64,000 nt of DNA from Frigoribacterium faeni. GTDB taxonomy: Bacteria; Actinomycetota; Actinomycetes; Actinomycetales; Microbacteriaceae. The first letter of the stretch is position 1. The number at the start of each line of letters is the position of its first letter. The position numbers and the translations under genes are program-made. Shown here piece after piece: positions 1-64,000 of this stretch. Location: the NCBI RefSeq assembly GCF_011761235.1, contig NZ_JAAOYW010000001.1:1054781-1118780 (forward strand). Reading direction: 5' to 3'. Under the pieces are notes generated by a model. The model ran no database searches. It worked only from the letters and a program-made list of their open reading frames with translations, and was not told where the DNA came from.

Positions 1-1474
1 CCGCGACGGCGGCGTGGATCGCCGAGCCGAGGGCGGGGCCCTGCTCGCTGCGGATCGTCGAGATCGGCATGCGCAGCACGTCGCTGTAGGTCTGCATCAG
101 GTGGCGGTTCTTGAGCAGGCCGCCGGCGGCGATGAACTCGGTGACGGGAACGCCCGAGTCGTTGAACGCCTCGACGATGCGGCGCGTGCCGAAGGCCGTG
201 GCCTCGAGCAGGGCGCGGTAGCCGTCCTCGGGCGCGGTGCCGAGGGTCTGCCCGACGATCACGCCGCTGAGCTCGTGGTCGACGAGCACCGAGCGGTTGC
301 CGCTGTGCCAGTCGAGCGCGACGAGCCCGTGGGCGCCCACGGGCTGCTCGTACGCGAGGTCGGTGAGGTACTGGTGCACGCTGGTGCCCGCGGCCTCGGC
401 CGCGTCGACGGCCGACTGCGGCACCTGGTTGCGCACGTACCAGGCGAAGATGTCGCCCACGCCCGACTGGCCCGCCTCGTAGCCCCAGAAGCCGTCGGTG
501 ATGCCGCCGTCGACGGCGCCGCACATGCCGGGGACCTCGGCCAGCTCGGAGCCGTTCATCACGTGGCAGGTGCTCGTGCCCATGATGGCGACCATCTGGC
601 CGGGCTGGGTGGCCTTGGCGGCCGGGGCGGTGACGTGCGCGTCGACGTTGCCGACCGCGACGGCGATGCCCTCGGGCAGGCCGGTCCACGCCGCGGCCTC
701 GGCGGAGAGGGTGCCGGCGGCGTCGCCGAGCGCGCCGATCTCGTGGGCGACCTTGGTCTCGGCGAAGTCGGCGAAGTCGGGGTTCAGCGCGGCGAGGAAC
801 TCGCGGCTCGGGTACTCGCCATCCTGCAGGATCCCCTTGTAGCCGGCGGTGCAGGCGTTGCGCACGTACCGTCCGCTGAGCTGCCAGACGATCCAGTCGG
901 CGGCCTCCACCCAGTGCTCGGTCGCCGCGTAGACCTCGGGGTCCTCCTCGAGCAGCTGCAGGCCCTTGGCGAACTCCCACTCGCTCGAGATGAGCCCGCC
1001 GTAGCGGGGCAGCCACGACTCGCCGCGCTCGCGGGCGAGCTCGTTGATGCGGTCGGCCTGGCCCTGCGCCGCGTGGTGGCGCCACAGCTTGACGTAGGCG
1101 TGCGGGCGGTCGGCGAACTGCTCGAGCTCGTTGAGGGGCGTGCCGTCGGCGGTCGTCGGCACCATGGTGCAGGCCGTGAAGTCCGTGCCGATGCCGACGA
1201 CGGACGCCGGGTCGACGCCCGAGGCGGCCAGTGCCCGGGGCACGGCGCTCTTGAGCACGTCGACGTAGTCGCTCGGCACCTGCAGCGCCCACTCGGCGGG
1301 AAGGCGTTCGCCGCTGGTGGGGAGGGTGCGGTCGACGACGGCGTGCGCGTACTCGTGGGTGGCGGTGCCGAGCTCGGCGCCGTCGGAGACGCGGACGACG
1401 ACCGCCCGTCCGCTCAGCGTGCCGAAGTCGACGCCGACGACGTGTGCGTCGGGCGCGGCGGTGGTGTCTGCCAT
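1..1474 (-). CDS. araB: Ribulokinase, 5' part (cut by window edge)
   Basis: The first 491 codons of an FGGY-family sugar kinase are present; the family is usually about 550 residues, so the C-terminus lies outside the window. The N-terminus has the phosphate-binding VGVDFGTLSGR, and further on come GTDFTACT, KLWRHHAA and GNVDAHVTAPAA, all typical of L-ribulokinase, which phosphorylates L-ribulose in L-arabinose catabolism. The start ATG at 1474-1472 follows an AGGAC-type ribosome binding site. A promoter and a LacI-type operator lie just upstream (1540-1581), and a LacI regulator gene precedes it. It is probably the first gene of an ara operon continuing to the left. Confidence 0.9.
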   Translation of the reverse strand, partial: MADTTAAPDAHVVGVDFGTLSGRAVVVRVSDGAELGTATHEYAHAVVDRTLPTSGERLPAEWALQVPSDYVDVLKSAVPRALAASGVDPASVVGIGTDFTACTMVPTTADGTPLNELEQFADRPHAYVKLWRHHAAQGQADRINELARERGESWLPRYGGLISSEWEFAKGLQLLEEDPEVYAATEHWVEAADWIVWQLSGRYVRNACTAGYKGILQDGEYPSREFLAALNPDFADFAETKVAHEIGALGDAAGTLSAEAAAWTGLPEGIAVAVGNVDAHVTAPAAKATQPGQMVAIMGTSTCHVMNGSELAEVPGMCGAVDGGITDGFWGYEAGQSGVGDIFAWYVRNQVPQSAVDAAEAAGTSVHQYLTDLAYEQPVGAHGLVALDWHSGNRSVLVDHELSGVIVGQTLGTAPEDGYRALLEATAFGTRRIVEAFNDSGVPVTEFIAAGGLLKNRHLMQTYSDVLRMPISTIRSEQGPALGSAIHAAVA

Positions 1475-1539
1475 GGAACGTCCTTGTCCTGGTGGTGCAT
1501 GCCCCGGAGGAGCGGGTCGAGTGGGGTGCCCACGCGAAA

Positions 1540-1581
1540 GTGAGCGCTCACATTGTCGCACGGCCGAGGCGCCGCGTGCAA
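1540..1581 (-). promoter_or_regulatory. araB promoter with LacI-type operator
   Basis: Read on the minus strand: a -35-like TTGCAC (1581-1576), 18 bp, a -10-like GACAAT (1557-1552), directly followed by the perfect palindrome GTGAGCGCTCAC (1551-1540). A repressor there would cover the transcription start. The same 12-mer lies at 7332-7343 and 10241-10252. Confidence 0.75.
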
Positions 1582-1607
1582 CGCGGACGGGCCGTCGGCG
1601 AGCGGGC

Positions 1608-2597
1608 TCAGCCGCGCGGAGCCGAGGTCGAGCGACGCACGACGAGCTCGGGCCGCATCGGCGCGACGGCCTCGTCGTCGCCGGCGAGGACCGCCTCGAC
1701 CGTGTCCATGATCCGGCGGCCGAGCGCCTCGAAGTCCTGGCGCACGGTCGTGAGCGGCGGCAGGTAGTGGGCCGCCTCGGGGACGTCGTCGAAGCCGACG
1801 ACGCTGACGTCGCGCGGCACGTCGAGGCCGGCGTCGCCGAGGGCGTGGACGGCCCCGAGCGCCATCTGGTCGTTGGCGCAGAAGACGGCGGTGACGTCGC
1901 CGCGGGCGGCGAGCTCGGCGCCGAGCCGGTGGCCGGAGGCGGGGGTCCAGTCGCCGCGCAGCAGCGGACCCGGCTCGAGCCCCAGGCGCTCGCACGCCCG
2001 GCGCCAGCCCCGTTCGCGGTCGCGGCCGTCCATCCAGGCCTCGGGCCCCGCCACGTGCGCGACCGAGCGGTGCCCCAGCGCGGCCAGGTGCTCGACGGCG
2101 AGCTCGGCACCGGCCGCCTGGTCGATCGACACCGCGTGGTGGCCGTCGTCGGCGACGCTGTCGGCGGTGACCAGCGGGACGGACACGCGGGAGGAGCGGA
2201 GCACGTCGAGCGCCTCGGCGTCGGGGGCGATGAGCACGATGGCCGCCACGGCCTGGCCGACGAAGGCGTCGACCGCCTGCTCGACCGCCCGGGTGTCGTC
2301 GCCGTCGAGGGTGGCCATCGACACCTGGTAGCCGGCCCGGCGCGCGGCGCCGTTGAAGCCGTGCATCGTGCTGGACGGGCCGTAGAAGGGGAACCCGGTG
2401 CTGATCAGGCCGATCGACCGGGTCTTGCGACTGGCGAGCGCTCGGGCCGTGAGGCTCGGCCGGTAGCTGAGCTTCTCGACCGCGGCGTCGACCTTGGCCT
2501 TCGTGGCGGGCCGGACGGTCGGGTCGCCGTTGACGACTCGCGACACCGTCTGGTGCGAGACGCCGGCCACGGCCGCGACGTCGAAGAGGGTTGCCAC
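1608..2597 (-). CDS. LacI-family transcriptional regulator, predicted arabinose regulator
   Basis: The 329-residue protein has an N-terminal LacI helix-turn-helix (LFDVAAVAGVSHQTVSRVVNG) and hinge, then a periplasmic-binding-protein fold with typical LacI blocks (CANDQMALGA, VSVVGFDDV). It lies between araB and the sugar ABC transporter, all on the minus strand. It is the natural candidate to bind the GTGAGCGCTCAC palindromes at 1540, 7330 and 10240. No such palindrome lies ahead of its own start, so it does not appear autoregulated through that site. The family and local role are clear; the effector (arabinose or a derivative) is inferred from araB. Confidence 0.88.
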   Translation of the reverse strand: MATLFDVAAVAGVSHQTVSRVVNGDPTVRPATKAKVDAAVEKLSYRPSLTARALASRKTRSIGLISTGFPFYGPSSTMHGFNGAARRAGYQVSMATLDGDDTRAVEQAVDAFVGQAVAAIVLIAPDAEALDVLRSSRVSVPLVTADSVADDGHHAVSIDQAAGAELAVEHLAALGHRSVAHVAGPEAWMDGRDRERGWRRACERLGLEPGPLLRGDWTPASGHRLGAELAARGDVTAVFCANDQMALGAVHALGDAGLDVPRDVSVVGFDDVPEAAHYLPPLTTVRQDFEALGRRIMDTVEAVLAGDDEAVAPMRPELVVRRSTSAPRG

Positions 2598-2698
2598 TGT
2601 CTGATCCTAAGGTCGGCGGGTCCGGGCAGCCGTGGTGCGGCGGCGGCGGGCGACGGGGTGCGAGGGCGGGCGGGCGAGGCCGGGCGAGGGCGGGCGAC

Positions 2699-2784
2699 GT
2701 CGAGCGCTCAGGCACGGGCGACGGCGTCGCCCGGAGACGACGGAGGCGCGGTCCCCCCTGGGCCGCGCCTCCTGAGTCGTCGAC
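2699..2784. repeat. 86-bp inverted-end element A
   Basis: Left end GTCGAGCGCTCAGG (2699-2712), right end CCTGAGTCGTCGAC (2771-2784). This copy encloses the terminator hairpin at 2742-2772. It lies between the permease and lacI. Confidence 0.7.
2742..2772 (-). terminator. Hairpin terminator downstream of the sugar permease
   Basis: GGAGGCGCGG (2742-2751) pairs with CCGCGCCTCC (2763-2772) around an 11-nt loop, about 50 bp past the permease stop. There is no T-run, as is usual in such GC-rich genomes. Confidence 0.6.
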
Positions 2785-2820
2785 CGACCGACCGGTCGAC
2801 GAGCCTCGCCGTGCTGCTGG

Positions 2821-4089
2821 TTACTTGCCGCTGGAGGCGGCGCGACGCTTGTTGAAGACGTCGAACGCGACCGCGGCGAGCAGCACGAGCCCCTTGATGA
2901 GGCTCTGGTACTCGGTGCCGACGCCGAGGATCGACATGCCGTTGTTCAGGATGCCGATGATCAGGCCGCCGACGATGGCGCCGGTGACCGTGCCGATGCC
3001 GCCCGTGACCGCCGCGCCGCCGATGAAGACGGCCGCGATGGCGTCGAGCTCGAACCCGTTGCCGGCGCTGGGGCTGGCGAGGTTCAGCTGGCCGGTGAAG
3101 ACCAGGCCCGCGAGGGCGGAGATGACGCCCATGTTCACGAACAGCAGGAACGTGACGCGCTTGGTCTTGATGCCGGACAGCTCGGCGGCGTGCAGGTTGC
3201 CGCCGATGGCGTAGACGTGGCGGCCGAACACCGAGTTCTTCATGACGGTCGAGTACACGACCACGAGCACGGCGAGCACGACCAGGACGATCGGGGTGCC
3301 CGAGTAGCTGGCGAGCAGGAACCCGATGTACATGACGAGCGCGACGGTGAAGACCATCTTCGTGATGAACCAGAGGAACGGCTCGTCCTCGAGCTGGTAC
3401 TTGCGACGGGTCGCACGACCGCGCAGGCCGGTGCCGATCAGGGCGATCGAGGCGATCAGGCCGAGCACGAGCGTGAGCGGCTCGTAGCCGGTGGTGCCGA
3501 ACGCGGGCAAGAAGCCCGAGCCGATGTCGCGGAACCCCTGGGGGAAGGGCGAGATCTGCTGGTTCTGCAGGGCGATCTGCGCGGCGCCGCGGAACGCGAG
3601 CATGCCGGCCAGGGTGACGATGAACGCCGGGATGCCGAAGTAGGCGATCCAGAAGCCCTGCCACGCGCCGACGAGTCCGCCGAGCACCAGGCACAGCACG
3701 ACGGCGACCGGCCAGGGCAGGCCCCACTGGGTGATCATGACGCCGGCCATGGCGCCCGTGAACGCCACGATCGAGCCGACCGAGAGGTCGATGTGCCCGG
3801 CGATGATCACCATCACCATGCCGATGGCGAGGATCAGGATGTAGCTGTTCTGCACCACCAGGTTCGACACGTTGATCGGCGCCAGGGTGATGCCGTTCGT
3901 CGTGATCTGGAAGAACAGCACGATGACGATCAGCGCGATGAACAGGCCGATCTGGCGAAGCTGTCCGCCGAGGTACGAGACCGCGCCGAGGAGGGGGTTC
4001 CCGCCGGAGCCGCTCTGCGGCTGACGGGAGGTGGGCGACCCGCCCGTGGGCTTCGGGTCGGTGGCCTGGGTGGGGCTAGGCGCGCTCAT
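2821..4089 (-). CDS. Sugar ABC transporter permease (XylH/GguB/MmsB type)
   Basis: The 422-residue integral membrane protein has multiple hydrophobic segments and the BPD_transp_2 pattern of pentose and multiple-sugar importers ([41 protein letters not shown], near the C-terminus [15 protein letters not shown]). It forms the membrane channel fed by the binding protein at 5724-6854. Its ATG lies 14 bp inside the end of the ATPase gene, so the two are translationally coupled. The first 30 residues are a Ser/Pro/Gly-rich cytoplasmic tail. A terminator hairpin follows. Confidence 0.93.
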
Positions 4090-5626
4090 TGACGGGGCTC
4101 TCTCGTTCGAGGGTCATGTACTTCAGGAGGAACTCGGGGGTCGCCTCGGCGATCGGCACGTCGGCCGTGATGCGGCCCTCCGAGAGGGTGTAGACGCGGT
4201 CGCAGATGCCGAGCAGCTCGGGCAGCTCGCTCGAGATGACGATCACTCCCTTGCCGGCGTCCGCGAGCTGGTTGATGATCGTGTAGATCTCGTACTTGGC
4301 GCCGACGTCGATGCCGCGGGTGGGCTCGTCGAGGATGAGCACGTCGGGGTCGGTGTACATCCACTTCGACAGCACGACCTTCTGCTGGTTGCCGCCCGAG
4401 AGCTTGCCCGTCAGGGCGGCCACGTTCGGCGCCTTGATGTTCATGCTCTTGCGGTACTTCTCGGCGACCGTGCTCTCTTCCGAGCTGTTGACGAAGCCGG
4501 CCTTCGCGAGCTTGCGCAGGGCCGAGCCCGAGACGTTGCGGGTGATGTCGTCGATCAGGTTGAGGCCGTACTTCTTGCGGTCCTCGGTGGCGTAGGCGAT
4601 GCCGGCCGCGATGGCCTTGCTCACCGTGCTCGTGTCGATCTTCTCGCCCCGCTTGTAGACGGTGCCCGAGATGCCGGTGCCGTAGCTCTTGCCGAAGACG
4701 CTCATGGCGAGCTCGGTGCGGCCGGCGCCCATCAGGCCCGCGATGCCGACGATCTCCCCGGCCCGGACGTTCAGGTTCGCCTGGTGGATGATCTCGCGGG
4801 TCGCGTCGAGCGGGTGGTGCACCGTCCAGTCCTCGATGCGCAGCAGCTCCTCGCCGACGTGCGACTCGTGGGCCGGGTAGCGGCTCTCGAGGTCGCGGCC
4901 GACCATGCCCTTGATGATGCGGTCCTCGGTGACCTCGCCGGCGTGCATGTCGAGGGTCTCGATCGTCTTGCCGTCGCGGATGATCGTGACCTTGTCGGCG
5001 ATCGCCTTGATCTCGTTGAGCTTGTGGCTGATGATGATCGACGTGATGCCCTGCCCCTGCAGGCTCTTGATCAGGTCGAGCAGGTGGGCCGAGTCGTCGT
5101 CGTTCAGGGCGGCCGTCGGCTCGTCGAGGATGAGCAGCTTCACCCGCTTCGAGAGCGCCTTGGCGATCTCGACGAGCTGCTGCTTGCCGACGCCGATGTC
5201 GGTCACCTTCGTGACGGGGTTGTCGCGCAGGCCGACGCGGGCCAGCAGGCCGGCCGCGTCGAGGTTCGTCTTGTTCCAGTCGATGAAGCCGCCCTTGGCC
5301 TGCTCGTTGCCGAGGAAGATGTTCTCGGCGATCGACAGGAAGGGGCTGAGCGCGAGCTCCTGGTGGATGATGACGACGCCCGCGGCCTCGGAGTCGTTGA
5401 TGTTCTTGAAGTCGACGGGCTGGCCGTCGAGCAGGATCTGGCCGTCGAAGGAACCCGAGGGGTAGACCCCCGACAGCACCTTCATGAGCGTCGACTTGCC
5501 GGCGCCGTTCTCGCCGCAGATCGCGTGGACCTGGCCGCGCTCGACCTCCAGCGTGACGTCCTGCAGGGCCTTGACGCCGGGGAACGTCTTCGTGATGTCG
5601 CGCATCTCGAGGATCGTGTTCGCCAC
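4076..5626 (-). CDS. Sugar ABC transporter ATP-binding protein (XylG/GguA type)
   Basis: The 516-residue protein carries two tandem nucleotide-binding domains, as in ribose/xylose/multiple-sugar importers. Walker A of domain 1 is GENGAGKST. The second domain has the degenerate A site (GLMGAGRTE) with [14 protein letters not shown] and a Walker [14 protein letters not shown], the usual asymmetry. I chose the GTG start at 5626 because a GAAGGA ribosome binding site precedes it and [21 protein letters not shown] is the canonical N-terminus; an ATG at 5698 would run through the intergenic hairpin. It overlaps the permease gene and follows the binding-protein gene by 97 bp. Confidence 0.93.
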
Positions 5627-5664
5627 GTGTTCCTTCTTTCGTGCATGGGGTGGGGCGGTGCGGT

Positions 5665-5710
5665 GGGACGCAGGAGGTGCGGGGCGGCTGCACCGCACCT
5701 CCTGCGTCCC
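5665..5710. promoter_or_regulatory. Perfect 18-bp hairpin between binding-protein and ATPase genes
   Basis: GGGACGCAGGAGGTGCGG (5665-5682) and its exact complement (5693-5710) flank a 10-nt loop. It sits 13 bp after the binding-protein stop, inside the operon. Such hairpins commonly protect the upstream mRNA or partly terminate transcription, so binding protein exceeds transporter. That role is inferred. Confidence 0.65.
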
Positions 5711-5723
5711 GAGGGAGGGGGAC

Positions 5724-6854
5724 CTACTTGAGGTCGGCCTCGGTGTAGTAGCCGCTGTCGACGAGGACTTCCTTGTAGTTGTCCTTCGTGACGATCGTGG
5801 GCTGGAAGAGGTACGTCGGGACGACCTTCTCGCCGTTGTCGTACGTCTTGTCGTCGTTCGTCTCAGGCGTCTTGCCGTTGAGGATGTCGTCGGCCATCAC
5901 GACGGACTGGTCGGCGAGCTGACGGGTGTCCTTGTAGATGGTCGAGTACTGCTGACCGGCGATGATCGACTTGACCGAGGCGGCCTCGGCGTCCTGGCCG
6001 GTGACGACCGGGAGGGCGTCGCTGGCGTAGCCGGCGCCCTCGAGCGCCGAGATGATGCCGATCGAGATGCCGTCGTAGGGCGAGAGCACGCCGTCGAGCT
6101 TGGTGCCGCCCGAGTAGGTCGAGGCGATCAGGTTCTGCATGCGCGCCTTGGCGGTGGCGGGGTCCCACTGCAGCGTGGCGGCCTGCGTGAACTGGTCCTG
6201 GCCGGAGCCGATCGTGAGCGAGCCGTCCTCGAGGTAGGGCTTGAGGGTGTCCATCGCGCCGCCGAAGAAGAAGTTGGCGTTGTTGTCGTCGGGGCTGCCG
6301 GCGAAGACCTCGATGGTCTTCTTCTCGGCGCCGTCGACCTTCTTGCCGTCGGCGTCGGCGAGGCCGAGGCCGGTGAGCAGGCTCGTGGCCTGGTCGACGC
6401 CGACCTTGTAGTTGTCGAACGACACGTAGTAGTCGACGTTCTCGTTGCCCGTCAGCAGGCGGTCGTACGAGATGACCTCGATGCCGGCCTTGGCGGCCGA
6501 GTCGAGCTGGTCGCTGAGCGAGCCGCCGTCGATCGACGCCACGATCAGGACCTTGGCGCCCTTGGTGATCATGTTGCTGACCTGCTGGACCTGCTGCGGG
6601 ATCTTGTTGTCGGCGTACTCGAGGTCGACCTTGTAGCCCTTGTCCTCGAGCGCGCTCTTGACGGCGTCGCCGTCCTTGATCCAGCGCTCGGAGACCTTGG
6701 TGGGCATCGCGACGCCGACCAGGGCACCGGCGTTGTCGCCGCTGTCGCTGCCGCTGCCGCTGTCGGCGCCACGGCCGCCGCCGCCGGCGCAGCCGGCGAG
6801 GGAGACGGCGAGGCCTGCGGCGACGATGCCGACGAGGAGCTTCTTGTTGTTCAC
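5724..6854 (-). CDS. chvE: Sugar-binding lipoprotein of ABC importer (ChvE type)
   Basis: The 376-residue protein has a lipoprotein signal peptide with lipobox LAGC and lipidated Cys22. A Gly/Ser/Asp linker and a type I periplasmic-binding fold follow ([56 protein letters not shown]), the pattern of multiple-sugar-binding protein ChvE. It captures aldoses outside the membrane for the transporter at 2821-5626. The promoter is about 500 bp upstream (7361-7389) with a LacI operator at the start site. ChvE-type proteins bind several sugars; arabinose or xylose fits the neighbouring araB. Confidence 0.92.
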
Positions 6855-7041
6855 GGGGATTCCTTCGTGTCCGTGTCATCTCGACGGCGTCGTCGATGAC
6901 GGATGGTGGTGCTGTGGGGTGGTGCAGGGATCGGCTGGCCGGGCGGCAGGACGTCGCGGGACCGGGCCGGGGTGCGGCGGGACGCGACCGGGGTCGTGTC
7001 GGGCCGGCCGACGCGCGGTGAGGCGCGCCGGAGCTGGGGGC

Positions 7042-7197
7042 CTAGGCGGGCGAGGTGGCGCGGGCCGAGGAGGCGCGGGTCGGCAGGGCCGAGGAGGCGC
7101 GGGTCGCCGACGGGGCGACGGTCGCGTCGGGCGACGCGGGCACGCGGTGGCTGGCGGGTGCGCCGGCGTGCGGGGCGGCGGGTGCGGTGCGGTTCAC
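7042..7197 (-). CDS. Possible leader ORF ahead of chvE
   Basis: A 51-codon ORF starts at GTG 7197 after a GAAGAGG-like ribosome binding site and encodes an Ala/Pro/Ser/Thr-rich peptide without recognisable motifs. It is the only short ORF with a plausible start inside the predicted 500-nt leader. High G+C favours chance open frames, so this could equally be non-coding leader. Confidence 0.2.
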   Translation of the reverse strand: MNRTAPAAPHAGAPASHRVPASPDATVAPSATRASSALPTRASSARATSPA

Positions 7198-7329
7198 GGG
7201 TGACCTCTTCGTCAGGTGGTGTGTCGCGGGTGCGGCTGCGCTGGGTGTGTCTCGGGTGCCGACCGTACCGTGGAGCGGGCCGTGGGTGCGGTGGCCGCGC
7301 CGAGCGGTGCCGGGCGATGTGACCGTTTC

Positions 7330-7389
7330 ATGTGAGCGCTCACATCTGTGGTCCGGGGCAACTATGAACGAGGCCGTGACCGATGTCAA
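7330..7389 (-). promoter_or_regulatory. Promoter and LacI operator of the sugar importer operon
   Basis: Minus strand: consensus -35 TTGACA (7389-7384), 17-bp spacer, -10 CATAGT (7366-7361). The 16-bp perfect palindrome ATGTGAGCGCTCACAT (7345-7330) starts 15 bp after the -10 box, a roadblock position. It shares its core with the operators at araB and the oxidase gene. Confidence 0.85.
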
Positions 7390-7471
7390 GTCGCGCACAC
7401 GGGGGTCAGGGTTCACACGCCGGATACACGCCGTTCACGGGCCTGAGCGGAACGCGGTGCACCATGTGCCC

Positions 7472-7789
7472 ATGATGACCGTCACGGCCACCGTCCACAC
7501 CGCGCACGACAGCGCCGGACTGTTCTGGCTGTCGCGGCGGCTGCTCGCCGAGCACACGACCGCCCGGGTCGACGAGGGCCAGTACCTCGTGCAGCTCGCC
7601 GACGCGGGCACCGTGCTGCTCACCGAGCTGCCCGACATGCTGCGCTTCGACGTCGTCGTCCGCGACGAGCTCGCCGGCCGGCGCACGCGCCGCGCCCTCG
7701 AGGGCGTGCTCGCGCGCTGGTCGCTCGGCGCCGTCTCGGCGGTCACGTGGCAGACGGCGCCGCTCGGGGCGGAGCCGCTCAGCGCGTAG
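7472..7789 (+). CDS. Hypothetical protein, 105 aa
   Basis: The small protein starts at ATG 7472 (a second ATG follows at once). It reads as a mixed alpha/beta cytoplasmic domain (SRRLLAEHTTARVDEGQYLV, LPDMLRFDVVVRDELAGRR) without signal peptide or membrane segment. I do not recognise the family. It lies alone between the importer promoter, which points away from it, and the convergent epimerase gene. The opposite strand also has an open frame here, but codon use and the globular sequence favour this one. Confidence 0.5.
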   Translation: MMTVTATVHTAHDSAGLFWLSRRLLAEHTTARVDEGQYLVQLADAGTVLLTELPDMLRFDVVVRDELAGRRTRRALEGVLARWSLGAVSAVTWQTAPLGAEPLSA

Positions 7790-7924
7790 GCGACCCGGCC
7801 TGCGGGCCCTCGGCGCGCCCCCTCGGGGCCAGGGCCGCCCGCGGGGGCGACCTGGCCTGCGGGGCCGCGCCGCGCCTCCTCGGGTTCGGCGACCGAGTCA
7901 GGCGACGGGGTCAGACGGTGGCGG

Positions 7925-8947
7925 TCAGGAGATCGCCGCGATGGTCCACGACGCCGTGTGCGACTCCCCCGGCGCGAGGCGGACGAGGTCGACCCCGCTC
8001 GTGAAGGCGTCGGGCGGGCAGGTCATCGGCTCGACGGCGAGGCCGAGGCGGTCGAGCTCGGGCTCGGGCCGGTCGCCCGTGTGCACCTGCACCCAGGGCA
8101 GCTCGGACACGGCCCACGACATGGCGACCCCGCGCCCGTCGCCGGCGACGACCTCGACCGTCGCACGCCCGTCGGGCCCGCCCTCGATCTCGGTGAACGC
8201 GTGGTCGACGAACAGGTCGCCGACGACGCGCGCCTCGCGGAAGTCGAAGCCCTCTCGCTCGGTGACGCCGTGCACGCCGGTCGGCACGAGGCGGTCGTCG
8301 GTGACCTCGAGGTAGCTCGCCGCGGGCAGCCGCAGCGACCAGTCGTCGACGCGCCCCTCGCCCGCGACGAGGTAGGGGTGCGGGGCGACCCCGTACGGCG
8401 CCGTGCCCTGGCCGACATTCGTCGCGGTGACCGTGGTGACGAGCCCCGTGTCGCCGAGCTCGTAGGTCGCCCGCAGCTCGAGGCGGAACGGGTAGCCGTC
8501 GCTCGGCGCGAGCGTCGTCACGAGGGAGGCGCGGTGCGGCCCCTCGGAGCCGGCCGCGTCGACGTCCCAGTCGCTCCACTGCACGAGGCCGTGCAGGGCG
8601 TGGCCCCGCTCGACCTCGGTGATCGGCAGCTGGCGCTCGACGCCGTCGTCGTCCTCCCACGAGCCGTCGACGACGCGGTTCGGCCACGGGGCGAGCAGGG
8701 CGCCGCGGTACAGCGGACGCACCTCGTCGAGGCCGAAGGGCACGACCAGGTCGCGGCCGTCGTGCGTCAGCGAGCGCAGGGTCGCGCCGACGCCGGCGAG
8801 CTCGGCGCGGTAGGGGCCGTGCTCGAGCACCGTGCGGGCGCCGCTGACCGGGAGGGTCGCGGCGGTCGTCGTCGGGGCGTCGGTCGTCGGGGCGTCGGCC
8901 GTCGTCTGGGCGTCGGTCGAGCTGTCGGTCGAGGTGGTCTCAGGCAC
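7925..8947 (-). CDS. Aldose 1-epimerase family protein
   Basis: The 340-residue galactose-mutarotase fold has LLAPWPNRVVDG near residue 85, HALHGL, catalytic-His region YGVAPHPYLV, and catalytic-Glu region GLAVEPMTCPPDAF near the C-terminus. It interconverts alpha and beta anomers of aldoses. About 30 N-terminal residues are a Thr/Ala/Asp-rich repeat (TTDAPTT) encoded by a short tandem repeat and probably disordered. The gene overlaps the upstream oxidase gene by 8 bp, so the two form one operon under the LacI operator at 10240. Confidence 0.9.
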   Translation of the reverse strand: MPETTSTDSSTDAQTTADAPTTDAPTTTAATLPVSGARTVLEHGPYRAELAGVGATLRSLTHDGRDLVVPFGLDEVRPLYRGALLAPWPNRVVDGSWEDDDGVERQLPITEVERGHALHGLVQWSDWDVDAAGSEGPHRASLVTTLAPSDGYPFRLELRATYELGDTGLVTTVTATNVGQGTAPYGVAPHPYLVAGEGRVDDWSLRLPAASYLEVTDDRLVPTGVHGVTEREGFDFREARVVGDLFVDHAFTEIEGGPDGRATVEVVAGDGRGVAMSWAVSELPWVQVHTGDRPEPELDRLGLAVEPMTCPPDAFTSGVDLVRLAPGESHTASWTIAAIS

Positions 8948-10205
8948 GGGGTGCTCCTCCGAAGACGGTGCGGTCGAGGTGGGCGTTGCGGAAGCGGCCC
9001 TCCGGGTCGACGGCGGCGGCGTGCGCCGCGAAGTCGTCGAGACGAGGGTAGCGACGACGCAGCACCCCGTGGTCGAGGGTGGCCACCTTGCCCCAGTGCG
9101 GGCGGGCGTCGAACGGGGCCAGCGCCTCCTCGACGCTCGGCAGCACCGCGAGCACCGCCTCGGTGTCGCGCCTCCAGGTGAAGTGGAACGCGATGCTGTC
9201 GCGTTCGCCGCTGGGGCTGAGCCAGGCGTCGTCGGCGGCGACGCCGCGGATCTCGCTGACGAAGATGACGTCGGCCAGGCTCTCGCCGATCGCGCGGAGG
9301 GCCTCGGCCGCGGCCGGGGCGTGCTCGGCGGGGACGAGGTACTCGCTCTGGATCTCCTCGCCCGCGCTCGGCGTGAACTCGGCGCGGAAGTGCGGCAGGC
9401 GGTCGAGCCACGGCCCGGGCACGCCCAGCTGCGGGGTGACGGCGTCGGCGGCGGTGTCGGGCAGCATGTGCACGGCCTCCGACGCGGGACGGGCGCCCAG
9501 CGCGACGAGGTCGAGCGGCGTGGCCAGGGGCGCGTCGCCGACGCGGGCCTTCGCCCAGACCTGGCCGACGTGGTCGCCCGTGAAGCGGGTGAAGAGGCTG
9601 ACGCTGTAGGCGTGCGCCATGAGGCGGTCGAAGTGCTCGAGGGCCGCGTCCCAAGGGAGGTCGTGGTGCACGGTCTGGACGACGTCGAACGTCGGCACCG
9701 TGTCGAGCACGAGGGCGGTGACGACGCCGAGGGCGCCGAGGCCCACGACGGAGGCGCCGAACGCGTCGTCGCCGCGACGGACGACGTCGAGCGAGCCGTC
9801 GGCCCGCACGATCTCGACGGCCGCGACGGCCGACGACAGCGCGGGGTTGCGCACCCCCGAGCCGTGGGTGCCCGTCTGGACGGCCCCGGCCACGCTGATG
9901 TGCGGCAGCGACGCGAGGTTCGACAGGGCGCGACCGCGGGCCTGCAGCTCGCGGGCGAGGACGGCGTGCGTCGTGCCGGCGCCCACGCGCACGGTGCCGG
10001 CGGCCTGGTCGAGCTCGATCGGCAGGCCGAGCGCCTCGGTCGAGACGAGCACCCCGTCGGTGTCGGCGATGCGGTTGAACGAGTGCCGCGAGCCGATGGC
10101 CTTCACGCGGCGGCTGGACGCGACGACGTCGCGCAGCTCGTCGACCGAGGTCGGGGTGCGGAGGTCGGTCGTCGTGTACTCGACGTTCTCGGCCCAGTTG
10201 TGCAT
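8940..10205 (-). CDS. FAD-linked alditol oxidase-like protein
   Basis: The 421-residue protein belongs to the VAO flavoprotein superfamily and resembles alditol/xylitol oxidases and aldonolactone oxidases. It has NWAENVEYTT, the covalent-FAD histidine motif GSRHSFN near residue 42, GTHGSGVRNPALSS in the FAD domain, and the C-terminal HWGK motif of sugar-alcohol oxidases. Such enzymes oxidise a polyol to an aldose with O2, giving H2O2. Coupling to an aldose epimerase and a LacI operator shared with araB suggests arabinitol- or xylitol-like substrates. Lactone oxidase activity is the alternative. Confidence 0.82.
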   Translation of the reverse strand: MHNWAENVEYTTTDLRTPTSVDELRDVVASSRRVKAIGSRHSFNRIADTDGVLVSTEALGLPIELDQAAGTVRVGAGTTHAVLARELQARGRALSNLASLPHISVAGAVQTGTHGSGVRNPALSSAVAAVEIVRADGSLDVVRRGDDAFGASVVGLGALGVVTALVLDTVPTFDVVQTVHHDLPWDAALEHFDRLMAHAYSVSLFTRFTGDHVGQVWAKARVGDAPLATPLDLVALGARPASEAVHMLPDTAADAVTPQLGVPGPWLDRLPHFRAEFTPSAGEEIQSEYLVPAEHAPAAAEALRAIGESLADVIFVSEIRGVAADDAWLSPSGERDSIAFHFTWRRDTEAVLAVLPSVEEALAPFDARPHWGKVATLDHGVLRRRYPRLDDFAAHAAAVDPEGRFRNAHLDRTVFGGAPRA

Positions 10206-10234
10206 GAGACTCCTTCGACTCGGTGACGGCGCCC

Positions 10235-10253
10235 AGTCTAGTGAGCGCTCACT
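10235..10253 (-). promoter_or_regulatory. LacI-type operator and -10 box of the oxidase-epimerase operon
   Basis: The 14-bp palindrome AGTGAGCGCTCACT (10240-10253) directly precedes and touches a minus-strand -10-like TAGACT (10240-10235). The repressor would sit in the spacer between -35 and -10. This is the third copy of the core in the window. Confidence 0.75.
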
Positions 10254-10299
10254 CCTCGCGGCCCGCGGCGGGCTCGGGCGGGCGGGCGCGCGGCGGCGC

Positions 10300-10385
10300 G
10301 TCGAGGACTCAGGTGGCGCGGGCGGAGGCGCGCGCGGCGGCCCGGCGGCTGGCCGGGCGACGACGCCGAGACCTGAACCCTCGAC
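10300..10385. repeat. 86-bp inverted-end element B
   Basis: Ends GTCGAGGACTCAGG (10300-10313) and CCTGAACCCTCGAC (10372-10385), with an unrelated GC-rich interior. Confidence 0.8.
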
Positions 10386-10407
10386 GGGGCCGCCCGCGGT
10401 CGGCCGT

Positions 10408-10493
10408 GTCGAGGACTCAGGTCGCGACGCCGACCCGGGCCCGCGCGGCCCGGCGCCCCGCGGGGCCGTCGCGTCGTCGCCTGAGCCCTCGAC
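10408..10493. repeat. 86-bp inverted-end element C
   Basis: Ends GTCGAGGACTCAGG (10408-10421) and CCTGAGCCCTCGAC (10480-10493). It lies 22 bp after element B; the interiors do not match. Confidence 0.8.
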
Positions 10494-10682
10494 GGCGCCG
10501 CCCGGAGGCCGGCCGCGAGCGCCCTCGGTCGCCGCCGGCGGCGCCGTGTCCCCCTCACTGGGGACCGGCTACCCCCCGGACTGGGCCCGCGTCCCCCGTT
10601 GTCCCCCACGCCCGGACGCGGTTCGCTGGGTGCAGGCCCCGGGAGACCGCCGCCGACCGACCACGACCAGGGGAACACCACG

Positions 10683-11114
10683 ATGGACTCGACCGCACAC
10701 GGCACCGACGCCGTCCGCGCCTCCGCTCCGCTGCAGCTCGCTGACGACCGCCGGGTCCGCCTCGAGCGCACGGTCCGCCTGCACCGCGCCCCCGTCTTCG
10801 TGCTCACCTGGCTCGACCTGCCGAACGACGGCTCCGACCCTGCCCTGCCCCTCGGCACCTGCCTCGTGCTGCGTCGCGTCGGCGGCCAGACGCCCCGCGA
10901 CGTCGTCGTCGACCTGCCCGGTGGCGTCGCCCGCCGCACGGACGCGCTGCGTCGCCGCTCGACGATGGGTGTCGCCACCCCGACCGAGATCGGCGCCCTC
11001 GCCGAGCACGGCACCCTGTTCGTCGAGTGGACCTCGTCGGACGGCGTGCGCCGCACGACCTGGCTGCGCGTGCCGACCGTGCCCGCGCGCTACCGCGTCC
11101 GCCCCTCCGCGTAG
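10683..11114 (+). CDS. Hypothetical protein, 143 aa
   Basis: The start ATG at 10683 follows a GGGGAAC stretch. The protein looks beta-rich (RTVRLHRAPVFVLTWLDLPN, RTTWLRVPTVPARYRVRP) with no signal peptide or membrane helix. I cannot assign a family. It is convergent with the monooxygenase gene, with a 60-bp gap. Coding quality is supported by strong third-position G/C and a coherent hydrophobic pattern. Confidence 0.5.
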   Translation: MDSTAHGTDAVRASAPLQLADDRRVRLERTVRLHRAPVFVLTWLDLPNDGSDPALPLGTCLVLRRVGGQTPRDVVVDLPGGVARRTDALRRRSTMGVATPTEIGALAEHGTLFVEWTSSDGVRRTTWLRVPTVPARYRVRPSA

Positions 11115-11174
11115 CGAACCGCGGGCGCCTCCGGGCCGCCCGTCACCGCCGGCGCGCTGCCGCCGGCCGTCCCG

Positions 11175-12587
11175 TCAGCGCCGGTGCGCCGCCGCCGGGT
11201 GCGTCGCGGGCAGGCGCGGACCGCCTCCCGTGAGCCGCTCGCGCAGCGTCTCGCCCGGCACGTACGCCTCGCGCACCCGGCCCCGCCGCCGCAGCTCGGG
11301 CACGACCAGCTCGACGAAGTCGCGCAGGGTGTCGAACGAGTGGTACTGCCGCAGGTTGATGCCGTCGATCCCCTCCTCGTCGAGCCAGCGCTCGATCTCG
11401 TCCGCCACGACCGTGGGGGTGCCGGCGACGAAGAACGCCCCGCCCCACGCCTCGTCGACGCTCGCCACGAGCTGCCCGACGGTGATGTCGAGGGGCAGGG
11501 AGGCGGCTCCCGGGTGGTCGAGACGACCCTCGGCCGTGAGCGCCTCGCGCACCGTGGTCGCGGGGTCGTGCGACAGCGCGTCGAACGGCACGCTGCGGTG
11601 CACGAGCGCGCCCTGCTCGCTGGCGAACGACTTGTAGCGGGCCAGCTTCTCGGCCACCGCCTCCTCGGTCTCGGCCGTGACGACCCCCGCCTGCACGATG
11701 AAGCGGACGTCGTCGGCGGCCCGGCCGAGCTCGACGGCGGCGGCGCGCGTCGCCTCGGCCACGCGGGCCACCGCCCGGCCGCCCGTGAAGACGACCTCGG
11801 CGTTGCGCGCGGCCTGCTCGACGCCGGTCGGCGACGCGGTCGCGAGGAACAGCACGGGCGTGCGCTGCGGCGAGGGCTCGCTCAGGTGCGGGCCGACCAC
11901 CTTGTAGAAGCGGCCGTCGTGGTCGATCGTGTGCACCTTGGTCGGGTCGGTGTAGACGCCCGAGCCGGGGGCCAGGCCGTCGGCGGTCGGGTCGGCGACG
12001 ACGGCGTCGTCCTCCCACGAGCCCTCCCAGAGCGCGTAGACCACGTCGAGGTACTCGGCGGCGCGCGCGTAGCGCTCCTCCTTCGGGATCTCGGCGTCGA
12101 GGCCGAAGTTCCGGGCCGCGCTGGGCAGGTACGACGTGACGACGTTCCAGCCGACGCGCCCCTTGGTCAGGTGGTCGAGGGTCGACATGCGGCGGGCGAA
12201 GGCGAAGGGCGGCTCGTAGCTGGTCGAGGCGGTCACGCCGAAGCCGAGGTGCTCGGTGACCGCCGCCATCACGGGCACGACGAGCATCGGGTCGTTCGCG
12301 GGCGCCTGGATGCCCTCGAGCAGCGCCGCCTCGGGGCCGTCGCCGTAGACGTCGTAGGTGCCCAGCACGTCGGCGAGGAACACCGCGTCGAAGCCGCCCC
12401 GCTCGGCGAGCCGCGCGAGCTCGGTCCAGTAGGCGATGTCGGTGTACTCGCGGCGGTGGTTGCCGGGCAGCCGCCAGAGGCCGTGCGTGATGTGGCCGAC
12501 GCAGTTCATCTCGAACAGGTTCAGGATCAGCGGCTTCTTCGCGGCCGCCGGGGCTGCGTCGGTCTCGGGTGCGGTGTCGTCGGTCAC
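11175..12587 (-). CDS. LLM-class flavin-dependent monooxygenase (NtaA/DmoA/SnaA group)
   Basis: The 470-residue luciferase-like protein has typical blocks of the NtaA/SnaA/DszA group: LNLFEMNCVGHITHGLW at the N-terminus, YWTELARLAERGGFDAVFLAD, STSYEPPFAFARRMSTLDHL, GRVGWNVVTSYLPSAARNFG and LFLATASPTGVEQA. Such enzymes use FMNH2 from a partner reductase to attack organosulfur, aminocarboxylate or related compounds. No reductase is adjacent and the substrate cannot be read. The start is GTG at 12587. A 20-bp palindrome lies in the divergent promoter region at 12645. Confidence 0.88.
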   Translation of the reverse strand: MTDDTAPETDAAPAAAKKPLILNLFEMNCVGHITHGLWRLPGNHRREYTDIAYWTELARLAERGGFDAVFLADVLGTYDVYGDGPEAALLEGIQAPANDPMLVVPVMAAVTEHLGFGVTASTSYEPPFAFARRMSTLDHLTKGRVGWNVVTSYLPSAARNFGLDAEIPKEERYARAAEYLDVVYALWEGSWEDDAVVADPTADGLAPGSGVYTDPTKVHTIDHDGRFYKVVGPHLSEPSPQRTPVLFLATASPTGVEQAARNAEVVFTGGRAVARVAEATRAAAVELGRAADDVRFIVQAGVVTAETEEAVAEKLARYKSFASEQGALVHRSVPFDALSHDPATTVREALTAEGRLDHPGAASLPLDITVGQLVASVDEAWGGAFFVAGTPTVVADEIERWLDEEGIDGINLRQYHSFDTLRDFVELVVPELRRRGRVREAYVPGETLRERLTGGGPRLPATHPAAAHRR

Positions 12588-12644
12588 CCCGACGACACTG
12601 CCACAGCAGGAGGCGCGGGCCGAGGCCCGTGACGCCCCGCGTCA

Positions 12645-12664
12645 CGTGGTACCCCGGTACCACG
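12645..12664. promoter_or_regulatory. Inverted repeat in the monooxygenase/ABC divergent region
   Basis: CGTGGTACCCCGGTACCACG: two 9-bp arms around a CC centre, 57 bp from the monooxygenase start and 55 bp from the ABC gene start. It looks like a dimeric regulator's site; the regulator is unknown. Confidence 0.5.
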
Positions 12665-12719
12665 ACGACGGCACCGCGCTCCGACGAGGGCGCGCGTCGC
12701 GCTCCGTAGCGTCGGGGAC

Positions 12720-13637
12720 ATGATCGAAGCCAGCCACCTCACCAAGCGCCACGGCGCCTCCCTCGCCGTCGACGACGTGTCGTTCACCGTCGCGCCGGGC
12801 ACCGTCACCGGGTTCCTCGGGCCCAACGGTGCCGGCAAGTCGACCACCATGCGCATGGTCGTCGGGCTCGACCGGCCCACCTCGGGCACGGTCACCGTGA
12901 ACGGCCGTCGGTACGCCGACAGCCCCGCCCCGCTGCAGGAGGTGGGGGTGCTGCTCGACGCCGGCGCCTCCCACCCGGGACGCACCGCCCGCGCCCACCT
13001 GCGCACCGTGGCCCGGACGCACGGCATCCCCGACCGCCGCGTCGACGACGTCATCGCCCTCACGGGCCTCGAGCCGGTCGCACGTCGCCGCGCCGGCACC
13101 TTCTCCCTCGGCATGCGCCAGCGCCTCGGCATCGCCACCGCGCTGCTCGGCGACCCCTCCACGATCGTCCTCGACGAGCCGGTGAACGGCCTCGACCCCG
13201 AGGGCGTCGTCTGGGTGCGGCGGCTCTGCCGCTCGCTCGCCGCCGAGGGACGGGCCGTGCTGCTCTCGAGCCACCTCATGAGCGAGATGGCGCAGACCGC
13301 CGACCACCTCGTCGTGCTCGGCCGGGGCCGCGTCATCGCGGACGAGTCCGTCGCGGACGTCATCGCCAGGGCGGGCGGCGACCGCGTCGCCGTCCGGACC
13401 GACGCGGCCGACCGCCTCGAGGCCCTGCTGCGGCCCCTCGGCGCCACCGTCGCCCACCTGCCCGACGGCCGGCTCGAGGTGGGCGGCCTCGGCACGGAGC
13501 AGATCGCTGCCGCCGCCGGGCCGGCCGGAGTGCTGCTGTACGAGCTCACGCCGGTGCAGCCGTCGCTCGAGGACGCCTTCTTCGGCCTCACCGACGACTC
13601 GGTCGAGTACCGGTCCGGGTCGACCAGTCAGGTGTGA
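12720..13637 (+). CDS. ABC transporter ATP-binding protein, drug-export (NatA/CcmA) type
   Basis: The 305-residue ATPase has Walker A GPNGAGKST near residue 37, signature SLGMRQRLGIATALLGD, Walker B TIVLDEPVNGLDPEG and the H-loop SSHLMSE, followed by the about 80-residue C-terminal domain of exporter ATPases. It pairs with the permease at 13798. The last five codons and stop lie inside element Q (13619-13704). The ATPase-permease-kinase-regulator order is typical of two-component-controlled peptide or lipid II-targeting antibiotic resistance exporters. Confidence 0.92.
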   Translation: MIEASHLTKRHGASLAVDDVSFTVAPGTVTGFLGPNGAGKSTTMRMVVGLDRPTSGTVTVNGRRYADSPAPLQEVGVLLDAGASHPGRTARAHLRTVARTHGIPDRRVDDVIALTGLEPVARRRAGTFSLGMRQRLGIATALLGDPSTIVLDEPVNGLDPEGVVWVRRLCRSLAAEGRAVLLSSHLMSEMAQTADHLVVLGRGRVIADESVADVIARAGGDRVAVRTDAADRLEALLRPLGATVAHLPDGRLEVGGLGTEQIAAAAGPAGVLLYELTPVQPSLEDAFFGLTDDSVEYRSGSTSQV

Positions 13638-13704
13638 CCGGCCGCGCCGCCCCCGGGAGGTGCGTCGCGGCGGCGTCGTGACCGGCGCCTCCTGAGACCT
13701 TGAC
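13619..13704. repeat. 86-bp inverted-end element Q (overlaps a gene end)
   Basis: Ends GTCGACCAGTCAGG (13619-13632) and CCTGAGACCTTGAC (13691-13704, one mismatch to the consensus). The left end encodes the last residues (TSQV) of the ABC ATPase. Confidence 0.6.
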
Positions 13705-13797
13705 CGGCTCGGCGCCGTCGGCCCGCGCCCGGGTCGCCCTCGGCCGCACTGCCGCGGCTCTCCCACCTCATCCCCTTCCCCTCGTTCGGAGACCACC

Positions 13798-14616
13798 ATG
13801 ACCACGACCACGCCCCTGCTCCGCCCGCTCGACCGGGCACCGCGCCTCACGTTCGCCCACGTGGTGGACTCGGAGCGGACCAAGCTGCTGACCCTCCGCT
13901 CGACCGCGCTCGTCGGGCTGCTCGTCTTCGCCCTGACCGCCGCCGCCGGCGCCTCGGTCGCCGCCACCGACGCGACCGACCCCGCCGGGGCGCTCGCCGA
14001 CGGCGTCGCGACCACCGTCCGCACGATCTCGTACGGCGACCTCGTCGGCCAGCTCTTCGTCGCCGTGCTCGCGGTGCTCGTCGTCACCCAGGAGCACGCG
14101 ACCGGCCAGGGCCGCACCACCTACGCGGCCGTGCCCCGGCGCCTGCCCGTGCTCGCGGCCAAGACCCTCGTGGCCGCGGCCGGCGTCGCCGTGCTGTCGG
14201 TCGTCTCGTCGATCGCGGCCTGGGGCGCGTCGACCGCCGTGCTGTGGAGCACGGGCCTGCGGACCTCGCTCCTCGCCCCCGAGGTGCTGCAGGTCATCGG
14301 CGGAACGGCCGCGTGGCTCGTGCTGCTCGCCGTCGTCTCCGTGATGATGGCCACGCTGCTGCGCAACTCAGCGGCGGCGATCGCGGTCGTGTTCGGCCTG
14401 CTGTTCGTGCTGCCCCTCGCGGTGACCGTGCTCAGCCAGGGCGCCGGGTCCGACCTCTCCGTGTACCTGCTGACGTACGCTGGCGGCACCATGGACCACC
14501 TGTTCACGGGCACCGAGCCCGCCGCCGACCTGGGCCGCGACCTCGCGGTCGTCGCCGCGTGGCTGGTCGTCCCGGCCGTGGCCGCGGGCTGGGCCACCGT
14601 CCGGCGCGACGTCTGA
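13798..14616 (+). CDS. ABC-2 type transporter permease
   Basis: The 272-residue membrane protein has about six hydrophobic segments (TALVGLLVFALTAAAGA, LFVAVLAVLVVTQEH, AAIAVVFGLLFVLPLAVTVL, VVAAWLVVPAVAAGWATV). TQEHATGQGRTTYAAVPRR is a typical cytoplasmic loop of ABC-2 export permeases. It forms the membrane part of the exporter with the preceding ATPase, from which it is separated by 160 bp holding element Q. The stop is one base before the kinase start. Confidence 0.9.
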   Translation: MTTTTPLLRPLDRAPRLTFAHVVDSERTKLLTLRSTALVGLLVFALTAAAGASVAATDATDPAGALADGVATTVRTISYGDLVGQLFVAVLAVLVVTQEHATGQGRTTYAAVPRRLPVLAAKTLVAAAGVAVLSVVSSIAAWGASTAVLWSTGLRTSLLAPEVLQVIGGTAAWLVLLAVVSVMMATLLRNSAAAIAVVFGLLFVLPLAVTVLSQGAGSDLSVYLLTYAGGTMDHLFTGTEPAADLGRDLAVVAAWLVVPAVAAGWATVRRDV

Positions 14617-14617
14617 G

Positions 14618-16105
14618 ATGCGCGTGCGCCGCGCCTCCTCGGCTCCCGGGTCTGCGTCGTCTCCCGGCGCGGCCGGCGGGTCTGCCGAGCTGACCACGTC
14701 GGCCGGCGGGGGCGCGGGCCGAGCCCCCGCCGGCGGTGCGCCGGGCGGGGGCTCCGCCGTCGAGGCGCTGCGCCCGCCGGGGGCGATCCGCCGACGCCTC
14801 GCCGCCCACCCCGTCGCGACCGACGTCGTCGTCGCCCTCGCGGCCGCGGCCCTCGGCCTCGTCAGCGGCGTCGCCAAGATCGACACGTGGGTCGTCGTCC
14901 CGTCCGCGCCGTGGCCCTGGTACGTGCTCTGGCTCGTCTCGTACGGCAGCCTCCTCGCGCGTCGCCGGGCGCCCGTCGTCGTCACGGCCGTCGCCTTCGC
15001 CGCGCTCCTCGCCCAGACGGCCACGGGCCAGGTGACCCTGCCGTGGGCGGTGCTGATCGCGCTGTACTCCGTGGCGGTGCACCGGGGAGCCCGGTGGGCG
15101 TGGGGCTGCGCGGCCGCCGTCGTGGGGCTCATCGCGGTCGCGTCGCCGGTGGTCCCGCAGCTCGAGCCGCCCGTGGGAGCGGCCTCCGGCATCGTCGTCG
15201 TCGTGCTGGTCGGCCTGAACGTGCGCAGCCGGCGCCTGTACCTCGCGGCCCTGCTCGACCGGGCGGCCCAGCTCGAGCGCGACCGGGACCAGGAGGTGCG
15301 CCTCGCGACGGGTGCGGAGCGCGCCCGCATCGCCCGCGAGCTGCACGACGTCGTCGCCCACGGCATGTCCGTGATGATCAGCCTCTCGGACGGGGCGGAG
15401 GCGGTCGCCGACCTCGACCCCGCCCGCAGCCGGGACGCGGTGCGGCAGATCGGCGTCGTCGGGCGCGAGTCCCTCGCCGACATGAGGCGCCTCCTCGGGG
15501 TGCTGCACGAGGGCGACGAGACCGCCGCCCTCGCGCCCCAGCCGGGACTCGACGACCTCGACGCGCTCGTCGAGACCTACCGGTCGGCGGGACTTCCGGT
15601 CGCACTGACGCGGGTCGGCGAGCTGCCGACGGGGTCGGCCGTGCAGGTGGTGCTGTTCCGGACCGTGCAGGAGGGGCTGACGAACGCCCTCCGCTACGCC
15701 GAGCAGCCGGGACGGGTGTCGGTGGTGCTGCGCGCGGCGGGGGTGGACGTCGGTGCGGGTGCGGACGGTGCTGCTGGCGCGGCTGCGGGCGGGGTGGGTG
15801 GTGCGGCTGGCGCGGCTGCGGGCGGGGTGAGCGTCGAGGTCGCCGACGACGGCCGGGGCACGATCCCGGCCGCGTCGGTCGGGACGGAGCGCGGACTCGT
15901 CGGCCTGCGTGAGCGCGCCGCGCTCTTCGGGGGCACGCTGGAGGCCGGACCCCGTGCCGAGCTCGGCGGTCGGGGCTGGCGCCTCCTGCTGACGTTGCCG
16001 GGCACCGGCCAGGTGGACGGCGCGGCGGGTGCCGACGCCGGAGGCGGGGCGGTCGGCGACGGCGGTTCGCCCGGATCCCCTGAGGAGCACGAGGAGGCCC
16101 CGTGA
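14618..16105 (+). CDS. Sensor histidine kinase (HisKA_3/NarX type)
   Basis: In 495 residues: a Ser/Gly/Ala-rich N-terminus, about five membrane helices (residues 60-210), a dimerisation domain with the H box ARIARELHDVVAHGMSV, then an HATPase domain (FRTVQEGLTNALRYAE, VADDGRGT, ERGLVGLRERAALFGG). Between the N and G1 boxes is a 30-residue Gly/Ala insertion produced by two tandem copies of a roughly 30-bp repeat (about 15762-15830). The TGA overlaps the regulator's GTG start. It probably senses a membrane-active compound handled by the adjacent exporter. Confidence 0.9.
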   Translation: MRVRRASSAPGSASSPGAAGGSAELTTSAGGGAGRAPAGGAPGGGSAVEALRPPGAIRRRLAAHPVATDVVVALAAAALGLVSGVAKIDTWVVVPSAPWPWYVLWLVSYGSLLARRRAPVVVTAVAFAALLAQTATGQVTLPWAVLIALYSVAVHRGARWAWGCAAAVVGLIAVASPVVPQLEPPVGAASGIVVVVLVGLNVRSRRLYLAALLDRAAQLERDRDQEVRLATGAERARIARELHDVVAHGMSVMISLSDGAEAVADLDPARSRDAVRQIGVVGRESLADMRRLLGVLHEGDETAALAPQPGLDDLDALVETYRSAGLPVALTRVGELPTGSAVQVVLFRTVQEGLTNALRYAEQPGRVSVVLRAAGVDVGAGADGAAGAAAGGVGGAAGAAAGGVSVEVADDGRGTIPAASVGTERGLVGLRERAALFGGTLEAGPRAELGGRGWRLLLTLPGTGQVDGAAGADAGGGAVGDGGSPGSPEEHEEAP

Positions 16106-16764
16106 CCGACACCACCGTGATGCTCGTCGACGACCAGGACCTGCTGCGCACCGGCATGGCGATGGTGCTCGGCGCCCAGCCAGGGCTGCGGGTCGTGGGC
16201 GAGGCGTCCGACGGCCTCGCGGCCGTCGAGCGGGACGCCGAGCTGCGCCCCGACGTCGTCCTGATGGACGTGCGCATGCCCGGACTCGACGGCATCGAGG
16301 CGACGCGCCGCATCGTCGCGGCCCGCCCCGAGGCCCGCGTGCTCGTGCTGACCACCTTCGACCTCGACGAGTACGCGTTCGGCGGCCTGAACGCGGGCGC
16401 GAGCGGGTTCCTGCTCAAGGACGCCCCGCCCGCCGAGCTCGTCGCGGCCATCCGCACCGTCGCCGCGGGCGACGCGATCGTCTCGCCGCGGGTGACCCGC
16501 GCGATGCTCGACCTGTACCGAGGTCGGCTGCCCGACGCCGGGGACGCCCGCCGTCCCTCCTCGCTGGACTCCCTCTCGGAGCGCGAGCGCGAGGTCCTCC
16601 TGGCCATCGGACGCGGGCTGAGCAACTCGGAGATCGCCGGTGAGCTGTTCCTCTCGGAGTCGACCGTCAAGACGCACGTCGGGCGCGTGCTCGCCAAGCT
16701 CGAGCTGCGCGACCGGGTGCACGCGGTGATCTTCGCGTACGAGAACGGCCTCGTCGGCGGCTGA
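16102..16764 (+). CDS. Response regulator, NarL/LuxR family
   Basis: The 220-residue protein has a receiver domain with acidic pair DDQD, phosphoacceptor region VVLMDVRMPGLDG, VLTTFD and KDAPP, then a LuxR helix-turn-helix (LSEREREVLLAIGRGLSNSEIAGELFLSESTVKTHV). It is phosphorylated by the kinase encoded just upstream; the GTG start overlaps its stop by 4 bp. A likely target is the ABC exporter operon. Confidence 0.94.
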   Translation: MTDTTVMLVDDQDLLRTGMAMVLGAQPGLRVVGEASDGLAAVERDAELRPDVVLMDVRMPGLDGIEATRRIVAARPEARVLVLTTFDLDEYAFGGLNAGASGFLLKDAPPAELVAAIRTVAAGDAIVSPRVTRAMLDLYRGRLPDAGDARRPSSLDSLSEREREVLLAIGRGLSNSEIAGELFLSESTVKTHVGRVLAKLELRDRVHAVIFAYENGLVGG

Positions 16765-16811
16765 GGCGCGCGGGCCGGCGGCCCGCCCCGCGCGGGCCGC
16801 GCCGGACAGGC

Positions 16812-16896
16812 GTCGAGGATTCAGGTGCCGATGGCCGGGTGCAGCCTGCTCCCCCTCACCGGAGCGGCGCCCGGCGACCCCGCCTGAACCGTCGAC
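16812..16896. repeat. 85-bp inverted-end element D
   Basis: Ends GTCGAGGATTCAGG (16812-16825) and CCTGAACCGTCGAC (16883-16896). Confidence 0.8.
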
Positions 16897-17016
16897 GCGA
16901 TGCGGGGTTGGGCGGGGGCGGACTGGCGGGCGGCGGGCGGCGGGCACGCGAGCGGGGTCGAGCCGGGCCTGGCCAGGCCGGGCCCCGCCTGGCCGCGACG
17001 ACGGGCTCGTCGACGC

Positions 17017-17103
17017 GTCGAGGACTCAGGCGACGATGGCGGACAGCCGCGCGCTCGCCCCGCGCCGCGGAGGCGCCCGGCGCACCGCGCCTGAATCCTC
17101 GAC
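17017..17103. repeat. 87-bp inverted-end element E
   Basis: Ends GTCGAGGACTCAGG (17017-17030) and CCTGAATCCTCGAC (17090-17103). Confidence 0.8.
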
Positions 17104-17196
17104 ACGACTGATGCGACGCGACCGCGACGCGACGCGACCGCGACGACACGCGACGTCGGCGCGGCTGCGGGCGCTCCGCGCCTCGCGCGCGCCCGC

Positions 17197-18642
17197 TCAG
17201 CGCGGGCGGCGCCCGCCCCGCACCGCGGGCCCCGCGGGCACCGACCCCGTGCGCGCCGCCTGCACCGTCGCGATCGACTCCGTCACGACCGACACGGACG
17301 AGGTGATGGTGCGCAGGTTCGACGTCGACAGCGTGGTCTGCGTGTGCCCGGTGGTCGGGAACCCGCGGCGGGCGAGGACGACCACCACGAGGCTGGCGCC
17401 CACGACGACGGCCGCCGCGAAGGGCAGGGCGCCCAGGCCGAGGCCGCCGATCCCGAAGACCTGTGCGCCGAGCGCGGCCCCGCCGGCGATGCCGACGTTC
17501 GAGCCGGCGTTGACGAGGGCTCCGGCGATGTCCGGGCTGACGCCTCCGGTGCGGATCGCGGCGGCCATGAACAGGGTGCCGGTGGTGCCGTTCGCGGCGA
17601 CCCAGAGACCGGCGACCACGAACGTGCCGACCAACGAGTCGTGGACGAAGGGCAGGGCCGCGAGGGCCACGGCCATGACGGCGACGGCCGCGACGAGCGT
17701 CTGCCGCGGCGCTCGGTCGACGAACGCTCCCGCCGTCAACAGGCCCACGATCCCGGTGACCCCGAGCACGAGCAGGGCGGGCGCGACGGCGTCCTCGCCG
17801 AGCCCGGCCGTCACCAGGTACGGGCCGATGTACGTGTAGACGACGTAGTGCCCGGCGAAGAGCAGCAGGTCGGCGACGACGACCGCGAGCAGCCCGGACC
17901 GGGCCCACGCGGTGACCGACCCCAGGTGCGGCGACGACTCGCCCCGCACCGCCGGGAGGAACACCACGGCGACCACGGCGAGCACCGCGGAGGCGATCGC
18001 GACCGCGAACACCGCCGAGCGCCAGCCCAGGTGGTCGCCGACCGTCGTCGCCACGGGCACGCCGAGCACGAAGCCGAGCGAGCTGCCCGAGTAGACGAAG
18101 GCGATGGCCCGCCCGGCGAGGCGCGGCGGCACGATGCGCGTCGCGTAGGCGGACGCGACCGAGAAGAACAGGGCGTGGGCGACGCCGCCGACGACGCGTC
18201 CGACGCAGACCAGCTCGAAGTTCGGCGCGAGCGCCACGATGAGGTTCGAGGCGGTGTAGCCGCCGAGCGTCGCCACGAGCACGGCCTTGCGCGGAACGCG
18301 GGCCGTCGCCCAGGTGAGCGGCAGCGCGAGCAGGGCCACCGCGAGGGCGTAGACGGTGACCACGATGCCCATGCGCGACTCCGAGACGCCGAGGTCGGCG
18401 CTCATCGTCGAGAGCAGCCCGACCGGCATCAGCTCGGTGGTGATGGCGAAGAACGTGGCCAGGCCGAGCACCGCGATGCCGACGATGGCCGACGGCGTCA
18501 GCACGTGCGGCGTGCCGTCGTGGCCGTGGGTCGGGCGCGGTCCGGGCGTCTCGATGCCGCTGACGCGCATCGAGCCGGTGTAGGTCGACGGCACGCGCTC
18601 AGGGGCGAGGGCGGCGTCGGGACGCGGGGTGTTCTCGGGCAC
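17197..18642 (-). CDS. MFS transporter, DHA1 (AraJ/PbuE-like) group
   Basis: The 481-residue transporter has about 12 hydrophobic segments starting near residue 50 (IVGIAVLGLATFFAITTELMP), the typical first-helix pattern TTELMPVGLL, a motif-A region before RVPRKAVL, and GRVVGGVAHALFFSVASAY. Such carriers export drugs, purines or sugars by proton antiport. I prefer the GTG at 18642, with AGGAGG seven bases upstream, over the longer frame from 18678. The roughly 50-residue N- and C-terminal tails are hydrophilic. The substrate is not readable. Confidence 0.88.
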   Translation of the reverse strand: MPENTPRPDAALAPERVPSTYTGSMRVSGIETPGPRPTHGHDGTPHVLTPSAIVGIAVLGLATFFAITTELMPVGLLSTMSADLGVSESRMGIVVTVYALAVALLALPLTWATARVPRKAVLVATLGGYTASNLIVALAPNFELVCVGRVVGGVAHALFFSVASAYATRIVPPRLAGRAIAFVYSGSSLGFVLGVPVATTVGDHLGWRSAVFAVAIASAVLAVVAVVFLPAVRGESSPHLGSVTAWARSGLLAVVVADLLLFAGHYVVYTYIGPYLVTAGLGEDAVAPALLVLGVTGIVGLLTAGAFVDRAPRQTLVAAVAVMAVALAALPFVHDSLVGTFVVAGLWVAANGTTGTLFMAAAIRTGGVSPDIAGALVNAGSNVGIAGGAALGAQVFGIGGLGLGALPFAAAVVVGASLVVVVLARRGFPTTGHTQTTLSTSNLRTITSSVSVVTESIATVQAARTGSVPAGPAVRGGRRPR

Positions 18643-18868
18643 GGTCGGGCCTCCTGGACGGGCCGGGACGGCGCGCACGACGAAGAGGCATCGTCGGGGC
18701 TCGCGAGGACGACCAGGCCCGGAAGGAGAACGCGGGAGGTGTCGGGAGGCGAGGCGCGCTCGTCACGGCAGATGGGACGGGCGGTCAGGGTGGGGCCACT
18801 CCACGACGAGGGCGTCCCTCCAGTGTGACACGGCCCCCCTCCCCCTCCGCAAGGTCGGGGCGGGCATC

Positions 18869-18886
18869 CGGTCCGGGCCCGGACCG
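18869..18886 (-). terminator. Palindrome downstream of the amidotransferase gene
   Basis: An 18-bp perfect palindrome CGGTCCGGGCCCGGACCG lies 9 bp after the stop at 18895, the expected place for a terminator. Confidence 0.5.
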
Positions 18887-18894
18887 TCCGCCGG

Positions 18895-19658
18895 TCAGGA
18901 GGCGCGGCGTGCGGCCAGCGCCGCCTCGAGCAGGTCGGTGAGCACGGTGCCGCGCGACCCTGCGTCCTCCGGGTGCCACTGCACGCACCAGACGGGCGCC
19001 TCCTCGTGCTCGACCGCCTCGACGGTGCCGTCGTCCGCGCGGGCCACGACGCGGAGGCCCGTGCCGACGCGCCCGACGGCCTGGTGGTGCGAGCTGCGCA
19101 CGTCGAGCTCGGTCGCGCCGAGCGCACGGGCGAGCCGGCTGTCGGGCTCGACGGCGACGCGGTGGTCGACCATGCTGTCGGCGGGGTCGTCGCCCACGTG
19201 GCCTCCCTCGTGGAGGTGCTGCACCAGGTCGCCGCCGAGCGCCACGTTGACGAGCTGCATGCCCCGGCAGATGCCGACGAGCGGGGTGTTCCCGGCGACC
19301 GCCTGCCGCACGAGGGCGACCTGCGCTCGGTCGGCCGCGGGGAACGTCTGGCCGAGGTGCGGGTCGTCGGCGTCGCCGCCGTAGAAGGAGGGGTCGACGT
19401 CCTCTCCCCCGGTGACGACGACGGCGTCGGCCGCCGCGAGCCGTGCGTCGAGCTCGTCCTGCGGCAGCTGCGCCGCCGGCACCCGGTCGACGACGAAGCC
19501 GACGGCGGAGGCCGCGGTGACGACGCTCGCGGTCAGGCGCTGCAGCTCGGCCTCGAAGGCCGGTCGTCGCGGCCGCCGTCGGCCACGTCGACGACGAGCA
19601 GGACGGGGCGCGGACGGGCGAGCGAGGCGTCGTCGTGTCGAGGACTCAGGTCGGACAT
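18895..19658 (-). pseudogene. Class I glutamine amidotransferase (PuuD/peptidase C26-like), frameshifted
   Basis: The main frame from about 19560 to 18895 encodes a gamma-glutamyl-GABA-hydrolase-like domain with nucleophile motif VGICRGMQLVNVALGGDL, catalytic His in VQWHPEDAG and the segment DAVVVTGGEDVDP. The natural N-terminus (start ATG 19658, reading SLARPRPVLLVVDVADGG) lies in another frame. Both frames join if four bases (GGCC) are missing near 19558-19563 in a GGCC-rich run. Either the gene is broken or the assembly has an indel. The proposed start codon lies inside element F. Confidence 0.65.
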
Positions 19659-19722
19659 GTCGACATCGTGCCAGGAGCGGGCCGCGGGGGCCCCGCTCGA
19701 CGCGCGCACCTGAGTGCTCGAC
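19637..19722. repeat. 86-bp inverted-end element F
   Basis: Ends GTCGAGGACTCAGG (19637-19650) and CCTGAGTGCTCGAC (19709-19722). It contains the probable start codon of the frameshifted amidotransferase. Confidence 0.8.
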
Positions 19723-19798
19723 GGCCCCCGCACGCGCCGGACCGCTACCGTCGGAGGCGTGCTGCCGGCCCCTGTTCCGCGCAGCGGAGAGGGATGAC

Positions 19799-20152
19799 AT
19801 GTTCGAAGCGGAGAACCTGCGCGACTGGATCGGCCTGCCGGTCGTCGACCCGAGCGGCGACAAGATCGGGCAGCTCGAGAGCGTCTACTTCGACACCTCG
19901 TCGGACAGCCCGTCGTTCGCGACGGTCCAGGCCGGCCTCGTCGGCAAGAAGCTGCTCTTCGTGCCGCTCGACGGCGCGGTCGTCGCGCCGAAGCACCTCA
20001 AGGTGCAGTTCGACAAGAAGCTCGTCAAGGACGCCCCGTCCATCGACACCGACGGCGAGCTCGAGGCCTCGCAGGAGGCCGACGTCTTCGCCCACTACGG
20101 CCTGCCCTACGCCCTGGGCACCGGCGGCGAGCGGCGTCTCGGCCGCCGCTGA
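19799..20152 (+). CDS. PRC-barrel domain protein
   Basis: The 117-residue protein is almost entirely a PRC-barrel-like domain: IGLPVVDPSGDKIGQLESVYFDTSSD, ATVQAGLVGKKLLFVPLDGA, VVAPKHLKVQFDKKLVKDAP. Such small proteins are common in actinobacteria near stress genes and are thought to be adaptor or stress proteins; no enzymatic role is known. The start ATG at 19799 follows a GGAGAGGG ribosome binding site. A strong hairpin follows the stop. Confidence 0.85.
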   Translation: MFEAENLRDWIGLPVVDPSGDKIGQLESVYFDTSSDSPSFATVQAGLVGKKLLFVPLDGAVVAPKHLKVQFDKKLVKDAPSIDTDGELEASQEADVFAHYGLPYALGTGGERRLGRR

Positions 20153-20170
20153 CACGGCGGCGGGACACGA

Positions 20171-20201
20171 GGAGGCGCGGTGCGACAGGCACCGCGCCTC
20201 C
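20171..20201 (+). terminator. Terminator of the PRC-barrel gene
   Basis: GGAGGCGCGGTGC (20171-20183) pairs perfectly with GCACCGCGCCTCC (20189-20201) around a 5-nt loop, 19 bp past the stop. The arm contains the recurrent GGAGGCGCGG motif. Confidence 0.75.
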
Positions 20202-20332
20202 CGTCGTCGGGGCATGCGGGAACGTCGGGCTGCCGGGGCCTTGAGGGACGTGGGGCCGCCGGGCTGCCGGGCCCTGAGGGCCGCCGGGCCTACGGGGCGT
20301 CGGGGCATCGGGCCGTCGGGGCCGGGAAGCAG

Positions 20333-20902
20333 CTAGGCCAGCACGCCGAGGTGCTCGAGCAGGATGCTCGTGCCGATCAGGATGAGCACGACACCGCCCG
20401 CGATCTCGGCTGGCTTGCCGAAGCGTGCTCCGACGCGGTGGCCCACCAGCACGCCGACGAACGTGAGCACGGTGGTCGTCACGCCGATGAGCAGGACGGC
20501 CCAGCCGATCGACACGGGCAGGAACGCCAGCGTCACGCCGACGGCCAGCGCGTCGATGCTCGTGGCGACGGCGAGCAGCAGCAGCTCGCGCGTCGAGATG
20601 CGGTCGACGTCCTCCTCGTCGTCGGCGCCGGCGCGGAACGCCTCCCAGAGCATCTTCGCGCCGATCAGGCTGAGCAGGCCGAACGCGATCCAGTGGTCGA
20701 TGTCGGCGATGTACCGCGCGAAGGCCGTGCCGAGCAGCCAGCCCGCCAGGGGCATCAGCGCCTGGAACACGCCGAACGTGACGGCGATGACGGCGGCGCC
20801 CCGCACGGTGAAGCGGCGCATGTGGAGCCCCTTGCCGAGGGCGACGGCGAAGGCGTCGGCAGAGACGCCGAGGGCGATGAACAGCAGGGCCCAGAAGCTC
20901 AC
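20333..20902 (-). CDS. mntP: Manganese efflux pump MntP
   Basis: The 189-residue protein has six predicted membrane helices and the two acidic MntP repeats: SADAFAVALGKGLHMRRF at the N-terminus and ATSIDALAVGVTLAFLPVSI in the second half. It exports Mn2+ when cytosolic levels are high. The hydrophilic central loop (FRAGADDEEDVDRIS) is family-like. No Mn riboswitch is convincing in the 225 bp upstream. The gene stands alone between the PRC-barrel terminator and a conserved hypothetical. Confidence 0.9.
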   Translation of the reverse strand: MSFWALLFIALGVSADAFAVALGKGLHMRRFTVRGAAVIAVTFGVFQALMPLAGWLLGTAFARYIADIDHWIAFGLLSLIGAKMLWEAFRAGADDEEDVDRISTRELLLLAVATSIDALAVGVTLAFLPVSIGWAVLLIGVTTTVLTFVGVLVGHRVGARFGKPAEIAGGVVLILIGTSILLEHLGVLA

Positions 20903-21127
20903 GACGGGCTCCTCTCAGGACGGCGACAGCGGGCGTCGTCGCCCCGGAACCCGTCGATCCTGCCACGTCCCGCAGCACCAGCGGGACGAAAAAGACCTGA
21001 TCAGACAACTTCGGGACGCCGAATTCGCGGTGTCGGCGACCCGCGCCTCCTGAGCCCCGGCACGGGGGCCCCGGCGACCGGGCCGGGAGGCGACGGGTGC
21101 GGGCGTGCCGACCCGCACCTCCTCGTG

Positions 21128-21823
21128 TCAGGCCGGTCGGCGGACGGTGCTGACGACGTCGACGAGGCTCGGCCGTGCCGGGGCCGAGCCGAAGCCGAAG
21201 CGGACGGGGGGCGAGAGCGGGGCGAGGGCTCCGAGGTCGACGCCGCCGCGGGTCGCCGTCACGGCGTCGAGGTCGCGGACGAGCGTGACGCCGTAGAACT
21301 CGCGACGGCCGCCGCCCGCGGTGCCGGCCGTGCGGGCTCCCCGCACGAGCACGCGCGCCACCGGGTCGACGAGGGCCAGCCACGCGGGGCGGGTCGCGAT
21401 CGACGCGGGCACCGCGCGGAGCAGGGCGCCGAGCCACGAGATCCGCCCGACGACGAGCGTCACGTCGAGGTCGCCCGCCGTCACGGCGATGCCGCCGTCG
21501 ACCCGTCGCCGCGTCACGGGCACGACCCGCACCTCGTCGAACGAGTAGGTCGACGACACGTAGTCGGCGACCTCGGGCGACGGGGCGAGCAGGAGGCGGT
21601 GGCCGCGGGAGTCCTCGAGCATCACGTCGGCGAAGCGGCCGAGCGGCGAGTCGTCCCACATGCCGATCACGACACGGGTGCCGGAGGCCGTGCCGAAGCC
21701 GGCGATGCGGCCTCGGAACCGGTCGTCGGGGAGCCGTGCGGACGACGGGGTCGGGCGGGTGCGGCCGGCGGGACGGGCGGGGCTGGCGGGGCTGGCGGGG
21801 CTGGCGGGGCGGAGGCGCGGCAT
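21128..21823 (-). CDS. Conserved hypothetical protein, 231 aa
   Basis: After an N-terminal Pro/Ala/Ser repeat encoded by four short tandem units (21780-21815), a compact domain follows: FRGRIAGFGTASGTRVVIGMWDDSPLGRFADVMLED, LLLAPSPEVADYVSSTYSFDEV, YGVTLVRDLDAVTATRGGVDLG. I recognise this only as an uncharacterised actinobacterial family. There is no signal peptide or strong membrane helix. The annotated start may be too early, because the repeat is low-complexity. Confidence 0.65.
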   Translation of the reverse strand: MPRLRPASPASPASPARPAGRTRPTPSSARLPDDRFRGRIAGFGTASGTRVVIGMWDDSPLGRFADVMLEDSRGHRLLLAPSPEVADYVSSTYSFDEVRVVPVTRRRVDGGIAVTAGDLDVTLVVGRISWLGALLRAVPASIATRPAWLALVDPVARVLVRGARTAGTAGGGRREFYGVTLVRDLDAVTATRGGVDLGALAPLSPPVRFGFGSAPARPSLVDVVSTVRRPA

Positions 21824-21848
21824 GGGGCGAGGCTACGCGGGCCGGGCC

Positions 21849-21934
21849 GTCGAGGATTCAGGTCGTGGGCGGCGGCACGGGCGCGTTCGGCGGCTGGTGG
21901 CGCCGGGTCGGGGCAGGACGCCTGAGTGCTCGAC
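21849..21934. repeat. 86-bp inverted-end element G
   Basis: Ends GTCGAGGATTCAGG (21849-21862) and CCTGAGTGCTCGAC (21921-21934), between two minus-strand genes. Confidence 0.8.
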
Positions 21935-22041
21935 GGGGGCGGCCCGCGCCGCACCCCGGCGACCCCGCGCAGGCTGGCCGGCCAGGCCGCCCGCGCCGCG
22001 CCGCCCCCGGCGACCCCGCGCTGGCCGGCGGGCGGCTCGGC

Positions 22042-23001
22042 TCAGTACCCCGCGTCGACGTCCACGACGCCGACGGGCTCGCCGCCCTCGGCCAGCGCCC
22101 GGACGTTCTCGGCGACGCGAGCCTGGAAGAGCGGCTCGGTCATGGCGTTCGTGTTCGCCTGGTGCGGGGTGACCAGGGCACGCGGCTCGTGCCAGAGGGG
22201 GTGCCCGTCGGGCAGCGGCTCGGGGTCGACGACGTCGAGCCCGGCACCGCCGATCTCGCCCGCGGCGAGCGCCGCGACGAGCGCGTCGGTGTCGACGAGC
22301 GGGCCGCGCGCGATGTTCACGAGCACGGCCGTCGACTTCATCGCCGCGAGCTCGGCCTCGCCCACGATGTGCGCCGTGCCGTCGGTGAGCGCGGCCGCGA
22401 CCACGACGACGTCCATGTCGGGGAGCACCTCCGCCAGCTGGGCGGACGTGACCGTGCGCGCGGCGCCGGGGACCTCCCGCGGGGTGCGGACCACCATCGT
22501 CACCTCGACGTCGAACACCCCGAGCAGCCGCAGCAGCTCGGTGCCGATGCCGCCCGCGCCGATGATCAGCACGCGCGAGCCGTTCAGCGAGATGCCGCGC
22601 TGCTCGTCCTCCCACGAGGTCGCCCGGGCACGGACCTGCAGCGACCGCAGCGTCGCCAGGGTGAGCGCGAGCGCGTGCTCGGCGACCGGCGCGCTGTACG
22701 CGCCCTTGGCGCTGGTGAAGACGAGCCCCTCGCGCCGCGTGGCGCGCATCGTGTCGACGTAGGCGTCGACCCCGGCGCTCGGCAGCTGCACGACCGACAC
22801 GTCCGGGTGCTCGTCGACGGCGCGGCGGAGCTCGTCCTGGTCGATGCGGCCGCCGACGACGATCATCCGCGTCTCCGGGCCGAGCTCGACGAGGCGGGCG
22901 CCCGCCTCCTCGACGGCCCGGGTGGCCGGTGCGACGCCCCAGGCTCCAGCGCCTCCGCCCTGGTCTGCGGACGGGAGGACGGTCACGGCGATGTCGGTCA
23001 T
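22042..23001 (-). CDS. D-isomer-specific 2-hydroxyacid dehydrogenase
   Basis: The 319-residue protein has the NAD-binding signature VLIIGAGGIGTELLRLLGVFDVEVTMV in the middle, catalytic Arg region VNIARGPLVDTDALVAAL, acidic region GAGLDVVDPEPLP and a C-terminal His in VTPHQ. It would reduce a 2-keto acid or oxidise a D-2-hydroxy acid (hydroxypyruvate/glyoxylate reductase-like). HQAN replaces the more common HxxG after the catalytic His. No operon partner is visible, so the substrate is open. Confidence 0.88.
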   Translation of the reverse strand: MTDIAVTVLPSADQGGGAGAWGVAPATRAVEEAGARLVELGPETRMIVVGGRIDQDELRRAVDEHPDVSVVQLPSAGVDAYVDTMRATRREGLVFTSAKGAYSAPVAEHALALTLATLRSLQVRARATSWEDEQRGISLNGSRVLIIGAGGIGTELLRLLGVFDVEVTMVVRTPREVPGAARTVTSAQLAEVLPDMDVVVVAAALTDGTAHIVGEAELAAMKSTAVLVNIARGPLVDTDALVAALAAGEIGGAGLDVVDPEPLPDGHPLWHEPRALVTPHQANTNAMTEPLFQARVAENVRALAEGGEPVGVVDVDAGY

Positions 23002-23310
23002 CGCCCCAACCTAGCCACCGGGTCGGCGGCCGGCCGGGCCGGCCGCGTCGCCTACTCGACGCGGCGGTCGTCGCCGAGCGACGGCGGCCGCCGTCGAGGG
23101 CTCAGGAGGCGGTCGTCGCCACCGCCCGGAGGCCGGCCCCGCCGGCGGCTCGCCTCGCCCGGCACCTGAGTCGTCGACGGTGGGAGCCGGTGCCCGTCGT
23201 CCACCTCGACGACGTGCCCGCTCCTCCCCCGGGCCGGTCGTCCGCTCAGCCGTCCACAGCACGCCCCCTCCGCCGAGCGGCCCGGGCACGAGGGGCAGCA
23301 CGCTGTCGAC
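23002..23310. other. Divergent intergenic region with element H
   Basis: No gene. Element H (23093-23178) fills its centre; I see no clear promoter motif. Confidence 0.55.
23093..23178. repeat. 86-bp inverted-end element H
   Basis: Ends GTCGAGGGCTCAGG (23093-23106) and CCTGAGTCGTCGAC (23165-23178), between divergent genes. Confidence 0.8.
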
Positions 23311-24483
23311 ATGGACACCGCGACGCTCACCGACATTGTCGGCGACTCCGGCGGCTTCGCCACGCGGCGGCAGCTGCGACGGGCAGGCGCCACCGATCGC
23401 GACCTGACCCGCGCCGTGCGCTCGGGCGACCTGCACCGGCCCCGGCTCGGCTGGTACAGCAACCTGCCGCCCGACGACGACCGCGTCACGGCGGTCCGGG
23501 TGGGCGGTCGCCTCACCGGCGCCTCGGCCTTGTTCCACCTGGGCGGCTGGATGTGGCGGCGGCCCGACCGGGTCGCGGTGTCCGTCGCCCCCAACGCGGC
23601 GAGGCTGCGACGGTGTCGTCGGTCGCGGGTGGTCTGGGACGGGATCGACGTACGAGATCGAGGCGGCGTCGCCGTCGTCGCGGTGCAGGACGCCCTCGTC
23701 CGGGCGGTCCTCGAGGAGGACTTCGAGATCGCCGTGGCCCTCTGCGACTGGGCGCTGCACGGCGGACGCGTCTCGGCCGACGAGTTCGCCGAGGTGCTCG
23801 CGCGCCTGCCGGCGGATGCCCGTGGCATCGCCGACTGGGTCGACGCGGACAGCGAGAGCATCCTCGAGAGCGTCGTCCGCACCCGGCTGCGTCGGGCGGG
23901 GTTCCACGTCACGTCGCAGGTGCCCGTCGGCTTCGGGCGCCACACCGATCTCGTGGTCAACGGGGTGCTAGGCGTCGAGACCGACGGCCGCAGGTGGCAC
24001 GCCGACCGGTTCGACGCGGACCTCAGCAAGGACATGGCGACGCTCATCCGGCGCCGCATCCCCGTCCATCTGAGCTACGACCTGATCGCCCGCGAGTGGG
24101 ACACGGTGCTGGCCGCCGTCGAGGCGGGTGTCCTCATGCACCGCGACGGCACGATCACGGGTCCCGCTCGGCCGACTCCCGTCCGTGAGGTCGGCGCGGG
24201 CACGAGCCGTCACGCCGGCGCACGACACGGTCGACGGGTGGGCGCCGGGCAGGACGGGCGGGCCGGGCGCGCCGGGCGGGCCGGGCGCGCCGCACGTGTC
24301 GGGCAGGGCGCCCGGGCCTGGTGGCTGCCGCGGCGAGCGCCGAGCCAGGTCAGCCACAGCTGGTCGTTCCGTCACGCCCTCGCGGCGACGCCGCTCCCGG
24401 CTGCGCGCTCGCGACGAGAGGCCCCGCCCGACCCAGGTCATACTGGTCATGACCACCGCACCGTCGCGAAGGGCACTCGATGA
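23311..24483 (+). CDS. AbiEi-like N-terminus with DUF559/Vsr-like endonuclease domain
   Basis: The 390-residue protein has an N-terminal winged-helix-like segment (GGFATRRQLRRAGATDRDLTRAVRSGDL) of the AbiEi antitoxin-domain type, a linker, and a DUF559/Vsr-like PD-(D/E)XK core near residues 205-235 (DLVVNGVLGVETDGRRWH). Such proteins are frequent in actinobacteria as single genes; the function is unproven. After about residue 290 the sequence is Gly/Arg/Ala-rich and poorly constrained. The stop overlaps kdgA by 4 bp. No partner toxin is visible. Confidence 0.75.
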   Translation: MDTATLTDIVGDSGGFATRRQLRRAGATDRDLTRAVRSGDLHRPRLGWYSNLPPDDDRVTAVRVGGRLTGASALFHLGGWMWRRPDRVAVSVAPNAARLRRCRRSRVVWDGIDVRDRGGVAVVAVQDALVRAVLEEDFEIAVALCDWALHGGRVSADEFAEVLARLPADARGIADWVDADSESILESVVRTRLRRAGFHVTSQVPVGFGRHTDLVVNGVLGVETDGRRWHADRFDADLSKDMATLIRRRIPVHLSYDLIAREWDTVLAAVEAGVLMHRDGTITGPARPTPVREVGAGTSRHAGARHGRRVGAGQDGRAGRAGRAGRAARVGQGARAWWLPRRAPSQVSHSWSFRHALAATPLPAARSRREAPPDPGHTGHDHRTVAKGTR

Positions 24484-25199
24484 CCGTCAGCACCTCGACC
24501 TCCTCCTCGTCCGGTCCGCCGCGACCCTCCGCCGGGGCCGAGCCGCACCGCGCCGAGCGGACGCCCCCGAGCCCCACCCTGACGCGGTCGAGGGTCATCG
24601 CCGTGCTGCGGGCGCCCGCACCCGCCGACTGCGACCGCGTGGTCGAGGCGCTCGTGCGCGGCGGGGTGGAGAGCATCGAGCTGACGCTCACCACGCCGGG
24701 CGCCCTCGACGTGCTGCCCGCCCTCGTCGAGCGGTTCGCGGGCGTCGCCGAGATCGGCGTCGGCACCGTCACGACGGTCGCCGAGGCCGTCGAGTCGGTG
24801 GACCGCGGCGCGGCCTACGTCGTGACCCCGGTGACGAGCGCCGCCCTCGCCGAGGCGGTCACGAGCCGGGGCGTGCCCTTCTACCCGGGCGGACTCACGC
24901 CCACCGAGCTCTGGTCGAGCTGGTCGGCCGGGGCCACGGCCGTCAAGCTGTTCCCCGCGTCCACGGTCGGCCCCGGCTACCTCGGGCAGCTGCGCGGTCC
25001 GTTCCCCGACCTCGAGGTCGTGCCGTCGGGCGGCATCGAGCTCGACGACGTCCCGGCGTGGCTCCGCGCCGGCTGCCTGGCGGTCAGCCTGGGCGGCCCG
25101 CTCCTCCGCGACGCGTTCGCAGGAGGCGCCCCGAGCGCCCTCGAGGAACGCGCGCGCCGGGTCGTGGGGCTGGCCGGCGAGGCCGAGGAGGCGCGGTGA
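24480..25199 (+). CDS. eda: 2-dehydro-3-deoxy-6-phosphogluconate aldolase (Eda family)
   Basis: The 239-residue class I aldolase has VIAVLRAP, catalytic-Glu region ESIELTLTTPGALD, VGTVTTVAEAVE, Schiff-base Lys156 in TAVKLFPAST and phosphate loop VPSGGIELDDV. It cleaves KDPG to pyruvate and glyceraldehyde 3-phosphate in sugar acid catabolism. The first 35 residues are Ser/Pro-rich and may be excess. Its stop overlaps the kinase GTG by 4 bp, so both are one transcription-translation unit. The 3' end contains a GGAGGCGCGG copy. Confidence 0.92.
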   Translation: MTVSTSTSSSSGPPRPSAGAEPHRAERTPPSPTLTRSRVIAVLRAPAPADCDRVVEALVRGGVESIELTLTTPGALDVLPALVERFAGVAEIGVGTVTTVAEAVESVDRGAAYVVTPVTSAALAEAVTSRGVPFYPGGLTPTELWSSWSAGATAVKLFPASTVGPGYLGQLRGPFPDLEVVPSGGIELDDVPAWLRAGCLAVSLGGPLLRDAFAGGAPSALEERARRVVGLAGEAEEAR

Positions 25200-26206
25200 C
25201 CGACGCGACCGGCGCCTCCTCGTCCTCGTCCGCGGCTGCGCGACGGCCTCGGGTGGTGACGATGGGCGAGACCATGGGGCTGTTCTCGAACACGACGCCG
25301 GGGCCGCTGGCGCACGCGGGCACGATGCAGCTGGGCATGGGCGGGTCCGAGTCGAACGTGGCGATCGGCCTCAGCCGCCTCGGCGTGGACGCGGTCTGGT
25401 TCGGTCGCGTCGGCGACGACGCCGTGGGGCGCCTCGTCGAGCGCGAGATCAGGGCCGAGGGCGTCGACGTCCGGGTCGTGGTCGACGACCGGGCCCCGAC
25501 CGGGCTGATGGTGAAGGAGCGACGGACGTCGACGTCGCAGAACGTGACCTACTACCGAGCGGGCAGCGCCGGGTCCCGGCTGTCGATCGACGACCTCGAC
25601 GAGGCGACGATCGCCGGGGCCGACGTGCTGCACCTGACGGGCATCACGCCGGCGCTCTCGTCGTCGGCGGCGGAGGCGGTGGGATGGGCTGCCTCCGTGG
25701 CCCGGGCCGGCGGCGCCCTCGTGTCGTTCGACGTCAACTACCGCCGAGCACTCTGGTCCCGGGACGAGGCCGCGGCGTTCTGCCGCGCCTTCGCCGCCAC
25801 GTGCGATGTGCTCATCGCGGGCGAGGACGAGGCCGCGATGATGCTCGGGCTGGACGCCGACGTCGCGGCCCGGACGGACGCCGCGGCACTGGCTCGGCGA
25901 CTCGCGGACCTCGGCTCCCGGGAGGTGGTCGTCACCTGCGGCGCCGCCGGGGCCGTGACCGTGGTCGACGGCCGGACGAAGAGCCAGCCCGGCGTCCCGA
26001 TCGTCGCCCACGACACGGTCGGCGCCGGCGACGCGTTCGTGGCCGGCTACCTCGCCGAGCTGGCCGCCGGGCACGACGTCGCGGACCGCCTGCGCACGGC
26101 GGCGACCGCCGGGGCGTTCTCGTGCCTGGCCGCCGGCGACTGGGAGGGCCTGCCGCGGCGGGCCGAGCTCGGGCTGCTGCACGCCCGCGAGCCCGTGACG
26201 CGCTGA
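25196..26206 (+). CDS. kdgK: 2-keto-3-deoxygluconate kinase (PfkB family)
   Basis: The 336-residue PfkB sugar kinase has MGETMGLFSN, GGSESNVAIGLSRLG, VKERRTSTSQNVTYYRAGSA and the catalytic C-terminal motif DTVGAGDAFVAGYLAEL. It phosphorylates KDG to KDPG, the substrate of the aldolase encoded just before. The GTG start overlaps the aldolase stop. The upstream dehydratase or isomerases of a uronate or gluconate route are not in this window. Confidence 0.9.
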   Translation: MTDATGASSSSSAAARRPRVVTMGETMGLFSNTTPGPLAHAGTMQLGMGGSESNVAIGLSRLGVDAVWFGRVGDDAVGRLVEREIRAEGVDVRVVVDDRAPTGLMVKERRTSTSQNVTYYRAGSAGSRLSIDDLDEATIAGADVLHLTGITPALSSSAAEAVGWAASVARAGGALVSFDVNYRRALWSRDEAAAFCRAFAATCDVLIAGEDEAAMMLGLDADVAARTDAAALARRLADLGSREVVVTCGAAGAVTVVDGRTKSQPGVPIVAHDTVGAGDAFVAGYLAELAAGHDVADRLRTAATAGAFSCLAAGDWEGLPRRAELGLLHAREPVTR

Positions 26207-26296
26207 GGGACCAGACAGGTCAGGGCCGGGCGGACGCTGCCTAGACTGGTCGGACGGCGGGCCTGATCAGTCCCGCCACCCGATCGGAGCGCGCCC

Positions 26297-26800
26297 ATGA
26301 CCGATGCCATCACGCCGGGAGCTCCCCGCAGGCCGGCCCCCGACGAGTCCGGCGACCCGCTCGCGTCCGCCGCCGAGACCACCGACGAGATCAACTTCCG
26401 CACCCGCAAGTGGGTCCGGCCGGAGGACCTCAACGCCAACGGCACCCTGTTCGGCGGCAGCCTGCTCCGCTGGATCGACGAGGAGGCGGCGATCTACGCG
26501 ATCCTGCAGCTCGGCAACGGCCGGGTGGTCACGAAGTACATCTCGGAGATCGACTTCCTCTCGAGCGCGCAGCAGGGCGACCTCGTCGAGATGGGCCTGA
26601 GGGCGACCGCCTTCGGCCGCACCTCGCTCACCATGCGGGCCGAGGTGCGCAACATGGTGACGCGGCAGCGCATCCTCACCATCGACTCGATCGTCTTCGT
26701 CAACGTCGGCCCCGACGGCCTGCCCGCTCCGCACGGCTACACCTCGATCACGTACGACCGCGACCGCATCCCGACGCACTCGCTGAACAGCCAGGCCTGA
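26297..26800 (+). CDS. Acyl-CoA thioesterase, hotdog fold (YciA/BACH type)
   Basis: The 167-residue protein has a single hotdog domain: NGTLFGGSLLRWIDEEAAIYAI (catalytic Asp/Glu helix), GRVVTKYISEIDFLSSAQQGDLVEMG, AFGRTSLTMRAEVRN and VFVNVGPDG. It hydrolyses acyl-CoA to free acid and CoA in the cytoplasm. It stands alone after kdgK, with a 90-bp gap. The chain-length preference cannot be read. Confidence 0.88.
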   Translation: MTDAITPGAPRRPAPDESGDPLASAAETTDEINFRTRKWVRPEDLNANGTLFGGSLLRWIDEEAAIYAILQLGNGRVVTKYISEIDFLSSAQQGDLVEMGLRATAFGRTSLTMRAEVRNMVTRQRILTIDSIVFVNVGPDGLPAPHGYTSITYDRDRIPTHSLNSQA

Positions 26801-26937
26801 GCAGCGGGCCAGGCCTGATCGGCGCAGCCTGAGCAGCGCGTCAGGCCCCGCCCGGCCCGGCCGGCCCCGCGCGGCCCCGCCCGACCCGGCCTCCGGCGTC
26901 CTTGTCGCCGGGTCCGGGGCTCGGGCACGATGGAGCC

Positions 26938-27573
26938 ATGCCCCTCGTCACCGCCGTCTGCCGTGTCCACGCCCTCCTCGACGACACCGGCAGCGTGGGC
27001 GTCACGGCCATCGACAAGCGGCCGGTCGACGGCCCCGTCCCGGTGCGGCGGCTCGGACTGCGCGGCGACGTCCAGGCCAGCCGCGCCCACCACGGAGGCG
27101 TCGACAAGGCCGTCTACGCCTACGCCGACGAGGACGCCGCCCACTTCGCCGCCCTGCTGGGCCGCGACGTCGCGCCCGGCTCGTTCGGCGAGAACCTGCG
27201 CACGTCGGGCCTCGACGTCACCGGTGCGGTCATCGGCGAGCGCTGGGCCGTCGGTGAACGGCTGGTGCTGGAGGTGACGATGCCGCGCACCCCGTGCGCC
27301 ACGTTCGCCCGCCGTCTCGGCGAGCGCGGGTGGGTCAGACGGTTCCAGCAGGAGGGCAGGCCAGGGGCCTACCTCAAGGTCGTGACGACGGGCGACGTCA
27401 CGGGCGGCGACGAGCTCCGCGTGCTCTCGCGCCCCGGGCACGGGGTGACCGTCGGGGAGTGCTTCGCCGGGCTCGCGCCCGCCCGCGCCGCGTCGCTGTT
27501 GAGCGATCAGGACTCGCCGGCGCTCGCGCCCGGGATGCGCGACGCTGCGGAGCTCGCCGCCTCCCGCGCCTGA
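26938..27573 (+). CDS. MOSC domain protein (YiiM-like)
   Basis: The 211-residue protein has a MOSC domain: GLRGDVQASRAHHGGVDKAVYAYADEDA, PGSFGENLRTSGLDV, VTMPRTPCATFARRL with the conserved Cys, and GAYLKVVTTGDVTGGDEL. MOSC proteins transfer sulfur or bind molybdopterin; YiiM relatives reduce N-hydroxylated purines. The last 25 residues (after LLSDQDSPAL) and the stop are supplied by the repeat element at 27498-27582, so the natural C-terminus may have been altered. Confidence 0.85.
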   Translation: MPLVTAVCRVHALLDDTGSVGVTAIDKRPVDGPVPVRRLGLRGDVQASRAHHGGVDKAVYAYADEDAAHFAALLGRDVAPGSFGENLRTSGLDVTGAVIGERWAVGERLVLEVTMPRTPCATFARRLGERGWVRRFQQEGRPGAYLKVVTTGDVTGGDELRVLSRPGHGVTVGECFAGLAPARAASLLSDQDSPALAPGMRDAAELAASRA

Positions 27574-27582
27574 GTCCTCGAC
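27498..27582. repeat. 85-bp inverted-end element R (overlaps a gene end)
   Basis: Left end GTTGAGCGATCAGG (27498-27511, one mismatch) and right end CCTGAGTCCTCGAC (27569-27582). It covers the last 25 codons and stop of the MOSC gene. Confidence 0.55.
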
Positions 27583-27712
27583 TGCTCCTCCCCCGCGTCG
27601 CCCCCGGCGCGACCGCCCGGCTCCGACGGGCGCCTCGCCCTGTCCGGCGACGTACGCTGCACGGCCTGCACGATATTTGACGCCGGGCGACTACTCGTGC
27701 GAGAGTACCGCG

Positions 27713-28303
27713 GTGTCGTCCATCCGCCTCTTCGTGCTCGACTCGTTCGCGCGCCACGGCGAGATGCACGGCCACCAGCTCCGACTGCAGGCCGAGCAGG
27801 AGCACGTGCACCAGTGGACCGACATCTCGGTCGGCGGCCTCTACGGCGCGATCAAGCGCCTCGCCGCCGAGGGCCTGCTCGCCCCCGTGCGCACCGAGCG
27901 CGAGGGCAACTTCCCCGAGCGCCAGGTCTGGGCCGTCACCGACGCCGGACGCGCAGCCCTCGCCGAGTCCCGCCGCCACGCCCTCGAGACCGTCGTGCTG
28001 CGCCCCGACCCCTTCGACCTGGCCCTGACGCGCGTCGACCCCGAGGCCGTCGGCGACCTCGTCGAGACGGTCCACGACCGCCGCGAAGCCGTCCGCCGCC
28101 TCCTCGACGACGAGGTCGAGCACCACCGTCGCGCCAGCCCCTGGCTGTCCGTCGCCGAGAAGCACGCCATGGCCCACCGCGAGCACCGGCTCCGCGCCGA
28201 GCTCGCCTGGCACGACACGCTGGTCGACGCGCTCCCCGAGATCGTCGCCGACGAGGAGGCGGGGGCCAAGCACGCGCTCACTCCCGGCTCCCCCGGTCGG
28301 TGA
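27713..28303 (+). CDS. PadR-family transcriptional regulator
   Basis: The 196-residue protein has an N-terminal PadR winged helix (RLFVLDSFARHGEMHGHQLR, SVGGLYGAIKRLAAEGLLAPVRTEREGNFPERQVWAVTDAGR) and a C-terminal helical dimerisation region. It probably represses the MFS exporter encoded 91 bp downstream and responds to the exporter's substrate. I prefer GTG 27713; a TTG at 27677 is the only longer start. A TTGACG box at 27677-27682 with a weak -10 (GAGAGT, 27701-27706) would give a nearly leaderless transcript. Confidence 0.88.
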   Translation: MSSIRLFVLDSFARHGEMHGHQLRLQAEQEHVHQWTDISVGGLYGAIKRLAAEGLLAPVRTEREGNFPERQVWAVTDAGRAALAESRRHALETVVLRPDPFDLALTRVDPEAVGDLVETVHDRREAVRRLLDDEVEHHRRASPWLSVAEKHAMAHREHRLRAELAWHDTLVDALPEIVADEEAGAKHALTPGSPGR

Positions 28304-28394
28304 CGACCGCCTCCTCCGTCTCCCCCGCTCTCTCCTCCTGGATCACTCCCGGCCTCGCGCCGGACACCCGACCCTGCCCCCTGAAAGGCACACC

Positions 28395-29975
28395 ATGACC
28401 GACGCCACCGCGCGGGCAGCCGCCCCCGCGCCCGCCATCCCACGCCAGTCGTGGCTCGCCCTCTCGGCGCTGCTGCTGGGCATGTTCATCGCACTGCTCG
28501 ACACGACGATCGTCAACGTCGCCCTGCCGACGATCCGGACGAACCTCGACGCCTCGGAGTCGACGCTCTCGTGGATCATCTCGGGCTACGCGCTCGCCTT
28601 CGGGCTGACGCTGATCCCGGCCGGGCGCATCGGCGACCGCATCGGCCACAAGTGGGTCTACTTCGCCGGCGTGCTGCTCTTCACGCTCGCCAGCCTCGCC
28701 TGCGGCGTCGCGACGAGCGACCACCAGCTCGTCGTGTTCCGTGTGGTGCAGGGCCTCGCGGGCGGCATCTTCGTGCCGGCCGTCACCGCGTTCATCCAGC
28801 TGCTGTTCCCCGGTCGCTCACGCGGCAAGGCGTTCGCGATCATGGGCGCCGTCATCGGCGTCTCGTCGGCGCTCGGGCCGATCATCGGCGGACTGCTGAT
28901 CCAGGCGTTCGGGGACGAGCACGGCTGGCGCCTCGTCTTCTTCGTCAACCTGCCCTTCGGCATCATCACCCTGATCGCCGCGGCCGTGCTGCTGCCCCGT
29001 CGCGACGAGTCCGTGCCCCGGCCCGACCGCGGCCTCGACTGGTTCGGCCTGCTGCTCGTGTCGGGCGCGTTCGTCGCGCTGCTCGTCCCGCTCATCCAGG
29101 GACAGGACGAGGGCTGGCCGCTCTGGACGTACCTCAGCATCGCCGGCGGCCTCGTGCTGCTCGCGCTCTTCGGCCTCTGGGAGGTCGCCTACACCCGCCG
29201 CGGCCGCACGCCCCTCGTCCCGCCGAAGCTGTTCTCGCACCCGCAGTTCACCGGCGGAGTCGTGCTGGCCCTCGTCTACTTCGCGGCGTTCACCAGCATC
29301 TTCTTCACGATCTCGCTGCTCTGGCAGTCGGGTCTCGGCAACAGCGCGCTCGCCTCGGGCGCCGTCGCCATCCCGTTCGCGGTGGGCAGCATCATCTCGT
29401 CGTCGCAGAGCAACCAGCTCGCCCAGAAGCTGGGACGCAACGTGCTCGTGCTCGGCACCGCCCTCGTGACGCTCGGCCTCGGCGCGATGTGGGTCATCCT
29501 GACCGTCGTCGACGCGGCCGACCTCACCAACTGGCTGCTGCTCGTGCCGCTGCTCGTCGCCGGCCTCGGCAACGGCTTCTTCATCGCGCCGAACGTGCAG
29601 TTCATCGTCGCGACCGTCGACCCGCAGGACGCCGGCTCGGCCAGCGCCGTCATCTCGGCGATCCAGCGGATCGGCTCGGCGGTCGGCATCGCGATCATCG
29701 GCAGCGTGCTGTTCGGGTCGCTGCCCGGCGGCCGCGAGCTCGCCACGGACGCGGGGCGCGCCGCCGGGTTCACCGACGCGGCGGCCGCAGCCATGGGCGT
29801 CAGCGCCGCGTTCGCCCTGGTCGCGTTCGCGCTCGTGTTCGCGCTGCCGCGCCGGGTCGGCCACGGCCGGCCGGCGGGTGCGGGTGCCGGTGCGGGTGCC
29901 GGTGCCGGTGGCGGCAGCGCCGCGGGCGCGGGGGCCGAGCGAGGCGCGGAGCGCAGCGAGAGCCCCTCGGCCTGA
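28395..29975 (+). CDS. MFS drug exporter, DHA2 (EmrB/QacA) family, 14 helices
   Basis: The 526-residue transporter has motif D1 LLDTTIVNVALPTI, motif A GRIGDRIGHKWVY and motif C IGVSSALGPIIGGLLIQAFG, with about 14 hydrophobic segments. It exports drugs or dyes by proton antiport. The neighbouring padR gene is the likely local repressor. The last 35 residues are a Gly/Ala repeat (AGAGAGAGAGGGSAAG) encoded by hexanucleotide repeats near 29877-29925, a disordered tail unlikely to matter for transport. Confidence 0.93.
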   Translation: MTDATARAAAPAPAIPRQSWLALSALLLGMFIALLDTTIVNVALPTIRTNLDASESTLSWIISGYALAFGLTLIPAGRIGDRIGHKWVYFAGVLLFTLASLACGVATSDHQLVVFRVVQGLAGGIFVPAVTAFIQLLFPGRSRGKAFAIMGAVIGVSSALGPIIGGLLIQAFGDEHGWRLVFFVNLPFGIITLIAAAVLLPRRDESVPRPDRGLDWFGLLLVSGAFVALLVPLIQGQDEGWPLWTYLSIAGGLVLLALFGLWEVAYTRRGRTPLVPPKLFSHPQFTGGVVLALVYFAAFTSIFFTISLLWQSGLGNSALASGAVAIPFAVGSIISSSQSNQLAQKLGRNVLVLGTALVTLGLGAMWVILTVVDAADLTNWLLLVPLLVAGLGNGFFIAPNVQFIVATVDPQDAGSASAVISAIQRIGSAVGIAIIGSVLFGSLPGGRELATDAGRAAGFTDAAAAAMGVSAAFALVAFALVFALPRRVGHGRPAGAGAGAGAGAGGGSAAGAGAERGAERSESPSA

Positions 29976-30050
29976 CGCACCCGGCGTGTCGGCCGGCGCG
30001 CGGGTGATCGCGCACCGTGCCCGGCGTGCCCGCCACAGCAGACGCAGGGC

Positions 30051-30136
30051 GTCGACGACTCAGGAGTCGTCGGCGCCCTGCCGTCGTCCCGCCAGCCGCA
30101 GCGGGGCGCGGCCCCGCCGGCACCTGACTCCTCGAC
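30051..30136. repeat. 86-bp inverted-end element I
   Basis: Ends GTCGACGACTCAGG (30051-30064) and CCTGACTCCTCGAC (30123-30136), between two plus-strand genes. Confidence 0.8.
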
Positions 30137-30265
30137 GCCTCCTCGGCTGCGCCGCATGCCGCCCCGCCCTCGCCCACCCGCACCCGCGCGCGCACCCCGC
30201 CCGGCCTCGGCCGCGCCGTCCCCCGCACCCGGGCAGATCCGAGGTCGAGCAGGCACACTGGGCTG

Positions 30266-31408
30266 ATGCCCCTCGCTCCCCCGACGACATCGACGCGCCG
30301 CGACCGCGTCCTGCCGCTCGACGGCCTGCGGACGATCGCCATCGCCTTCGTGGTGCTGTACCACCTGCACGTGCCCGGCTTCGGCAGCGGATTCGTCGGC
30401 GTCAACGTCTTCTTCGTCCTGTCCGGCTACCTCATCACGACCCTGTTGCTCGGCGAGCACGCCCGCACGGGTCGCATCCGGCTCGGCCGCTTCTGGGTGC
30501 GCCGCGTGCTGCGGCTGTACCCCACGCTGCTCGCGGTCGTCGTCGTCGGCGTCGCCCTCTGGTGGCTCATCGGCGACTACCAGGGCTCGACCATGAGCGC
30601 CCTCGGCGCCGCCGCGGTCGCCCTCACCTACACCGGCAACGTCGCCCGCTCGTTCTTCGGCGAGTCCCAGGGCGTGTTCTCCCCCATGTGGAGCCTCTCG
30701 ATGGAGGAGCAGTTCTACATCGTCTGGCCTCCCCTCCTCATGCTCCTCGTCGCCGTGGTCGCCACCCGCCGCGTCATGGTCGCCGTGCTCGGGGCGCTCG
30801 TCGTGGCCTCCGTCGTCGCGTCCGGGCTCCTGTTCAGCGCACCCTCGGGCGGCTCGACCCCCGACATCTACTTCAGCCCGGTCCTGAACGTCGCCCCGCT
30901 GCTGCTTGGCTGCGCGCTCGCGCTCGTCATGGGGTCGGAGAAGGGCCGTGCCGCGTTCCGAGGCCGCTTCGGCTCCGTCGCCACGTGGGTCGGCCTCGCC
31001 GGCGTCGTCGGATCGCTCGCGCTCATCGGCAGCGGCTGGCAGCAGACCGTCACGACGTTCACCGTGATGCTCCCCGGCGTCGCCGTGGCGTCCGCCCTGC
31101 TGATCGGCGGCCTGGTCTCCCGCGCGTCGCTGCCGGCTCGCGTGCTCTCGCTGGGCCCGATCGCCTGGTTCGGCCGGGCGCTGTCGTACCCGATCTACCT
31201 CTGGCACGTCCTCTTCATCGCGCTGATCACCCCGGTCGTCCCGGGTGCCCTGGGCATCGTCGCCGTGATCGCCGCGTCCATCGCCACGGCGTGGCTGTCG
31301 CACCGGTTCGTCGAGGGCCCGGCCCTGCGCCTCAAGGACCGCTTCGGCTCGTCCTCGAAGGAGGCGCGGGTCGAGTCCCCGAAGGAGCGCGAGCTCACGA
31401 ACGCCTGA
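30266..31408 (+). CDS. Acyltransferase 3 family membrane protein (OafA/YrhL-like)
   Basis: The 380-residue protein has about ten membrane helices. The N-terminal block LPLDGLRTIAIAFVVLYHLHVPGFGSGFVGVNVFFVLSGYLI carries the family's catalytic-His region, and WSLSMEEQFYIVWPP is the second hallmark. These proteins move acyl groups across or at the membrane onto glycans, peptidoglycan or antibiotics. No SGNH domain is fused. No glycan genes adjoin, so the acceptor is unknown. Confidence 0.9.
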   Translation: MPLAPPTTSTRRDRVLPLDGLRTIAIAFVVLYHLHVPGFGSGFVGVNVFFVLSGYLITTLLLGEHARTGRIRLGRFWVRRVLRLYPTLLAVVVVGVALWWLIGDYQGSTMSALGAAAVALTYTGNVARSFFGESQGVFSPMWSLSMEEQFYIVWPPLLMLLVAVVATRRVMVAVLGALVVASVVASGLLFSAPSGGSTPDIYFSPVLNVAPLLLGCALALVMGSEKGRAAFRGRFGSVATWVGLAGVVGSLALIGSGWQQTVTTFTVMLPGVAVASALLIGGLVSRASLPARVLSLGPIAWFGRALSYPIYLWHVLFIALITPVVPGALGIVAVIAASIATAWLSHRFVEGPALRLKDRFGSSSKEARVESPKERELTNA

Positions 31409-31506
31409 CGCCGACGACGCCCGACGGAAGCGACGTTCCCCGTCGAGCGTCTGCGCTGCAGGGCCCGTGCCCGCTCATGTCGGCGGCAGCTGGCATCCTT
31501 GGGCGC

Positions 31507-31860
31507 ATGGCCATGACGACCGTCGAAGTGCAGGCGTTCTGCGCCGAGCAGCCCTCGGCCGAGCTGACGTTCCCCTTCGGCTTCGAGATCGCCGTGTACA
31601 AGGTGCGGGGCAAGATCTTCGCGCTCGTGCCGGTCGACGCCGAGACGCCCAGCGTCTCGCTCAAGGTCGTGCCCGAGCACGGCGAGCAACTGCGCGCGGA
31701 GCACCCCGAGATCACGCCGGGGTGGCACCTGAACAAGCGCCACTGGATCACGCTCGATCTGTCGGGCGACCTCCCCGCCACGATGGTCGAGGACCTGGTC
31801 GGCAACTCGTACGACCGCGTCGTCGCGGCGATGCCCGCGTCGCGTCGGCCGCTCGCGTAG
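31507..31860 (+). CDS. MmcQ/YjbR family protein
   Basis: The 117-residue CyaY-like fold carries the YjbR family pattern: AFCAEQPSAELTFPFGFEIAVYKVRGKIFALV, SVSLKVVPEHGEQLR, ITPGWHLNKRHWITLDLSG. It is described as DNA-binding-like but its role is unknown. The start at ATG 31507 or 31513 cannot be resolved. It ends at a long convergent gap filled with repeat elements. Confidence 0.88.
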   Translation: MAMTTVEVQAFCAEQPSAELTFPFGFEIAVYKVRGKIFALVPVDAETPSVSLKVVPEHGEQLRAEHPEITPGWHLNKRHWITLDLSGDLPATMVEDLVGNSYDRVVAAMPASRRPLA

Positions 31861-31955
31861 TCGCCGCGTCGCGCACCTAGTCGGCGCCCCGCGTCGAGCC
31901 AGCGCATCATGCCACCGCAACGCGCGTCACCGCGTCACGGCCTGACGCTTCGCAC

Positions 31956-32042
31956 GTCGAGGATTCAGGCGCGGTGGGTGCAGGGACTCGATCGACGGCC
32001 GTGAGCCCGTTCCGCAGCATCTCCATCACCTGAACCGTCGAC
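31956..32042. repeat. 87-bp inverted-end element J
   Basis: Ends GTCGAGGATTCAGG (31956-31969) and CCTGAACCGTCGAC (32029-32042), the same end pair as element D but with a different interior. Confidence 0.8.
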
Positions 32043-32136
32043 GCACTCTGGCCGAGGCCTGCTGACACGGATCGATCGCTGCGGGTGCCGCGGCTGCTGC
32101 GGGCGCCGTCCCCGCTCGCTCGGCGTGGCTCGCAGC

Positions 32137-32222
32137 GTCGAGGAGTCAGGACGCGGAAGCACTGGCGGGCGGCGGCGAACGGTTCTCGACCGCACTACGG
32201 CCCCGTCTCCTGAACCCTCGAC
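32137..32222. repeat. 86-bp inverted-end element K
   Basis: Ends GTCGAGGAGTCAGG (32137-32150) and CCTGAACCCTCGAC (32209-32222). Confidence 0.8.
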
Positions 32223-32307
32223 GCGCCACGTCCGGCAGGCGCGCGTCGGCCGTCGGCGGCCAGCGCAGGACTCGGCCACGAGGCTCCCCCTCGGGGCGAG
32301 CTGCGGC

Positions 32308-32393
32308 GTCGAGCTCTCAGGAGGCGCGGGGGCGCTCCGCGGCTCCGTGCGGCAGCGGGTCGGGCGACCGCACGAGTCACCTGAATCGTCGAC
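32308..32393. repeat. 86-bp inverted-end element L
   Basis: Ends GTCGAGCTCTCAGG (32308-32321) and CCTGAATCGTCGAC (32380-32393). It includes a GGAGGCGCGG copy. Confidence 0.8.
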
Positions 32394-32480
32394 ACGAGCG
32401 ATGGGCCGGGCCCCGACGCGGCGACGACGAGCTCGCCCCCCCGCTCGCGGAGAACGGGCGCGCAGTGCGCAGTGCGCGGG

Positions 32481-33032
32481 CTACGCGCCGCGCGGCCGTG
32501 CGACCGCGGGCACGCCGACGGCGACGCTCCCGGGCGGCACGTCGTGCGTCACGGCGGCCCCGGCGCCCACGACGCTGCCTGCCCCGACGACGACGCCGCC
32601 GAGCACGGCCGCCCCCGCCCCCACGGTGACGCCGCGCTCGAGGGTCGGGTGGCGGCGGCCGGCGGCTCCGCGTCCGCCCTTCCCGCCCAGCGTCACGCCG
32701 TGGAACACGGTGCAGTCGTCGCCGACCACGGCCGTCTCGCCGATCACGGTGCCCATGCCGTGGTCGATGAAGAACCGGCGGCCGATGACGGCCCCGGGGT
32801 GGATCTCGACGCCGGTGGCGGTGCGGGCGAGCTGCGAGAGCACGCGAGCCGCGAACCGGGATCCGAGCAGTCGGAGCAGCCCGTCGGCCCGCCAGAGCCG
32901 ACTCGTGACCCGGTGCGCCCAGATCGCGTGCAGGCCGGGATAGACGACGACCGTCTCGACCCGCCCCCGCGCCGCGGGGTCCCGCTGCCGGACGGTCGCC
33001 ACGTCCTCGCCCAGCCGCGCGAGCAGCCGCAC
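32481..33032 (-). CDS. cysE: Serine O-acetyltransferase (EpsC/CysE type)
   Basis: The 183-residue protein is the short bacterial form: an N-terminal helical part (VVYPGLHAIWAHRVTSRLW), then left-handed beta-helix hexapeptide repeats (GVEIHPGAVIGRRFFIDHGMGTVIGETAVVGDDC, VFHGVTLGGKG). It makes O-acetylserine from serine and acetyl-CoA for cysteine synthesis. I chose GTG 33032, with GAGAGG upstream, over ATG 33131, which would overlap cysK. It follows cysK by 38 bp in one operon. Confidence 0.92.
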   Translation of the reverse strand: MRLLARLGEDVATVRQRDPAARGRVETVVVYPGLHAIWAHRVTSRLWRADGLLRLLGSRFAARVLSQLARTATGVEIHPGAVIGRRFFIDHGMGTVIGETAVVGDDCTVFHGVTLGGKGGRGAAGRRHPTLERGVTVGAGAAVLGGVVVGAGSVVGAGAAVTHDVPPGSVAVGVPAVARPRGA

Positions 33033-33070
33033 GTCAGCCTCTCCCGGACGGTCGCCGGCGGCTCCGCACG

Positions 33071-34009
33071 CTAGGCGTCCGCGAGGTCCTGGAACAGCAC
33101 TGTCGAGAGGTACCGCTCGCCCGTGTCGCACACGATGGCGACGATGCGCTTGCCGGCGTTCTCGGGCCGGGCCGCGATCTCGAGCGCGGCGTGCACGATC
33201 GCACCGGACGAGATGCCGGAGAGGATGCCCTCCTTCGTGCCGAGGTCGCGAGCGACCCGGAGGGCGTCGTCGAGCTGCACCGGGAACACCTCGTCGATCT
33301 GCGACCGGTCGAGCACCTCGGGCACGAAGTTCGCGCCGATGCCCTGGATCTTGTGGGGTCCGGCCTTGCCCTCGCTGAGCAGCGGCGAGTCGGCGGGCTC
33401 GACAGCGACGACCTGCACGCCCGGCACCTCCTCGTGCAGCACGCTGCCGACGCCGGTGATGGTGCCGCCCGTGCCGACGCCGGCGACGAAGACGTCGATC
33501 TCGCCGCCGGTGTCACGGAGGATCTCGCGGGCCGTCGTGCGCCGGTGGATCTCGGCGTTGGCCTGCGTCTCGAACTGCTGCGCCCAGATGGCGCCCTCGG
33601 TCTCGTCGACGATCTGCCTGGCGCGCTCGACGGCCCCGCGCATGCCCTCACTGCCGGGCGTCAGCACCACCTCGGCCCCGTAGGCCTTGATGAGGGTGCG
33701 GCGCTCGACGCTCATGGTCTCGGGCATCGTGATGACGACCCGGTAGCCGCGGGCCGCCCCGACCAGCGCGAGCGCGATGCCGGTGTTGCCGCTCGACCCC
33801 TCGACGATGGTGCCGCCGGGCTGCAGCTGCCCCGAGGCCTCGGCCGCGTCGACGATGGCGACGCCGAGGCGGTCCTTGACGCTGGCGCCCGGGTTGTAGA
33901 ACTCGAGCTTCACGACGACCTCGGCCCCGCCCGGCACGGCCAGCCGGTTGAGGCGCACGAGGGGCGTGTCGCCGAAGGCCGAGGTGATGTCGTCGTGGAT
34001 GCCGGTCAT
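33071..34009 (-). CDS. cysK: Cysteine synthase A (O-acetylserine sulfhydrylase)
   Basis: The 312-residue PLP enzyme has Schiff-base Lys45 in NPGASVKDRLG, substrate loop SSGNTGIALA, the phosphate-binding region near GTGGTITGVG, and C-terminal CDTGERYLSTVLF. It converts O-acetylserine and sulfide to cysteine. cysE follows, so one transcript supplies both steps. No CBS domain is present, which favours cysteine synthase over cystathionine beta-synthase. Confidence 0.95.
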   Translation of the reverse strand: MTGIHDDITSAFGDTPLVRLNRLAVPGGAEVVVKLEFYNPGASVKDRLGVAIVDAAEASGQLQPGGTIVEGSSGNTGIALALVGAARGYRVVITMPETMSVERRTLIKAYGAEVVLTPGSEGMRGAVERARQIVDETEGAIWAQQFETQANAEIHRRTTAREILRDTGGEIDVFVAGVGTGGTITGVGSVLHEEVPGVQVVAVEPADSPLLSEGKAGPHKIQGIGANFVPEVLDRSQIDEVFPVQLDDALRVARDLGTKEGILSGISSGAIVHAALEIAARPENAGKRIVAIVCDTGERYLSTVLFQDLADA

Positions 34010-34051
34010 GGGCGGGCCTTCCCTGCGGGGGTCAGAACGGTCGGGACGAGT

Positions 34052-35374
34052 CTAGGCGGACCGGTCGGCCACCACGCGGCTGCGACGCCGGGTGACGAGC
34101 ACGAGGACGAGCCCCAGGAGAGCGAGGCCGAGTCCGGAGGCGCCGGCCACCGTCGTTCCCGTCGAGTCGGTGCCGGTGTAGGCGAGCGCGGTCGTCCCGG
34201 CCGCGACGGACGAGTCCGCCCCGGGAGACGCCGGACCACCCGCGACGGGCACGACGGCCGGGGCCGCCGGGTCCTGGGCTGCGACGACCGAGAACGCCGT
34301 CGGGTCGGACCAGTCGGAGAACTGCCCCTCCCAGTCCGTCTCGCCCGAGAACTGGTCCACCGTGGCCGCTCGCGCGCTCACGGTGTAGTCGCCGGGAGCG
34401 AGCGGGACGGTGACCGACCACTGCCCCGCGCCGTCGGTGAGGACGGGCGGGTCGAACGCCGTCAGGAAGTAGGTGCCCGCCGGCGGGAGCTCGTCGTCGT
34501 CGAGCAGCGAGAGCTCGAAGGAGCTGAGCCTGCGGAGGTGCTCCCACCCCGGCGGCAGGACGATGAGGCTGATGCCGACGTAGCGGTACGAGACGCCGCT
34601 GAACGTGGCGCCGTCGCCCACGACCTGCTCTCCGGCCGACGGAGTGGACACGACGGGCGTCTTGAGCGGGTACACGTACGTGGTGACCGAGATCTGCTCG
34701 GTCAGGACGATCCCCGAGGTCACCCCGGCGACCGTCAGCGTGAGCGTCGACCCGCCGGGCTCCTGCGTGGTGGACCGCACGGAGAAGTTGTACTCGTCGT
34801 ACCGGAGGCCGTCCTCGCGGACCCGTGACGTCCGGAAGTCGTTCACCACCTCGGTCGGCACGACCGAGTCGTCCGACCGGGTCAGCGTGACCGTCGCCTT
34901 CTCCGCGGGGAGGAGCCCGTTGGCGGTGACGTAGACGCCGAAGTCCAGGAGGTCGAGGTCGGTCACGGTCGTCGGGCTGACGCTGAGCGACGGCACCTCG
35001 GGGCTCGGCGCCGCGGCCGCGACGGACGGCGAGGCCTCCGCCGTGGGCGCGACGGACGTCGAGACAGGGGCCGAGGGCTCGACCTCGACGTCCACTCCGT
35101 CCTCGGGTGCGGCAGGCTCGGCCGAGACCGGCGGCACGGCGACGGACGCCGACGACGGCGCGGCGTCCTGCACCGGCGCCGCATCGGCCGGTGCCGCGTC
35201 GCCCGCTGTCGCGTCGCCCGCTGCCGGGTCGGCCACCTGCGCATCGGCCACCGCCGCGTCGGTCGAGCCGGTCGGGACCTCCGCGTGGGCCGGCACCCCC
35301 ACGAGGGCTCCCCCCGAGACGAGGGCGAGTGCGGTCGTCGCGACGACGAGCCTCCGGACGAGCGGTGATCGCAT
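34052..35374 (-). CDS. Secreted surface protein with LAYTG sortase signal
   Basis: The 440-residue precursor has a signal peptide (RRLVVATTALALVSGGALVGVPAHA, cleavage near residue 31), an Ala/Asp/Pro-rich stalk of about 100 residues, beta-rich repeats resembling Ig-like adhesin domains, and a C-terminal sorting signal: LAYTG, a hydrophobic helix and RRRSRV. LAXTG is the motif of class E sortases common in high-GC actinobacteria, so it is probably covalently wall-anchored. ATG 35374 with an AGGAAGG site is chosen; the ligand is unknown. A longer frame from 35539 lacks a proper signal. Confidence 0.82.
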   Translation of the reverse strand: MRSPLVRRLVVATTALALVSGGALVGVPAHAEVPTGSTDAAVADAQVADPAAGDATAGDAAPADAAPVQDAAPSSASVAVPPVSAEPAAPEDGVDVEVEPSAPVSTSVAPTAEASPSVAAAAPSPEVPSLSVSPTTVTDLDLLDFGVYVTANGLLPAEKATVTLTRSDDSVVPTEVVNDFRTSRVREDGLRYDEYNFSVRSTTQEPGGSTLTLTVAGVTSGIVLTEQISVTTYVYPLKTPVVSTPSAGEQVVGDGATFSGVSYRYVGISLIVLPPGWEHLRRLSSFELSLLDDDELPPAGTYFLTAFDPPVLTDGAGQWSVTVPLAPGDYTVSARAATVDQFSGETDWEGQFSDWSDPTAFSVVAAQDPAAPAVVPVAGGPASPGADSSVAAGTTALAYTGTDSTGTTVAGASGLGLALLGLVLVLVTRRRSRVVADRSA

Positions 35375-35544
35375 GGGGTGCCTTCCTGGCGGTCGAGAGG
35401 ACGCCCTGCCGCTCCGCCCGGTGAGCGTGCGACGGGCGGTCCGGGAGGCGAGGGGTCCGGTACTGGATCGAGGATACCTCGACGACGGGGACGGGACGAC
35501 GACCGAGGAGGCGCCTCCCCGTCCTCGAGGACGGCACACGGTGC

Positions 35545-35610
35545 GCGCACCGCCGCCCGCACCCCGGGGGCACCACCGCCCGCACCCCCGGACGCACCAC
35601 CGCCCCGCCG
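35545..35610. repeat. Short tandem repeat ahead of the terminator
   Basis: About two and a half copies of a roughly 30-bp Pro-coding-like unit (CGCACCACCGCCCGCACCCC and variants), between the surface-protein gene and the AGPS-like gene. Confidence 0.5.
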
Positions 35611-35632
35611 CGCACGAGGCGCGACGGGGCGG
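35600..35632 (-). terminator. Terminator of the AGPS operon
   Basis: CCGCCCCG-CC-GCGC and GCGC-GA-CGGGGCGG form an interrupted stem around ACGAG, 35 bp past the stop at 35667. Confidence 0.6.
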
Positions 35633-35666
35633 AGGAACGACGGGGCGGCGGCAGCCCCTGCGGGCC

Positions 35667-37373
35667 CTACTTGCCGGTGACCTTGCCCGGGTTGAACACG
35701 CGCCCCGGGTCGGCCGAGTCGAACAGCCCCTGCATGACGGCGACGCCCTGCTCCGAGACGTCCTGCGCGAGCCACGGGGTGTGCTCGAGGCCGACGCCGT
35801 GGTGGTGCGAGACGGTCGCGCCGGTGTCGATGAAGGCCTGCTGGATGGCGTGCTTCACGACGTCGTACTCGGCCTCGGCCTGCTCGCCGTGCTCGAAGGC
35901 GAAGGTGAAGTAGAGGCAGGCGCCCGAGTGGTACGAGTGCGACAGGTGCCCCATGATCCAGCCCTGGACGCCGATCTGGTCGAACGCCTGGTTCGCGGCG
36001 GCGTAGACGCGCGACGACACGGCGCGCAGCTTCGACCACGGCGCGGCGGTCTCGGAGACGTCGGCGGCGCCGCCGTGGTCCATGAAGAAGTCGCGCAGGT
36101 AGGGGGTGTCGAACTTCTTCTGGTCGTAGAGCTTGCCGGGGCCCTTGCCGACGCCCATGCCGCGGTTCGCCTTGACGATCTTGGCGACGGCCTTCTGGGT
36201 GTGGGCGACGTGCTCGGGGCTGCCCTCGTAGCCGATGAACGACAGGCACATCGCGTCGACGTCCCAGCCCTTGGCCTTCAGCACCTTGGGGAGCGCGTCG
36301 TTGACCACCTTCGAGATGCCCGTGCTCGCCTTGGAGGTCGCGAACGAGAACGCGGTCTCGTGCGCGTCCGAGACGCGGGTCACCGACGGGCTGGCGTCGC
36401 TCTCGGCGATGGCCTGCATCGCGGCGAGGCCGTCGTGCCACGACGGGAACAGGTAGGCGAGGATCTCGCGCTTCTCGGGCAGGCGGTGCACCTGCGCGGT
36501 CACCTCGGTGATGACGCCGAGGCGACCTTCCGAGCCGATGATCATCTCGCGCAGCGACGGGCCGGTCGAGGCGCTCGGCACGGCGCGGATGGCGAGCACG
36601 CCGCCGGGGCGCACGACGCGCAGCCCCTTGGTGATGTCGGCGATGTCGCCGTACTTGTCGCTCTGCATGCCGGAGGAGCGGGTCGCGACCCAGCCCCCCA
36701 TCGTCGAGTGCGTGAAGCTGTCCGGGAAGTGCCCGAGGGTCCAGCCGCGGGCGTTGAGCTGCTCCTCGAGGTCGGGGCCCTGGCCGCCGGCCTGGATGCG
36801 GGCGAGCCCGCCGTCCTCGTCGATGTCGAGCACCTTCGAGAGGCGGCCCATGTCGAGCGACACGACGGTGCGCTCCTCCGTGGGCATCGGCTCGAGGCTG
36901 CCGACGATGTTGCTGCCGCCGCCGAACGGGATGAGCACGACGTCGCTGGCCACGGCCAGGTCGACGATCTGCTGCACCTCGGCCTCGTCGGCCGGGTAGA
37001 CCACGAGGTCGGGCACGCGCTCGAGGACGCCGGCGCGGATGCGGATCAGGTCGCGGATGCTCTTGCCGTAGGTGTGGACGACGCGGTCGTGGTCGCCCTG
37101 GTCGAGGTGCTCGGGCCCGACGATCTGCACGAGCGAGTCGACGACCTCGGCCGAGGCGCGCGAGGCCGGCACCGTCAGCTGCGAGAAGTCGAGGCCGGTG
37201 TCGTGCTGGCCGCTCGTCAGCTCGACGCCGACGATCTTCTTGACGAAGGGCGCGAAGCCGGGCTTGTCCTCGTGGTGGAACGCGACGCCCTCGACGCCCC
37301 AGCCCCACCACTTCATGTGCGCGACGCCGTGGTCGACGACCGTGGTCTCGGGCTTGTTCTGGACGTCGGTCAC
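35667..37373 (-). CDS. FAD-binding oxidase family protein, alkyldihydroxyacetonephosphate synthase-like
   Basis: The 568-residue VAO-type protein has the AGPS layout: MKWWGWG near residue 20, FAD loops PFGGGSNIVGSLEP and GQGPDLEEQLNARGWTLGHFPDSF, STMGGWVATRSSGMQSDKYGDI, GSEGRLGVITEVT, and the signature HHHGVG at about residues 523-528. The triple His is required for ether-bond formation in AGPS, which swaps the acyl chain of acyl-DHAP for a fatty alcohol. It overlaps plsC by 4 bp. D-lactate/glycolate-oxidase relatives are the alternative, but the HHH and WGWG motifs favour AGPS. Confidence 0.85.
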   Translation of the reverse strand: MTDVQNKPETTVVDHGVAHMKWWGWGVEGVAFHHEDKPGFAPFVKKIVGVELTSGQHDTGLDFSQLTVPASRASAEVVDSLVQIVGPEHLDQGDHDRVVHTYGKSIRDLIRIRAGVLERVPDLVVYPADEAEVQQIVDLAVASDVVLIPFGGGSNIVGSLEPMPTEERTVVSLDMGRLSKVLDIDEDGGLARIQAGGQGPDLEEQLNARGWTLGHFPDSFTHSTMGGWVATRSSGMQSDKYGDIADITKGLRVVRPGGVLAIRAVPSASTGPSLREMIIGSEGRLGVITEVTAQVHRLPEKREILAYLFPSWHDGLAAMQAIAESDASPSVTRVSDAHETAFSFATSKASTGISKVVNDALPKVLKAKGWDVDAMCLSFIGYEGSPEHVAHTQKAVAKIVKANRGMGVGKGPGKLYDQKKFDTPYLRDFFMDHGGAADVSETAAPWSKLRAVSSRVYAAANQAFDQIGVQGWIMGHLSHSYHSGACLYFTFAFEHGEQAEAEYDVVKHAIQQAFIDTGATVSHHHGVGLEHTPWLAQDVSEQGVAVMQGLFDSADPGRVFNPGKVTGK

Positions 37374-38347
37374 GGGCGTGCTCCTTCGGACGGGTGTTCT
37401 GGGCCCAGGATACGGGCGGTGTTGGCGTCCTTCAGACGCAGTATCTCGGCGCGCAGCCGAGCGGAGAACTCGAGGGGGGTCTCGCCGGGCTCGGGCCGCA
37501 TCGGGTCGCCGAACGCGACGCCGACCGGCAGCCGCCCGGGGCGCGGCCAGCTCGACCCGCGCGGGTGGGCGATGTGCGCCCCGATGAGCGCGAGCGGGAT
37601 GATCGGCACGTCGCAGGCGGCGGCCAGCGCGGCCGCGCCGGGCTTGAAGGAGGCGACGGTGCCGTCCTTGGACCGGGTGCCCTCCGGGAACACCAGCACC
37701 GGGTAGCCGCGCTCGAGCAGCGAGCGGGCGCTGACGGTGGGCTGGCCGGCCCGTCGACGGGCGGCGATCTTGGCCGCCGCGCGCTTGCGGGCGGCACTCG
37801 GGCCCGCGGACGCCGCGCTGGTGCCGGCGCCGGCGGTGCTGCCGGCGCCCGCGGGCGCCGACCCCGCGGCAGCCGCGGCGGCCGCCACGGCGCCGGGCGC
37901 CTCGGGCCGCGGCGACCCGGGCGTGCCTGCCGGCGTCGCCGTCGACGAGCCGCGCTGCACCGGGAACGCGTTGAAGAAGAGCTCGGTGAGCTTGCGCCGC
38001 CAGGGCACGTCGAAGAAGTAGTCGGCGGCGGCCCCGGTCGCGAGGTAGCGGGCGAGGCGGCGGGGCAGCGCCCCGAGGATGAGCGGCGCGTCGAGGTGGC
38101 TCGAGTGGTTCGCGACGACGATGAAGCCGCCCTCCACGCCCTTCAGTCGGTCGCGGTCGATGACCGTGACGCTCGTGATCGACCAGATGGTGGGCTTGAG
38201 CACGACGCGCTGGGCGACGTAGCGGGCCATCGCGTGGCCGCGCGAGCTGAAGCGGTCCTTGACGTCGACGGCGGCGCGGGCGACCGCCTCACGGCGAGGG
38301 TGCGGCGCGCGTCCGGTCTCGTCGGGTCCGTCGCCTGCCACCGTCAC
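37370..38347 (-). CDS. PlsC-type 1-acylglycerol-3-phosphate acyltransferase
   Basis: The 325-residue protein has acyltransferase motif I NHSSHLDAPLI (HX4D), motif II NAFPVQRGS and motif III VFPEGTRSKDG, then PLALIGAHIAHPRG. A 60-residue Ala/Gly/Lys/Arg insertion separates motifs II and III, unusual for PlsC. It uses acyl-CoA or acyl-ACP to acylate a glycerol- or DHAP-phosphate acceptor at the membrane. The GTG start at 38347 overlaps the SDR stop; the ATG of the AGPS-like gene overlaps its own stop. In this operon it may supply the acyl group that AGPS replaces, or the sn-2 chain. Confidence 0.87.
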   Translation of the reverse strand: MTVAGDGPDETGRAPHPRREAVARAAVDVKDRFSSRGHAMARYVAQRVVLKPTIWSITSVTVIDRDRLKGVEGGFIVVANHSSHLDAPLILGALPRRLARYLATGAAADYFFDVPWRRKLTELFFNAFPVQRGSSTATPAGTPGSPRPEAPGAVAAAAAAAGSAPAGAGSTAGAGTSAASAGPSAARKRAAAKIAARRRAGQPTVSARSLLERGYPVLVFPEGTRSKDGTVASFKPGAAALAAACDVPIIPLALIGAHIAHPRGSSWPRPGRLPVGVAFGDPMRPEPGETPLEFSARLRAEILRLKDANTARILGPEHPSEGARP

Positions 38348-39135
38348 CGCTCCACCGGCGCGTCGGCCGGGGTGCGTCGGCTCGACGAGATCGCCGCCGA
38401 GACGGCCCGCACGGCGCTGCCGGGAGCGTGCTTGACCAGCCCCATGAGCACCTTGTACCGGAGCGTGGGCATCGACACCACCTTGCCTCTCTCGACGTCG
38501 CGCAGGCACGCGGACACCAGTCGTTCGGCGCTGAGCCACATCGAGTTCGGTATGGACGACGACCGGATGCCGGCGCGCTCGTGGAACTCGGTGCGCACCC
38601 ACCCCGGCTGGAGCACCGTGACGCCGACGCCGCTGCCCCGCAGCTCGACCGCCAGGCCCTCGCTGAACGAGTTGACCCACGCCTTGATCGAGGAGTAGCT
38701 GCCCATCGCCATGTGCCCGGCGACGCTGCCGACGTTGACGACGTGGCCCGAGCCACGGAGGCGCATCGCGCGTGCCGCGGACGCCGACAGCACCAGCACG
38801 CTCCGCACCATGACCTCGAACGCCTGGTCGTGCACGGCCGTGTCGGTGCTCGTGAGGGGCTCGTGGACGCCGAACCCGGCGTTGTTGACGAGCAGGTCGA
38901 CGGGCCGGACGGCGTCGGCCAGCCGAGCCGCGACGCGGTCGACGTCGGAGCGGTCGCCGAGGTCGGCGGCGAGCACCTCGACGTCGCGGCCGAGGGCCCT
39001 CAGCTCGAGGGCGGTCCGGTCGAGTCGGGCGGCGTCGCGGGCGACGAGGACGAGGTCCCAGCCGCGGGCGGCGAGTTGACGGGCGAATTCGGCACCGATG
39101 CCGGACGTGCCCCCGGTGACGAGCGCTGTTGCCAT
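38344..39135 (-). CDS. Short-chain dehydrogenase/reductase, candidate acyl/alkyl-DHAP reductase
   Basis: The 263-residue classical SDR has cofactor loop TGGTSGIGAEFARQL, NNAGFG, catalytic Ser in VNVGSVAGHMAMGSYSSIKAW (Y..SSIK active site) and PGWVRTEF. ATG 39135 is chosen over 39222, which would overlap the divergent operon. As first gene of the AGPS operon it is a plausible NADPH-dependent reductase of the ketone of alkyl-DHAP. Sequence alone cannot exclude other ketone substrates. The divergent promoter region is only 85 bp. Confidence 0.8.
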   Translation of the reverse strand: MATALVTGGTSGIGAEFARQLAARGWDLVLVARDAARLDRTALELRALGRDVEVLAADLGDRSDVDRVAARLADAVRPVDLLVNNAGFGVHEPLTSTDTAVHDQAFEVMVRSVLVLSASAARAMRLRGSGHVVNVGSVAGHMAMGSYSSIKAWVNSFSEGLAVELRGSGVGVTVLQPGWVRTEFHERAGIRSSSIPNSMWLSAERLVSACLRDVERGKVVSMPTLRYKVLMGLVKHAPGSAVRAVSAAISSSRRTPADAPVER

Positions 39136-39220
39136 GACGCTTACGATACGGTCTTGTCGGGAATCCGCGTGCATCGTGCCCCGATCACCACCGCCACGAG
39201 GTCCCTGGAGGAACACAGCC

Positions 39221-40042
39221 ATGACGACCGCTCGCGACCCCTACGACTCGGGCGCCTTCGACATCCGCGCGTTCACCCTCACCGCCCAGGGCACGCTGCG
39301 TCCCGAGCTCGACCTCGCCCCCTTCGCGACCGCACCGGTGGGCGCCGACGAGCTGCGCCTCCTGCGGCACCTCGGCCGCCTCGAGAGCGCGACCATGGAG
39401 CACCTCCGCAACCTGCTCGTCACGGCCACCCACAAGGACGCCCGCGTCACCGCATTCCTCGTCACCTGGGCCTTCGAGAAGTTCTGGATCGCCGACGCGA
39501 TCGACGCCGTGCTCGAGGCGAACGGCGAGCCGCGCCTCAAGGACGTCGAGGAGGGGCCCCGCCGACACAGCGCCGGCGAGGCCGTCGAGCGGCGCGGCCC
39601 GATCACGCGCGCCGTCGAGGCGATCGGACGCGGCGTGCCGATCGTGGCCGTCCACATGACCACCGGACTCGTCGACGAGTGGGTCATGGCGCACGCCTAC
39701 GACGTCCTCGTCGAGCGGGCCGGCCACCCCGCGCTGACCGCGGTCGTCGAGCGCCTCCGCACCGTCAAGGCGCGGCACGAGGAGTTCTTCGACGTCGAGG
39801 CCCGCTGGCGCCTCGAGGACTCGGCCCGCGCCGTCAAGCAGACCCGCGCCTCCTTGTCGACGGCGGTCTGGCCCCTCGGCGCCGTCGAGCGCGCCGACGC
39901 CGAGCGCACCTTCTTCGACGCCGCGGTGTGGGGCGGCGCCGAGGGCCACCTGCGCGCGGACGCCGTCGGCGACCGCGTCGCCTCCCTGCCCGGACTCGAC
40001 GCCTCCGTGGGCGCCGCCGTGACACGAAAGCTCACCGCATGA
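39221..40042 (+). CDS. Ferritin-like protein, degenerate diiron site
   Basis: The 273-residue helical protein aligns with the intact diiron protein at 42461-43288 (shared pattern LR-LR---E, EKFWIADAI/EEFWHGEAL, DEWVMAHAY/NEYSAVAAY, KARHEEFF/QESRHVAFY). Of the six expected ligands only Glu55, Glu153 and His186 remain; Lys87, Ile90 and Lys183 replace Glu, His and Glu. It probably cannot hold a diiron centre. It is first in an operon with the FAR fusion (4-bp overlap), suggesting a structural or partner subunit of the downstream enzyme. Confidence 0.75.
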   Translation: MTTARDPYDSGAFDIRAFTLTAQGTLRPELDLAPFATAPVGADELRLLRHLGRLESATMEHLRNLLVTATHKDARVTAFLVTWAFEKFWIADAIDAVLEANGEPRLKDVEEGPRRHSAGEAVERRGPITRAVEAIGRGVPIVAVHMTTGLVDEWVMAHAYDVLVERAGHPALTAVVERLRTVKARHEEFFDVEARWRLEDSARAVKQTRASLSTAVWPLGAVERADAERTFFDAAVWGGAEGHLRADAVGDRVASLPGLDASVGAAVTRKLTA

Positions 40043-42438
40043 CCGCCTCCGTCCCCTCGTCCGTGCCGGGCTCGACCGAGACGAGCCTCGGCTCGTCGCA
40101 CGTGCTGCTGACCGGCGGCACCGGGTTCGTCGGGCAGGCGATCCTCGAGCGCCTGCTGTCGTCGCACCCCGACACGACCGTCACGCTGCTGATCCGGCCC
40201 AAGGCCGGCACCTCGGCGCTCGCGCGCCTGCGCCACCTGCTCAAGAAGCCCGTCTTCGCGTCGTGGCGCGAACGCGTCGGGGCCGACGAGGTCGAGCGCG
40301 CCCTCACCGAGCGGCTGCGCGTCGTCGAGAGCGGCCTCGGCTCGCTGCCGGCGCTGCCCCGCGACCTCGACGTCGTCATCCACAGCGCCTCGACCGTGTC
40401 GTTCGACCCGCCCATCGACCAGGCCTTCGACACGAACGTCGGCGGGGCCGTCGGCCTCTACGAGGCGCTCGTCGCGGCGGGCGGCGACCCGCACGTCGTG
40501 CACGTGTCGACCGCGTACGTCGGCGGCATCCGCAAGGGCGTGTTCCCCGAGGCCGCGCTGCGGCACGACGTCGACTGGCGGGCCGAGCACGCCGCTGCGC
40601 GCGACGCCCGCGCCCGCGTCGAAGCGGCGTCGCGGCAGCCCGAGACGCTGCGCAGGTTCCTCGCCGAGGGCCGGGCCGGACACGGCAAGACCGGACCGCA
40701 GGCGGTCGCGGCCGCAGCCGAGGAGGCGCGGGTCGCCTGGGTGGCCGCCCGTCTCGTCGACTACGGGCGCACCCGCGCCGAGACCCTCGGCTGGACCGAC
40801 GTCTACACGCTGACGAAGGCGTTCGCCGAGCGCGCGGCCGAGCAGCTCTGGGCCGCCGAGGGGCACCGCCTGTCGGTGGTCCGCCCCGCGATCGTCGAGA
40901 GCGCGCTGCGCCACCCCTACCCGGGCTGGATCGACGGCTTCAAGGTCGCCGACCCGCTGATCATGTCGTACGCCCGGGGCCTGCTGCCCGAGTTCCCCGG
41001 GGTGCCCGACAGCGTGCTCGACATCGTGCCGGTGGACTACGTGGTGAACGTGATCCTGGCCGTCGCGGCCAACCCGGCCGGCGCCTCCTCGGCCTCGACG
41101 TCCTCCGCTGAGTCCGGTGCCGGTGCGAGTGCCGGTGCCGCCGTCGCCCCCGAGCCGCAGTACTTCCACGTCGCGTCGGGCAACAGCAACCCGTTCCCGA
41201 TCCTGCGGATGTTCGACAACCTCAAGACGTTCTTCACGGCGAACCCGCTGCCGCGCGACGAGCACACGAGCATCCCAGTGCCGACCTGGGACTTCCCCGG
41301 CGTGCGCAAGGTCGAGGGCGCCATCCGCACCGCGCAGCGCGCCAACGACTGGCGCGAGCGCGTGCTCGTGCGGCTGCCGTCGACGACGCGCACCCGCACG
41401 GCCCTCACCGACGTGCAGACGCGCCGGGCCGACCTCGAGTCGCTGCAGAGCCTCACCGACCTGTACCGCCACTACGTGCAGTCCGAGATCATCTTCGACG
41501 ACCGCCGCACGCGCGCGCTGCACGACGGCCTGCCCGCCGGGTCGCCGGCCGACATCGGCTTCGACGTGACCGACATCGACTGGGAGGACTACTTCCAGAC
41601 CGTGCACTTCCCGTCGATCACCGCGATGACGCGCGCCTTCTCGGTGCGGCCCGCCGCGGCCGGGGCCGTGCTCGACACCCGCGCCCTGCCGCAGCGCACC
41701 GACGTCGTGGCCGTCTTCGACCTCGAGGGCACCGTGCTCGACTCGAACATCGTCGAGCAGTACCTCTGGGTGCGCTCGAACGGGTTCCGCAAGGCGGCCT
41801 GGCCGGCCGAGGTCGCGTCGCTGCTCACCGGGCTGCCGGCCTACCTGCGGGCCGAGGGGCGCGACCGCGGCGAGTTCATCCGGGCGTTCCTGCGGCGCTA
41901 CGCCGGCATGCCGGTCTCGCGGCTGCAGGGCGTCGTGCGCTCGGCGGGCTACGCCGAGACCGTGCGGCGGCACACCCTGCCCGAGGCCCTCGCCCGCATC
42001 GCCGAGCACCGCGCCGCCGGGCACCGCACGGTGCTCGTCACGGGCTCGATCGGCACGCTGGCGACCCCCATCGCGCACCTCTTCGACGAGGTCGTCGCGA
42101 GCACGATGCACCAGCGCGACGGGGTCCTGACCGGCTACCTCGCCCAGCCGCCGCTCGTCGACGAGGCCCGAGCGGCCTGGCTCGCCCAGTGGGCCCTCGA
42201 AGAGGGCGTCGACCTCTCGGGTTCGTACGGGTACGGTGACAGCCACGCCGACCTGGCGTGGCTGGAGATGCTCGGCAACCCGTCTGCCGTCAACCCCGAC
42301 GCCAATCTCGCCCGCGAAGCGCTCCGAAGAAGATGGAGCATCCGAGATTGGTCGCGTGCCCGCGGTTCGTCCGCGTCCGGCTCGACGACGGCCCCCGCCG
42401 TCGGCACCACCCCGAAAGGAGAAGGAGACAGGGCCTAG
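40039..42438 (+). CDS. Fatty acyl reductase fused to HAD-IB domain
   Basis: In 799 residues: an extended-SDR reductase domain with TGGTGFVG (residues 25-32), HSASTVSFD and active site Tyr256-x3-Lys260; an Ala/Ser linker near residue 355; a FAR_C-like region to about 520; then a SerB-like HAD domain with FDLEGTVLDS (nucleophile Asp561, Glu563 where most have Asp) and GDSHADLAWLEMLGNPSAVNPD. FAR enzymes reduce acyl-CoA to fatty alcohol with NADPH, the co-substrate AGPS needs. The HAD part's substrate is unknown. It is coupled to the ferritin-like gene upstream. Confidence 0.87.
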   Translation: MTASVPSSVPGSTETSLGSSHVLLTGGTGFVGQAILERLLSSHPDTTVTLLIRPKAGTSALARLRHLLKKPVFASWRERVGADEVERALTERLRVVESGLGSLPALPRDLDVVIHSASTVSFDPPIDQAFDTNVGGAVGLYEALVAAGGDPHVVHVSTAYVGGIRKGVFPEAALRHDVDWRAEHAAARDARARVEAASRQPETLRRFLAEGRAGHGKTGPQAVAAAAEEARVAWVAARLVDYGRTRAETLGWTDVYTLTKAFAERAAEQLWAAEGHRLSVVRPAIVESALRHPYPGWIDGFKVADPLIMSYARGLLPEFPGVPDSVLDIVPVDYVVNVILAVAANPAGASSASTSSAESGAGASAGAAVAPEPQYFHVASGNSNPFPILRMFDNLKTFFTANPLPRDEHTSIPVPTWDFPGVRKVEGAIRTAQRANDWRERVLVRLPSTTRTRTALTDVQTRRADLESLQSLTDLYRHYVQSEIIFDDRRTRALHDGLPAGSPADIGFDVTDIDWEDYFQTVHFPSITAMTRAFSVRPAAAGAVLDTRALPQRTDVVAVFDLEGTVLDSNIVEQYLWVRSNGFRKAAWPAEVASLLTGLPAYLRAEGRDRGEFIRAFLRRYAGMPVSRLQGVVRSAGYAETVRRHTLPEALARIAEHRAAGHRTVLVTGSIGTLATPIAHLFDEVVASTMHQRDGVLTGYLAQPPLVDEARAAWLAQWALEEGVDLSGSYGYGDSHADLAWLEMLGNPSAVNPDANLAREALRRRWSIRDWSRARGSSASGSTTAPAVGTTPKGEGDRA

Positions 42439-42460
42439 CGCCCGAGCCTCCTGACGCCAC

Positions 42461-43288
42461 ATGGCCTTCGACATCGACAAGTTCGCCGCCACCAGCGAGC
42501 GCATCACCTGGGACGACCTCGACCTGGACCACTTCAAGGAGAACCCGCTCAGCCCGGACTCCCTCCGCACGCTGCGCTACATGGCCGACGTCGAGTACCA
42601 CACCGTCTGCTACACCCGCGACCTGCTGACGACGCCCTCGCACAAGGAGGGCGACGTCTCGACCTTCATGACCATGTGGAACCGCGAGGAGTTCTGGCAC
42701 GGCGAGGCCCTCGCCGCCATCCTCGAGGTGCACGGCGAGAAGGTCGACTACGACCAGCTCCGCGCGAACCGCCTCAAGCTCGGCTGGCGCGACAAGCTCG
42801 ACCCGGTCAAGCAGGGCCTGCTCGGCAAGTTCGTCGGCTCCGACTTCGTCGCCGTGCACATGTCGTGGGGCGCCGCCAACGAGTACAGCGCCGTCGCCGC
42901 CTACAAGCGCATGGCCGCCCTCGAGAAGGACCCGGTGCTGGCCGAGCTGCTCGTCCGCATCGCCCGCCAGGAGTCGCGCCACGTCGCCTTCTACGTCTCG
43001 CAGGCCCGTGAGCGGCTGCTCAAGAGCAAGAAGGCGCAGAAGCTGACGCGGTTCCTGCTGCAGAAGGTCTGGGCACCCGTCGGCTCGTCGATCATGGAGC
43101 TCGACGACGTCAAGTTCGTCTTCGGCCAGCTGATGAGCGGCGAGGAGGGCCGCAAGGCCGCCGAGAAGCTCGACGCGAACATCTCGAACCTGCCCGGCAT
43201 GTCGGGCCTGACGATCTTCCAGAAGGCGCTCGACGGGCTCGGCGTCACGCACGGGCCCGCCACGGGCGGCTCCGTCAGCGTCGCCTGA
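42461..43288 (+). CDS. Ferritin-like diiron oxygenase/desaturase candidate
   Basis: The 275-residue four-helix-bundle protein has a complete diiron ligand set: Glu45, Glu77-x2-His80, Glu141 and Glu171-x2-His174. This is the pattern of soluble acyl desaturases, related oxygenases and aldehyde-deformylating oxygenase. It lies 22 bp after the acyl reductase in the ether-lipid cluster. By context it may desaturate the alkyl ether, oxidise the fatty alcohol or aldehyde, or desaturate acyl chains. The diiron fold is well supported; the reaction is not. A terminator follows. Confidence 0.82.
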   Translation: MAFDIDKFAATSERITWDDLDLDHFKENPLSPDSLRTLRYMADVEYHTVCYTRDLLTTPSHKEGDVSTFMTMWNREEFWHGEALAAILEVHGEKVDYDQLRANRLKLGWRDKLDPVKQGLLGKFVGSDFVAVHMSWGAANEYSAVAAYKRMAALEKDPVLAELLVRIARQESRHVAFYVSQARERLLKSKKAQKLTRFLLQKVWAPVGSSIMELDDVKFVFGQLMSGEEGRKAAEKLDANISNLPGMSGLTIFQKALDGLGVTHGPATGGSVSVA

Positions 43289-43306
43289 GGCGTGCGCTGA
43301 GGCGTC

Positions 43307-43330
43307 GCCGGGCGGCCGGTGCCGCCCGGC
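43307..43330 (+). terminator. Terminator of the acyl-reductase operon
   Basis: GCCGGGCGGC (43307-43316) pairs perfectly with GCCGCCCGGC (43321-43330) around a 4-nt loop, 18 bp after the stop. Confidence 0.7.
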
Positions 43331-43406
43331 CGCTCCGGTGCCGCACGGCCGCTCCGTTAGTCTTGGGCGGTCGGGCACCCGGCCGACGAGCGAGAGGCGA
43401 CACCAC

Positions 43407-43754
43407 GTGAAGACGAGCCACCTGCGGCACTTCCTCGTCGCGGCCGAGGTGCTGCACTTCCCCGTCGCGGCCGACAAGCTCGGCATCTCGCGGCAGAAGC
43501 TCGAGTCGTCGATCGAGGCGCTCGAGCTCGAGTTCGGGCAGAAGCTCTTCGACCGCGACGCCTCGCCGTACCGTCTCACCAAGGCGGGACGCGCCGCCGT
43601 CGTGGTCGCCGAGGAGGAGCTGGCCAGCCCCTCGACCCCGCCCGCCCCGCCTGCTCCCCCGGCCGGCGGCAAGGCGAAGGCGTCCAAGGGCAAGGGACGC
43701 ACCCCGGCCGTCAAGGGCCAGCCCAAGCCGTTCAAGAAGCGCCAGGGGCGCTAG
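43407..43754 (+). CDS. Stand-alone LysR-type helix-turn-helix with Lys-rich tail
   Basis: The 115-residue protein starts at GTG 43407 after GAGAGG. Residues 1-65 match the LysR DNA-binding domain (HLRHFLVAAEVLHFPVAADKLGISRQKLESSIEALELEFGQKLFDRD). The effector-binding domain is absent; a Pro-rich linker and a basic tail (GGKAKASKGKGRTP, KPFKKRQGR) follow. It resembles a small nucleoid-associated protein more than a normal LysR activator. No downstream remnant of the missing domain is visible, so it seems a settled short form. Confidence 0.78.
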   Translation: MKTSHLRHFLVAAEVLHFPVAADKLGISRQKLESSIEALELEFGQKLFDRDASPYRLTKAGRAAVVVAEEELASPSTPPAPPAPPAGGKAKASKGKGRTPAVKGQPKPFKKRQGR

Positions 43755-43800
43755 GGGCTCCACGCGCCGGGGGCGTCGGCGACTCAGGGCGCCGAGGGCG

Positions 43801-44139
43801 CTAGGGAGTCTGCGGGCCGGCCTCGGCCCACCATTCGGCGTACCGGGTGTTCTCCGCCATGCGGCGGGTCTCGTCGGGGGCGTCGTCGTCCCACCACACC
43901 GGTCCGCGTTCGCCCAGGGCCGTCTTCGCGGTGTCGACGCGGGCCCGGGCGGCCTCGCGGGCCTCGGGATCGTCGTCGGCGAGCGCGGTCTTCTTCGCGC
44001 GGCGCGCCTCCATCAGCTCGTGCACCAGCTCGGCCCGGCGCTCCTCGGGCAGCGACGGGTCGGTGCGCCGCCAGAGCCGCCCGCGGACGACGAGGTAGCG
44101 GCCGTCGGGGGTGACGAGGGGTGCGGATGCGTCGGCCAT
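43801..44139 (-). CDS. Conserved hypothetical protein, 112 aa
   Basis: A small charged protein with an N-terminal beta hairpin (LVTPDGRYLVVRGRLWRRTDPSLPEERRAELVHELMEARR) and a helical remainder rich in Asp/Glu/Arg, ending in TRYAEWWAEAGP. I recognise it as a frequent uncharacterised small protein beside other housekeeping genes, without known role. Start ATG 44139. The tandem array of repeat elements begins 26 bp upstream, in its promoter region. Confidence 0.7.
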   Translation of the reverse strand: MADASAPLVTPDGRYLVVRGRLWRRTDPSLPEERRAELVHELMEARRAKKTALADDDPEAREAARARVDTAKTALGERGPVWWDDDAPDETRRMAENTRYAEWWAEAGPQTP

Positions 44140-44164
44140 CGGGCCAGTCTGCCTCGTGCCCCGC

Positions 44165-44250
44165 GTCGAGGACTCAGGCGACGACGCCGCGCGCCTGCCC
44201 GGGCCCGGCCCGCGCCGCGCTGACGCGCCGCCGCCACCTGACTGCTCGAC
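44165..44250. repeat. 86-bp inverted-end element M
   Basis: Ends GTCGAGGACTCAGG (44165-44178) and CCTGACTGCTCGAC (44237-44250). Confidence 0.8.
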
Positions 44251-44308
44251 GCACGAGCGCCCGAGCGGCCGCGGCGCTCGGCGACCGCGGAGCGGGCGCC
44301 GCGAGCGC

Positions 44309-44397
44309 GTCGACGGATCAGGTCCGCGCGGGGCCCCCGGCCCCGCACCGACGCGGCCGAGCCGCACGTCCGCGACGCCCGCACCTGAGTCCTCGAC
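44309..44397. repeat. 89-bp inverted-end element N
   Basis: Ends GTCGACGGATCAGG (44309-44322) and CCTGAGTCCTCGAC (44384-44397). Confidence 0.8.
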
Positions 44398-44473
44398 ACC
44401 GCCGCGTCCCGCGGCGCACGACCGGCAAGCGGAGCGAGCGCCGCGCGGCGACCGCAGAGCGGGCGACGGGCGC

Positions 44474-44560
44474 GTCGACGGATCAGGTACGCGCGGCTCC
44501 GAGCCCCGCACCGGCGCGGCCGAGCCTCACGGCCGCGACGCCCACACCTGAGACCTCGAC
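44474..44560. repeat. 87-bp inverted-end element O
   Basis: Ends GTCGACGGATCAGG (44474-44487) and CCTGAGACCTCGAC (44547-44560). Confidence 0.8.
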
Positions 44561-44637
44561 GCCGTCGCGTCCCGCGGCGCGCGACCGGCGGGCGGCGGCA
44601 CGCGGCACGCGGCGACCGCGGAGCGGGCGACGGACGC

Positions 44638-44724
44638 GTCGACGAGTCAGGTACGCGCGGCTCCCGACCCCGCACCGACGCGGCCGCGCGGGACGGCCGC
44701 GACGCCCGCACCTGAGTCCTCGAC
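44638..44724. repeat. 87-bp inverted-end element P
   Basis: Ends GTCGACGAGTCAGG (44638-44651) and CCTGAGTCCTCGAC (44711-44724). Confidence 0.8.
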
Positions 44725-44790
44725 GCCGTCGCGCCGCGCGAGCGCCGGGTACCGAGCGCGCGCGCGACCGCGCCGCGCCAGCGGCCGCGC

Positions 44791-45999
44791 TCAGCGCCCC
44801 GTCGGCACGGCCCGCAGCTCGCGCTGCACCTGCAGCGCCAGCTCGCGCAGCAGCACCAGGTCGACGCTCTCGGCGCTGCGCGGCTCGGCGTCGACCACGC
44901 AGAGCGCGCCGATGCGCACGCCGTCCGGGCTCTCGACGGGGTGCCCGGCGTAGAACCGCACGCTCGGGTGCGAGACGAAGCGGTCGTCGCGCCAGGCGTC
45001 GGGCACGACCATGGGGGCGCCGCTGCGCACGGTCTGCGAGCAGAACGACGTCGCGATCGGCACCTCCACCTGCGACGACCCCGCGACGGACTTGTTCCAG
45101 TGCCGTCCGTCGTCGATGAGCGAGAACGCCGCGCCCTGGGCCCCGAGCAGCACGCGCGCCCGCTCGACGATGTCGTCGAACCGCTTCTCGGCGGGGGTGT
45201 CGAGCAGGCCGAGCGCCCGCACGGCGGCGATGCGGCGCTCGTCGGTCTGGGGCGCCTCCCGGGCGCGCCGGGCGGTGCTGCCCGCCGCCAGGGCGACGTC
45301 GACGAGCGGCGCCAGCACGTCGGCGAGCACGGCGGCCCAGGCCGCGTACGGCACGGAGGCGCGGGGCGGCTCGCCGACGCCCTCGGGCGCGGCGGCGGGC
45401 GGGGGCGGCGAGACGACGCGCACCCGGGCCCGCGGGGCGCAGACGGCCTCGGTCAGCGCGTTGAGCGACCGGGCGTGCCGGTCGACGACGCCGCCGCAGC
45501 GCATCGTGAACTTGGGGATCGAGCTCGGCGGCTGGATGCCCGTGACGACGATCTCGCAGAACGGGTCGACCGCCTCCTCGAGGGCGTCGAGCAGGGCCGT
45601 GAGCCCGGCCGACCAGCGCGCCCGCGACACGAGCCGCAGGGCGTCGCTCGCGCCGAGCACGACGACCACGGCGTCGAGGCCGGCGAGGTCGTGACCGTCC
45701 AGCAAGGAGGCGGCGGTCGCGACGGTCACGTCGGGGTCGGCCAGTGCCGTGACGTCGGCGCCGCGCCCGGTGCGGGCCGACAGGGCACGCGCCAGGGTGC
45801 CCGGCAGCGCGAGGTCGTGGCTGCGCACGCCCCAGCCCACGGCCGGTCCGTTGCCGAGCACGAGCACGCGGTCCGGGTCGGTGCCGGCGGCGTGGCCAAC
45901 GGGGTGGTCGTCGGGGCGGGGCGTCGACAGCAGCTCGTCGACGACCCGGTAGCGCGCGCGCACCCACGCCCGGACGAGCGGCAGGGGCAGACGAGGCAT
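44791..45999 (-). CDS. SGNH-hydrolase-like domain fused to a GAF domain
   Basis: In 402 residues: an N-terminal SGNH/GDSL-like Rossmann domain (VLVLGNGPAVGWGV, VVVVLGASDALRLV) and a C-terminal GAF domain from about residue 260 (LLDTPAEKRFDDIVERARVLLGAQGAAFSLID, SFCSQTVRSGAPMVVPDAWRDDRF, GVRIGALCVVD). The usual catalytic Ser after GD is not present (GNGPAVG), so hydrolase activity is doubtful. The GAF part resembles sensor domains of signalling proteins. No output domain is fused. It is probably an intracellular sensor or ligand-binding protein. Confidence 0.8.
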   Translation of the reverse strand: MPRLPLPLVRAWVRARYRVVDELLSTPRPDDHPVGHAAGTDPDRVLVLGNGPAVGWGVRSHDLALPGTLARALSARTGRGADVTALADPDVTVATAASLLDGHDLAGLDAVVVVLGASDALRLVSRARWSAGLTALLDALEEAVDPFCEIVVTGIQPPSSIPKFTMRCGGVVDRHARSLNALTEAVCAPRARVRVVSPPPPAAAPEGVGEPPRASVPYAAWAAVLADVLAPLVDVALAAGSTARRAREAPQTDERRIAAVRALGLLDTPAEKRFDDIVERARVLLGAQGAAFSLIDDGRHWNKSVAGSSQVEVPIATSFCSQTVRSGAPMVVPDAWRDDRFVSHPSVRFYAGHPVESPDGVRIGALCVVDAEPRSAESVDLVLLRELALQVQRELRAVPTGR

Positions 46000-46089
46000 G
46001 CAGGGGCTCCGACCCGGATCACGGGGTGGTCGAGGGGGAACCGGGCGGGGGCGTCCGGACGGGTACGTCGAGGATGCCCGCGACCGGCC

Positions 46090-46107
46090 GCGGGGGCAAG
46101 CCCCCGC
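46090..46107 (-). terminator. Short hairpin downstream of the hypothetical gene
   Basis: GCGGGGGC and GCCCCCGC flank AA, 18 bp after the stop of the gene at 46125-46763. The loop is too small for an ordinary terminator, so this is tentative. Confidence 0.4.
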
Positions 46108-46124
46108 ACGGGGGAAGGACGACC

Positions 46125-46763
46125 CTAGGAGGCGGTCGGGGCCCCGCTGCCGCCCGACGCCTCGCGCGGGCGCGACGCCGCGCGTTCCCCGAGCGCCGCC
46201 AGGTCGTCGCCCAGCCCGGCCAGCCGCTCGTCGCGTGCCTCCGCGTAGGCGGCGTCGACGACGACCGCGGCCGCCCGGACCCGCGAGACCACGGCGTCGC
46301 CCACGTCGCCCCAGGCGCGGGCGACCGCGGCCTGGACGATGTCGTCGACGTACTCGTCGTCGTCCCGCAGGGCGTCGAGGCGATCGGCCACGGCGACGTA
46401 GGTCTTCTCGCGGAACCACAGCGTCTCGTCGTCGCCCTTGCGGTAGTCGTGCTGGTGCCGCGACCGGCCCTTCGACCTCAGGGCCTTCGCCCGCGCGGCC
46501 CCGATGCGGGTGTTCTGGTAGCGCTGCTCCTCGGCGAGCCGGTGCAGGGTGCGGCGCACCGAGGCGGCGGTCTCGTCGTGGTCGAAGACGTCGTCGTCGC
46601 GCAGGGCCCTGACCACGATGCGGTTCGCGACGGACACGACGGCGGCGGCACGGGCGATGAGCAGGCCCTCGCCGGTCGCGCGCTCGAGGGCCGCCGGGTC
46701 GACGGGCGCCGGGTCGGCGGAGGAGCCGGGCCCGCCGCCGCCGCGCGTGCTCCGCCACCTCAC
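46125..46763 (-). CDS. Hypothetical protein, 212 aa, helical
   Basis: A mostly helical, charged protein with no signal peptide or membrane segment. Distinct stretches are LLIARAAAVVSVANRIVVRAL, RHQHDYRKGDDETLWFREKTYVAVADRLDAL and DDIVQAAVARAWGDVGDAVVSRV. I do not recognise the family. The first 15 residues (Arg/Gly-rich) may not be translated. It lies upstream of the SGNH-GAF gene on the same strand, 125 bp apart with a small hairpin between. Confidence 0.6.
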   Translation of the reverse strand: MRWRSTRGGGGPGSSADPAPVDPAALERATGEGLLIARAAAVVSVANRIVVRALRDDDVFDHDETAASVRRTLHRLAEEQRYQNTRIGAARAKALRSKGRSRHQHDYRKGDDETLWFREKTYVAVADRLDALRDDDEYVDDIVQAAVARAWGDVGDAVVSRVRAAAVVVDAAYAEARDERLAGLGDDLAALGERAASRPREASGGSGAPTAS

Positions 46764-46843
46764 GGTGCCTCCCCCGCTGCTGCCGCTGCCATGGCGTCGC
46801 TCCTCGTCCCGGGCCGTCCTGACACGGCGCTCCCCCGATTAAA

Positions 46844-46890
46844 GACCCGGTGCCGGGACCGCGCCGGGCCGGCGGTCCCGGCACCGGGTC
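46844..46890 (-). terminator. Terminator of the PfpI-like gene
   Basis: Perfect 18-bp arms GACCCGGTGCCGGGACCG (46844-46861) and its complement (46873-46890) flank an 11-nt loop, 20 bp after the stop at 46910. An A-rich tract follows on the plus strand, which would give U's in neither direction cleanly. Confidence 0.7.
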
Positions 46891-46909
46891 GTGCCCGAGG
46901 CGGGGAGGG

Positions 46910-47488
46910 TCAGCCCTGGCTGTCGCCCGCGGTCGAGAGGGCGTCGCGGATGCCGCCGACGAAGTCGTCGAGGTCGTCGGGGTCGCGCGAGGTGACGAGG
47001 GTGAAGCCGCCCTCGACGTCGGTGACGACCGAGCGGTCCACCCACGAGCCGCCCGCGTTCGAGGCGTCCGTCTTGAGGGAGGCGAACGAGGTGAGCTCCT
47101 TGCCCTTCAGCAGGTCCGCCTCCACCAGGAGCCAGGGCCCGTGGCAGATCGCGGCGACGGGGCTGCCGGCCGACGCGAACGCCTTGACCAGCGAGACGGC
47201 CGTCGCGTCCTGGCGGATCGTGTCGGCGTTGATGGTGCCGCCGGGCACGAGCAGCAGGTCGAAGTCGGCGGCGTCGACCTCGTCGATGGTGGTGTCGGGA
47301 CGGACGGTCTCGCCCGGGTCCTTGTCGCCGACCAGGGTCTGGATCGGCTCGGTCGACTGGGCGGCGACGACGACGGTGGCGCCGCTGTCGCGCAGGGCAC
47401 GGACGGGCACGACGAGCTCGTCCTGCTCGACGCCGTAGTTGGTGACGACCGCGAGCACGCGGCGTCCGGTCAGATCGGTGGTGGCCAT
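46910..47488 (-). CDS. DJ-1/PfpI family protein (type 1 glutamine amidotransferase-like)
   Basis: The 192-residue protein has the PfpI/YhbO fold with nucleophile elbow AAICHGPWLLVEADLLKGKELTSF (Cys near residue 113), LLVPGGTINADTIRQD and the C-terminal GGSWVDRSVVTDVEGGFTLVTSRDPDDLDDF. Family members are stress proteins with proposed protease, glyoxalase or deglycase activity. The nucleophile Cys-His pair is intact. It is monocistronic, ending in a strong terminator. Confidence 0.92.
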   Translation of the reverse strand: MATTDLTGRRVLAVVTNYGVEQDELVVPVRALRDSGATVVVAAQSTEPIQTLVGDKDPGETVRPDTTIDEVDAADFDLLLVPGGTINADTIRQDATAVSLVKAFASAGSPVAAICHGPWLLVEADLLKGKELTSFASLKTDASNAGGSWVDRSVVTDVEGGFTLVTSRDPDDLDDFVGGIRDALSTAGDSQG

Positions 47489-47638
47489 GGGGCTCTCCTC
47501 CTCCGGGCCCGCGGTGCGGGCCGATCGATGTCGAGACCCGGTCTACGCCTCGCCCCTGGAGGCACTCTCGGCCAGGTGTCCCCCGGCCGCCGGCCGCGCC
47601 CACCGGCCCCGCACGGACCCGGTCGTCGGCCCCGCCGC

Positions 47639-48601
47639 TCAGCGGGCGAGCAGCGCCCGCGCGGTGCCCTCGTCGAGGATCAGGTCGGTCGCGAGCCCCG
47701 CGGCCAGGGCGCCGCGCACCCCGGCGACCTTCGCCTCGCCGGCGACCACGCAGACCCTTCGCGGCGCACGGCGGATCGTCTCGAGGTCGGGCCCGGTGCC
47801 CCGGGCGTTCATCGCGATGTCGGCCGACGAGCCGTCCTCGCGGTAGAAGACGGTCGCCACGTCGCCGACGACCCCGTCGCGGTCGAGGCTCACCTGGTCG
47901 CTCTTCTCGAGGTAGCCGCCCGACCACACGTGGCTGGGCACCCGGGCGTCGCGCGAGCCGACGCCGAACACGACGAGGTCCATCGACGACTGCAGCTCGA
48001 GCACGCGCTTGGTGCTGCTCTCGCGCCACAGCGCCCGCTTCGTCGCCGGGTCGTCGAAGAACGCCGGCACGGGGAACTGCTGCACCGCGGCCGAGTAGGC
48101 GGCCCCGAACCGCCGCAGGATCTCGCTCGCGTACTCGATGCCCGTGGTGCGCGTGTTGGCGGCGCCGTTGAGCTGCACGACGACCGAGTTGTGCGTCGCC
48201 CGGGGCACGAGCGACCGGCTGACGGCGCTCAGGGTCGCGCCCCACGCCACGCCGATCACCATGTTCGAGTCGACGTAGGGCGTGATGGTGCGCGCCGCCG
48301 AGAGCGCCACGCGCTCGAGCCGGTCGACGTCGCTGATCTGGTCGGGCACCGGCACGACGTGCGCGACGACGCCGAAGCGGTCGTGCAGGGCGGCCGCCGA
48401 CCGCGTCGCCTGGTCGAGGGGCGACTTGATCTGGATCTCGACGAGGCCCGTCTCGCGGGCGGCCTTGAGGAGGCGGGACACCGACGATCGGGACGTGTTC
48501 AGCTCGGAGGCGATCGCCTCCATCGTCAGGTCCTGCATGTAGTACAGGTGCGCCGCCCGCAGGGCGTCGTGGGTCTTCTCGGACGTCGTCGTCTCGGCCA
48601 T
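47639..48601 (-). CDS. SorC/DeoR-type sugar-binding transcriptional regulator
   Basis: The 320-residue protein has an N-terminal HTH (YYMQDLTMEAIASELNTSRSSVSRLLKAARETGLVEIQI) and a C-terminal sugar-phosphate-binding domain (GVAWGATLSAVSR, VVQLNGAANT, SMDLVVFGVGSRD, VCVVAGEAKVAGVRGAL). It is divergent from glpD with a palindrome between them, so it probably controls glycerol phosphate oxidation and itself in response to a phosphorylated three-carbon or sugar metabolite. Confidence 0.9.
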   Translation of the reverse strand: MAETTTSEKTHDALRAAHLYYMQDLTMEAIASELNTSRSSVSRLLKAARETGLVEIQIKSPLDQATRSAAALHDRFGVVAHVVPVPDQISDVDRLERVALSAARTITPYVDSNMVIGVAWGATLSAVSRSLVPRATHNSVVVQLNGAANTRTTGIEYASEILRRFGAAYSAAVQQFPVPAFFDDPATKRALWRESSTKRVLELQSSMDLVVFGVGSRDARVPSHVWSGGYLEKSDQVSLDRDGVVGDVATVFYREDGSSADIAMNARGTGPDLETIRRAPRRVCVVAGEAKVAGVRGALAAGLATDLILDEGTARALLAR

Positions 48602-48613
48602 CCGGCACCTCCG

Positions 48614-48627
48614 TGCACATCTGTGCA
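48614..48627. promoter_or_regulatory. Operator candidate between the SorC gene and glpD
   Basis: TGCACATCTGTGCA (TGCACA, 2 bp, TGTGCA) lies 13 bp before the regulator start. A related half-site TTGCAC follows at 48634-48639, in the 134-bp divergent region. Confidence 0.55.
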
Positions 48628-48735
48628 GATACGTTGCACCCTCGTCGGGAGGGGTCGATCATGGATGTTACCGGCCCGAGCACCCGGCGCACCTCCCCAC
48701 CGCTCGTCGAAACGCAACGGGAAAGAAGCTCCACT

Positions 48736-50493
48736 GTGACCGAGTCGAAGAAGACAGGGACGATGCGCGCCAACGTGTCACGCATCGCCGACCGCCCCCA
48801 CGCCCAGGTGCTGATCGTCGGAGGGGGCATCAACGGCATCGCCACGTTCCGCGACCTCGCCCTCCAGGGCGTCGACGTCGTCCTGGTCGAGCGCGCCGAC
48901 TACGCCTCGGGCGCCTCCGCGGCCTCGTCGCACATGATCCACGGCGGCATCCGCTACCTCGAGAACGGCGAGTTCCGCCTCGTCCGCGAGAGCGTGGAGG
49001 AGCGCAACGGCCTCCTCAAGATCGCCCCCCACTACGTCAAGCCGCTGCAGACGACGATGCCGATCTTCTCGACGTTCTCGGGCATCCTCAACGCCCCGCT
49101 GCGCATGCTCACGCACAAGCAGCGCAGCACGAAGGAGCGCGGCGCGCTGCTCATCAAGGTCGGCATGACCATGTACGACTCGTTCTCGCGCGACGGCGGC
49201 TCGGTGCCCCGGCACCGGTTCCTCGGCCGCAAGGCCGCGTTGGCCGAGATGCCCCGCCTGAACAAGGACCTCAAGTACACCGGCACCTACTACGACGCAT
49301 CGGTGCACGAGCCCGAGCGCCTCGCGCTCGACGTGCTCAAGGACGGCCTCGCCGCCGGCGACAACGCCCGCAGCGCGAACTACCTCGAGGCCGCCGGCAC
49401 CGCCGACGGCGGCGTGGTGCTGCGCGACGTCGTCTCGGGCGCCGAGTTCACCGTCACGGCCGACGTCGTGGTCAACGCCTCCGGCCCCTGGACCGACCTC
49501 ACGAACGCGGCGCTCGGCACCGAGTCGCAGTACATGGGCGGCACCAAGGGCTCGCACATCGTCGTCGACAGCCCCGAGCTGCTCGAGGCGACCAACGGCC
49601 GTGAGATTTTCTTCGAGAACGACGACGGACGCATCGTGCTCATCTACCCGCTGAAGGGCCGCGTGCTGATCGGCACGACCGACCTCGAGGCGGACATGAG
49701 CGAGCCCGCGATCTGCACCGAGGAGGAGGTGGACTACTTCTTCGACCTGGTGAAGCACGTCTACCCCGACATCGAGATCACGCGCGACCACATCGTGTAC
49801 CGCTACTCGGGCGTGCGCCCGCTGCCGAAGCACGACGACCTCGCCGCCGGCTTCGTGTCGCGCGACTACCGCATCGTCGAGACCGAGATCGCCGAGCTGC
49901 CCACGACGAAGGTGCTGAGCCTCGTCGGCGGCAAGTGGACGACGTTCCGCGCCCTCTCCGCGCACCTCTCGACCGAGGCGACCACCCGCCTCGGCGTGAC
50001 GCGCACGGTCGACACCGCGGGCATGCCCATCGGCGGCGGCAAGGACTTCCCGACCACCGACGCGGCCCGCACCACCTGGGTCGCGGCGCACGCCGACGGC
50101 CTGAGCAGCGAGCACGTCGACCGCCTGCTGACGCGCTACGGCACCCGTGCCGCCAGCGTCATCGAGGTGCTGCTCGACCAGCCCTCCGAGCCGCTCGCGA
50201 GCGACCCGGGCCTGACGACGGCCGAGATCGCCTACTTCGCCGAGCACGAGGACGCGGTGCACCTCGCCGACGTCGTGCTGCGCCGCACGAACCTCGCGTT
50301 CGTGGGCGGGGTGACGATCGAGCTGCTGAGCGAGATCGCCGACGTGCTCGCCTCGTCGCTCGGCTGGACCGCCGACGAGCGCGAGGCCGAGATCGAGGCG
50401 ACCCTCGACGTGCTGCGCACGTCGCACGGCGTCGAGGTCTCGTCGCAGCACGTGCCGAGCGGCACGCCCGCCGTGGGGACCCCCGCCGCGTAG
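48736..50493 (+). CDS. glpD: Aerobic glycerol-3-phosphate dehydrogenase
   Basis: The 585-residue flavoprotein has the dinucleotide fold VLIVGGGINGIATFRDLALQG near residue 22, SHMIHGGIRYLENGEFRLVRES, FENDDGRIVLIYPLKGRVLIGTTD and the C-terminal DAO_C domain (YGTRAASVIEVLL, TNLAFVGG). It oxidises glycerol 3-phosphate to DHAP and passes electrons to the quinone pool at the membrane. GTG 48736 after GGGAAAGAAG is chosen; an earlier in-frame ATG at 48613 would lie over the operator. Control by the divergent SorC regulator is likely. Confidence 0.95.
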   Translation: MTESKKTGTMRANVSRIADRPHAQVLIVGGGINGIATFRDLALQGVDVVLVERADYASGASAASSHMIHGGIRYLENGEFRLVRESVEERNGLLKIAPHYVKPLQTTMPIFSTFSGILNAPLRMLTHKQRSTKERGALLIKVGMTMYDSFSRDGGSVPRHRFLGRKAALAEMPRLNKDLKYTGTYYDASVHEPERLALDVLKDGLAAGDNARSANYLEAAGTADGGVVLRDVVSGAEFTVTADVVVNASGPWTDLTNAALGTESQYMGGTKGSHIVVDSPELLEATNGREIFFENDDGRIVLIYPLKGRVLIGTTDLEADMSEPAICTEEEVDYFFDLVKHVYPDIEITRDHIVYRYSGVRPLPKHDDLAAGFVSRDYRIVETEIAELPTTKVLSLVGGKWTTFRALSAHLSTEATTRLGVTRTVDTAGMPIGGGKDFPTTDAARTTWVAAHADGLSSEHVDRLLTRYGTRAASVIEVLLDQPSEPLASDPGLTTAEIAYFAEHEDAVHLADVVLRRTNLAFVGGVTIELLSEIADVLASSLGWTADEREAEIEATLDVLRTSHGVEVSSQHVPSGTPAVGTPAA

Positions 50494-50543
50494 GAGGCGC
50501 CTCCCGGCCCTCCCGCCCGCGTCGCGTCCCCGAGGGGGCCCGT

Positions 50544-50598
50544 CGCACGACCGCACCGGACCCGCCCGCCCCGCCAGGGGCAGGGCGGGTCTCGTGCG
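50544..50598 (+). terminator. Terminator of glpD
   Basis: The inner stem GACCCGCCC (50559-50567) to GGGCGGGTC (50583-50591) contains a further GCCCC/GGGGC stem. The outer CGCACGA (50544-50550) pairs with TCGTGCG (50592-50598). Confidence 0.7.
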
Positions 50599-50641
50599 TC
50601 CGCGGGCGCGCCTGCCCGCGTCGCCCGGCACCTGCATTCCA

Positions 50642-50661
50642 GAACATCACTTCCAGTGTTC
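50642..50661. promoter_or_regulatory. Inverted repeat ahead of the GntR gene
   Basis: GAACATCACTTCCAGTGTTC has outer GAACA/TGTTC arms and inner CAC/GTG arms, in an unusually AT-rich stretch (50636-50700). A related GGAACA occurs at 50675-50680. It may be an autoregulatory operator. Confidence 0.45.
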
Positions 50662-50741
50662 CACGTACTTCATCAGGAACAGTCCGTTATCGTGGTCGAT
50701 CACCCGTGCCTCCCCCCAGACCACGACGAACGGAGCCGCCC

Positions 50742-51488
50742 TTGCCCGTCCCCACCCCCGCGTCCCCGCCGCCCACCGAACGCCGGCTGCTGCGCGACAC
50801 CGTCCGTGCGCGCATCCGCGAGGCGATCCTCGACGGCACCCTCGAGCCCGGCGAGCGGCTGCACGACGACGAGCTCGTGGCCTGGCTGCAGGTGTCCCGC
50901 ACGCCGATCCGCGAGGCGCTGAGCGACCTCGTCCGGGCCGGGCTGGTCGAGATGGCCCCGAACCGCTGGACGCGGGTGGCGACCCCCGACCCGAGCCAGG
51001 CCGTCGAGGCCGTGCAGACGCTCGGCGTGCTGTTCGGCGGGGCGGTGCGCCTCGCCGTCCCGCGCCTCCCCGCCCTCGTCGTCCGGCAGGTCACGACGGC
51101 GATCGACACCTGCGTCGACGACGTCGCCCGCGAGGACGGCCCCGCGCTGAACGAGCACGCCATCGCGCTGTTCGACACGTACGTCGAGCACTGCGGCAAC
51201 ATCGCCCTGCAGCGGGTCTGCCGCGACGTCACCGACGGGCTGGCCTACGCCCTGCGCGTGCCCGACATCGTGCAGCTGCTCGCCTGGGACGACATGGCCG
51301 ACTCGCTCACGGCCCTGCGCGCCGCGACCCTCGACCGCGACCCGATCGGCGCCGAGCTCGCGGCCGAGGCCCTGCACCAGCTGCCGGGCGCCCGCCCGGC
51401 CTCCTCCGAGGCGGGGGCCGCGTCGGCGGACGAGGCGACCGACCCGATCAGGGCGACCGGCTCGACCAGGGCGACACGCGCCTCCTGA
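50742..51488 (+). CDS. GntR-family transcriptional regulator (FadR/FCD-like)
   Basis: The 248-residue protein has an N-terminal GntR winged helix (TVRARIREAILDGTLEPGERLHDDELVAWLQVSRTPIREALSDLVRAGLVE) and a helical FCD-like C-terminal domain. I prefer the TTG at 50742, with GGAG seven bases upstream; an in-frame GTG at 50706 adds a Pro/Arg-rich stretch. The C-terminal 30 residues are low-complexity. Inverted repeats at 50642-50661 could be its own operator. The ligand and targets are unknown. The stop is 13 bp from the convergent CBS-protein stop. Confidence 0.82.
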   Translation: MPVPTPASPPPTERRLLRDTVRARIREAILDGTLEPGERLHDDELVAWLQVSRTPIREALSDLVRAGLVEMAPNRWTRVATPDPSQAVEAVQTLGVLFGGAVRLAVPRLPALVVRQVTTAIDTCVDDVAREDGPALNEHAIALFDTYVEHCGNIALQRVCRDVTDGLAYALRVPDIVQLLAWDDMADSLTALRAATLDRDPIGAELAAEALHQLPGARPASSEAGAASADEATDPIRATGSTRATRAS

Positions 51489-51501
51489 GCCCGGCCGTGC
51501 C

Positions 51502-52542
51502 CTAGACGGTCGTGGCGTCGTCGACCTCGCCGACCAGCTCCTCGATGATGTCCTCGAGGAAGAGAACGCCGGTCGTCTCGCCCATCACCGACACCGCGCG
51601 GGCGACGTGCGCCCCGCTGCGGCGCATCGACGCCAGGGCGTCCTCGAGGTCGGCGTCGTGCGGCACGGCGCCCAGCCGACGCACCCGCTTCGCCGGCACC
51701 GGCGCGTCGAGCGCCTCGGCCGACGTGAGGTCGAGCACGTCCTTGAGGTGCAGGTAGCCGGTCGGCTGCCCGTCGCCGTCGGTCAGCACGTACCGCGAGT
51801 AGCCGTGCTCGGCGACGGCGAGCTGCACGTCGCGCGGGGTCGCCCCCGGCGCGAGGCGCACCATCTCGTCGACGGGCACCTCGACGTCGCGCACCTTGCG
51901 GGTCGTGAACTCGAACGCGGCCGAGAGGGTGCCCGAGGCGTCGCTGAGCACGCCCTCGCGCGTCGACTGCTGCACGATCGTGGCGACCTCGTCGAGCGTG
52001 TACGTGCTCGTCGCCTCGTCCTTCGGCTCGACCCTGAAGAGCCGCAGCACCGCGTTCGCGATGCCGTTGAGCGACCAGATGACGGGCTTGAACACGGTGG
52101 CCACGAACACCAGCGGAGGCGCGAGCAGCAGCGCCGCCCGGTCCGGGACCGAGAACGACAGGTTCTTCGGGATCATCTCGCCGACGACCACGTGCAGGAA
52201 CGTCACGAGCACGAGCGCGATCACGAACGCGACGACGCCGATGGCCTCGGGCGAGAGGGGCGTCGCGGCCAGCGGGATCTCGAGCAGGTGGTGGATCGCC
52301 GGCTCGGACACGTTCAGGATGACCAGCGAGCAGACGGTGATGCCGAGCTGGCTCGTCGCGAGCATCAGCGTCGCGTGCTCCATCGCCCACAGCGTCGTCT
52401 TCGCGGCCTTGCTGCCGGCCTCGGCCCGCGGCTCGATCTGCGACCGACGGGCCGAGATGACGGCGAACTCGGCGCCGACGAAGAAGCCGTTGACGACCAG
52501 CAGCACGATCAGCCACAGGATCCCGGGCAGGTACTCGTTCAT
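51502..52542 (-). CDS. CNNM/HlyC-CorC family protein with CBS pair (second of two)
   Basis: The 346-residue protein has a CNNM transmembrane domain (WLIVLLVVNGFFVGAEFAVISARRSQIE, TSQLGITVCSLVILN, FLHVVVGEMIPKNLSFS) and two CBS motifs ending VLFLEDIIEELVGEVDD. Such proteins handle Mg2+/Co2+ transport or sensing. It starts within the stop of its paralogue upstream (ATGA overlap), so the two likely act together. It lacks the C-terminal CorC_HlyC domain found in its partner. Confidence 0.9.
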   Translation of the reverse strand: MNEYLPGILWLIVLLVVNGFFVGAEFAVISARRSQIEPRAEAGSKAAKTTLWAMEHATLMLATSQLGITVCSLVILNVSEPAIHHLLEIPLAATPLSPEAIGVVAFVIALVLVTFLHVVVGEMIPKNLSFSVPDRAALLLAPPLVFVATVFKPVIWSLNGIANAVLRLFRVEPKDEATSTYTLDEVATIVQQSTREGVLSDASGTLSAAFEFTTRKVRDVEVPVDEMVRLAPGATPRDVQLAVAEHGYSRYVLTDGDGQPTGYLHLKDVLDLTSAEALDAPVPAKRVRRLGAVPHDADLEDALASMRRSGAHVARAVSVMGETTGVLFLEDIIEELVGEVDDATTV

Positions 52543-53987
52543 CGGTCCAGGTCCTCTCGCAGGGCGGCCACGACCCGGTCGTGGTCGGTGGGGGCCGTCG
52601 CGGCGGCAGGGCCGTCGACCGCCGCACGGTCGGCGGCTGCGGCTGCGGCAGGGGCGGAGGCGGCGGCAGGGGCGCCGGAGGCGGTCGGCAGCTCGGCCGC
52701 GGACGGCACGAACCGCAGGCGCTCGAGCCGCTGCCCGACCACGCGCTCGACGCGCAGCGTGCCGCCGCCGACCTCGACCTCGTCGCCCACCTCGGGCAGG
52801 CGGTCGAGCTGCTCGGTGACGAAGCCCGCGACGGTCTCGTAGTCGCCGTCGTCGGGCACGCGGACCGCGGCGCGGTCCCACAGCTCGTCGGGGCGGAGCG
52901 ACGCGTCGAACACGACGGTGCCCGACGAGCGGACGATGCCGGCACGCGCCCGGTCGTGCTCGTCCTCGAGCTCGCCGACCAGCTCCTCGACGAGGTCCTC
53001 GAGGGTGACCAGCCCGGCGGTGCCGCCGAACTCGTCGGCGACGACCGCGATCTGGAACCCCTCGCGGCGCAGCAGTCCGAGCAGCGTGTCGACGCCCATC
53101 GACTCGGGCACGAACCGCGCGTCGGAGGCGAGGTCGCGGGCGGAGGCCGCGGCCCGGCGCTCGGGAGCCAGCGCGAAGGCCTGCTTGACGTGCACGACGC
53201 CGACGATGTCGTCGCTGTCGTCGCCGATCACGGGGAACCGCGAGAAGCCGCTCGCGAGGGCCGTCTCGACGACGTCCGCCGCGCTGTCGGTGGCCCGGAC
53301 CGTCGTCATCCGCACGCGGGGCGTCATGACGTCGACGGCCGCGTGCTCGGAGAACCTCAGGGTGCGTCCCAGCAGGGTCGCGTGGTCGGCGTCCAGCATG
53401 CCCTCGAGCGCGGACCGGCGCACCAGCGAGCTGAGCTCCTCGGCCGACCGGGAGCCGGACAGCTCCTCCTTCGGCTCGATGCCCATCCGGCGGATGGCCG
53501 CGTTCGCCGTGCCGTTGAACGCCACGATGACCGGCTTGAACACGGTCGTGAAGACCGTCATGAACGGCACCACGGCCTTGGCGGTCGCCAGCGGCAGGGC
53601 CAGCGCGAAGTTCTTCGGCACGAGCTCGCCGATCACCATCGAGAAGAGGGTGGCGATCACGATGCCCGTCACGGCGCCCACCACGGGCACGACCGCGGCC
53701 GGCACGCCGAGGTCCTGCAGCGGCGACGAGAGCAGCGAGCTGATCGCGGGCTCGAAGGTGTAGCCGGTGAGCAGCGTCGTCAGGGTGATGCCGAGCTGGG
53801 CCCCCGAGAGGTGCGTCGAGGTGATGCGGAGCGCCGAGATCGTCGGCGCGAGGCGCTTCTCGCCGCGGGCCTGTCGGGCCTCGAGGTCGCCGCGGTCGAG
53901 GTTCACGAGCGCGAACTCGGACGCGACGAAGAAGCCGGTGCCGACGGTCAGGACCAGACCGACGGCGAGCATGGCCCACTCGTTCAT
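52539..53987 (-). CDS. CNNM/HlyC-CorC family protein with CBS pair and CorC domain (first of two)
   Basis: The 482-residue protein has a CNNM domain (LAVGLVLTVGTGFFVASEFALVNLDRGDLEARQ, STHLSGAQLGITLTTLLTGY, FSMVIGELVPKNFALALP), a CBS pair (VMTPRVRMTTVRA, IVGVVHVKQAF), VADEFGGTAGLVTLEDLVEELVGELEDE, then a CorC_HlyC domain and a roughly 60-residue Ala-rich tail. ATG 53987 with GAGGAGG upstream is the natural start. The tandem pair is typical of actinobacteria and is thought to act in divalent cation homeostasis. Confidence 0.92.
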   Translation of the reverse strand: MNEWAMLAVGLVLTVGTGFFVASEFALVNLDRGDLEARQARGEKRLAPTISALRITSTHLSGAQLGITLTTLLTGYTFEPAISSLLSSPLQDLGVPAAVVPVVGAVTGIVIATLFSMVIGELVPKNFALALPLATAKAVVPFMTVFTTVFKPVIVAFNGTANAAIRRMGIEPKEELSGSRSAEELSSLVRRSALEGMLDADHATLLGRTLRFSEHAAVDVMTPRVRMTTVRATDSAADVVETALASGFSRFPVIGDDSDDIVGVVHVKQAFALAPERRAAASARDLASDARFVPESMGVDTLLGLLRREGFQIAVVADEFGGTAGLVTLEDLVEELVGELEDEHDRARAGIVRSSGTVVFDASLRPDELWDRAAVRVPDDGDYETVAGFVTEQLDRLPEVGDEVEVGGGTLRVERVVGQRLERLRFVPSAAELPTASGAPAAASAPAAAAAADRAAVDGPAAATAPTDHDRVVAALREDLDR

Positions 53988-54161
53988 CGAGCCCCTCCTC
54001 GCTGGTCGACGACGCACGGGGGCGTCGGGGCGCGGAGGGGCACGGGCATGTGAGAGGGAGGGTCGTCCATGCGGCGAGGATAAGGAGGCGAGCCGCACCT
54101 TGGCTGGGAACGTGCAGGCCGTGCACGCGCCCCGACCCGTGCCCGCTCCGTGCCCGTTCCC

Positions 54162-54401
54162 CTAGGCGCGGACCAACAGCTCGCCCACCTCGCAGTCGAG
54201 GGCGTCGCAGATCGCCACGAGGGTGCTGAACCGGATCGCCCTGGCCCGGTCGTTCTTGAGCACCGAGAGGTTGACGACGCTGACGCCGACGAGCTCGCTC
54301 AGCCGCGCCAGGGTCAGGCCCCGCTCGGCGAGCAGCTCGTCGAGGCGGCAGTGCACCCCGCCCGGGTCGTCGCCCCCGGACTCGGACGCGTCTCGCGCCA
54401 C
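54162..54401 (-). CDS. XRE-type HTH regulator (YozG-like)
   Basis: The 79-residue single-domain HTH protein (DELLAERGLTLARLSELVGVSVVNLSVLKNDRARAIRFSTLVAICDALDCEVGELL) starts at GTG 54401, three bases after the upstream DUF2975 stop. The DUF2975-HTH pair is a recurrent two-gene unit in bacteria. It probably binds the twin 17-bp sites ahead of the operon (55098-55146). Confidence 0.9.
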   Translation of the reverse strand: MARDASESGGDDPGGVHCRLDELLAERGLTLARLSELVGVSVVNLSVLKNDRARAIRFSTLVAICDALDCEVGELLVRA

Positions 54402-54404
54402 CGG

Positions 54405-55088
54405 TCAGACCAGCCCGTCGGTGTCGCGCTGCAGGCGCTCGCCGACCTCGAAGGCGGCCGCCACCAGCGCGAGGCCCAGGCCGACGAGCCAGGGGGTCGG
54501 GCTGAACGTCGCGGCGACGGGGAAGACGTCGAGGCGGCCCAGCTGGTCGACGACGGAGAAGGCCCCGGCCGCCCCGACGGCCTGGCTCGCGGCCCCGCCG
54601 ACCAGCAGGGCCAGGGCGGCGCCGGCGACGGACCAGGTGGCCGCCCGCCGGAACGGGCGGCCGACGAGCAGCGCCCGCCCCAGCATCGCCGCGCACAGGG
54701 CGACGGCCACGTGCGTCAGGGCCCCGAGGAGGTGCGCGAGGGCGAGGACCAGGACGGTGCCCGAGCCGAGCCCCGCGACGGAGACGACGGCCGTCGGGAA
54801 CCGGGCCGCCTCGACGACGGCGCCGCCGCCTCCTGCGCCCTCGACGCCGGGGACGGCGGCGGCGCCGTCCGCGGTGAGGAGCTCGACGGTCGTCGTGCTC
54901 GCGCCCAGCCGGGCCACGAGGTCGACGACGCCGACGCCGAGGGCGACGGCTGCGTAGGCGAGGGCGAGCACCGTCACGGCGAGGACGGCGCCTCGTTCGA
55001 GGCGGGCGGCCCGGTCGGGTCGGTCAGGTCGGGCTGATCGGTCGGCCCGGGCAGGCGCGCGGTCGGGCTCGGAGCGGGAGGCGGCCAT
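54405..55088 (-). CDS. DUF2975 membrane protein
   Basis: The 227-residue protein has a charged N-terminus and four hydrophobic segments (AVLAVTVLALAYAAVALGVGVV, VLVLALAHLLGALTHVAVAL, WSVAGAALALLVGGAASQ, WLVGLGLALVAAAFEVG), the DUF2975 layout, with the conserved GRPFRRAA before helix 3. The function is unknown; it is usually paired with a YozG-like regulator as here. ATG 55088 is preceded by AGGAG; an earlier frame start at 55154 lies within the operator region. Confidence 0.85.
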   Translation of the reverse strand: MAASRSEPDRAPARADRSARPDRPDRAARLERGAVLAVTVLALAYAAVALGVGVVDLVARLGASTTTVELLTADGAAAVPGVEGAGGGGAVVEAARFPTAVVSVAGLGSGTVLVLALAHLLGALTHVAVALCAAMLGRALLVGRPFRRAATWSVAGAALALLVGGAASQAVGAAGAFSVVDQLGRLDVFPVAATFSPTPWLVGLGLALVAAAFEVGERLQRDTDGLV

Positions 55089-55097
55089 GGTGGCTCC

Positions 55098-55146
55098 TAT
55101 CGATGATCGATATGCACGAGCCTCGACCATATCGATGATCGACATG
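55098..55146. promoter_or_regulatory. Twin operators of the DUF2975-XRE operon
   Basis: TATCGATGATCGATATG (55098-55114) and TATCGATGATCGACATG (55130-55146) are direct repeats 32 bp apart, about three helical turns. Each contains a near-perfect palindrome TATCGAT-G-ATCGATA. The AT-rich stretch stands out in this genome and overlaps the promoter. Confidence 0.75.
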
Positions 55147-55210
55147 CTCCGCAACGGTGGCCGTCGGCGGGAGCCTCTACGCTGGGAGCCGATCGATCGG
55201 AGACACCACG

Positions 55211-56005
55211 GTGACTGACATGAGCCTCCGGCTGCCGACCCGGCGCTTCCGCGCCGTCTTCGCGCTGGGCCCGCGCCACGCGGCGACCCTGCCGCTGCCG
55301 ACCTCGCTCGGCAAACCCAACCTCTTCGGCGAGTGGGACGACGAGACCGAGCTCACCAGCCTCTACGTCGGCTTCGGCACCGGTCAGGTGCACCTCGACG
55401 CCCTCGACGGCGGCGGGGCCGAGCACCACTTCCACGACGCCGCGGGCGACGACACCGACACGAGCCCGTGGGGCCCCGGCGACACCGCCCAGGTCGTGGC
55501 CTGGTCGACCGCCCTGCTCACCGACGTGCAGGCGCTGATGCCGGGCCTCGTCGACGACGTCGACGACGCCGCCGCGTGGCACGACTCGGGCTTCGACCTC
55601 TGGGTGTGCGAGGTCGAGGAGCCCACGCACCTCGACCTGGTCGAGGTCGACATCGAGGGCGAGCTGCTGACCCTGCCCTGGCTCGGCGCCGGGCACGTCG
55701 AGCACGACCACGTCGAGGAGGCGCCCGACGACGAGCGCGAGCACCCGATCGCGCTGCTCTGGGCGGCCGACGAGCTGCGCACGCCCGACCGCCCGATCGC
55801 CGAGGCGTGGCTGCGGCCGGGCACCGAGCAGACCGTCACGCGAGCGCTGCCCGGCGTCGACTGGACCGCGGTCGGCATGCCCGCCGACGAGGTGCTCTCG
55901 TGGCTCGAGGGCATCTACCTGAACCACCACGTGCTGCCCGACCCGGCCGGCACGATCCTCACGGGCGTGCTCGAGCGCCTGGGCGGCATCGACGGGATCG
56001 ACTAG
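55211..56005 (+). CDS. Hypothetical protein, 264 aa, acidic
   Basis: An acidic, Trp/Asp-rich cytoplasmic protein: RFRAVFALGPRHAATLPLPTSLGKPNLFGEWDDETELTSLYVGFG, GPGDTAQVVAWSTALLTDVQALMPGLVDDVDDAAAWHDS, GVDWTAVGMPADEVLSWLEGIYLNHH. I do not recognise the family; no catalytic motif stands out. GTG 55211 with GGAG 9 bp upstream is chosen, and ATG 55220 is also possible. It is divergent from the DUF2975 operon, so the twin operators might affect both. Confidence 0.6.
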   Translation: MTDMSLRLPTRRFRAVFALGPRHAATLPLPTSLGKPNLFGEWDDETELTSLYVGFGTGQVHLDALDGGGAEHHFHDAAGDDTDTSPWGPGDTAQVVAWSTALLTDVQALMPGLVDDVDDAAAWHDSGFDLWVCEVEEPTHLDLVEVDIEGELLTLPWLGAGHVEHDHVEEAPDDEREHPIALLWAADELRTPDRPIAEAWLRPGTEQTVTRALPGVDWTAVGMPADEVLSWLEGIYLNHHVLPDPAGTILTGVLERLGGIDGID

Positions 56006-56059
56006 CCCGACCCGGGCCCGGACGCCCGGGCTCGGACCAGCTCGCCCGGGCGGCCCGAC

Positions 56060-56371
56060 TCAGACCAGGTCGCCCGATTCGGACAGCGACGGCTCCTCGG
56101 GGCCGGTGAGCTGGAAGTCGTGCACCTCTCGGTGCCGCACCTCCGCCTCCTCCTCGTCGGAGGGGCCTGCGCCGCGGAAGTCGTCGAGCGCCTGCTGCGA
56201 CACCCACCGCTCGGCCACGTTGACGCGGCTCGGGTCGACGATGTCGGGCGAGAGCGCGTAGTCGAGGCAGCCGGGCGCGTCGCGGCCGGCCTCGACGAGG
56301 CTGACGGAGGAGGCGAGGTAGTCGTCGCGCAGTTCGGGGTCGACGAGCAGGTGTCCGGTCACGATGATCAT
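56060..56371 (-). CDS. Antibiotic biosynthesis monooxygenase (ABM/YgiN-like)
   Basis: The 103-residue ferredoxin-like ABM domain reads MIIVTGHLLVDPELRDDYLASSVSLVEAGRDAPGCLDYALSPDIVDPSRVNVAERWVSQQALDDF. Members act as small cofactor-free quinol or aldehyde oxygenases or stress proteins. The gene stands alone. The C-terminal 20 residues are acidic. Confidence 0.88.
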   Translation of the reverse strand: MIIVTGHLLVDPELRDDYLASSVSLVEAGRDAPGCLDYALSPDIVDPSRVNVAERWVSQQALDDFRGAGPSDEEEAEVRHREVHDFQLTGPEEPSLSESGDLV

Positions 56372-56465
56372 GGCTGCGAGTCAACACCGCACGACCGACG
56401 CCCGCGGGGTGTCCCTCGTCGTTCAGGAGCCCGCGTCCTGATCCGTGCTCCCGGGGGGACGCCGA

Positions 56466-56491
56466 GTCCTGAGTCGTGCACGACTCAGGAC
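56466..56491. repeat. 26-bp perfect palindrome
   Basis: GTCCTGAGTCGTG and its complement meet without a spacer. GTGCACGACTCAGG (56476-56489) within it resembles the 86-bp elements' end motif with GTGCA in place of GTCGA. Partners CCTGATCCGTGC (56437-56448) and CCTGCATGGTGC (56508-56519) flank it. Confidence 0.7.
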
Positions 56492-56540
56492 CGGCGGCGC
56501 CCGTGTTCCTGCATGGTGCGAGCTCCGTCGACGGCGGGTG

Positions 56541-56586
56541 TTCCGGGCCGAGGGCGGGTCGGCGGCGACCCGCCCTCGGCCCGGAA
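56541..56586. repeat. Perfect 20-bp stem hairpin
   Basis: TTCCGGGCCGAGGGCGGGTC and its exact complement flank GGCGGC. A third partial copy of the right arm, GACCCGCCCTCGG, follows at 56587-56599. Confidence 0.7.
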
Positions 56587-56637
56587 GACCCGCCCTCGGC
56601 GCCAGCGCGCGCGGCACGAGCCGCGCCGCGCGCGCAG

Positions 56638-56676
56638 CACGAGGGCCCCACGACGGTGCGTCGTGGGGCCCTCGTG
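56638..56676 (-). terminator. Terminator of the GlsB-family gene
   Basis: CACGAGGGCCCCACGAC (56638-56654) pairs perfectly with GTCGTGGGGCCCTCGTG (56660-56676) around GGTGC, 20 bp after the stop at 56697. Confidence 0.8.
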
Positions 56677-56696
56677 AGGCGTGGTGCGGGTCGCGA

Positions 56697-56975
56697 CTAG
56701 CGGCGAGCCGTGCGGCCGCCGCGCACCTTGAGGTAGATGACGAGGACGATGATCGCCCCGATGATCGAGCCGATGATGCCCGACGTCTGGAAGAAGCCGT
56801 CGGGGTTGCGGCCGGGGAACAGCAGGTAGCCGAGGAACCCGCCGACGAACGAGCCGATGACGCCCAGGAGGATCGTCATGGGGATCGAGATGTCCTGCTT
56901 GCCGGGCACGACCAGGCGGGCGACGGCGCCGGCGATGAGGCCGATCACGACGAGGCTGACGATGAGACCGATCAT
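56697..56975 (-). CDS. GlsB/YeaQ/YmgE family stress-response membrane protein
   Basis: The 92-residue protein has three short hydrophobic segments and the transglycosylase-associated/GlsB pattern: LVVIGLIAGAVARLVVPGKQDISIPMTILLGVIGSFVGGFLGYLLF and IIGSIIGAIIVLVIYLKV, with a basic C-terminus. The family is small inner-membrane stress proteins of uncertain function. A strong hairpin follows. Confidence 0.93.
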   Translation of the reverse strand: MIGLIVSLVVIGLIAGAVARLVVPGKQDISIPMTILLGVIGSFVGGFLGYLLFPGRNPDGFFQTSGIIGSIIGAIIVLVIYLKVRGGRTARR

Positions 56976-57079
56976 GGTGTTCTCCTTGCTGTTCCGTGCC
57001 CCAGCGGCACGTGGGAACGGCCGGGTCGGCCGCGACCCCAGGCAACCACTCGGGGCCGGTCGGCGTCACATCTCGGTCG

Positions 57080-57904
57080 TCAGCTGCGCCACCACTCGTC
57101 GACCGGGCTCGCCGGCACGCGCCGCTTGTGCTCGGTCGCGAGGTAGCGCGCCTCGATCAGCTCGGCGATCGCGTCGTCGACGTCGTGGCCCTCGAGGTAG
57201 TCGTCGATGTCGGCGTAGGTGAGGCCGAGGTTGGCCTCGTCGGTCTGGCCGGGGGTCTCGTCGAGCAGGTCGGCGGTCGGCGCCTTCTCGTACAGCCGGG
57301 CCGGGGCGCCGAGGTGGGCGAGCAGCGCCTTGCCCTGGCGCTTGCTGAGGCCGGTCAGCGGCACGAGGTCGACGCCACCGTCGCCGTACTTGGTGAAGAA
57401 GCCCGTGAGCGCCTCGGCGGCGTGGTCGGTGCCGACGACGAGCATGCCGCGCTCGCCCGCGATCGCGTACTGCGCGACCATGCGGGTGCGGGCCTTGACG
57501 TTGCCCTTGGCGAAGTCGCTGAGGGGGGCGCCGGTGGCCTCGAGGACGTCCTGGGCGGTGCCGTCGACGCCGTGCTGGATGTTGACGGTCAGCCCCTCGG
57601 CGCCGTCGATGAAGCGCAGGGCGAGCTGTGCGTCGTCCTCGTCGGCCTGCACCTTGTACGGCATGCGCACGGTGACGAGCTCGGCCGACCCGCCGTCGCG
57701 GCGGACGCCCTCGACCGCGAGCTGGCAGAGCCGCCCGGCGAGCGTGCTGTCCTGGCCGCCGCTGATGGCGAGCACGAACCCGGCGGCACCGGTGGTCTCG
57801 AGGTAGTCGCGGAGGAACGCGACCCGGCCCTCGACCTCGGCGGCCGGGTCGATCTCGGGACGGACGGCGAGCTCGGAGATGATGGTGGCCTGCAGCGCTC
57901 TCAT
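57080..57904 (-). CDS. nadE: NH3-dependent NAD+ synthetase
   Basis: The 274-residue protein matches the short ammonia-dependent form: ATP-pyrophosphatase loop [20 protein letters not shown] near residue 43, [26 protein letters not shown], and [27 protein letters not shown]. It converts deamido-NAD+ to NAD+ with ATP and NH3. No glutaminase domain is fused. Confidence 0.95.
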
Positions 57905-57975
57905 GCGACGACTCTAGCCACGTGCCGTGCCCGGGGCACCTGCCGCCGCGACCTCGCCCGAGGTCGTGCGCCCGA

Positions 57976-58071
57976 CTACTTCGACGTCGACAGAGCGGCG
58001 AACGCGGCGACGGTCAGCACGAGGCCGACGAGGGTGATCGCGCTGACGAGTCCGATGAAGAATTCGGCCAT
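57976..58071 (-). CDS. 31-residue membrane microprotein
   Basis: A short ORF encodes MAEFFIGLVSAITLVGLVLT followed by VAAFAALSTSK: one transmembrane helix with a short basic end. The ATG at 58071 is preceded at ideal distance by AGGAG (58077-58081 on the complement). Small single-helix proteins of this kind often attach to larger membrane complexes; no partner can be named. It lies 42 bp from the lipase-like gene stop and could share its transcript. Confidence 0.55.
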   Translation of the reverse strand: MAEFFIGLVSAITLVGLVLTVAAFAALSTSK

Positions 58072-58113
58072 GGGTGGCTCCTGCCGGTCGAGGTGACGTG
58101 TCGGTCCATCCTC

Positions 58114-58896
58114 TCAGACGCCTCCTGGACGTGGCTCCCCGTCGCCGCGCGCCTCCGCGCCCCCGTCAGCCCCGGGCGCCGGCCGACCGGCCACCGCGAG
58201 CACCGTCGCGATGGTGCGCGGGTGGGCCAGCACGCGGAAGTGCCCGCCCGTCGGCAGCTGCACGTTGTCGGCGCCGACGAGCACGCTGCTCTCGGGGATG
58301 TGCGGGTCGAACTCGCCGTAGATCGACGTGATGCGCGCGTTGACGGCCTCGTCGCGCGAGAGCAGCAGGGTCGTCGCGTCCCGCGGCGAGAACGCCCGCA
58401 GGCTGGGCAGCAGCAGCCAGGGCGCCCAGCGCGAGCCGCTGAACGGCGTGCAGACGGCGACCATCCGGTCGACCCGGCGGGTGTCGTCGAGCAGGGCCAT
58501 CAGGTACTTGCCGATCAGCCCGCCCTTGCTGTGCGCGACGACGACGACGTCGTGCAGGTCGTGCTCGACGACGTAGGCGGCCACGTCGCGGGCCGTCGCC
58601 TCGACCGGTCGCCCGTTGCGGCCGAGCGAGTCGAGCACGTGCACGGGGTGCCCCTCGTCGTGCACCCGGGCGATGAGGGGGCGCAGGAACGCCCACGTCT
58701 CCCAGATGCCGGGCAGCACCAGCACGGGTCGCCCGTCGCCCGACAGGTAGTCGTCGGCCCCGCGCGGCGAGACGACGGCCCGCAGCTGCCACCACGCGGC
58801 GAAGGCGTAGTCCTGCAGCCACCACGCGCCGTGGCGCAGCAGGCGGCGGAGCGGGCGGCGAGGGGGCCGAGGAGGCGCGGGGAGGTCGTGCGACAT
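58114..58896 (-). CDS. Alpha/beta hydrolase, lipase-like
   Basis: The 260-residue protein has RPVLVLPGIWETWAFLRPLI, nucleophile elbow VVVAHSKGGLIGKYLM (Ser near residue 128), TPFSGSRWAPWLL, an Asp/Glu region at FDPHIPESSVL and a C-terminal catalytic His in GGHFRVLAHP. It resembles secreted triacylglycerol lipase/PGAP1-like hydrolases but has no signal peptide; the first 30 residues are Arg/Pro-rich. The substrate is probably a lipid ester. Confidence 0.85.
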   Translation of the reverse strand: MSHDLPAPPRPPRRPLRRLLRHGAWWLQDYAFAAWWQLRAVVSPRGADDYLSGDGRPVLVLPGIWETWAFLRPLIARVHDEGHPVHVLDSLGRNGRPVEATARDVAAYVVEHDLHDVVVVAHSKGGLIGKYLMALLDDTRRVDRMVAVCTPFSGSRWAPWLLLPSLRAFSPRDATTLLLSRDEAVNARITSIYGEFDPHIPESSVLVGADNVQLPTGGHFRVLAHPRTIATVLAVAGRPAPGADGGAEARGDGEPRPGGV

Positions 58897-58986
58897 GGTC
58901 CCTGCAGGGTAGGGGGCCGGGTCGCGGCTGTCCGCGAGCGGTGCCGGGGAGGTGCGACGCGCCTCCTGCGTGTGAGGATGTGGCCG

Positions 58987-59955
58987 ATGGACGAGCGCGA
59001 CGAGACCGGGGCGGCACCGCCGGCGTTCCGTCGCGCCGTGCACGGCGACGACCTCGACGGGGCCCGCGACCTCTACGAGGCGCAGTACCCGGGCGAGGGC
59101 TTCCGGCTCGAGCGGCTCGACCACCCGTTCGAGTACCGCTACGCGGCCGTCGGCGACGACGACGTCTCGCTGCGCACCTCCGAGTTCCGCGGGTCGGCGC
59201 GCGGCACGGCCGACGCCGTGCCCGAGTACGTCGTCTCGTGGCTCGTCGAGGGCCGGGGCGTGGTCGACGTCGGCCGGGACGAGGTGGCGCTGCAGCCGCT
59301 CGTGCCCCGCGTCGCGCCGACCCGCGCGTACGCCTTCGACTTCGCCGACTACCGGCAGCGGCTCGTGCACGTCAGCGCGGCCCACCTCGAGCGGCTGGCC
59401 GTCGAGCGCGGCGACGTCGCCGCGGGGCCCGTGCAGTTCTTCCACGCCGCTCCCCTCGCCGAGACGGCGCTGCGGCGGTGGCGGACGGTCGTGTCCGAGA
59501 CGACGCCCGTGCTGCTCGACCTGGCCGCGACCCCGCTCGAGCGGTCCGAGGCGGGGCGGCGGCTGGCCCTGGCCGTGCTCGACGCGTTCCCGCACGAGAC
59601 CGGCCAGGCCGCCCCCGCGGTGCTCGCCGCCGGGTCGCGGCGCCTGGCCCGCGCCGTCGAGTACCTGCACGCGCACGCCCACGAGCCGATCGGCGTGACG
59701 GAGGTCGCCGCGGCCGCCGACCTGAGCGTCCGGGGGCTGCAGGTGGCCCTGCAGCGCACCTTCGACCTGAGCCCGACCGAGCTGCTGCGGCAGATCCGGC
59801 TCGACCGGGTCCGGGCCGATCTCGAGGCGGCGACGCCCGAGACGACGACGGTGTCGGCGGTCGCCCGGCACTGGGGCTTCAGCCACCTCGGGCGCTTCTC
59901 GGCGGTGTACCGCGACCGCTTCGGCGAGCAGCCGAGCGCGACGCTGCGGGGCTGA
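58987..59955 (+). CDS. AraC-family transcriptional regulator
   Basis: The 322-residue protein has an N-terminal AraC-binding-like domain (RDLYEAQYPGEGFRLERLDHPFEYRYAAVGDDDVSLRTSEF) and a C-terminal double HTH (RRLARAVEYLHAHAHEPIGVTEVAAAADLSVRGLQVALQRTFDLSPTELLRQIRLDRVRADL, RHWGFSHLGRFSAVYRDRFGEQPSATL). It is divergent from the lipase-like gene, which it may regulate. ATG 58978 is an alternative start three codons upstream. Confidence 0.9.
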   Translation: MDERDETGAAPPAFRRAVHGDDLDGARDLYEAQYPGEGFRLERLDHPFEYRYAAVGDDDVSLRTSEFRGSARGTADAVPEYVVSWLVEGRGVVDVGRDEVALQPLVPRVAPTRAYAFDFADYRQRLVHVSAAHLERLAVERGDVAAGPVQFFHAAPLAETALRRWRTVVSETTPVLLDLAATPLERSEAGRRLALAVLDAFPHETGQAAPAVLAAGSRRLARAVEYLHAHAHEPIGVTEVAAAADLSVRGLQVALQRTFDLSPTELLRQIRLDRVRADLEAATPETTTVSAVARHWGFSHLGRFSAVYRDRFGEQPSATLRG

Positions 59956-60049
59956 CGCAGCGCTGCCGCCGGCCGGGCCGCCGGTCGGGGCCGCCTGCCA
60001 GGGGCGCGCCGAGCGGGCGGGCGAGGCCGAGTGGTGGCAACGTGGCAGG

Positions 60050-60490
60050 GTGACCGACTACGCCGAGACCCCAGACACCACCCGACCCGGACGCGGACGG
60101 ACGGGCACCGTCGACGACGCGTCGCACGCGACCCAGCCGGGCGGACGCGACCTCATGGGCCCCGTCGAGAACCTGACCCGCATCATGTGGACCGGCACGC
60201 TCTGGTTCGCCGCCGCCGTGGTGGCCGTCGCGCTCGCCCTCGGCGCCGTGCTCGTGTCCGGCTGGCGACCGGACGTGCTGTCGACGCCGGTCGAGACGCT
60301 CTTCTGGGTCGGCGCCTCCGTCGTCGCCCTCAGCCTGGGCCTGATCGGCTGGTCGGGCTGCCCGATCCTCGAGGTGAGCGTGCCCGTCGCCGACCGCAAC
60401 AAGACCCGCACCATGCAGCTCGGCACGCTGAGCTTCCTGGTGGGGTCGGCCGCGGCGATGCTCGCGGTGCTGCTCGGGCCGGCCGCCTAG
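60050..60490 (+). CDS. Hypothetical membrane protein, 146 aa
   Basis: The protein starts at GTG 60050. After about 45 hydrophilic residues come three hydrophobic helices: LWFAAAVVAVALALGAVLVSGW, LFWVGASVVALSLGLIGWSG and LGTLSFLVGSAAAMLAVLLGPA. I recognise no family. It may share a transcript with the upstream AraC gene (94-bp gap). Confidence 0.6.
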   Translation: MTDYAETPDTTRPGRGRTGTVDDASHATQPGGRDLMGPVENLTRIMWTGTLWFAAAVVAVALALGAVLVSGWRPDVLSTPVETLFWVGASVVALSLGLIGWSGCPILEVSVPVADRNKTRTMQLGTLSFLVGSAAAMLAVLLGPAA

Positions 60491-60568
60491 GCGCCGCGCG
60501 CGGGGAGGCGCCCGCGCAGAGGTGCTCAGGCAGAGGTGCTCGCGCGGACGCCTCGGCGGGCCCGGTCG

Positions 60569-60625
60569 TTGCGGCCGAGGCTCGCAGCCGGATAGCATCG
60601 GCCTGCGATCGAATCGATTCGATCG
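60569..60625 (+). promoter_or_regulatory. Promoter and palindromic operator of the MFS gene
   Basis: -35-like TTGCGG (60569-60574), 18 bp, -10-like TAGCAT (60593-60598), then the 20-bp perfect palindrome CGATCGAATCGATTCGATCG (60606-60625) over the likely start site. The CG-centred AATCGATT core suggests a LacI-type repressor that is not encoded nearby. Confidence 0.7.
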
Positions 60626-60655
60626 GCACCGCTCCCCCACCAGAGAGACCGATCG

Positions 60656-61972
60656 ATGACGACGTCCCCCCGGACCGGCCAGCCCGCCGCACCCGACCAC
60701 GAGACGCGACGCGCCCGCCTCGCCGTCGCCCTGCTGTTCTTGACGAACGGCGCCCTGATCTCGAACCTGCTGCCGCGCTACCCCGCCATCAAGGACGCCC
60801 TCGACCTGTCGAACGCGACCTTCGGACTGGCCGTCGCGGCCGGCCCCGTCGGTGCGATCGTCGCCGGGCTCGCGGCCAGCTGGCTGATCCGCCGGTTCCG
60901 CTCGTCGCGCGTCGCTGTGGTCGGAACGGTCGTGGCCGCCGCCGTCGTGCTGCTCGCCGGGGTCTCGCCGGTCGGCGCCCTCTTCGCGGCCGCCCTCTTC
61001 GTCGTGGGAGCGCTCGACGCCATCGTCGACGTGGCGCAGAACTCGCACGGCCTGCGCGTCCAGCGGCGGTACGGCCGGTCGATCCTCAACTCGTTCCACG
61101 CCATCTGGAGCGTCGGCGCCGTCGTCGGCGGCTTGATGGGCGGCGCCGCCGCCGGCCTGGGCGTGCCGCTCGGCGTGCACCTCGCGGTCTCGGGCGTCCT
61201 CTTCGCCGTCGTCGCGATCGTCTCCTACCGCCTGATGCTGCGCGGCCCCGAACCCGTCGCAGAGCTCGAGGAGGCGCCCGGCACGCCCGCCGAGGGGGTC
61301 GCGTCGTCGTCCCCGTCCGCCCCGGTGCCGGTGGCGGGCGTCGACGACCGGACCGACGCCTCCTCGGGGCCCGACCGGGCCGAGGCCGGGGCCAGCGTGC
61401 GTCGCGGAGCGGTGCGGCTGGGCACGTGGGGCGTGCTGCTGGCGCTCGTGCTCATCGCGGCGTCGGGCACCGTCGTCGAGGACGCGGGCAACACCTGGGC
61501 CGCGCTCTACCTCTCGGGGTCGCTCGGGGCCGGCGTCACCGTGGCCGCCCTCGGCTTCGTGGCGCTGCAGAGCGCCCAGTTCGTCGGACGGATCCTCGGC
61601 GACGGCCTCGTCGACCGCTTCGGCCAGCGCGCCGTCGCGCGGGTCGGCGGGGCGCTGGTGTTCGTCGGGATGGGACTGGCGCTCGCGTTCCCGACGATCG
61701 CGGGCACGATCGCCGGCTTCGCCCTGGCCGGCTTCGGCGTCGCGACGCTCATCCCCGCGGCCATGCACGCCGCGGACTCGCTGCCGGGGTTCCGTCCCGG
61801 CACCGGCCTGACGCTCGTCAGCTGGCTGATGCGGCTCGGGTTCCTCGCCGCGCCTCCGCTGATCGGAGCGGTCGCCGACGTGAGCTCGCTGCGGGTCGGG
61901 CTGCTGCTCATCCCCGCGGTGGGGCTCGTGGTGCTCGCGCTGTCGGGGGTGCTCGCGGGTCGCAAGCGGTAG
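60656..61972 (+). CDS. MFS transporter (YbjJ/fucose-permease-like)
   Basis: The 438-residue transporter has about 12 helices, starting RLAVALLFLTNGALISNLLPRYPAIKDALDLSNATFGLAVAAGPVGAIVAGL, with GALDAIVDVAQNSHGLRVQRRYGRSILNSFHAIWSVGAVVGG, a hallmark of the YbjJ/FucP-like group, and a long Glu/Ala/Pro-rich central loop (about residues 200-250). The palindrome in its promoter suggests induction by a sugar-like ligand. The direction and substrate are not certain. Confidence 0.87.
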   Translation: MTTSPRTGQPAAPDHETRRARLAVALLFLTNGALISNLLPRYPAIKDALDLSNATFGLAVAAGPVGAIVAGLAASWLIRRFRSSRVAVVGTVVAAAVVLLAGVSPVGALFAAALFVVGALDAIVDVAQNSHGLRVQRRYGRSILNSFHAIWSVGAVVGGLMGGAAAGLGVPLGVHLAVSGVLFAVVAIVSYRLMLRGPEPVAELEEAPGTPAEGVASSSPSAPVPVAGVDDRTDASSGPDRAEAGASVRRGAVRLGTWGVLLALVLIAASGTVVEDAGNTWAALYLSGSLGAGVTVAALGFVALQSAQFVGRILGDGLVDRFGQRAVARVGGALVFVGMGLALAFPTIAGTIAGFALAGFGVATLIPAAMHAADSLPGFRPGTGLTLVSWLMRLGFLAAPPLIGAVADVSSLRVGLLLIPAVGLVVLALSGVLAGRKR

Positions 61973-62078
61973 CAGCGCGGGCTGTCCGGCGGGCGGGTCG
62001 CCGCTTCGACCCGTCCGTCGCCGTCCGCGCGACCGCTCAGCGGCAAATGCCGACCAACGGGGCCCGGAACGCGCCGCC

Positions 62079-62159
62079 GCAAATGCCGACCAACGGGGCC
62101 CGACAGGCGCTGCAACCGTCGGAAAAGCACGTATTGCACGCACACCGGTCGGCATTTGC
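62079..62159. repeat. 81-bp repeat, second family, copy 1
   Basis: Ends GCAAATGCCGACC (62079-62091) and the exact complement GGTCGGCATTTGC (62147-62159). The interior shares the CGGAAAAG and GTATTGCACGC segments with copy 2. Confidence 0.75.
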
Positions 62160-62202
62160 CACGAGCAAGCGCCCCGCCCCGACCCATCCCGCCGCGCGGG
62201 CT

Positions 62203-62283
62203 GCACATGCCGACCGATGCGCCCCCGTAGGCGCTTCAACTCTCGGAAAAGTAGGTATTGCACGCGCAACGGTCGGCATTTGC
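62203..62283. repeat. 81-bp repeat, second family, copy 2
   Basis: Ends GCACATGCCGACC (62203-62215) and GGTCGGCATTTGC (62271-62283). It has the same length as copy 1 and the same interior blocks, including CTCGGAAAAGTAGGTATTGC. Confidence 0.75.
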
Positions 62284-62312
62284 GGAACCGACGTCGTGGC
62301 ACGGGCGGCACA

Positions 62313-62376
62313 CCGAGGAGGCGCGGGGCGGCGCGCCGAGGAGGCGCGGGTCGGCACGCCGAGGAGGCGCGGCTCA
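62313..62376. repeat. 23-bp tandem repeat built on GGAGGCGCGG
   Basis: Three units beginning CCGAGGAGGCGCGG at 62313, 62336 and 62359. The last runs into the TetR stop codon. Confidence 0.75.
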
Positions 62377-62949
62377 GCGACCGGGCGCGCTCGCGACCCG
62401 GGCCAGCTCGCCGTGCACGAGCGACGCCAGCTCGGCGAACGGGCGGGTCTCGCCCTCGGCGATCCAGAGGCCGAAGGCGACCCCGAACACGGTGAGGCAC
62501 GACTGGCCGGCGAGCGACGCCGCGGGCTCGGGCACCCCGCGGTCGGCGAACGCCGCCGCGACGTCGCGCGCCAGGCCGGCGAGCTTGAGCAGCTCGCGCT
62601 CCTGCAGCGCGGGGTGGGCGTCGATGACGGCCTGACGGCGACGCGACCACGCACGACGGTCGTCGGGGAAGAACTCGCCGGCGCCGCGCAGGGCCGCCGA
62701 GACCAGGTCGGCCGGGGACGCGTCCTCGGGGGCGGCGTCGACCCCTGCCGTGAAGCGCTCGGCCAGCACGTGCTGCCCCTCGAAGAGCACCTCGCGCTTG
62801 TCGGTGAAGTGGCGGAAGAACGTGCGCTCGGTGACGCCCGCCGCGGCGGCGATGCCGGAGGCGGTCGTCTCGTCGAACCCCTGGCTCACGAAGAGCTGGA
62901 GGGCGGCGGCCTGCAGCCGTTCCCTCGTGCCGGGTTCCCATCGAGCCAT
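62374..62949 (-). CDS. TetR-family transcriptional regulator
   Basis: The 191-residue protein has an N-terminal TetR HTH (RERLQAAALQLFVSQGFDETTASGIAAAAGVTERTFFRHFTDKREVLFEGQ) and a helical ligand-binding C-terminus. It is divergent from the epimerase-like SDR, with two palindromes in the 135-bp gap, so it probably represses itself and that gene. The inducer is unknown. Confidence 0.92.
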   Translation of the reverse strand: MARWEPGTRERLQAAALQLFVSQGFDETTASGIAAAAGVTERTFFRHFTDKREVLFEGQHVLAERFTAGVDAAPEDASPADLVSAALRGAGEFFPDDRRAWSRRRQAVIDAHPALQERELLKLAGLARDVAAAFADRGVPEPAASLAGQSCLTVFGVAFGLWIAEGETRPFAELASLVHGELARVASAPGR

Positions 62950-62976
62950 GGGGCGAGCCTAGCGGCGCACCCCGGG

Positions 62977-63033
62977 GATGACAGCGACTGTCATCAGGTG
63001 TAGCGTGACGACCAGGCTACGTCAGCCGCTGAC
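62977..63033. promoter_or_regulatory. Two TetR operator candidates
   Basis: GATGACAG-CGA-CTGTCATC (62977-62995) and GTCAGC-C-GCTGAC (63021-63033) share the TGACAG/GTCAGC-type half-site. Their centres are about 41 bp apart, close to four helical turns, in the divergent promoter region. Confidence 0.7.
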
Positions 63034-63084
63034 ATCACAGGAGGCGCCCGAGGCGCCCCGGTCAGGACACAGGAGGAGAACACC

Positions 63085-63981
63085 ATGCGCGTCTTCGTCA
63101 CCGGAGCATCCGGCTGGATCGGCTCGGCAGCCGTCGACGAGCTGCTGGCCGACGGCCACCAGGTCGTCGGCCTCGCCCGCTCGGACTCGTCCGCGGCGTC
63201 GCTCGAGCACCGCGGCGCCGTCGTGCGACGCGGCGACCTCGACGACCTCGACGGCCTCCGGGCCGCGGCCGCCGACTCCGACGCCGTGCTGCACCTCGCC
63301 AACAAGCACGACTGGTCGGACATGGCCGCCTCGAACCGGGCCGAGCGCCGTGCCGTCGAGACGATGCTCGGCGAGCTCGCGGGCTCCGACCGCCCGTTCC
63401 TGCTCGCGTCGGGGCTCGCCGGGCTCGCCCAGGGCCGCCGCTCCACCGAGGACGACCGCTCGCCGCACAGCGGCCCGGACGCGCCCCGCGGCGGCACCGA
63501 GGCGCTCGCCCTCGAGCACGCCGACCAGGGCGTGCGCACCGTGAGCCTGCGCTTCTCCCCCACCGTCCACGGCACGGGCGACCAGGGCTTCGTCGCCCTG
63601 CTCGCCGCCGTGGCCCGCGAGCGCGGCGTCTCGGCCTGGATCGGCGACGGGTCGGCACGCTGGCCCGCCGTGCACCGGTCCGACGCCGCCCGGCTCGTCG
63701 CGGACGCCCTGGGCGCCGCCACCCCCGGGCTCGTGCTCCACGCCGCGGCCGAGGAGGGGGTCCCGACCCGGGCGATCGCCGAGGCGCTCGGCGAGGCCCT
63801 CGGCCTGCCCTCGACGTCGGTGGCGCCCGCCGACGCCGGCGAGCACTTCGGGTGGATCGGCGGCTTCTTCGGCCTCGACATGCCGGCGGGGTCGGAGGCG
63901 ACGCGCCGCCTCCTCGGCTGGTCGCCCACCGGACCGACGCTGCTCGACGACATCGCCGGGGGCGCGTACACGACGGCGTGA
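63085..63981 (+). CDS. NAD-dependent epimerase/dehydratase-like SDR
   Basis: The 298-residue extended SDR has cofactor loop VTGASGWIGSAAVDELLADGHQVVGLARS at the N-terminus, DAVLHLANKHDW, and a substrate domain with RFSPTVHG and WPAVHRSDAARLVADAL. The classical YxxxK is not evident in the middle region (TEALALEHADQG), so it may be an atypical reductase or NAD(P)-binding protein. AGGAGG precedes the ATG. Expression is probably controlled by the divergent TetR. Confidence 0.85.
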   Translation: MRVFVTGASGWIGSAAVDELLADGHQVVGLARSDSSAASLEHRGAVVRRGDLDDLDGLRAAAADSDAVLHLANKHDWSDMAASNRAERRAVETMLGELAGSDRPFLLASGLAGLAQGRRSTEDDRSPHSGPDAPRGGTEALALEHADQGVRTVSLRFSPTVHGTGDQGFVALLAAVARERGVSAWIGDGSARWPAVHRSDAARLVADALGAATPGLVLHAAAEEGVPTRAIAEALGEALGLPSTSVAPADAGEHFGWIGGFFGLDMPAGSEATRRLLGWSPTGPTLLDDIAGGAYTTA

Positions 63982-64000
63982 GCGGCGCGGGCGTCGGCCG

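Follow-up and report, generated by a model that had tools for sequence, protein, structure and literature searches.

Six clustered genes in Frigoribacterium faeni look like the bacterial counterpart of the animal pathway for plasmalogens, which are membrane lipids that contain a vinyl-ether bond. In this set, an unrelated soluble iron enzyme would replace the membrane desaturase of animals and myxobacteria. The cluster very probably contains an ether-lipid core, and the strains that bear it are likely to produce plasmalogens. The cluster as a whole is probably an oxygen-dependent plasmalogen pathway, with the ferritin-fold protein F2, assisted by its paralogue F1, as a 1′-desaturase not homologous to the known ones. 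This reading is drawn from sequence, namely from the enzyme families, their conserved catalytic residues, the conservation of the cluster, the searches in which no known vinyl-ether enzyme was found, and the association with reported dimethyl acetals (DMAs).

The cluster occupies positions 35667-43288 of the window, the whole stretch of 64,000 nucleotides that was analysed (C1:1054781-1118780 of a 3.2 Mb genome). An earlier note on this DNA had described two divergent operons with overlapping genes, and all six genes were recovered in that arrangement: the minus strand carries AGPS<PlsC<SDR and the plus strand F1>FAR-HAD>F2. The AGPS-like alkyldihydroxyacetonephosphate synthase (35667..37373, minus, 568 aa, GTG start) overlaps by 4 bases the PlsC-type acyltransferase (37370..38347, minus, ~325 aa, GTG start presumed), which overlaps the SDR (38344..39135, minus, 263 aa) by a further 4. 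The 85 bases between the SDR and F1 (39136..39220, from the gene coordinates) are presumed to be a shared, putative promoter region. On the plus strand, F1 (39221..40042, 273 aa) overlaps FAR-HAD (40039..42438, 799 aa) by 4 bases, and F2 (42461..43288, 275 aa) begins after a spacing of 22 bases.

The AGPS-like protein contains the FAD_binding_4 and FAD-oxidase_C domains, and its similarity to solved AGPS structures exceeds that to related oxidases. In a phmmer search of the PDB, it matched Dictyostelium AGPS (2uuu) at 1.2e-120 over 500 residues, near full length, and mammalian AGPS at 1e-82, as compared to 1.3e-20 for glycolate oxidase. The equivalents of guinea-pig AGPS H300, R419, R515, Y578, and H615-617, whose catalytic roles we take to be established, are invariant in 79-80 of the 80 cluster sequences. 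The HHH motif on which the earlier identification had relied reads SHHHGVG, and that identification stands. By sequence, this protein qualifies as a genuine alkyl-DHAP synthase, predicted to exchange acyl for alkyl on acyl-DHAP.

The assignments of the PlsC acyltransferase and the SDR were likewise borne out by family matches (PF01553, 74 bits; PF00106, 149 bits) and by catalytic motifs. PlsC, which is proposed to acylate DHAP or alkyl-G3P, has H81 (of HX4D) and the Glu of FPEGTRS invariant in 85 relatives, with D86 kept in 83. In the SDR, a proposed alkyl-DHAP (ketone) reductase, Y147 and K151 are present in 87/87; its best match among curated models, at a score below the cut-off, is to mycolate reductase, which is another keto-lipid reductase. 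FAR-HAD matches PF07993 (156 bits) and PF12710 (108 bits), and its residues 16-528 match the fatty acyl-CoA reductase 7eoz at 1.4e-44. It has the features of an alcohol-forming fatty acyl reductase, that is, the NAD_binding_4 glycine motif, YxxxK (84/84), and a Sterile-like C-terminal domain, the match to which (PF03015, 29 bits) falls below its own cut-off. In the HAD domain, the motif reads DxEGT, and its Glu does not vary. The presence of a fatty acyl reductase in the cluster, as first proposed, is thus upheld. One point of that proposal needs clarifying: the fusion joins the reductase to a HAD phosphatase-like domain, the SDR being a separate gene.

F2 has the ferritin-like fold and the six diiron ligands of the acyl-ACP desaturases, and metal binding is predicted. 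The ligands E45, E77xxH80, E141, and E171xxH174 are invariant in 108/108 sequences. In a structure search with the AlphaFold model (pLDDT 87), the best folds were the acyl-ACP desaturases 7t63 and 1oq9 (4e-4 to 8e-4, TM ~0.6), followed by R2-like ligand-binding oxidases. Against PF03405, F2 scores 20.4 bits, below the cut-off of 22.7, and its Jiangella counterpart 18.6. Placement in a named Pfam or NCBIfam family was rejected, all matches being sub-threshold and those to AcsF and to designed bundles covering a short stretch round the last ExxH motif; no F2 homologue of known reaction was found.

F1 (pLDDT 92.6) gave no Pfam or NCBIfam match and resembles R2-like oxidases in structure, more weakly than F2. 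It keeps E55 and E86, the first ligand His is replaced by I, L, V, or M in 100/100 sequences, and the last ligand Glu is Lys in 94/100. The two ferritin-like diiron proteins of the earlier note are therefore both of ferritin fold, but the complete diiron site belongs to F2 only, F1 lacking ligands. In the pairs compared, dN/dS was 0.08-0.56 for F1 and 0.01-0.18 for F2, so F1 appears looser yet still constrained. F1 looks like a non-catalytic partner of F2, dispensable in Jiangella, and we infer a complex of the two.

F2 is the best current candidate for a soluble diiron 1′-desaturase that forms the vinyl ether, and it probably has this function. CarF/PEDS1 (PF10520, Lipid_desat), which had not been seen in the window, was found in 0/14 cluster genomes, in a search in which no positive control genome exceeded the cut-off. 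PF09989, which we take to be the marker domain of the anaerobic PlsA, was found in 0/15 genomes, with matches in the control genomes. A conventional CarF or anaerobic PlsA route was accordingly set aside.

In the proposed pathway, FAR-HAD would convert branched acyl chains to fatty alcohols, and a PlsC-type enzyme, either that of the cluster or another encoded in the genome, would acylate dihydroxyacetone phosphate. AGPS would then create the ether bond by putting the alcohol in place of the acyl chain, and the SDR would reduce the ketone to yield alkyl-glycerol-3-phosphate, with acylation and head-group addition to follow. Finally, F2 would desaturate the alkyl chain at 1′-2′ to give the vinyl ether, with F1 serving in most lineages as a partner that has lost catalytic activity. 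The substrates, the order of steps, DHAP acylation by the cluster PlsC, and the F2 reaction are what we infer from these assignments.

The animal peroxisomal/ER pathway (FAR1, GNPAT, AGPS, PexRAP/DHRS7B, and PEDS1) has AGPS and FAR enzymes homologous to those of the cluster, and in both sets the matching roles are filled by an acyltransferase and an SDR; an oxygen-dependent last step is proposed here for the cluster too. The bacterial set differs in that it forms one gene cluster, uses a PlsC-type acyltransferase instead of GNPAT, has its FAR fused to HAD, and carries a soluble diiron pair in place of PEDS1, which was not found in the 14 genomes searched. With the myxobacterial system (ElbD, MXAN_1676, and CarF), it has in common an aerobic bacterial host, branched chains, and AGPS-type ether formation, whereas the 14 cluster genomes searched gave no PF10520 CarF, and separate FAR, PlsC, and SDR genes appear to take the place of the multidomain ElbD. 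The same product class is proposed as for the anaerobic plasmalogen synthase PlsA/PlsR. The latter reduces a finished diacyl lipid, whereas the cluster route would build the ether from DHAP, and no PF09989 protein was found in the 15 genomes searched. The soluble acyl-ACP desaturases (FA_desaturase_2, PF03405) share with F2 the ferritin fold and the E/ExxH/E/ExxH ligand pattern, but F2 lies below the Pfam cut-off, has ~17% identity to them, and is accompanied by a paralogue poor in ligands.

The same divergent order of the six genes recurs in Agreia, Subtercola, Frigoribacterium, Frondihabitans, Galbitalea, Glaciihabitans, Herbiconiux, Salinibacterium, Lacisediminihabitans, Homoserinibacter, some Microbacterium, and others. 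The full cluster is present in Subtercola lobariae, Agreia bicolorata, A. pratensis, and Frigoribacterium, and the F1-F2 pair is found in 12/12 genomes from the genus that was matched with Subtercola. Conservation of the cluster goes far beyond chance: many genera keep the gene order although identity is only about 40-90%, and each of the cluster genes has a dN/dS below 1 in all pairs compared. A check of co-occurrence across Microbacteriaceae, which had been suggested earlier, gave a positive result: among 299 genomes, 82 carry both the cluster AGPS and F2, 9 only F2 (one at a contig edge), 2 only AGPS, and 206 neither, so that F2 accompanies AGPS in 82/84 cases (Fisher p 2.5e-60, the genomes being phylogenetically non-independent).

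Outside this arrangement, all six genes are co-linear on one strand in a single operon in a member of another family (L198), and rearranged full sets occur in Phytoactinopolyspora (L131) and in three further genomes (L201, L203, and L204). In Jiangella, FAR-SDR-PlsC-AGPS form one operon, no F1 was found, and F2 is unlinked, so the association persists without linkage. The FAR-SDR-PlsC-AGPS core also occurs with no F2 nearby (L200 and the draft genome G101). Conversely, the genomes tested of Agromyces, Leifsonia, Humibacter, and Glaciibacter flavus have F1-F2 and neither FAR nor a cluster-type AGPS, and one genome of the Agromyces group does have cluster genes. The linked, unlinked, and solitary arrangements indicate two modules, the ether core and F1-F2, that mostly travel together. 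In the solitary genera, the pair may have another substrate, may use scavenged ether lipids, or may be a relic. Elsewhere among the actinobacteria, F2 has more distant relatives (35-46%), which stand as orphans with no evident lipid neighbours; the neighbours of these and of the solitary F1-F2 genes offered no functional hints. The core without a nearby F2, the solitary pairs, and the orphan relatives all count against the proposed pathway.

DMAs can arise from free aldehydes as well as from plasmalogens. The DMA reports in Microbacteriaceae that the earlier note had mentioned are real and come from cluster-bearing genera. In four Subtercola species, iso-16:0, anteiso-15:0, and other DMAs sum to about 21-29% of the profile, and the levels in Agreia are low (PMC5945732). 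A 15:0 anteiso aldehyde/DMA peak, in which aldehyde and DMA are unseparated, is reported for Frigoribacterium faeni and F. adelgis (PMC12823222). The genera with published DMAs (Subtercola, Agreia, and Frigoribacterium) all carry the cluster, an association seen in few and related genera. In the actinobacterium Kineococcus rubinsiae, the MIDI peak "C14:0 2-OH" proved to be anteiso-15:0 DMA by GC-MS (PMC7472656), and branched DMAs in Subtercola were also identified by GC-MS, according to the citing passage in that paper. Consistent with this assignment, Subtercola type strains with reported anteiso-15:0 DMA of 9.7-11.0% (3.2% in S. vilae) gave "2OH-C14:0" at 3.9-15.6% by MIDI (PMC9287328). C14:0 2-OH has also been reported in Frondihabitans (PMC5945732), in F. 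faeni at 17.0%, and in Glaciihabitans tibetensis at 4.2% (PMC7033078), and these genera carry the cluster. The absence of C14:0 2-OH from S. endophyticus by MIDI (PMC9287328) counts against the proposed pathway, since F2 is present in all sampled genomes of that genus.

Other explanations have been weighed against this evidence. The core might make only saturated alkyl ether (plasmanyl) lipids, with F1-F2 hydroxylating or desaturating within the chain and the DMAs stemming from fatty aldehydes produced by FAR or elsewhere. The unseparated Frigoribacterium peak (PMC12823222), the likeness of the F2 fold to R2-like ligand-binding oxidases, and the F2 relatives found without ether genes agree with this. 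Against it, the GC-MS-identified branched DMAs of Subtercola, as that work is cited in PMC7472656, amount to about 20% or more, which is high for free aldehydes; the reported chains are mostly saturated and branched, so that an in-chain desaturase would be left without an obvious product; and F2 is present in 82/84 AGPS genomes. This explanation is considered unlikely.

Less probable still is that F1-F2 works as a diiron oxygenase unit of its own, which lies beside the ether genes by ancestry and has no part in ether-lipid synthesis, any vinyl ether being made by another enzyme. The solitary loci in Agromyces, Leifsonia, and Humibacter and the orphan state of distant F2 genes would fit, but the solitary genera may represent secondary losses, given the Agromyces-group genome with cluster genes. 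Moreover, the unlinked co-occurrence in Jiangella, the co-linear operon of L198, and the 82/84 figure oppose it, and no CarF or PlsA candidate was found to take over the step (PF10520 in 0/14 and PF09989 in 0/15 genomes). It is hardly credible that the AGPS-like gene encodes a dehydrogenase of lactate/glycolate type and that its surroundings are no ether-lipid pathway. The FAD_binding_4/FAD-oxidase_C domains are common to both groups and a weak GlcD match exists (129 bits, cut-off 568), but the AGPS match is 100 orders of magnitude stronger and near full length, with the AGPS catalytic residues and HHH invariant; on the 2uuu and glycolate oxidase scores, this identity was rejected.

Reviews regard the plasmalogens of aerobic bacteria as essentially confined to the myxobacteria, which make them with CarF (PMC9131029; see also PMC9702350). 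A literature search for plasmalogens with Microbacteriaceae found no relevant paper, and no paper found on the DMAs of this family assigns genes to them; the six-gene set could explain these reports. On balance, we favour the view that F2 with its dead partner F1 is a third, unrelated solution to vinyl ether formation, a soluble diiron plasmanyl 1′-desaturase of ferritin fold, and that many Microbacteriaceae and some other actinobacteria make plasmalogens aerobically, hidden in taxonomic data as "C14:0 2-OH". The linked set would then serve as a compact model, in bacteria, of the human plasmalogen pathway and would point to a new class of desaturase.

Downstream of F2 lies a gene for a LysR-type HTH protein that lacks the effector domain (43407..43754, plus, 115 aa; PF00126, 49.5 bits), a possible regulator of the cluster whose membership is uncertain. 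Other Frigoribacterium loci (L133, L136-L138, and L144) provide the nearest named neighbourhoods, in which cysK and this small LysR gene are also found, with about 72-97% identity depending on the gene; there, the LysR gene also stands beside F2 and is 92-97% identical. The "AGPS2" proteins of many actinobacteria (35-40%) were set apart as a different group, those inspected having no adjacent FAR or F2 except in G570. Several of their genes adjoin glycerol-3-phosphate-dehydrogenase-like genes, as judged by eye from the sequence.

The peak named 'C14:0 2-OH' by MIDI in aerobic actinobacteria may in many cases be misassigned anteiso-15:0 dimethyl acetal (PMC7472656, PMC9287328, PMC5945732), which as a dimethyl acetal would mark plasmalogens in fatty acid profiles, and plasmalogens may therefore lie hidden in taxonomic records.

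Cluster-type alkyl-DHAP synthase-like (AGPS) genes (58-60% identity) occur in genomes from another family (L194-L197), and none of the remaining five cluster genes is found in the neighbourhood of these loci. A cluster-type AGPS-PlsC-SDR set is present in a 4.4 Mb, 75% GC genome from another family (L199). Orphan relatives of F2, the proposed vinyl-ether 1'-desaturase, are found at 35-46% identity in distant actinobacterial genomes (L036-L048); one genome with such a relative (G570) also encodes FAR-HAD (39%) and AGPS (34%), separated by 4.5 kb (L177). In Leifsonia, Agromyces, Humibacter, and Glaciibacter, F2 and its ligand-poor paralogue F1 form solitary pairs unaccompanied by ether-lipid genes (L029-L034, L070, L072, L073, L087, L091).

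In Subtercola lobariae (L140:7596-11938), FAR and F2 are separated by genes for a further PlsC acyltransferase and for a protein with the lactate racemase N-terminal domain (Lar_N), and F2 is followed by a YegS/DAGK-type lipid kinase gene. The additional PlsC is also present at the related loci L064, L065, and L147.

The HAD domain of FAR-HAD (40039-42438) carries DxEGT in place of DxDGT, the Glu being invariant among 84 relatives. Beside F2, a LysR-type HTH gene devoid of the effector-binding domain (43407-43754) adjoins the cluster and is kept there in Frigoribacterium.
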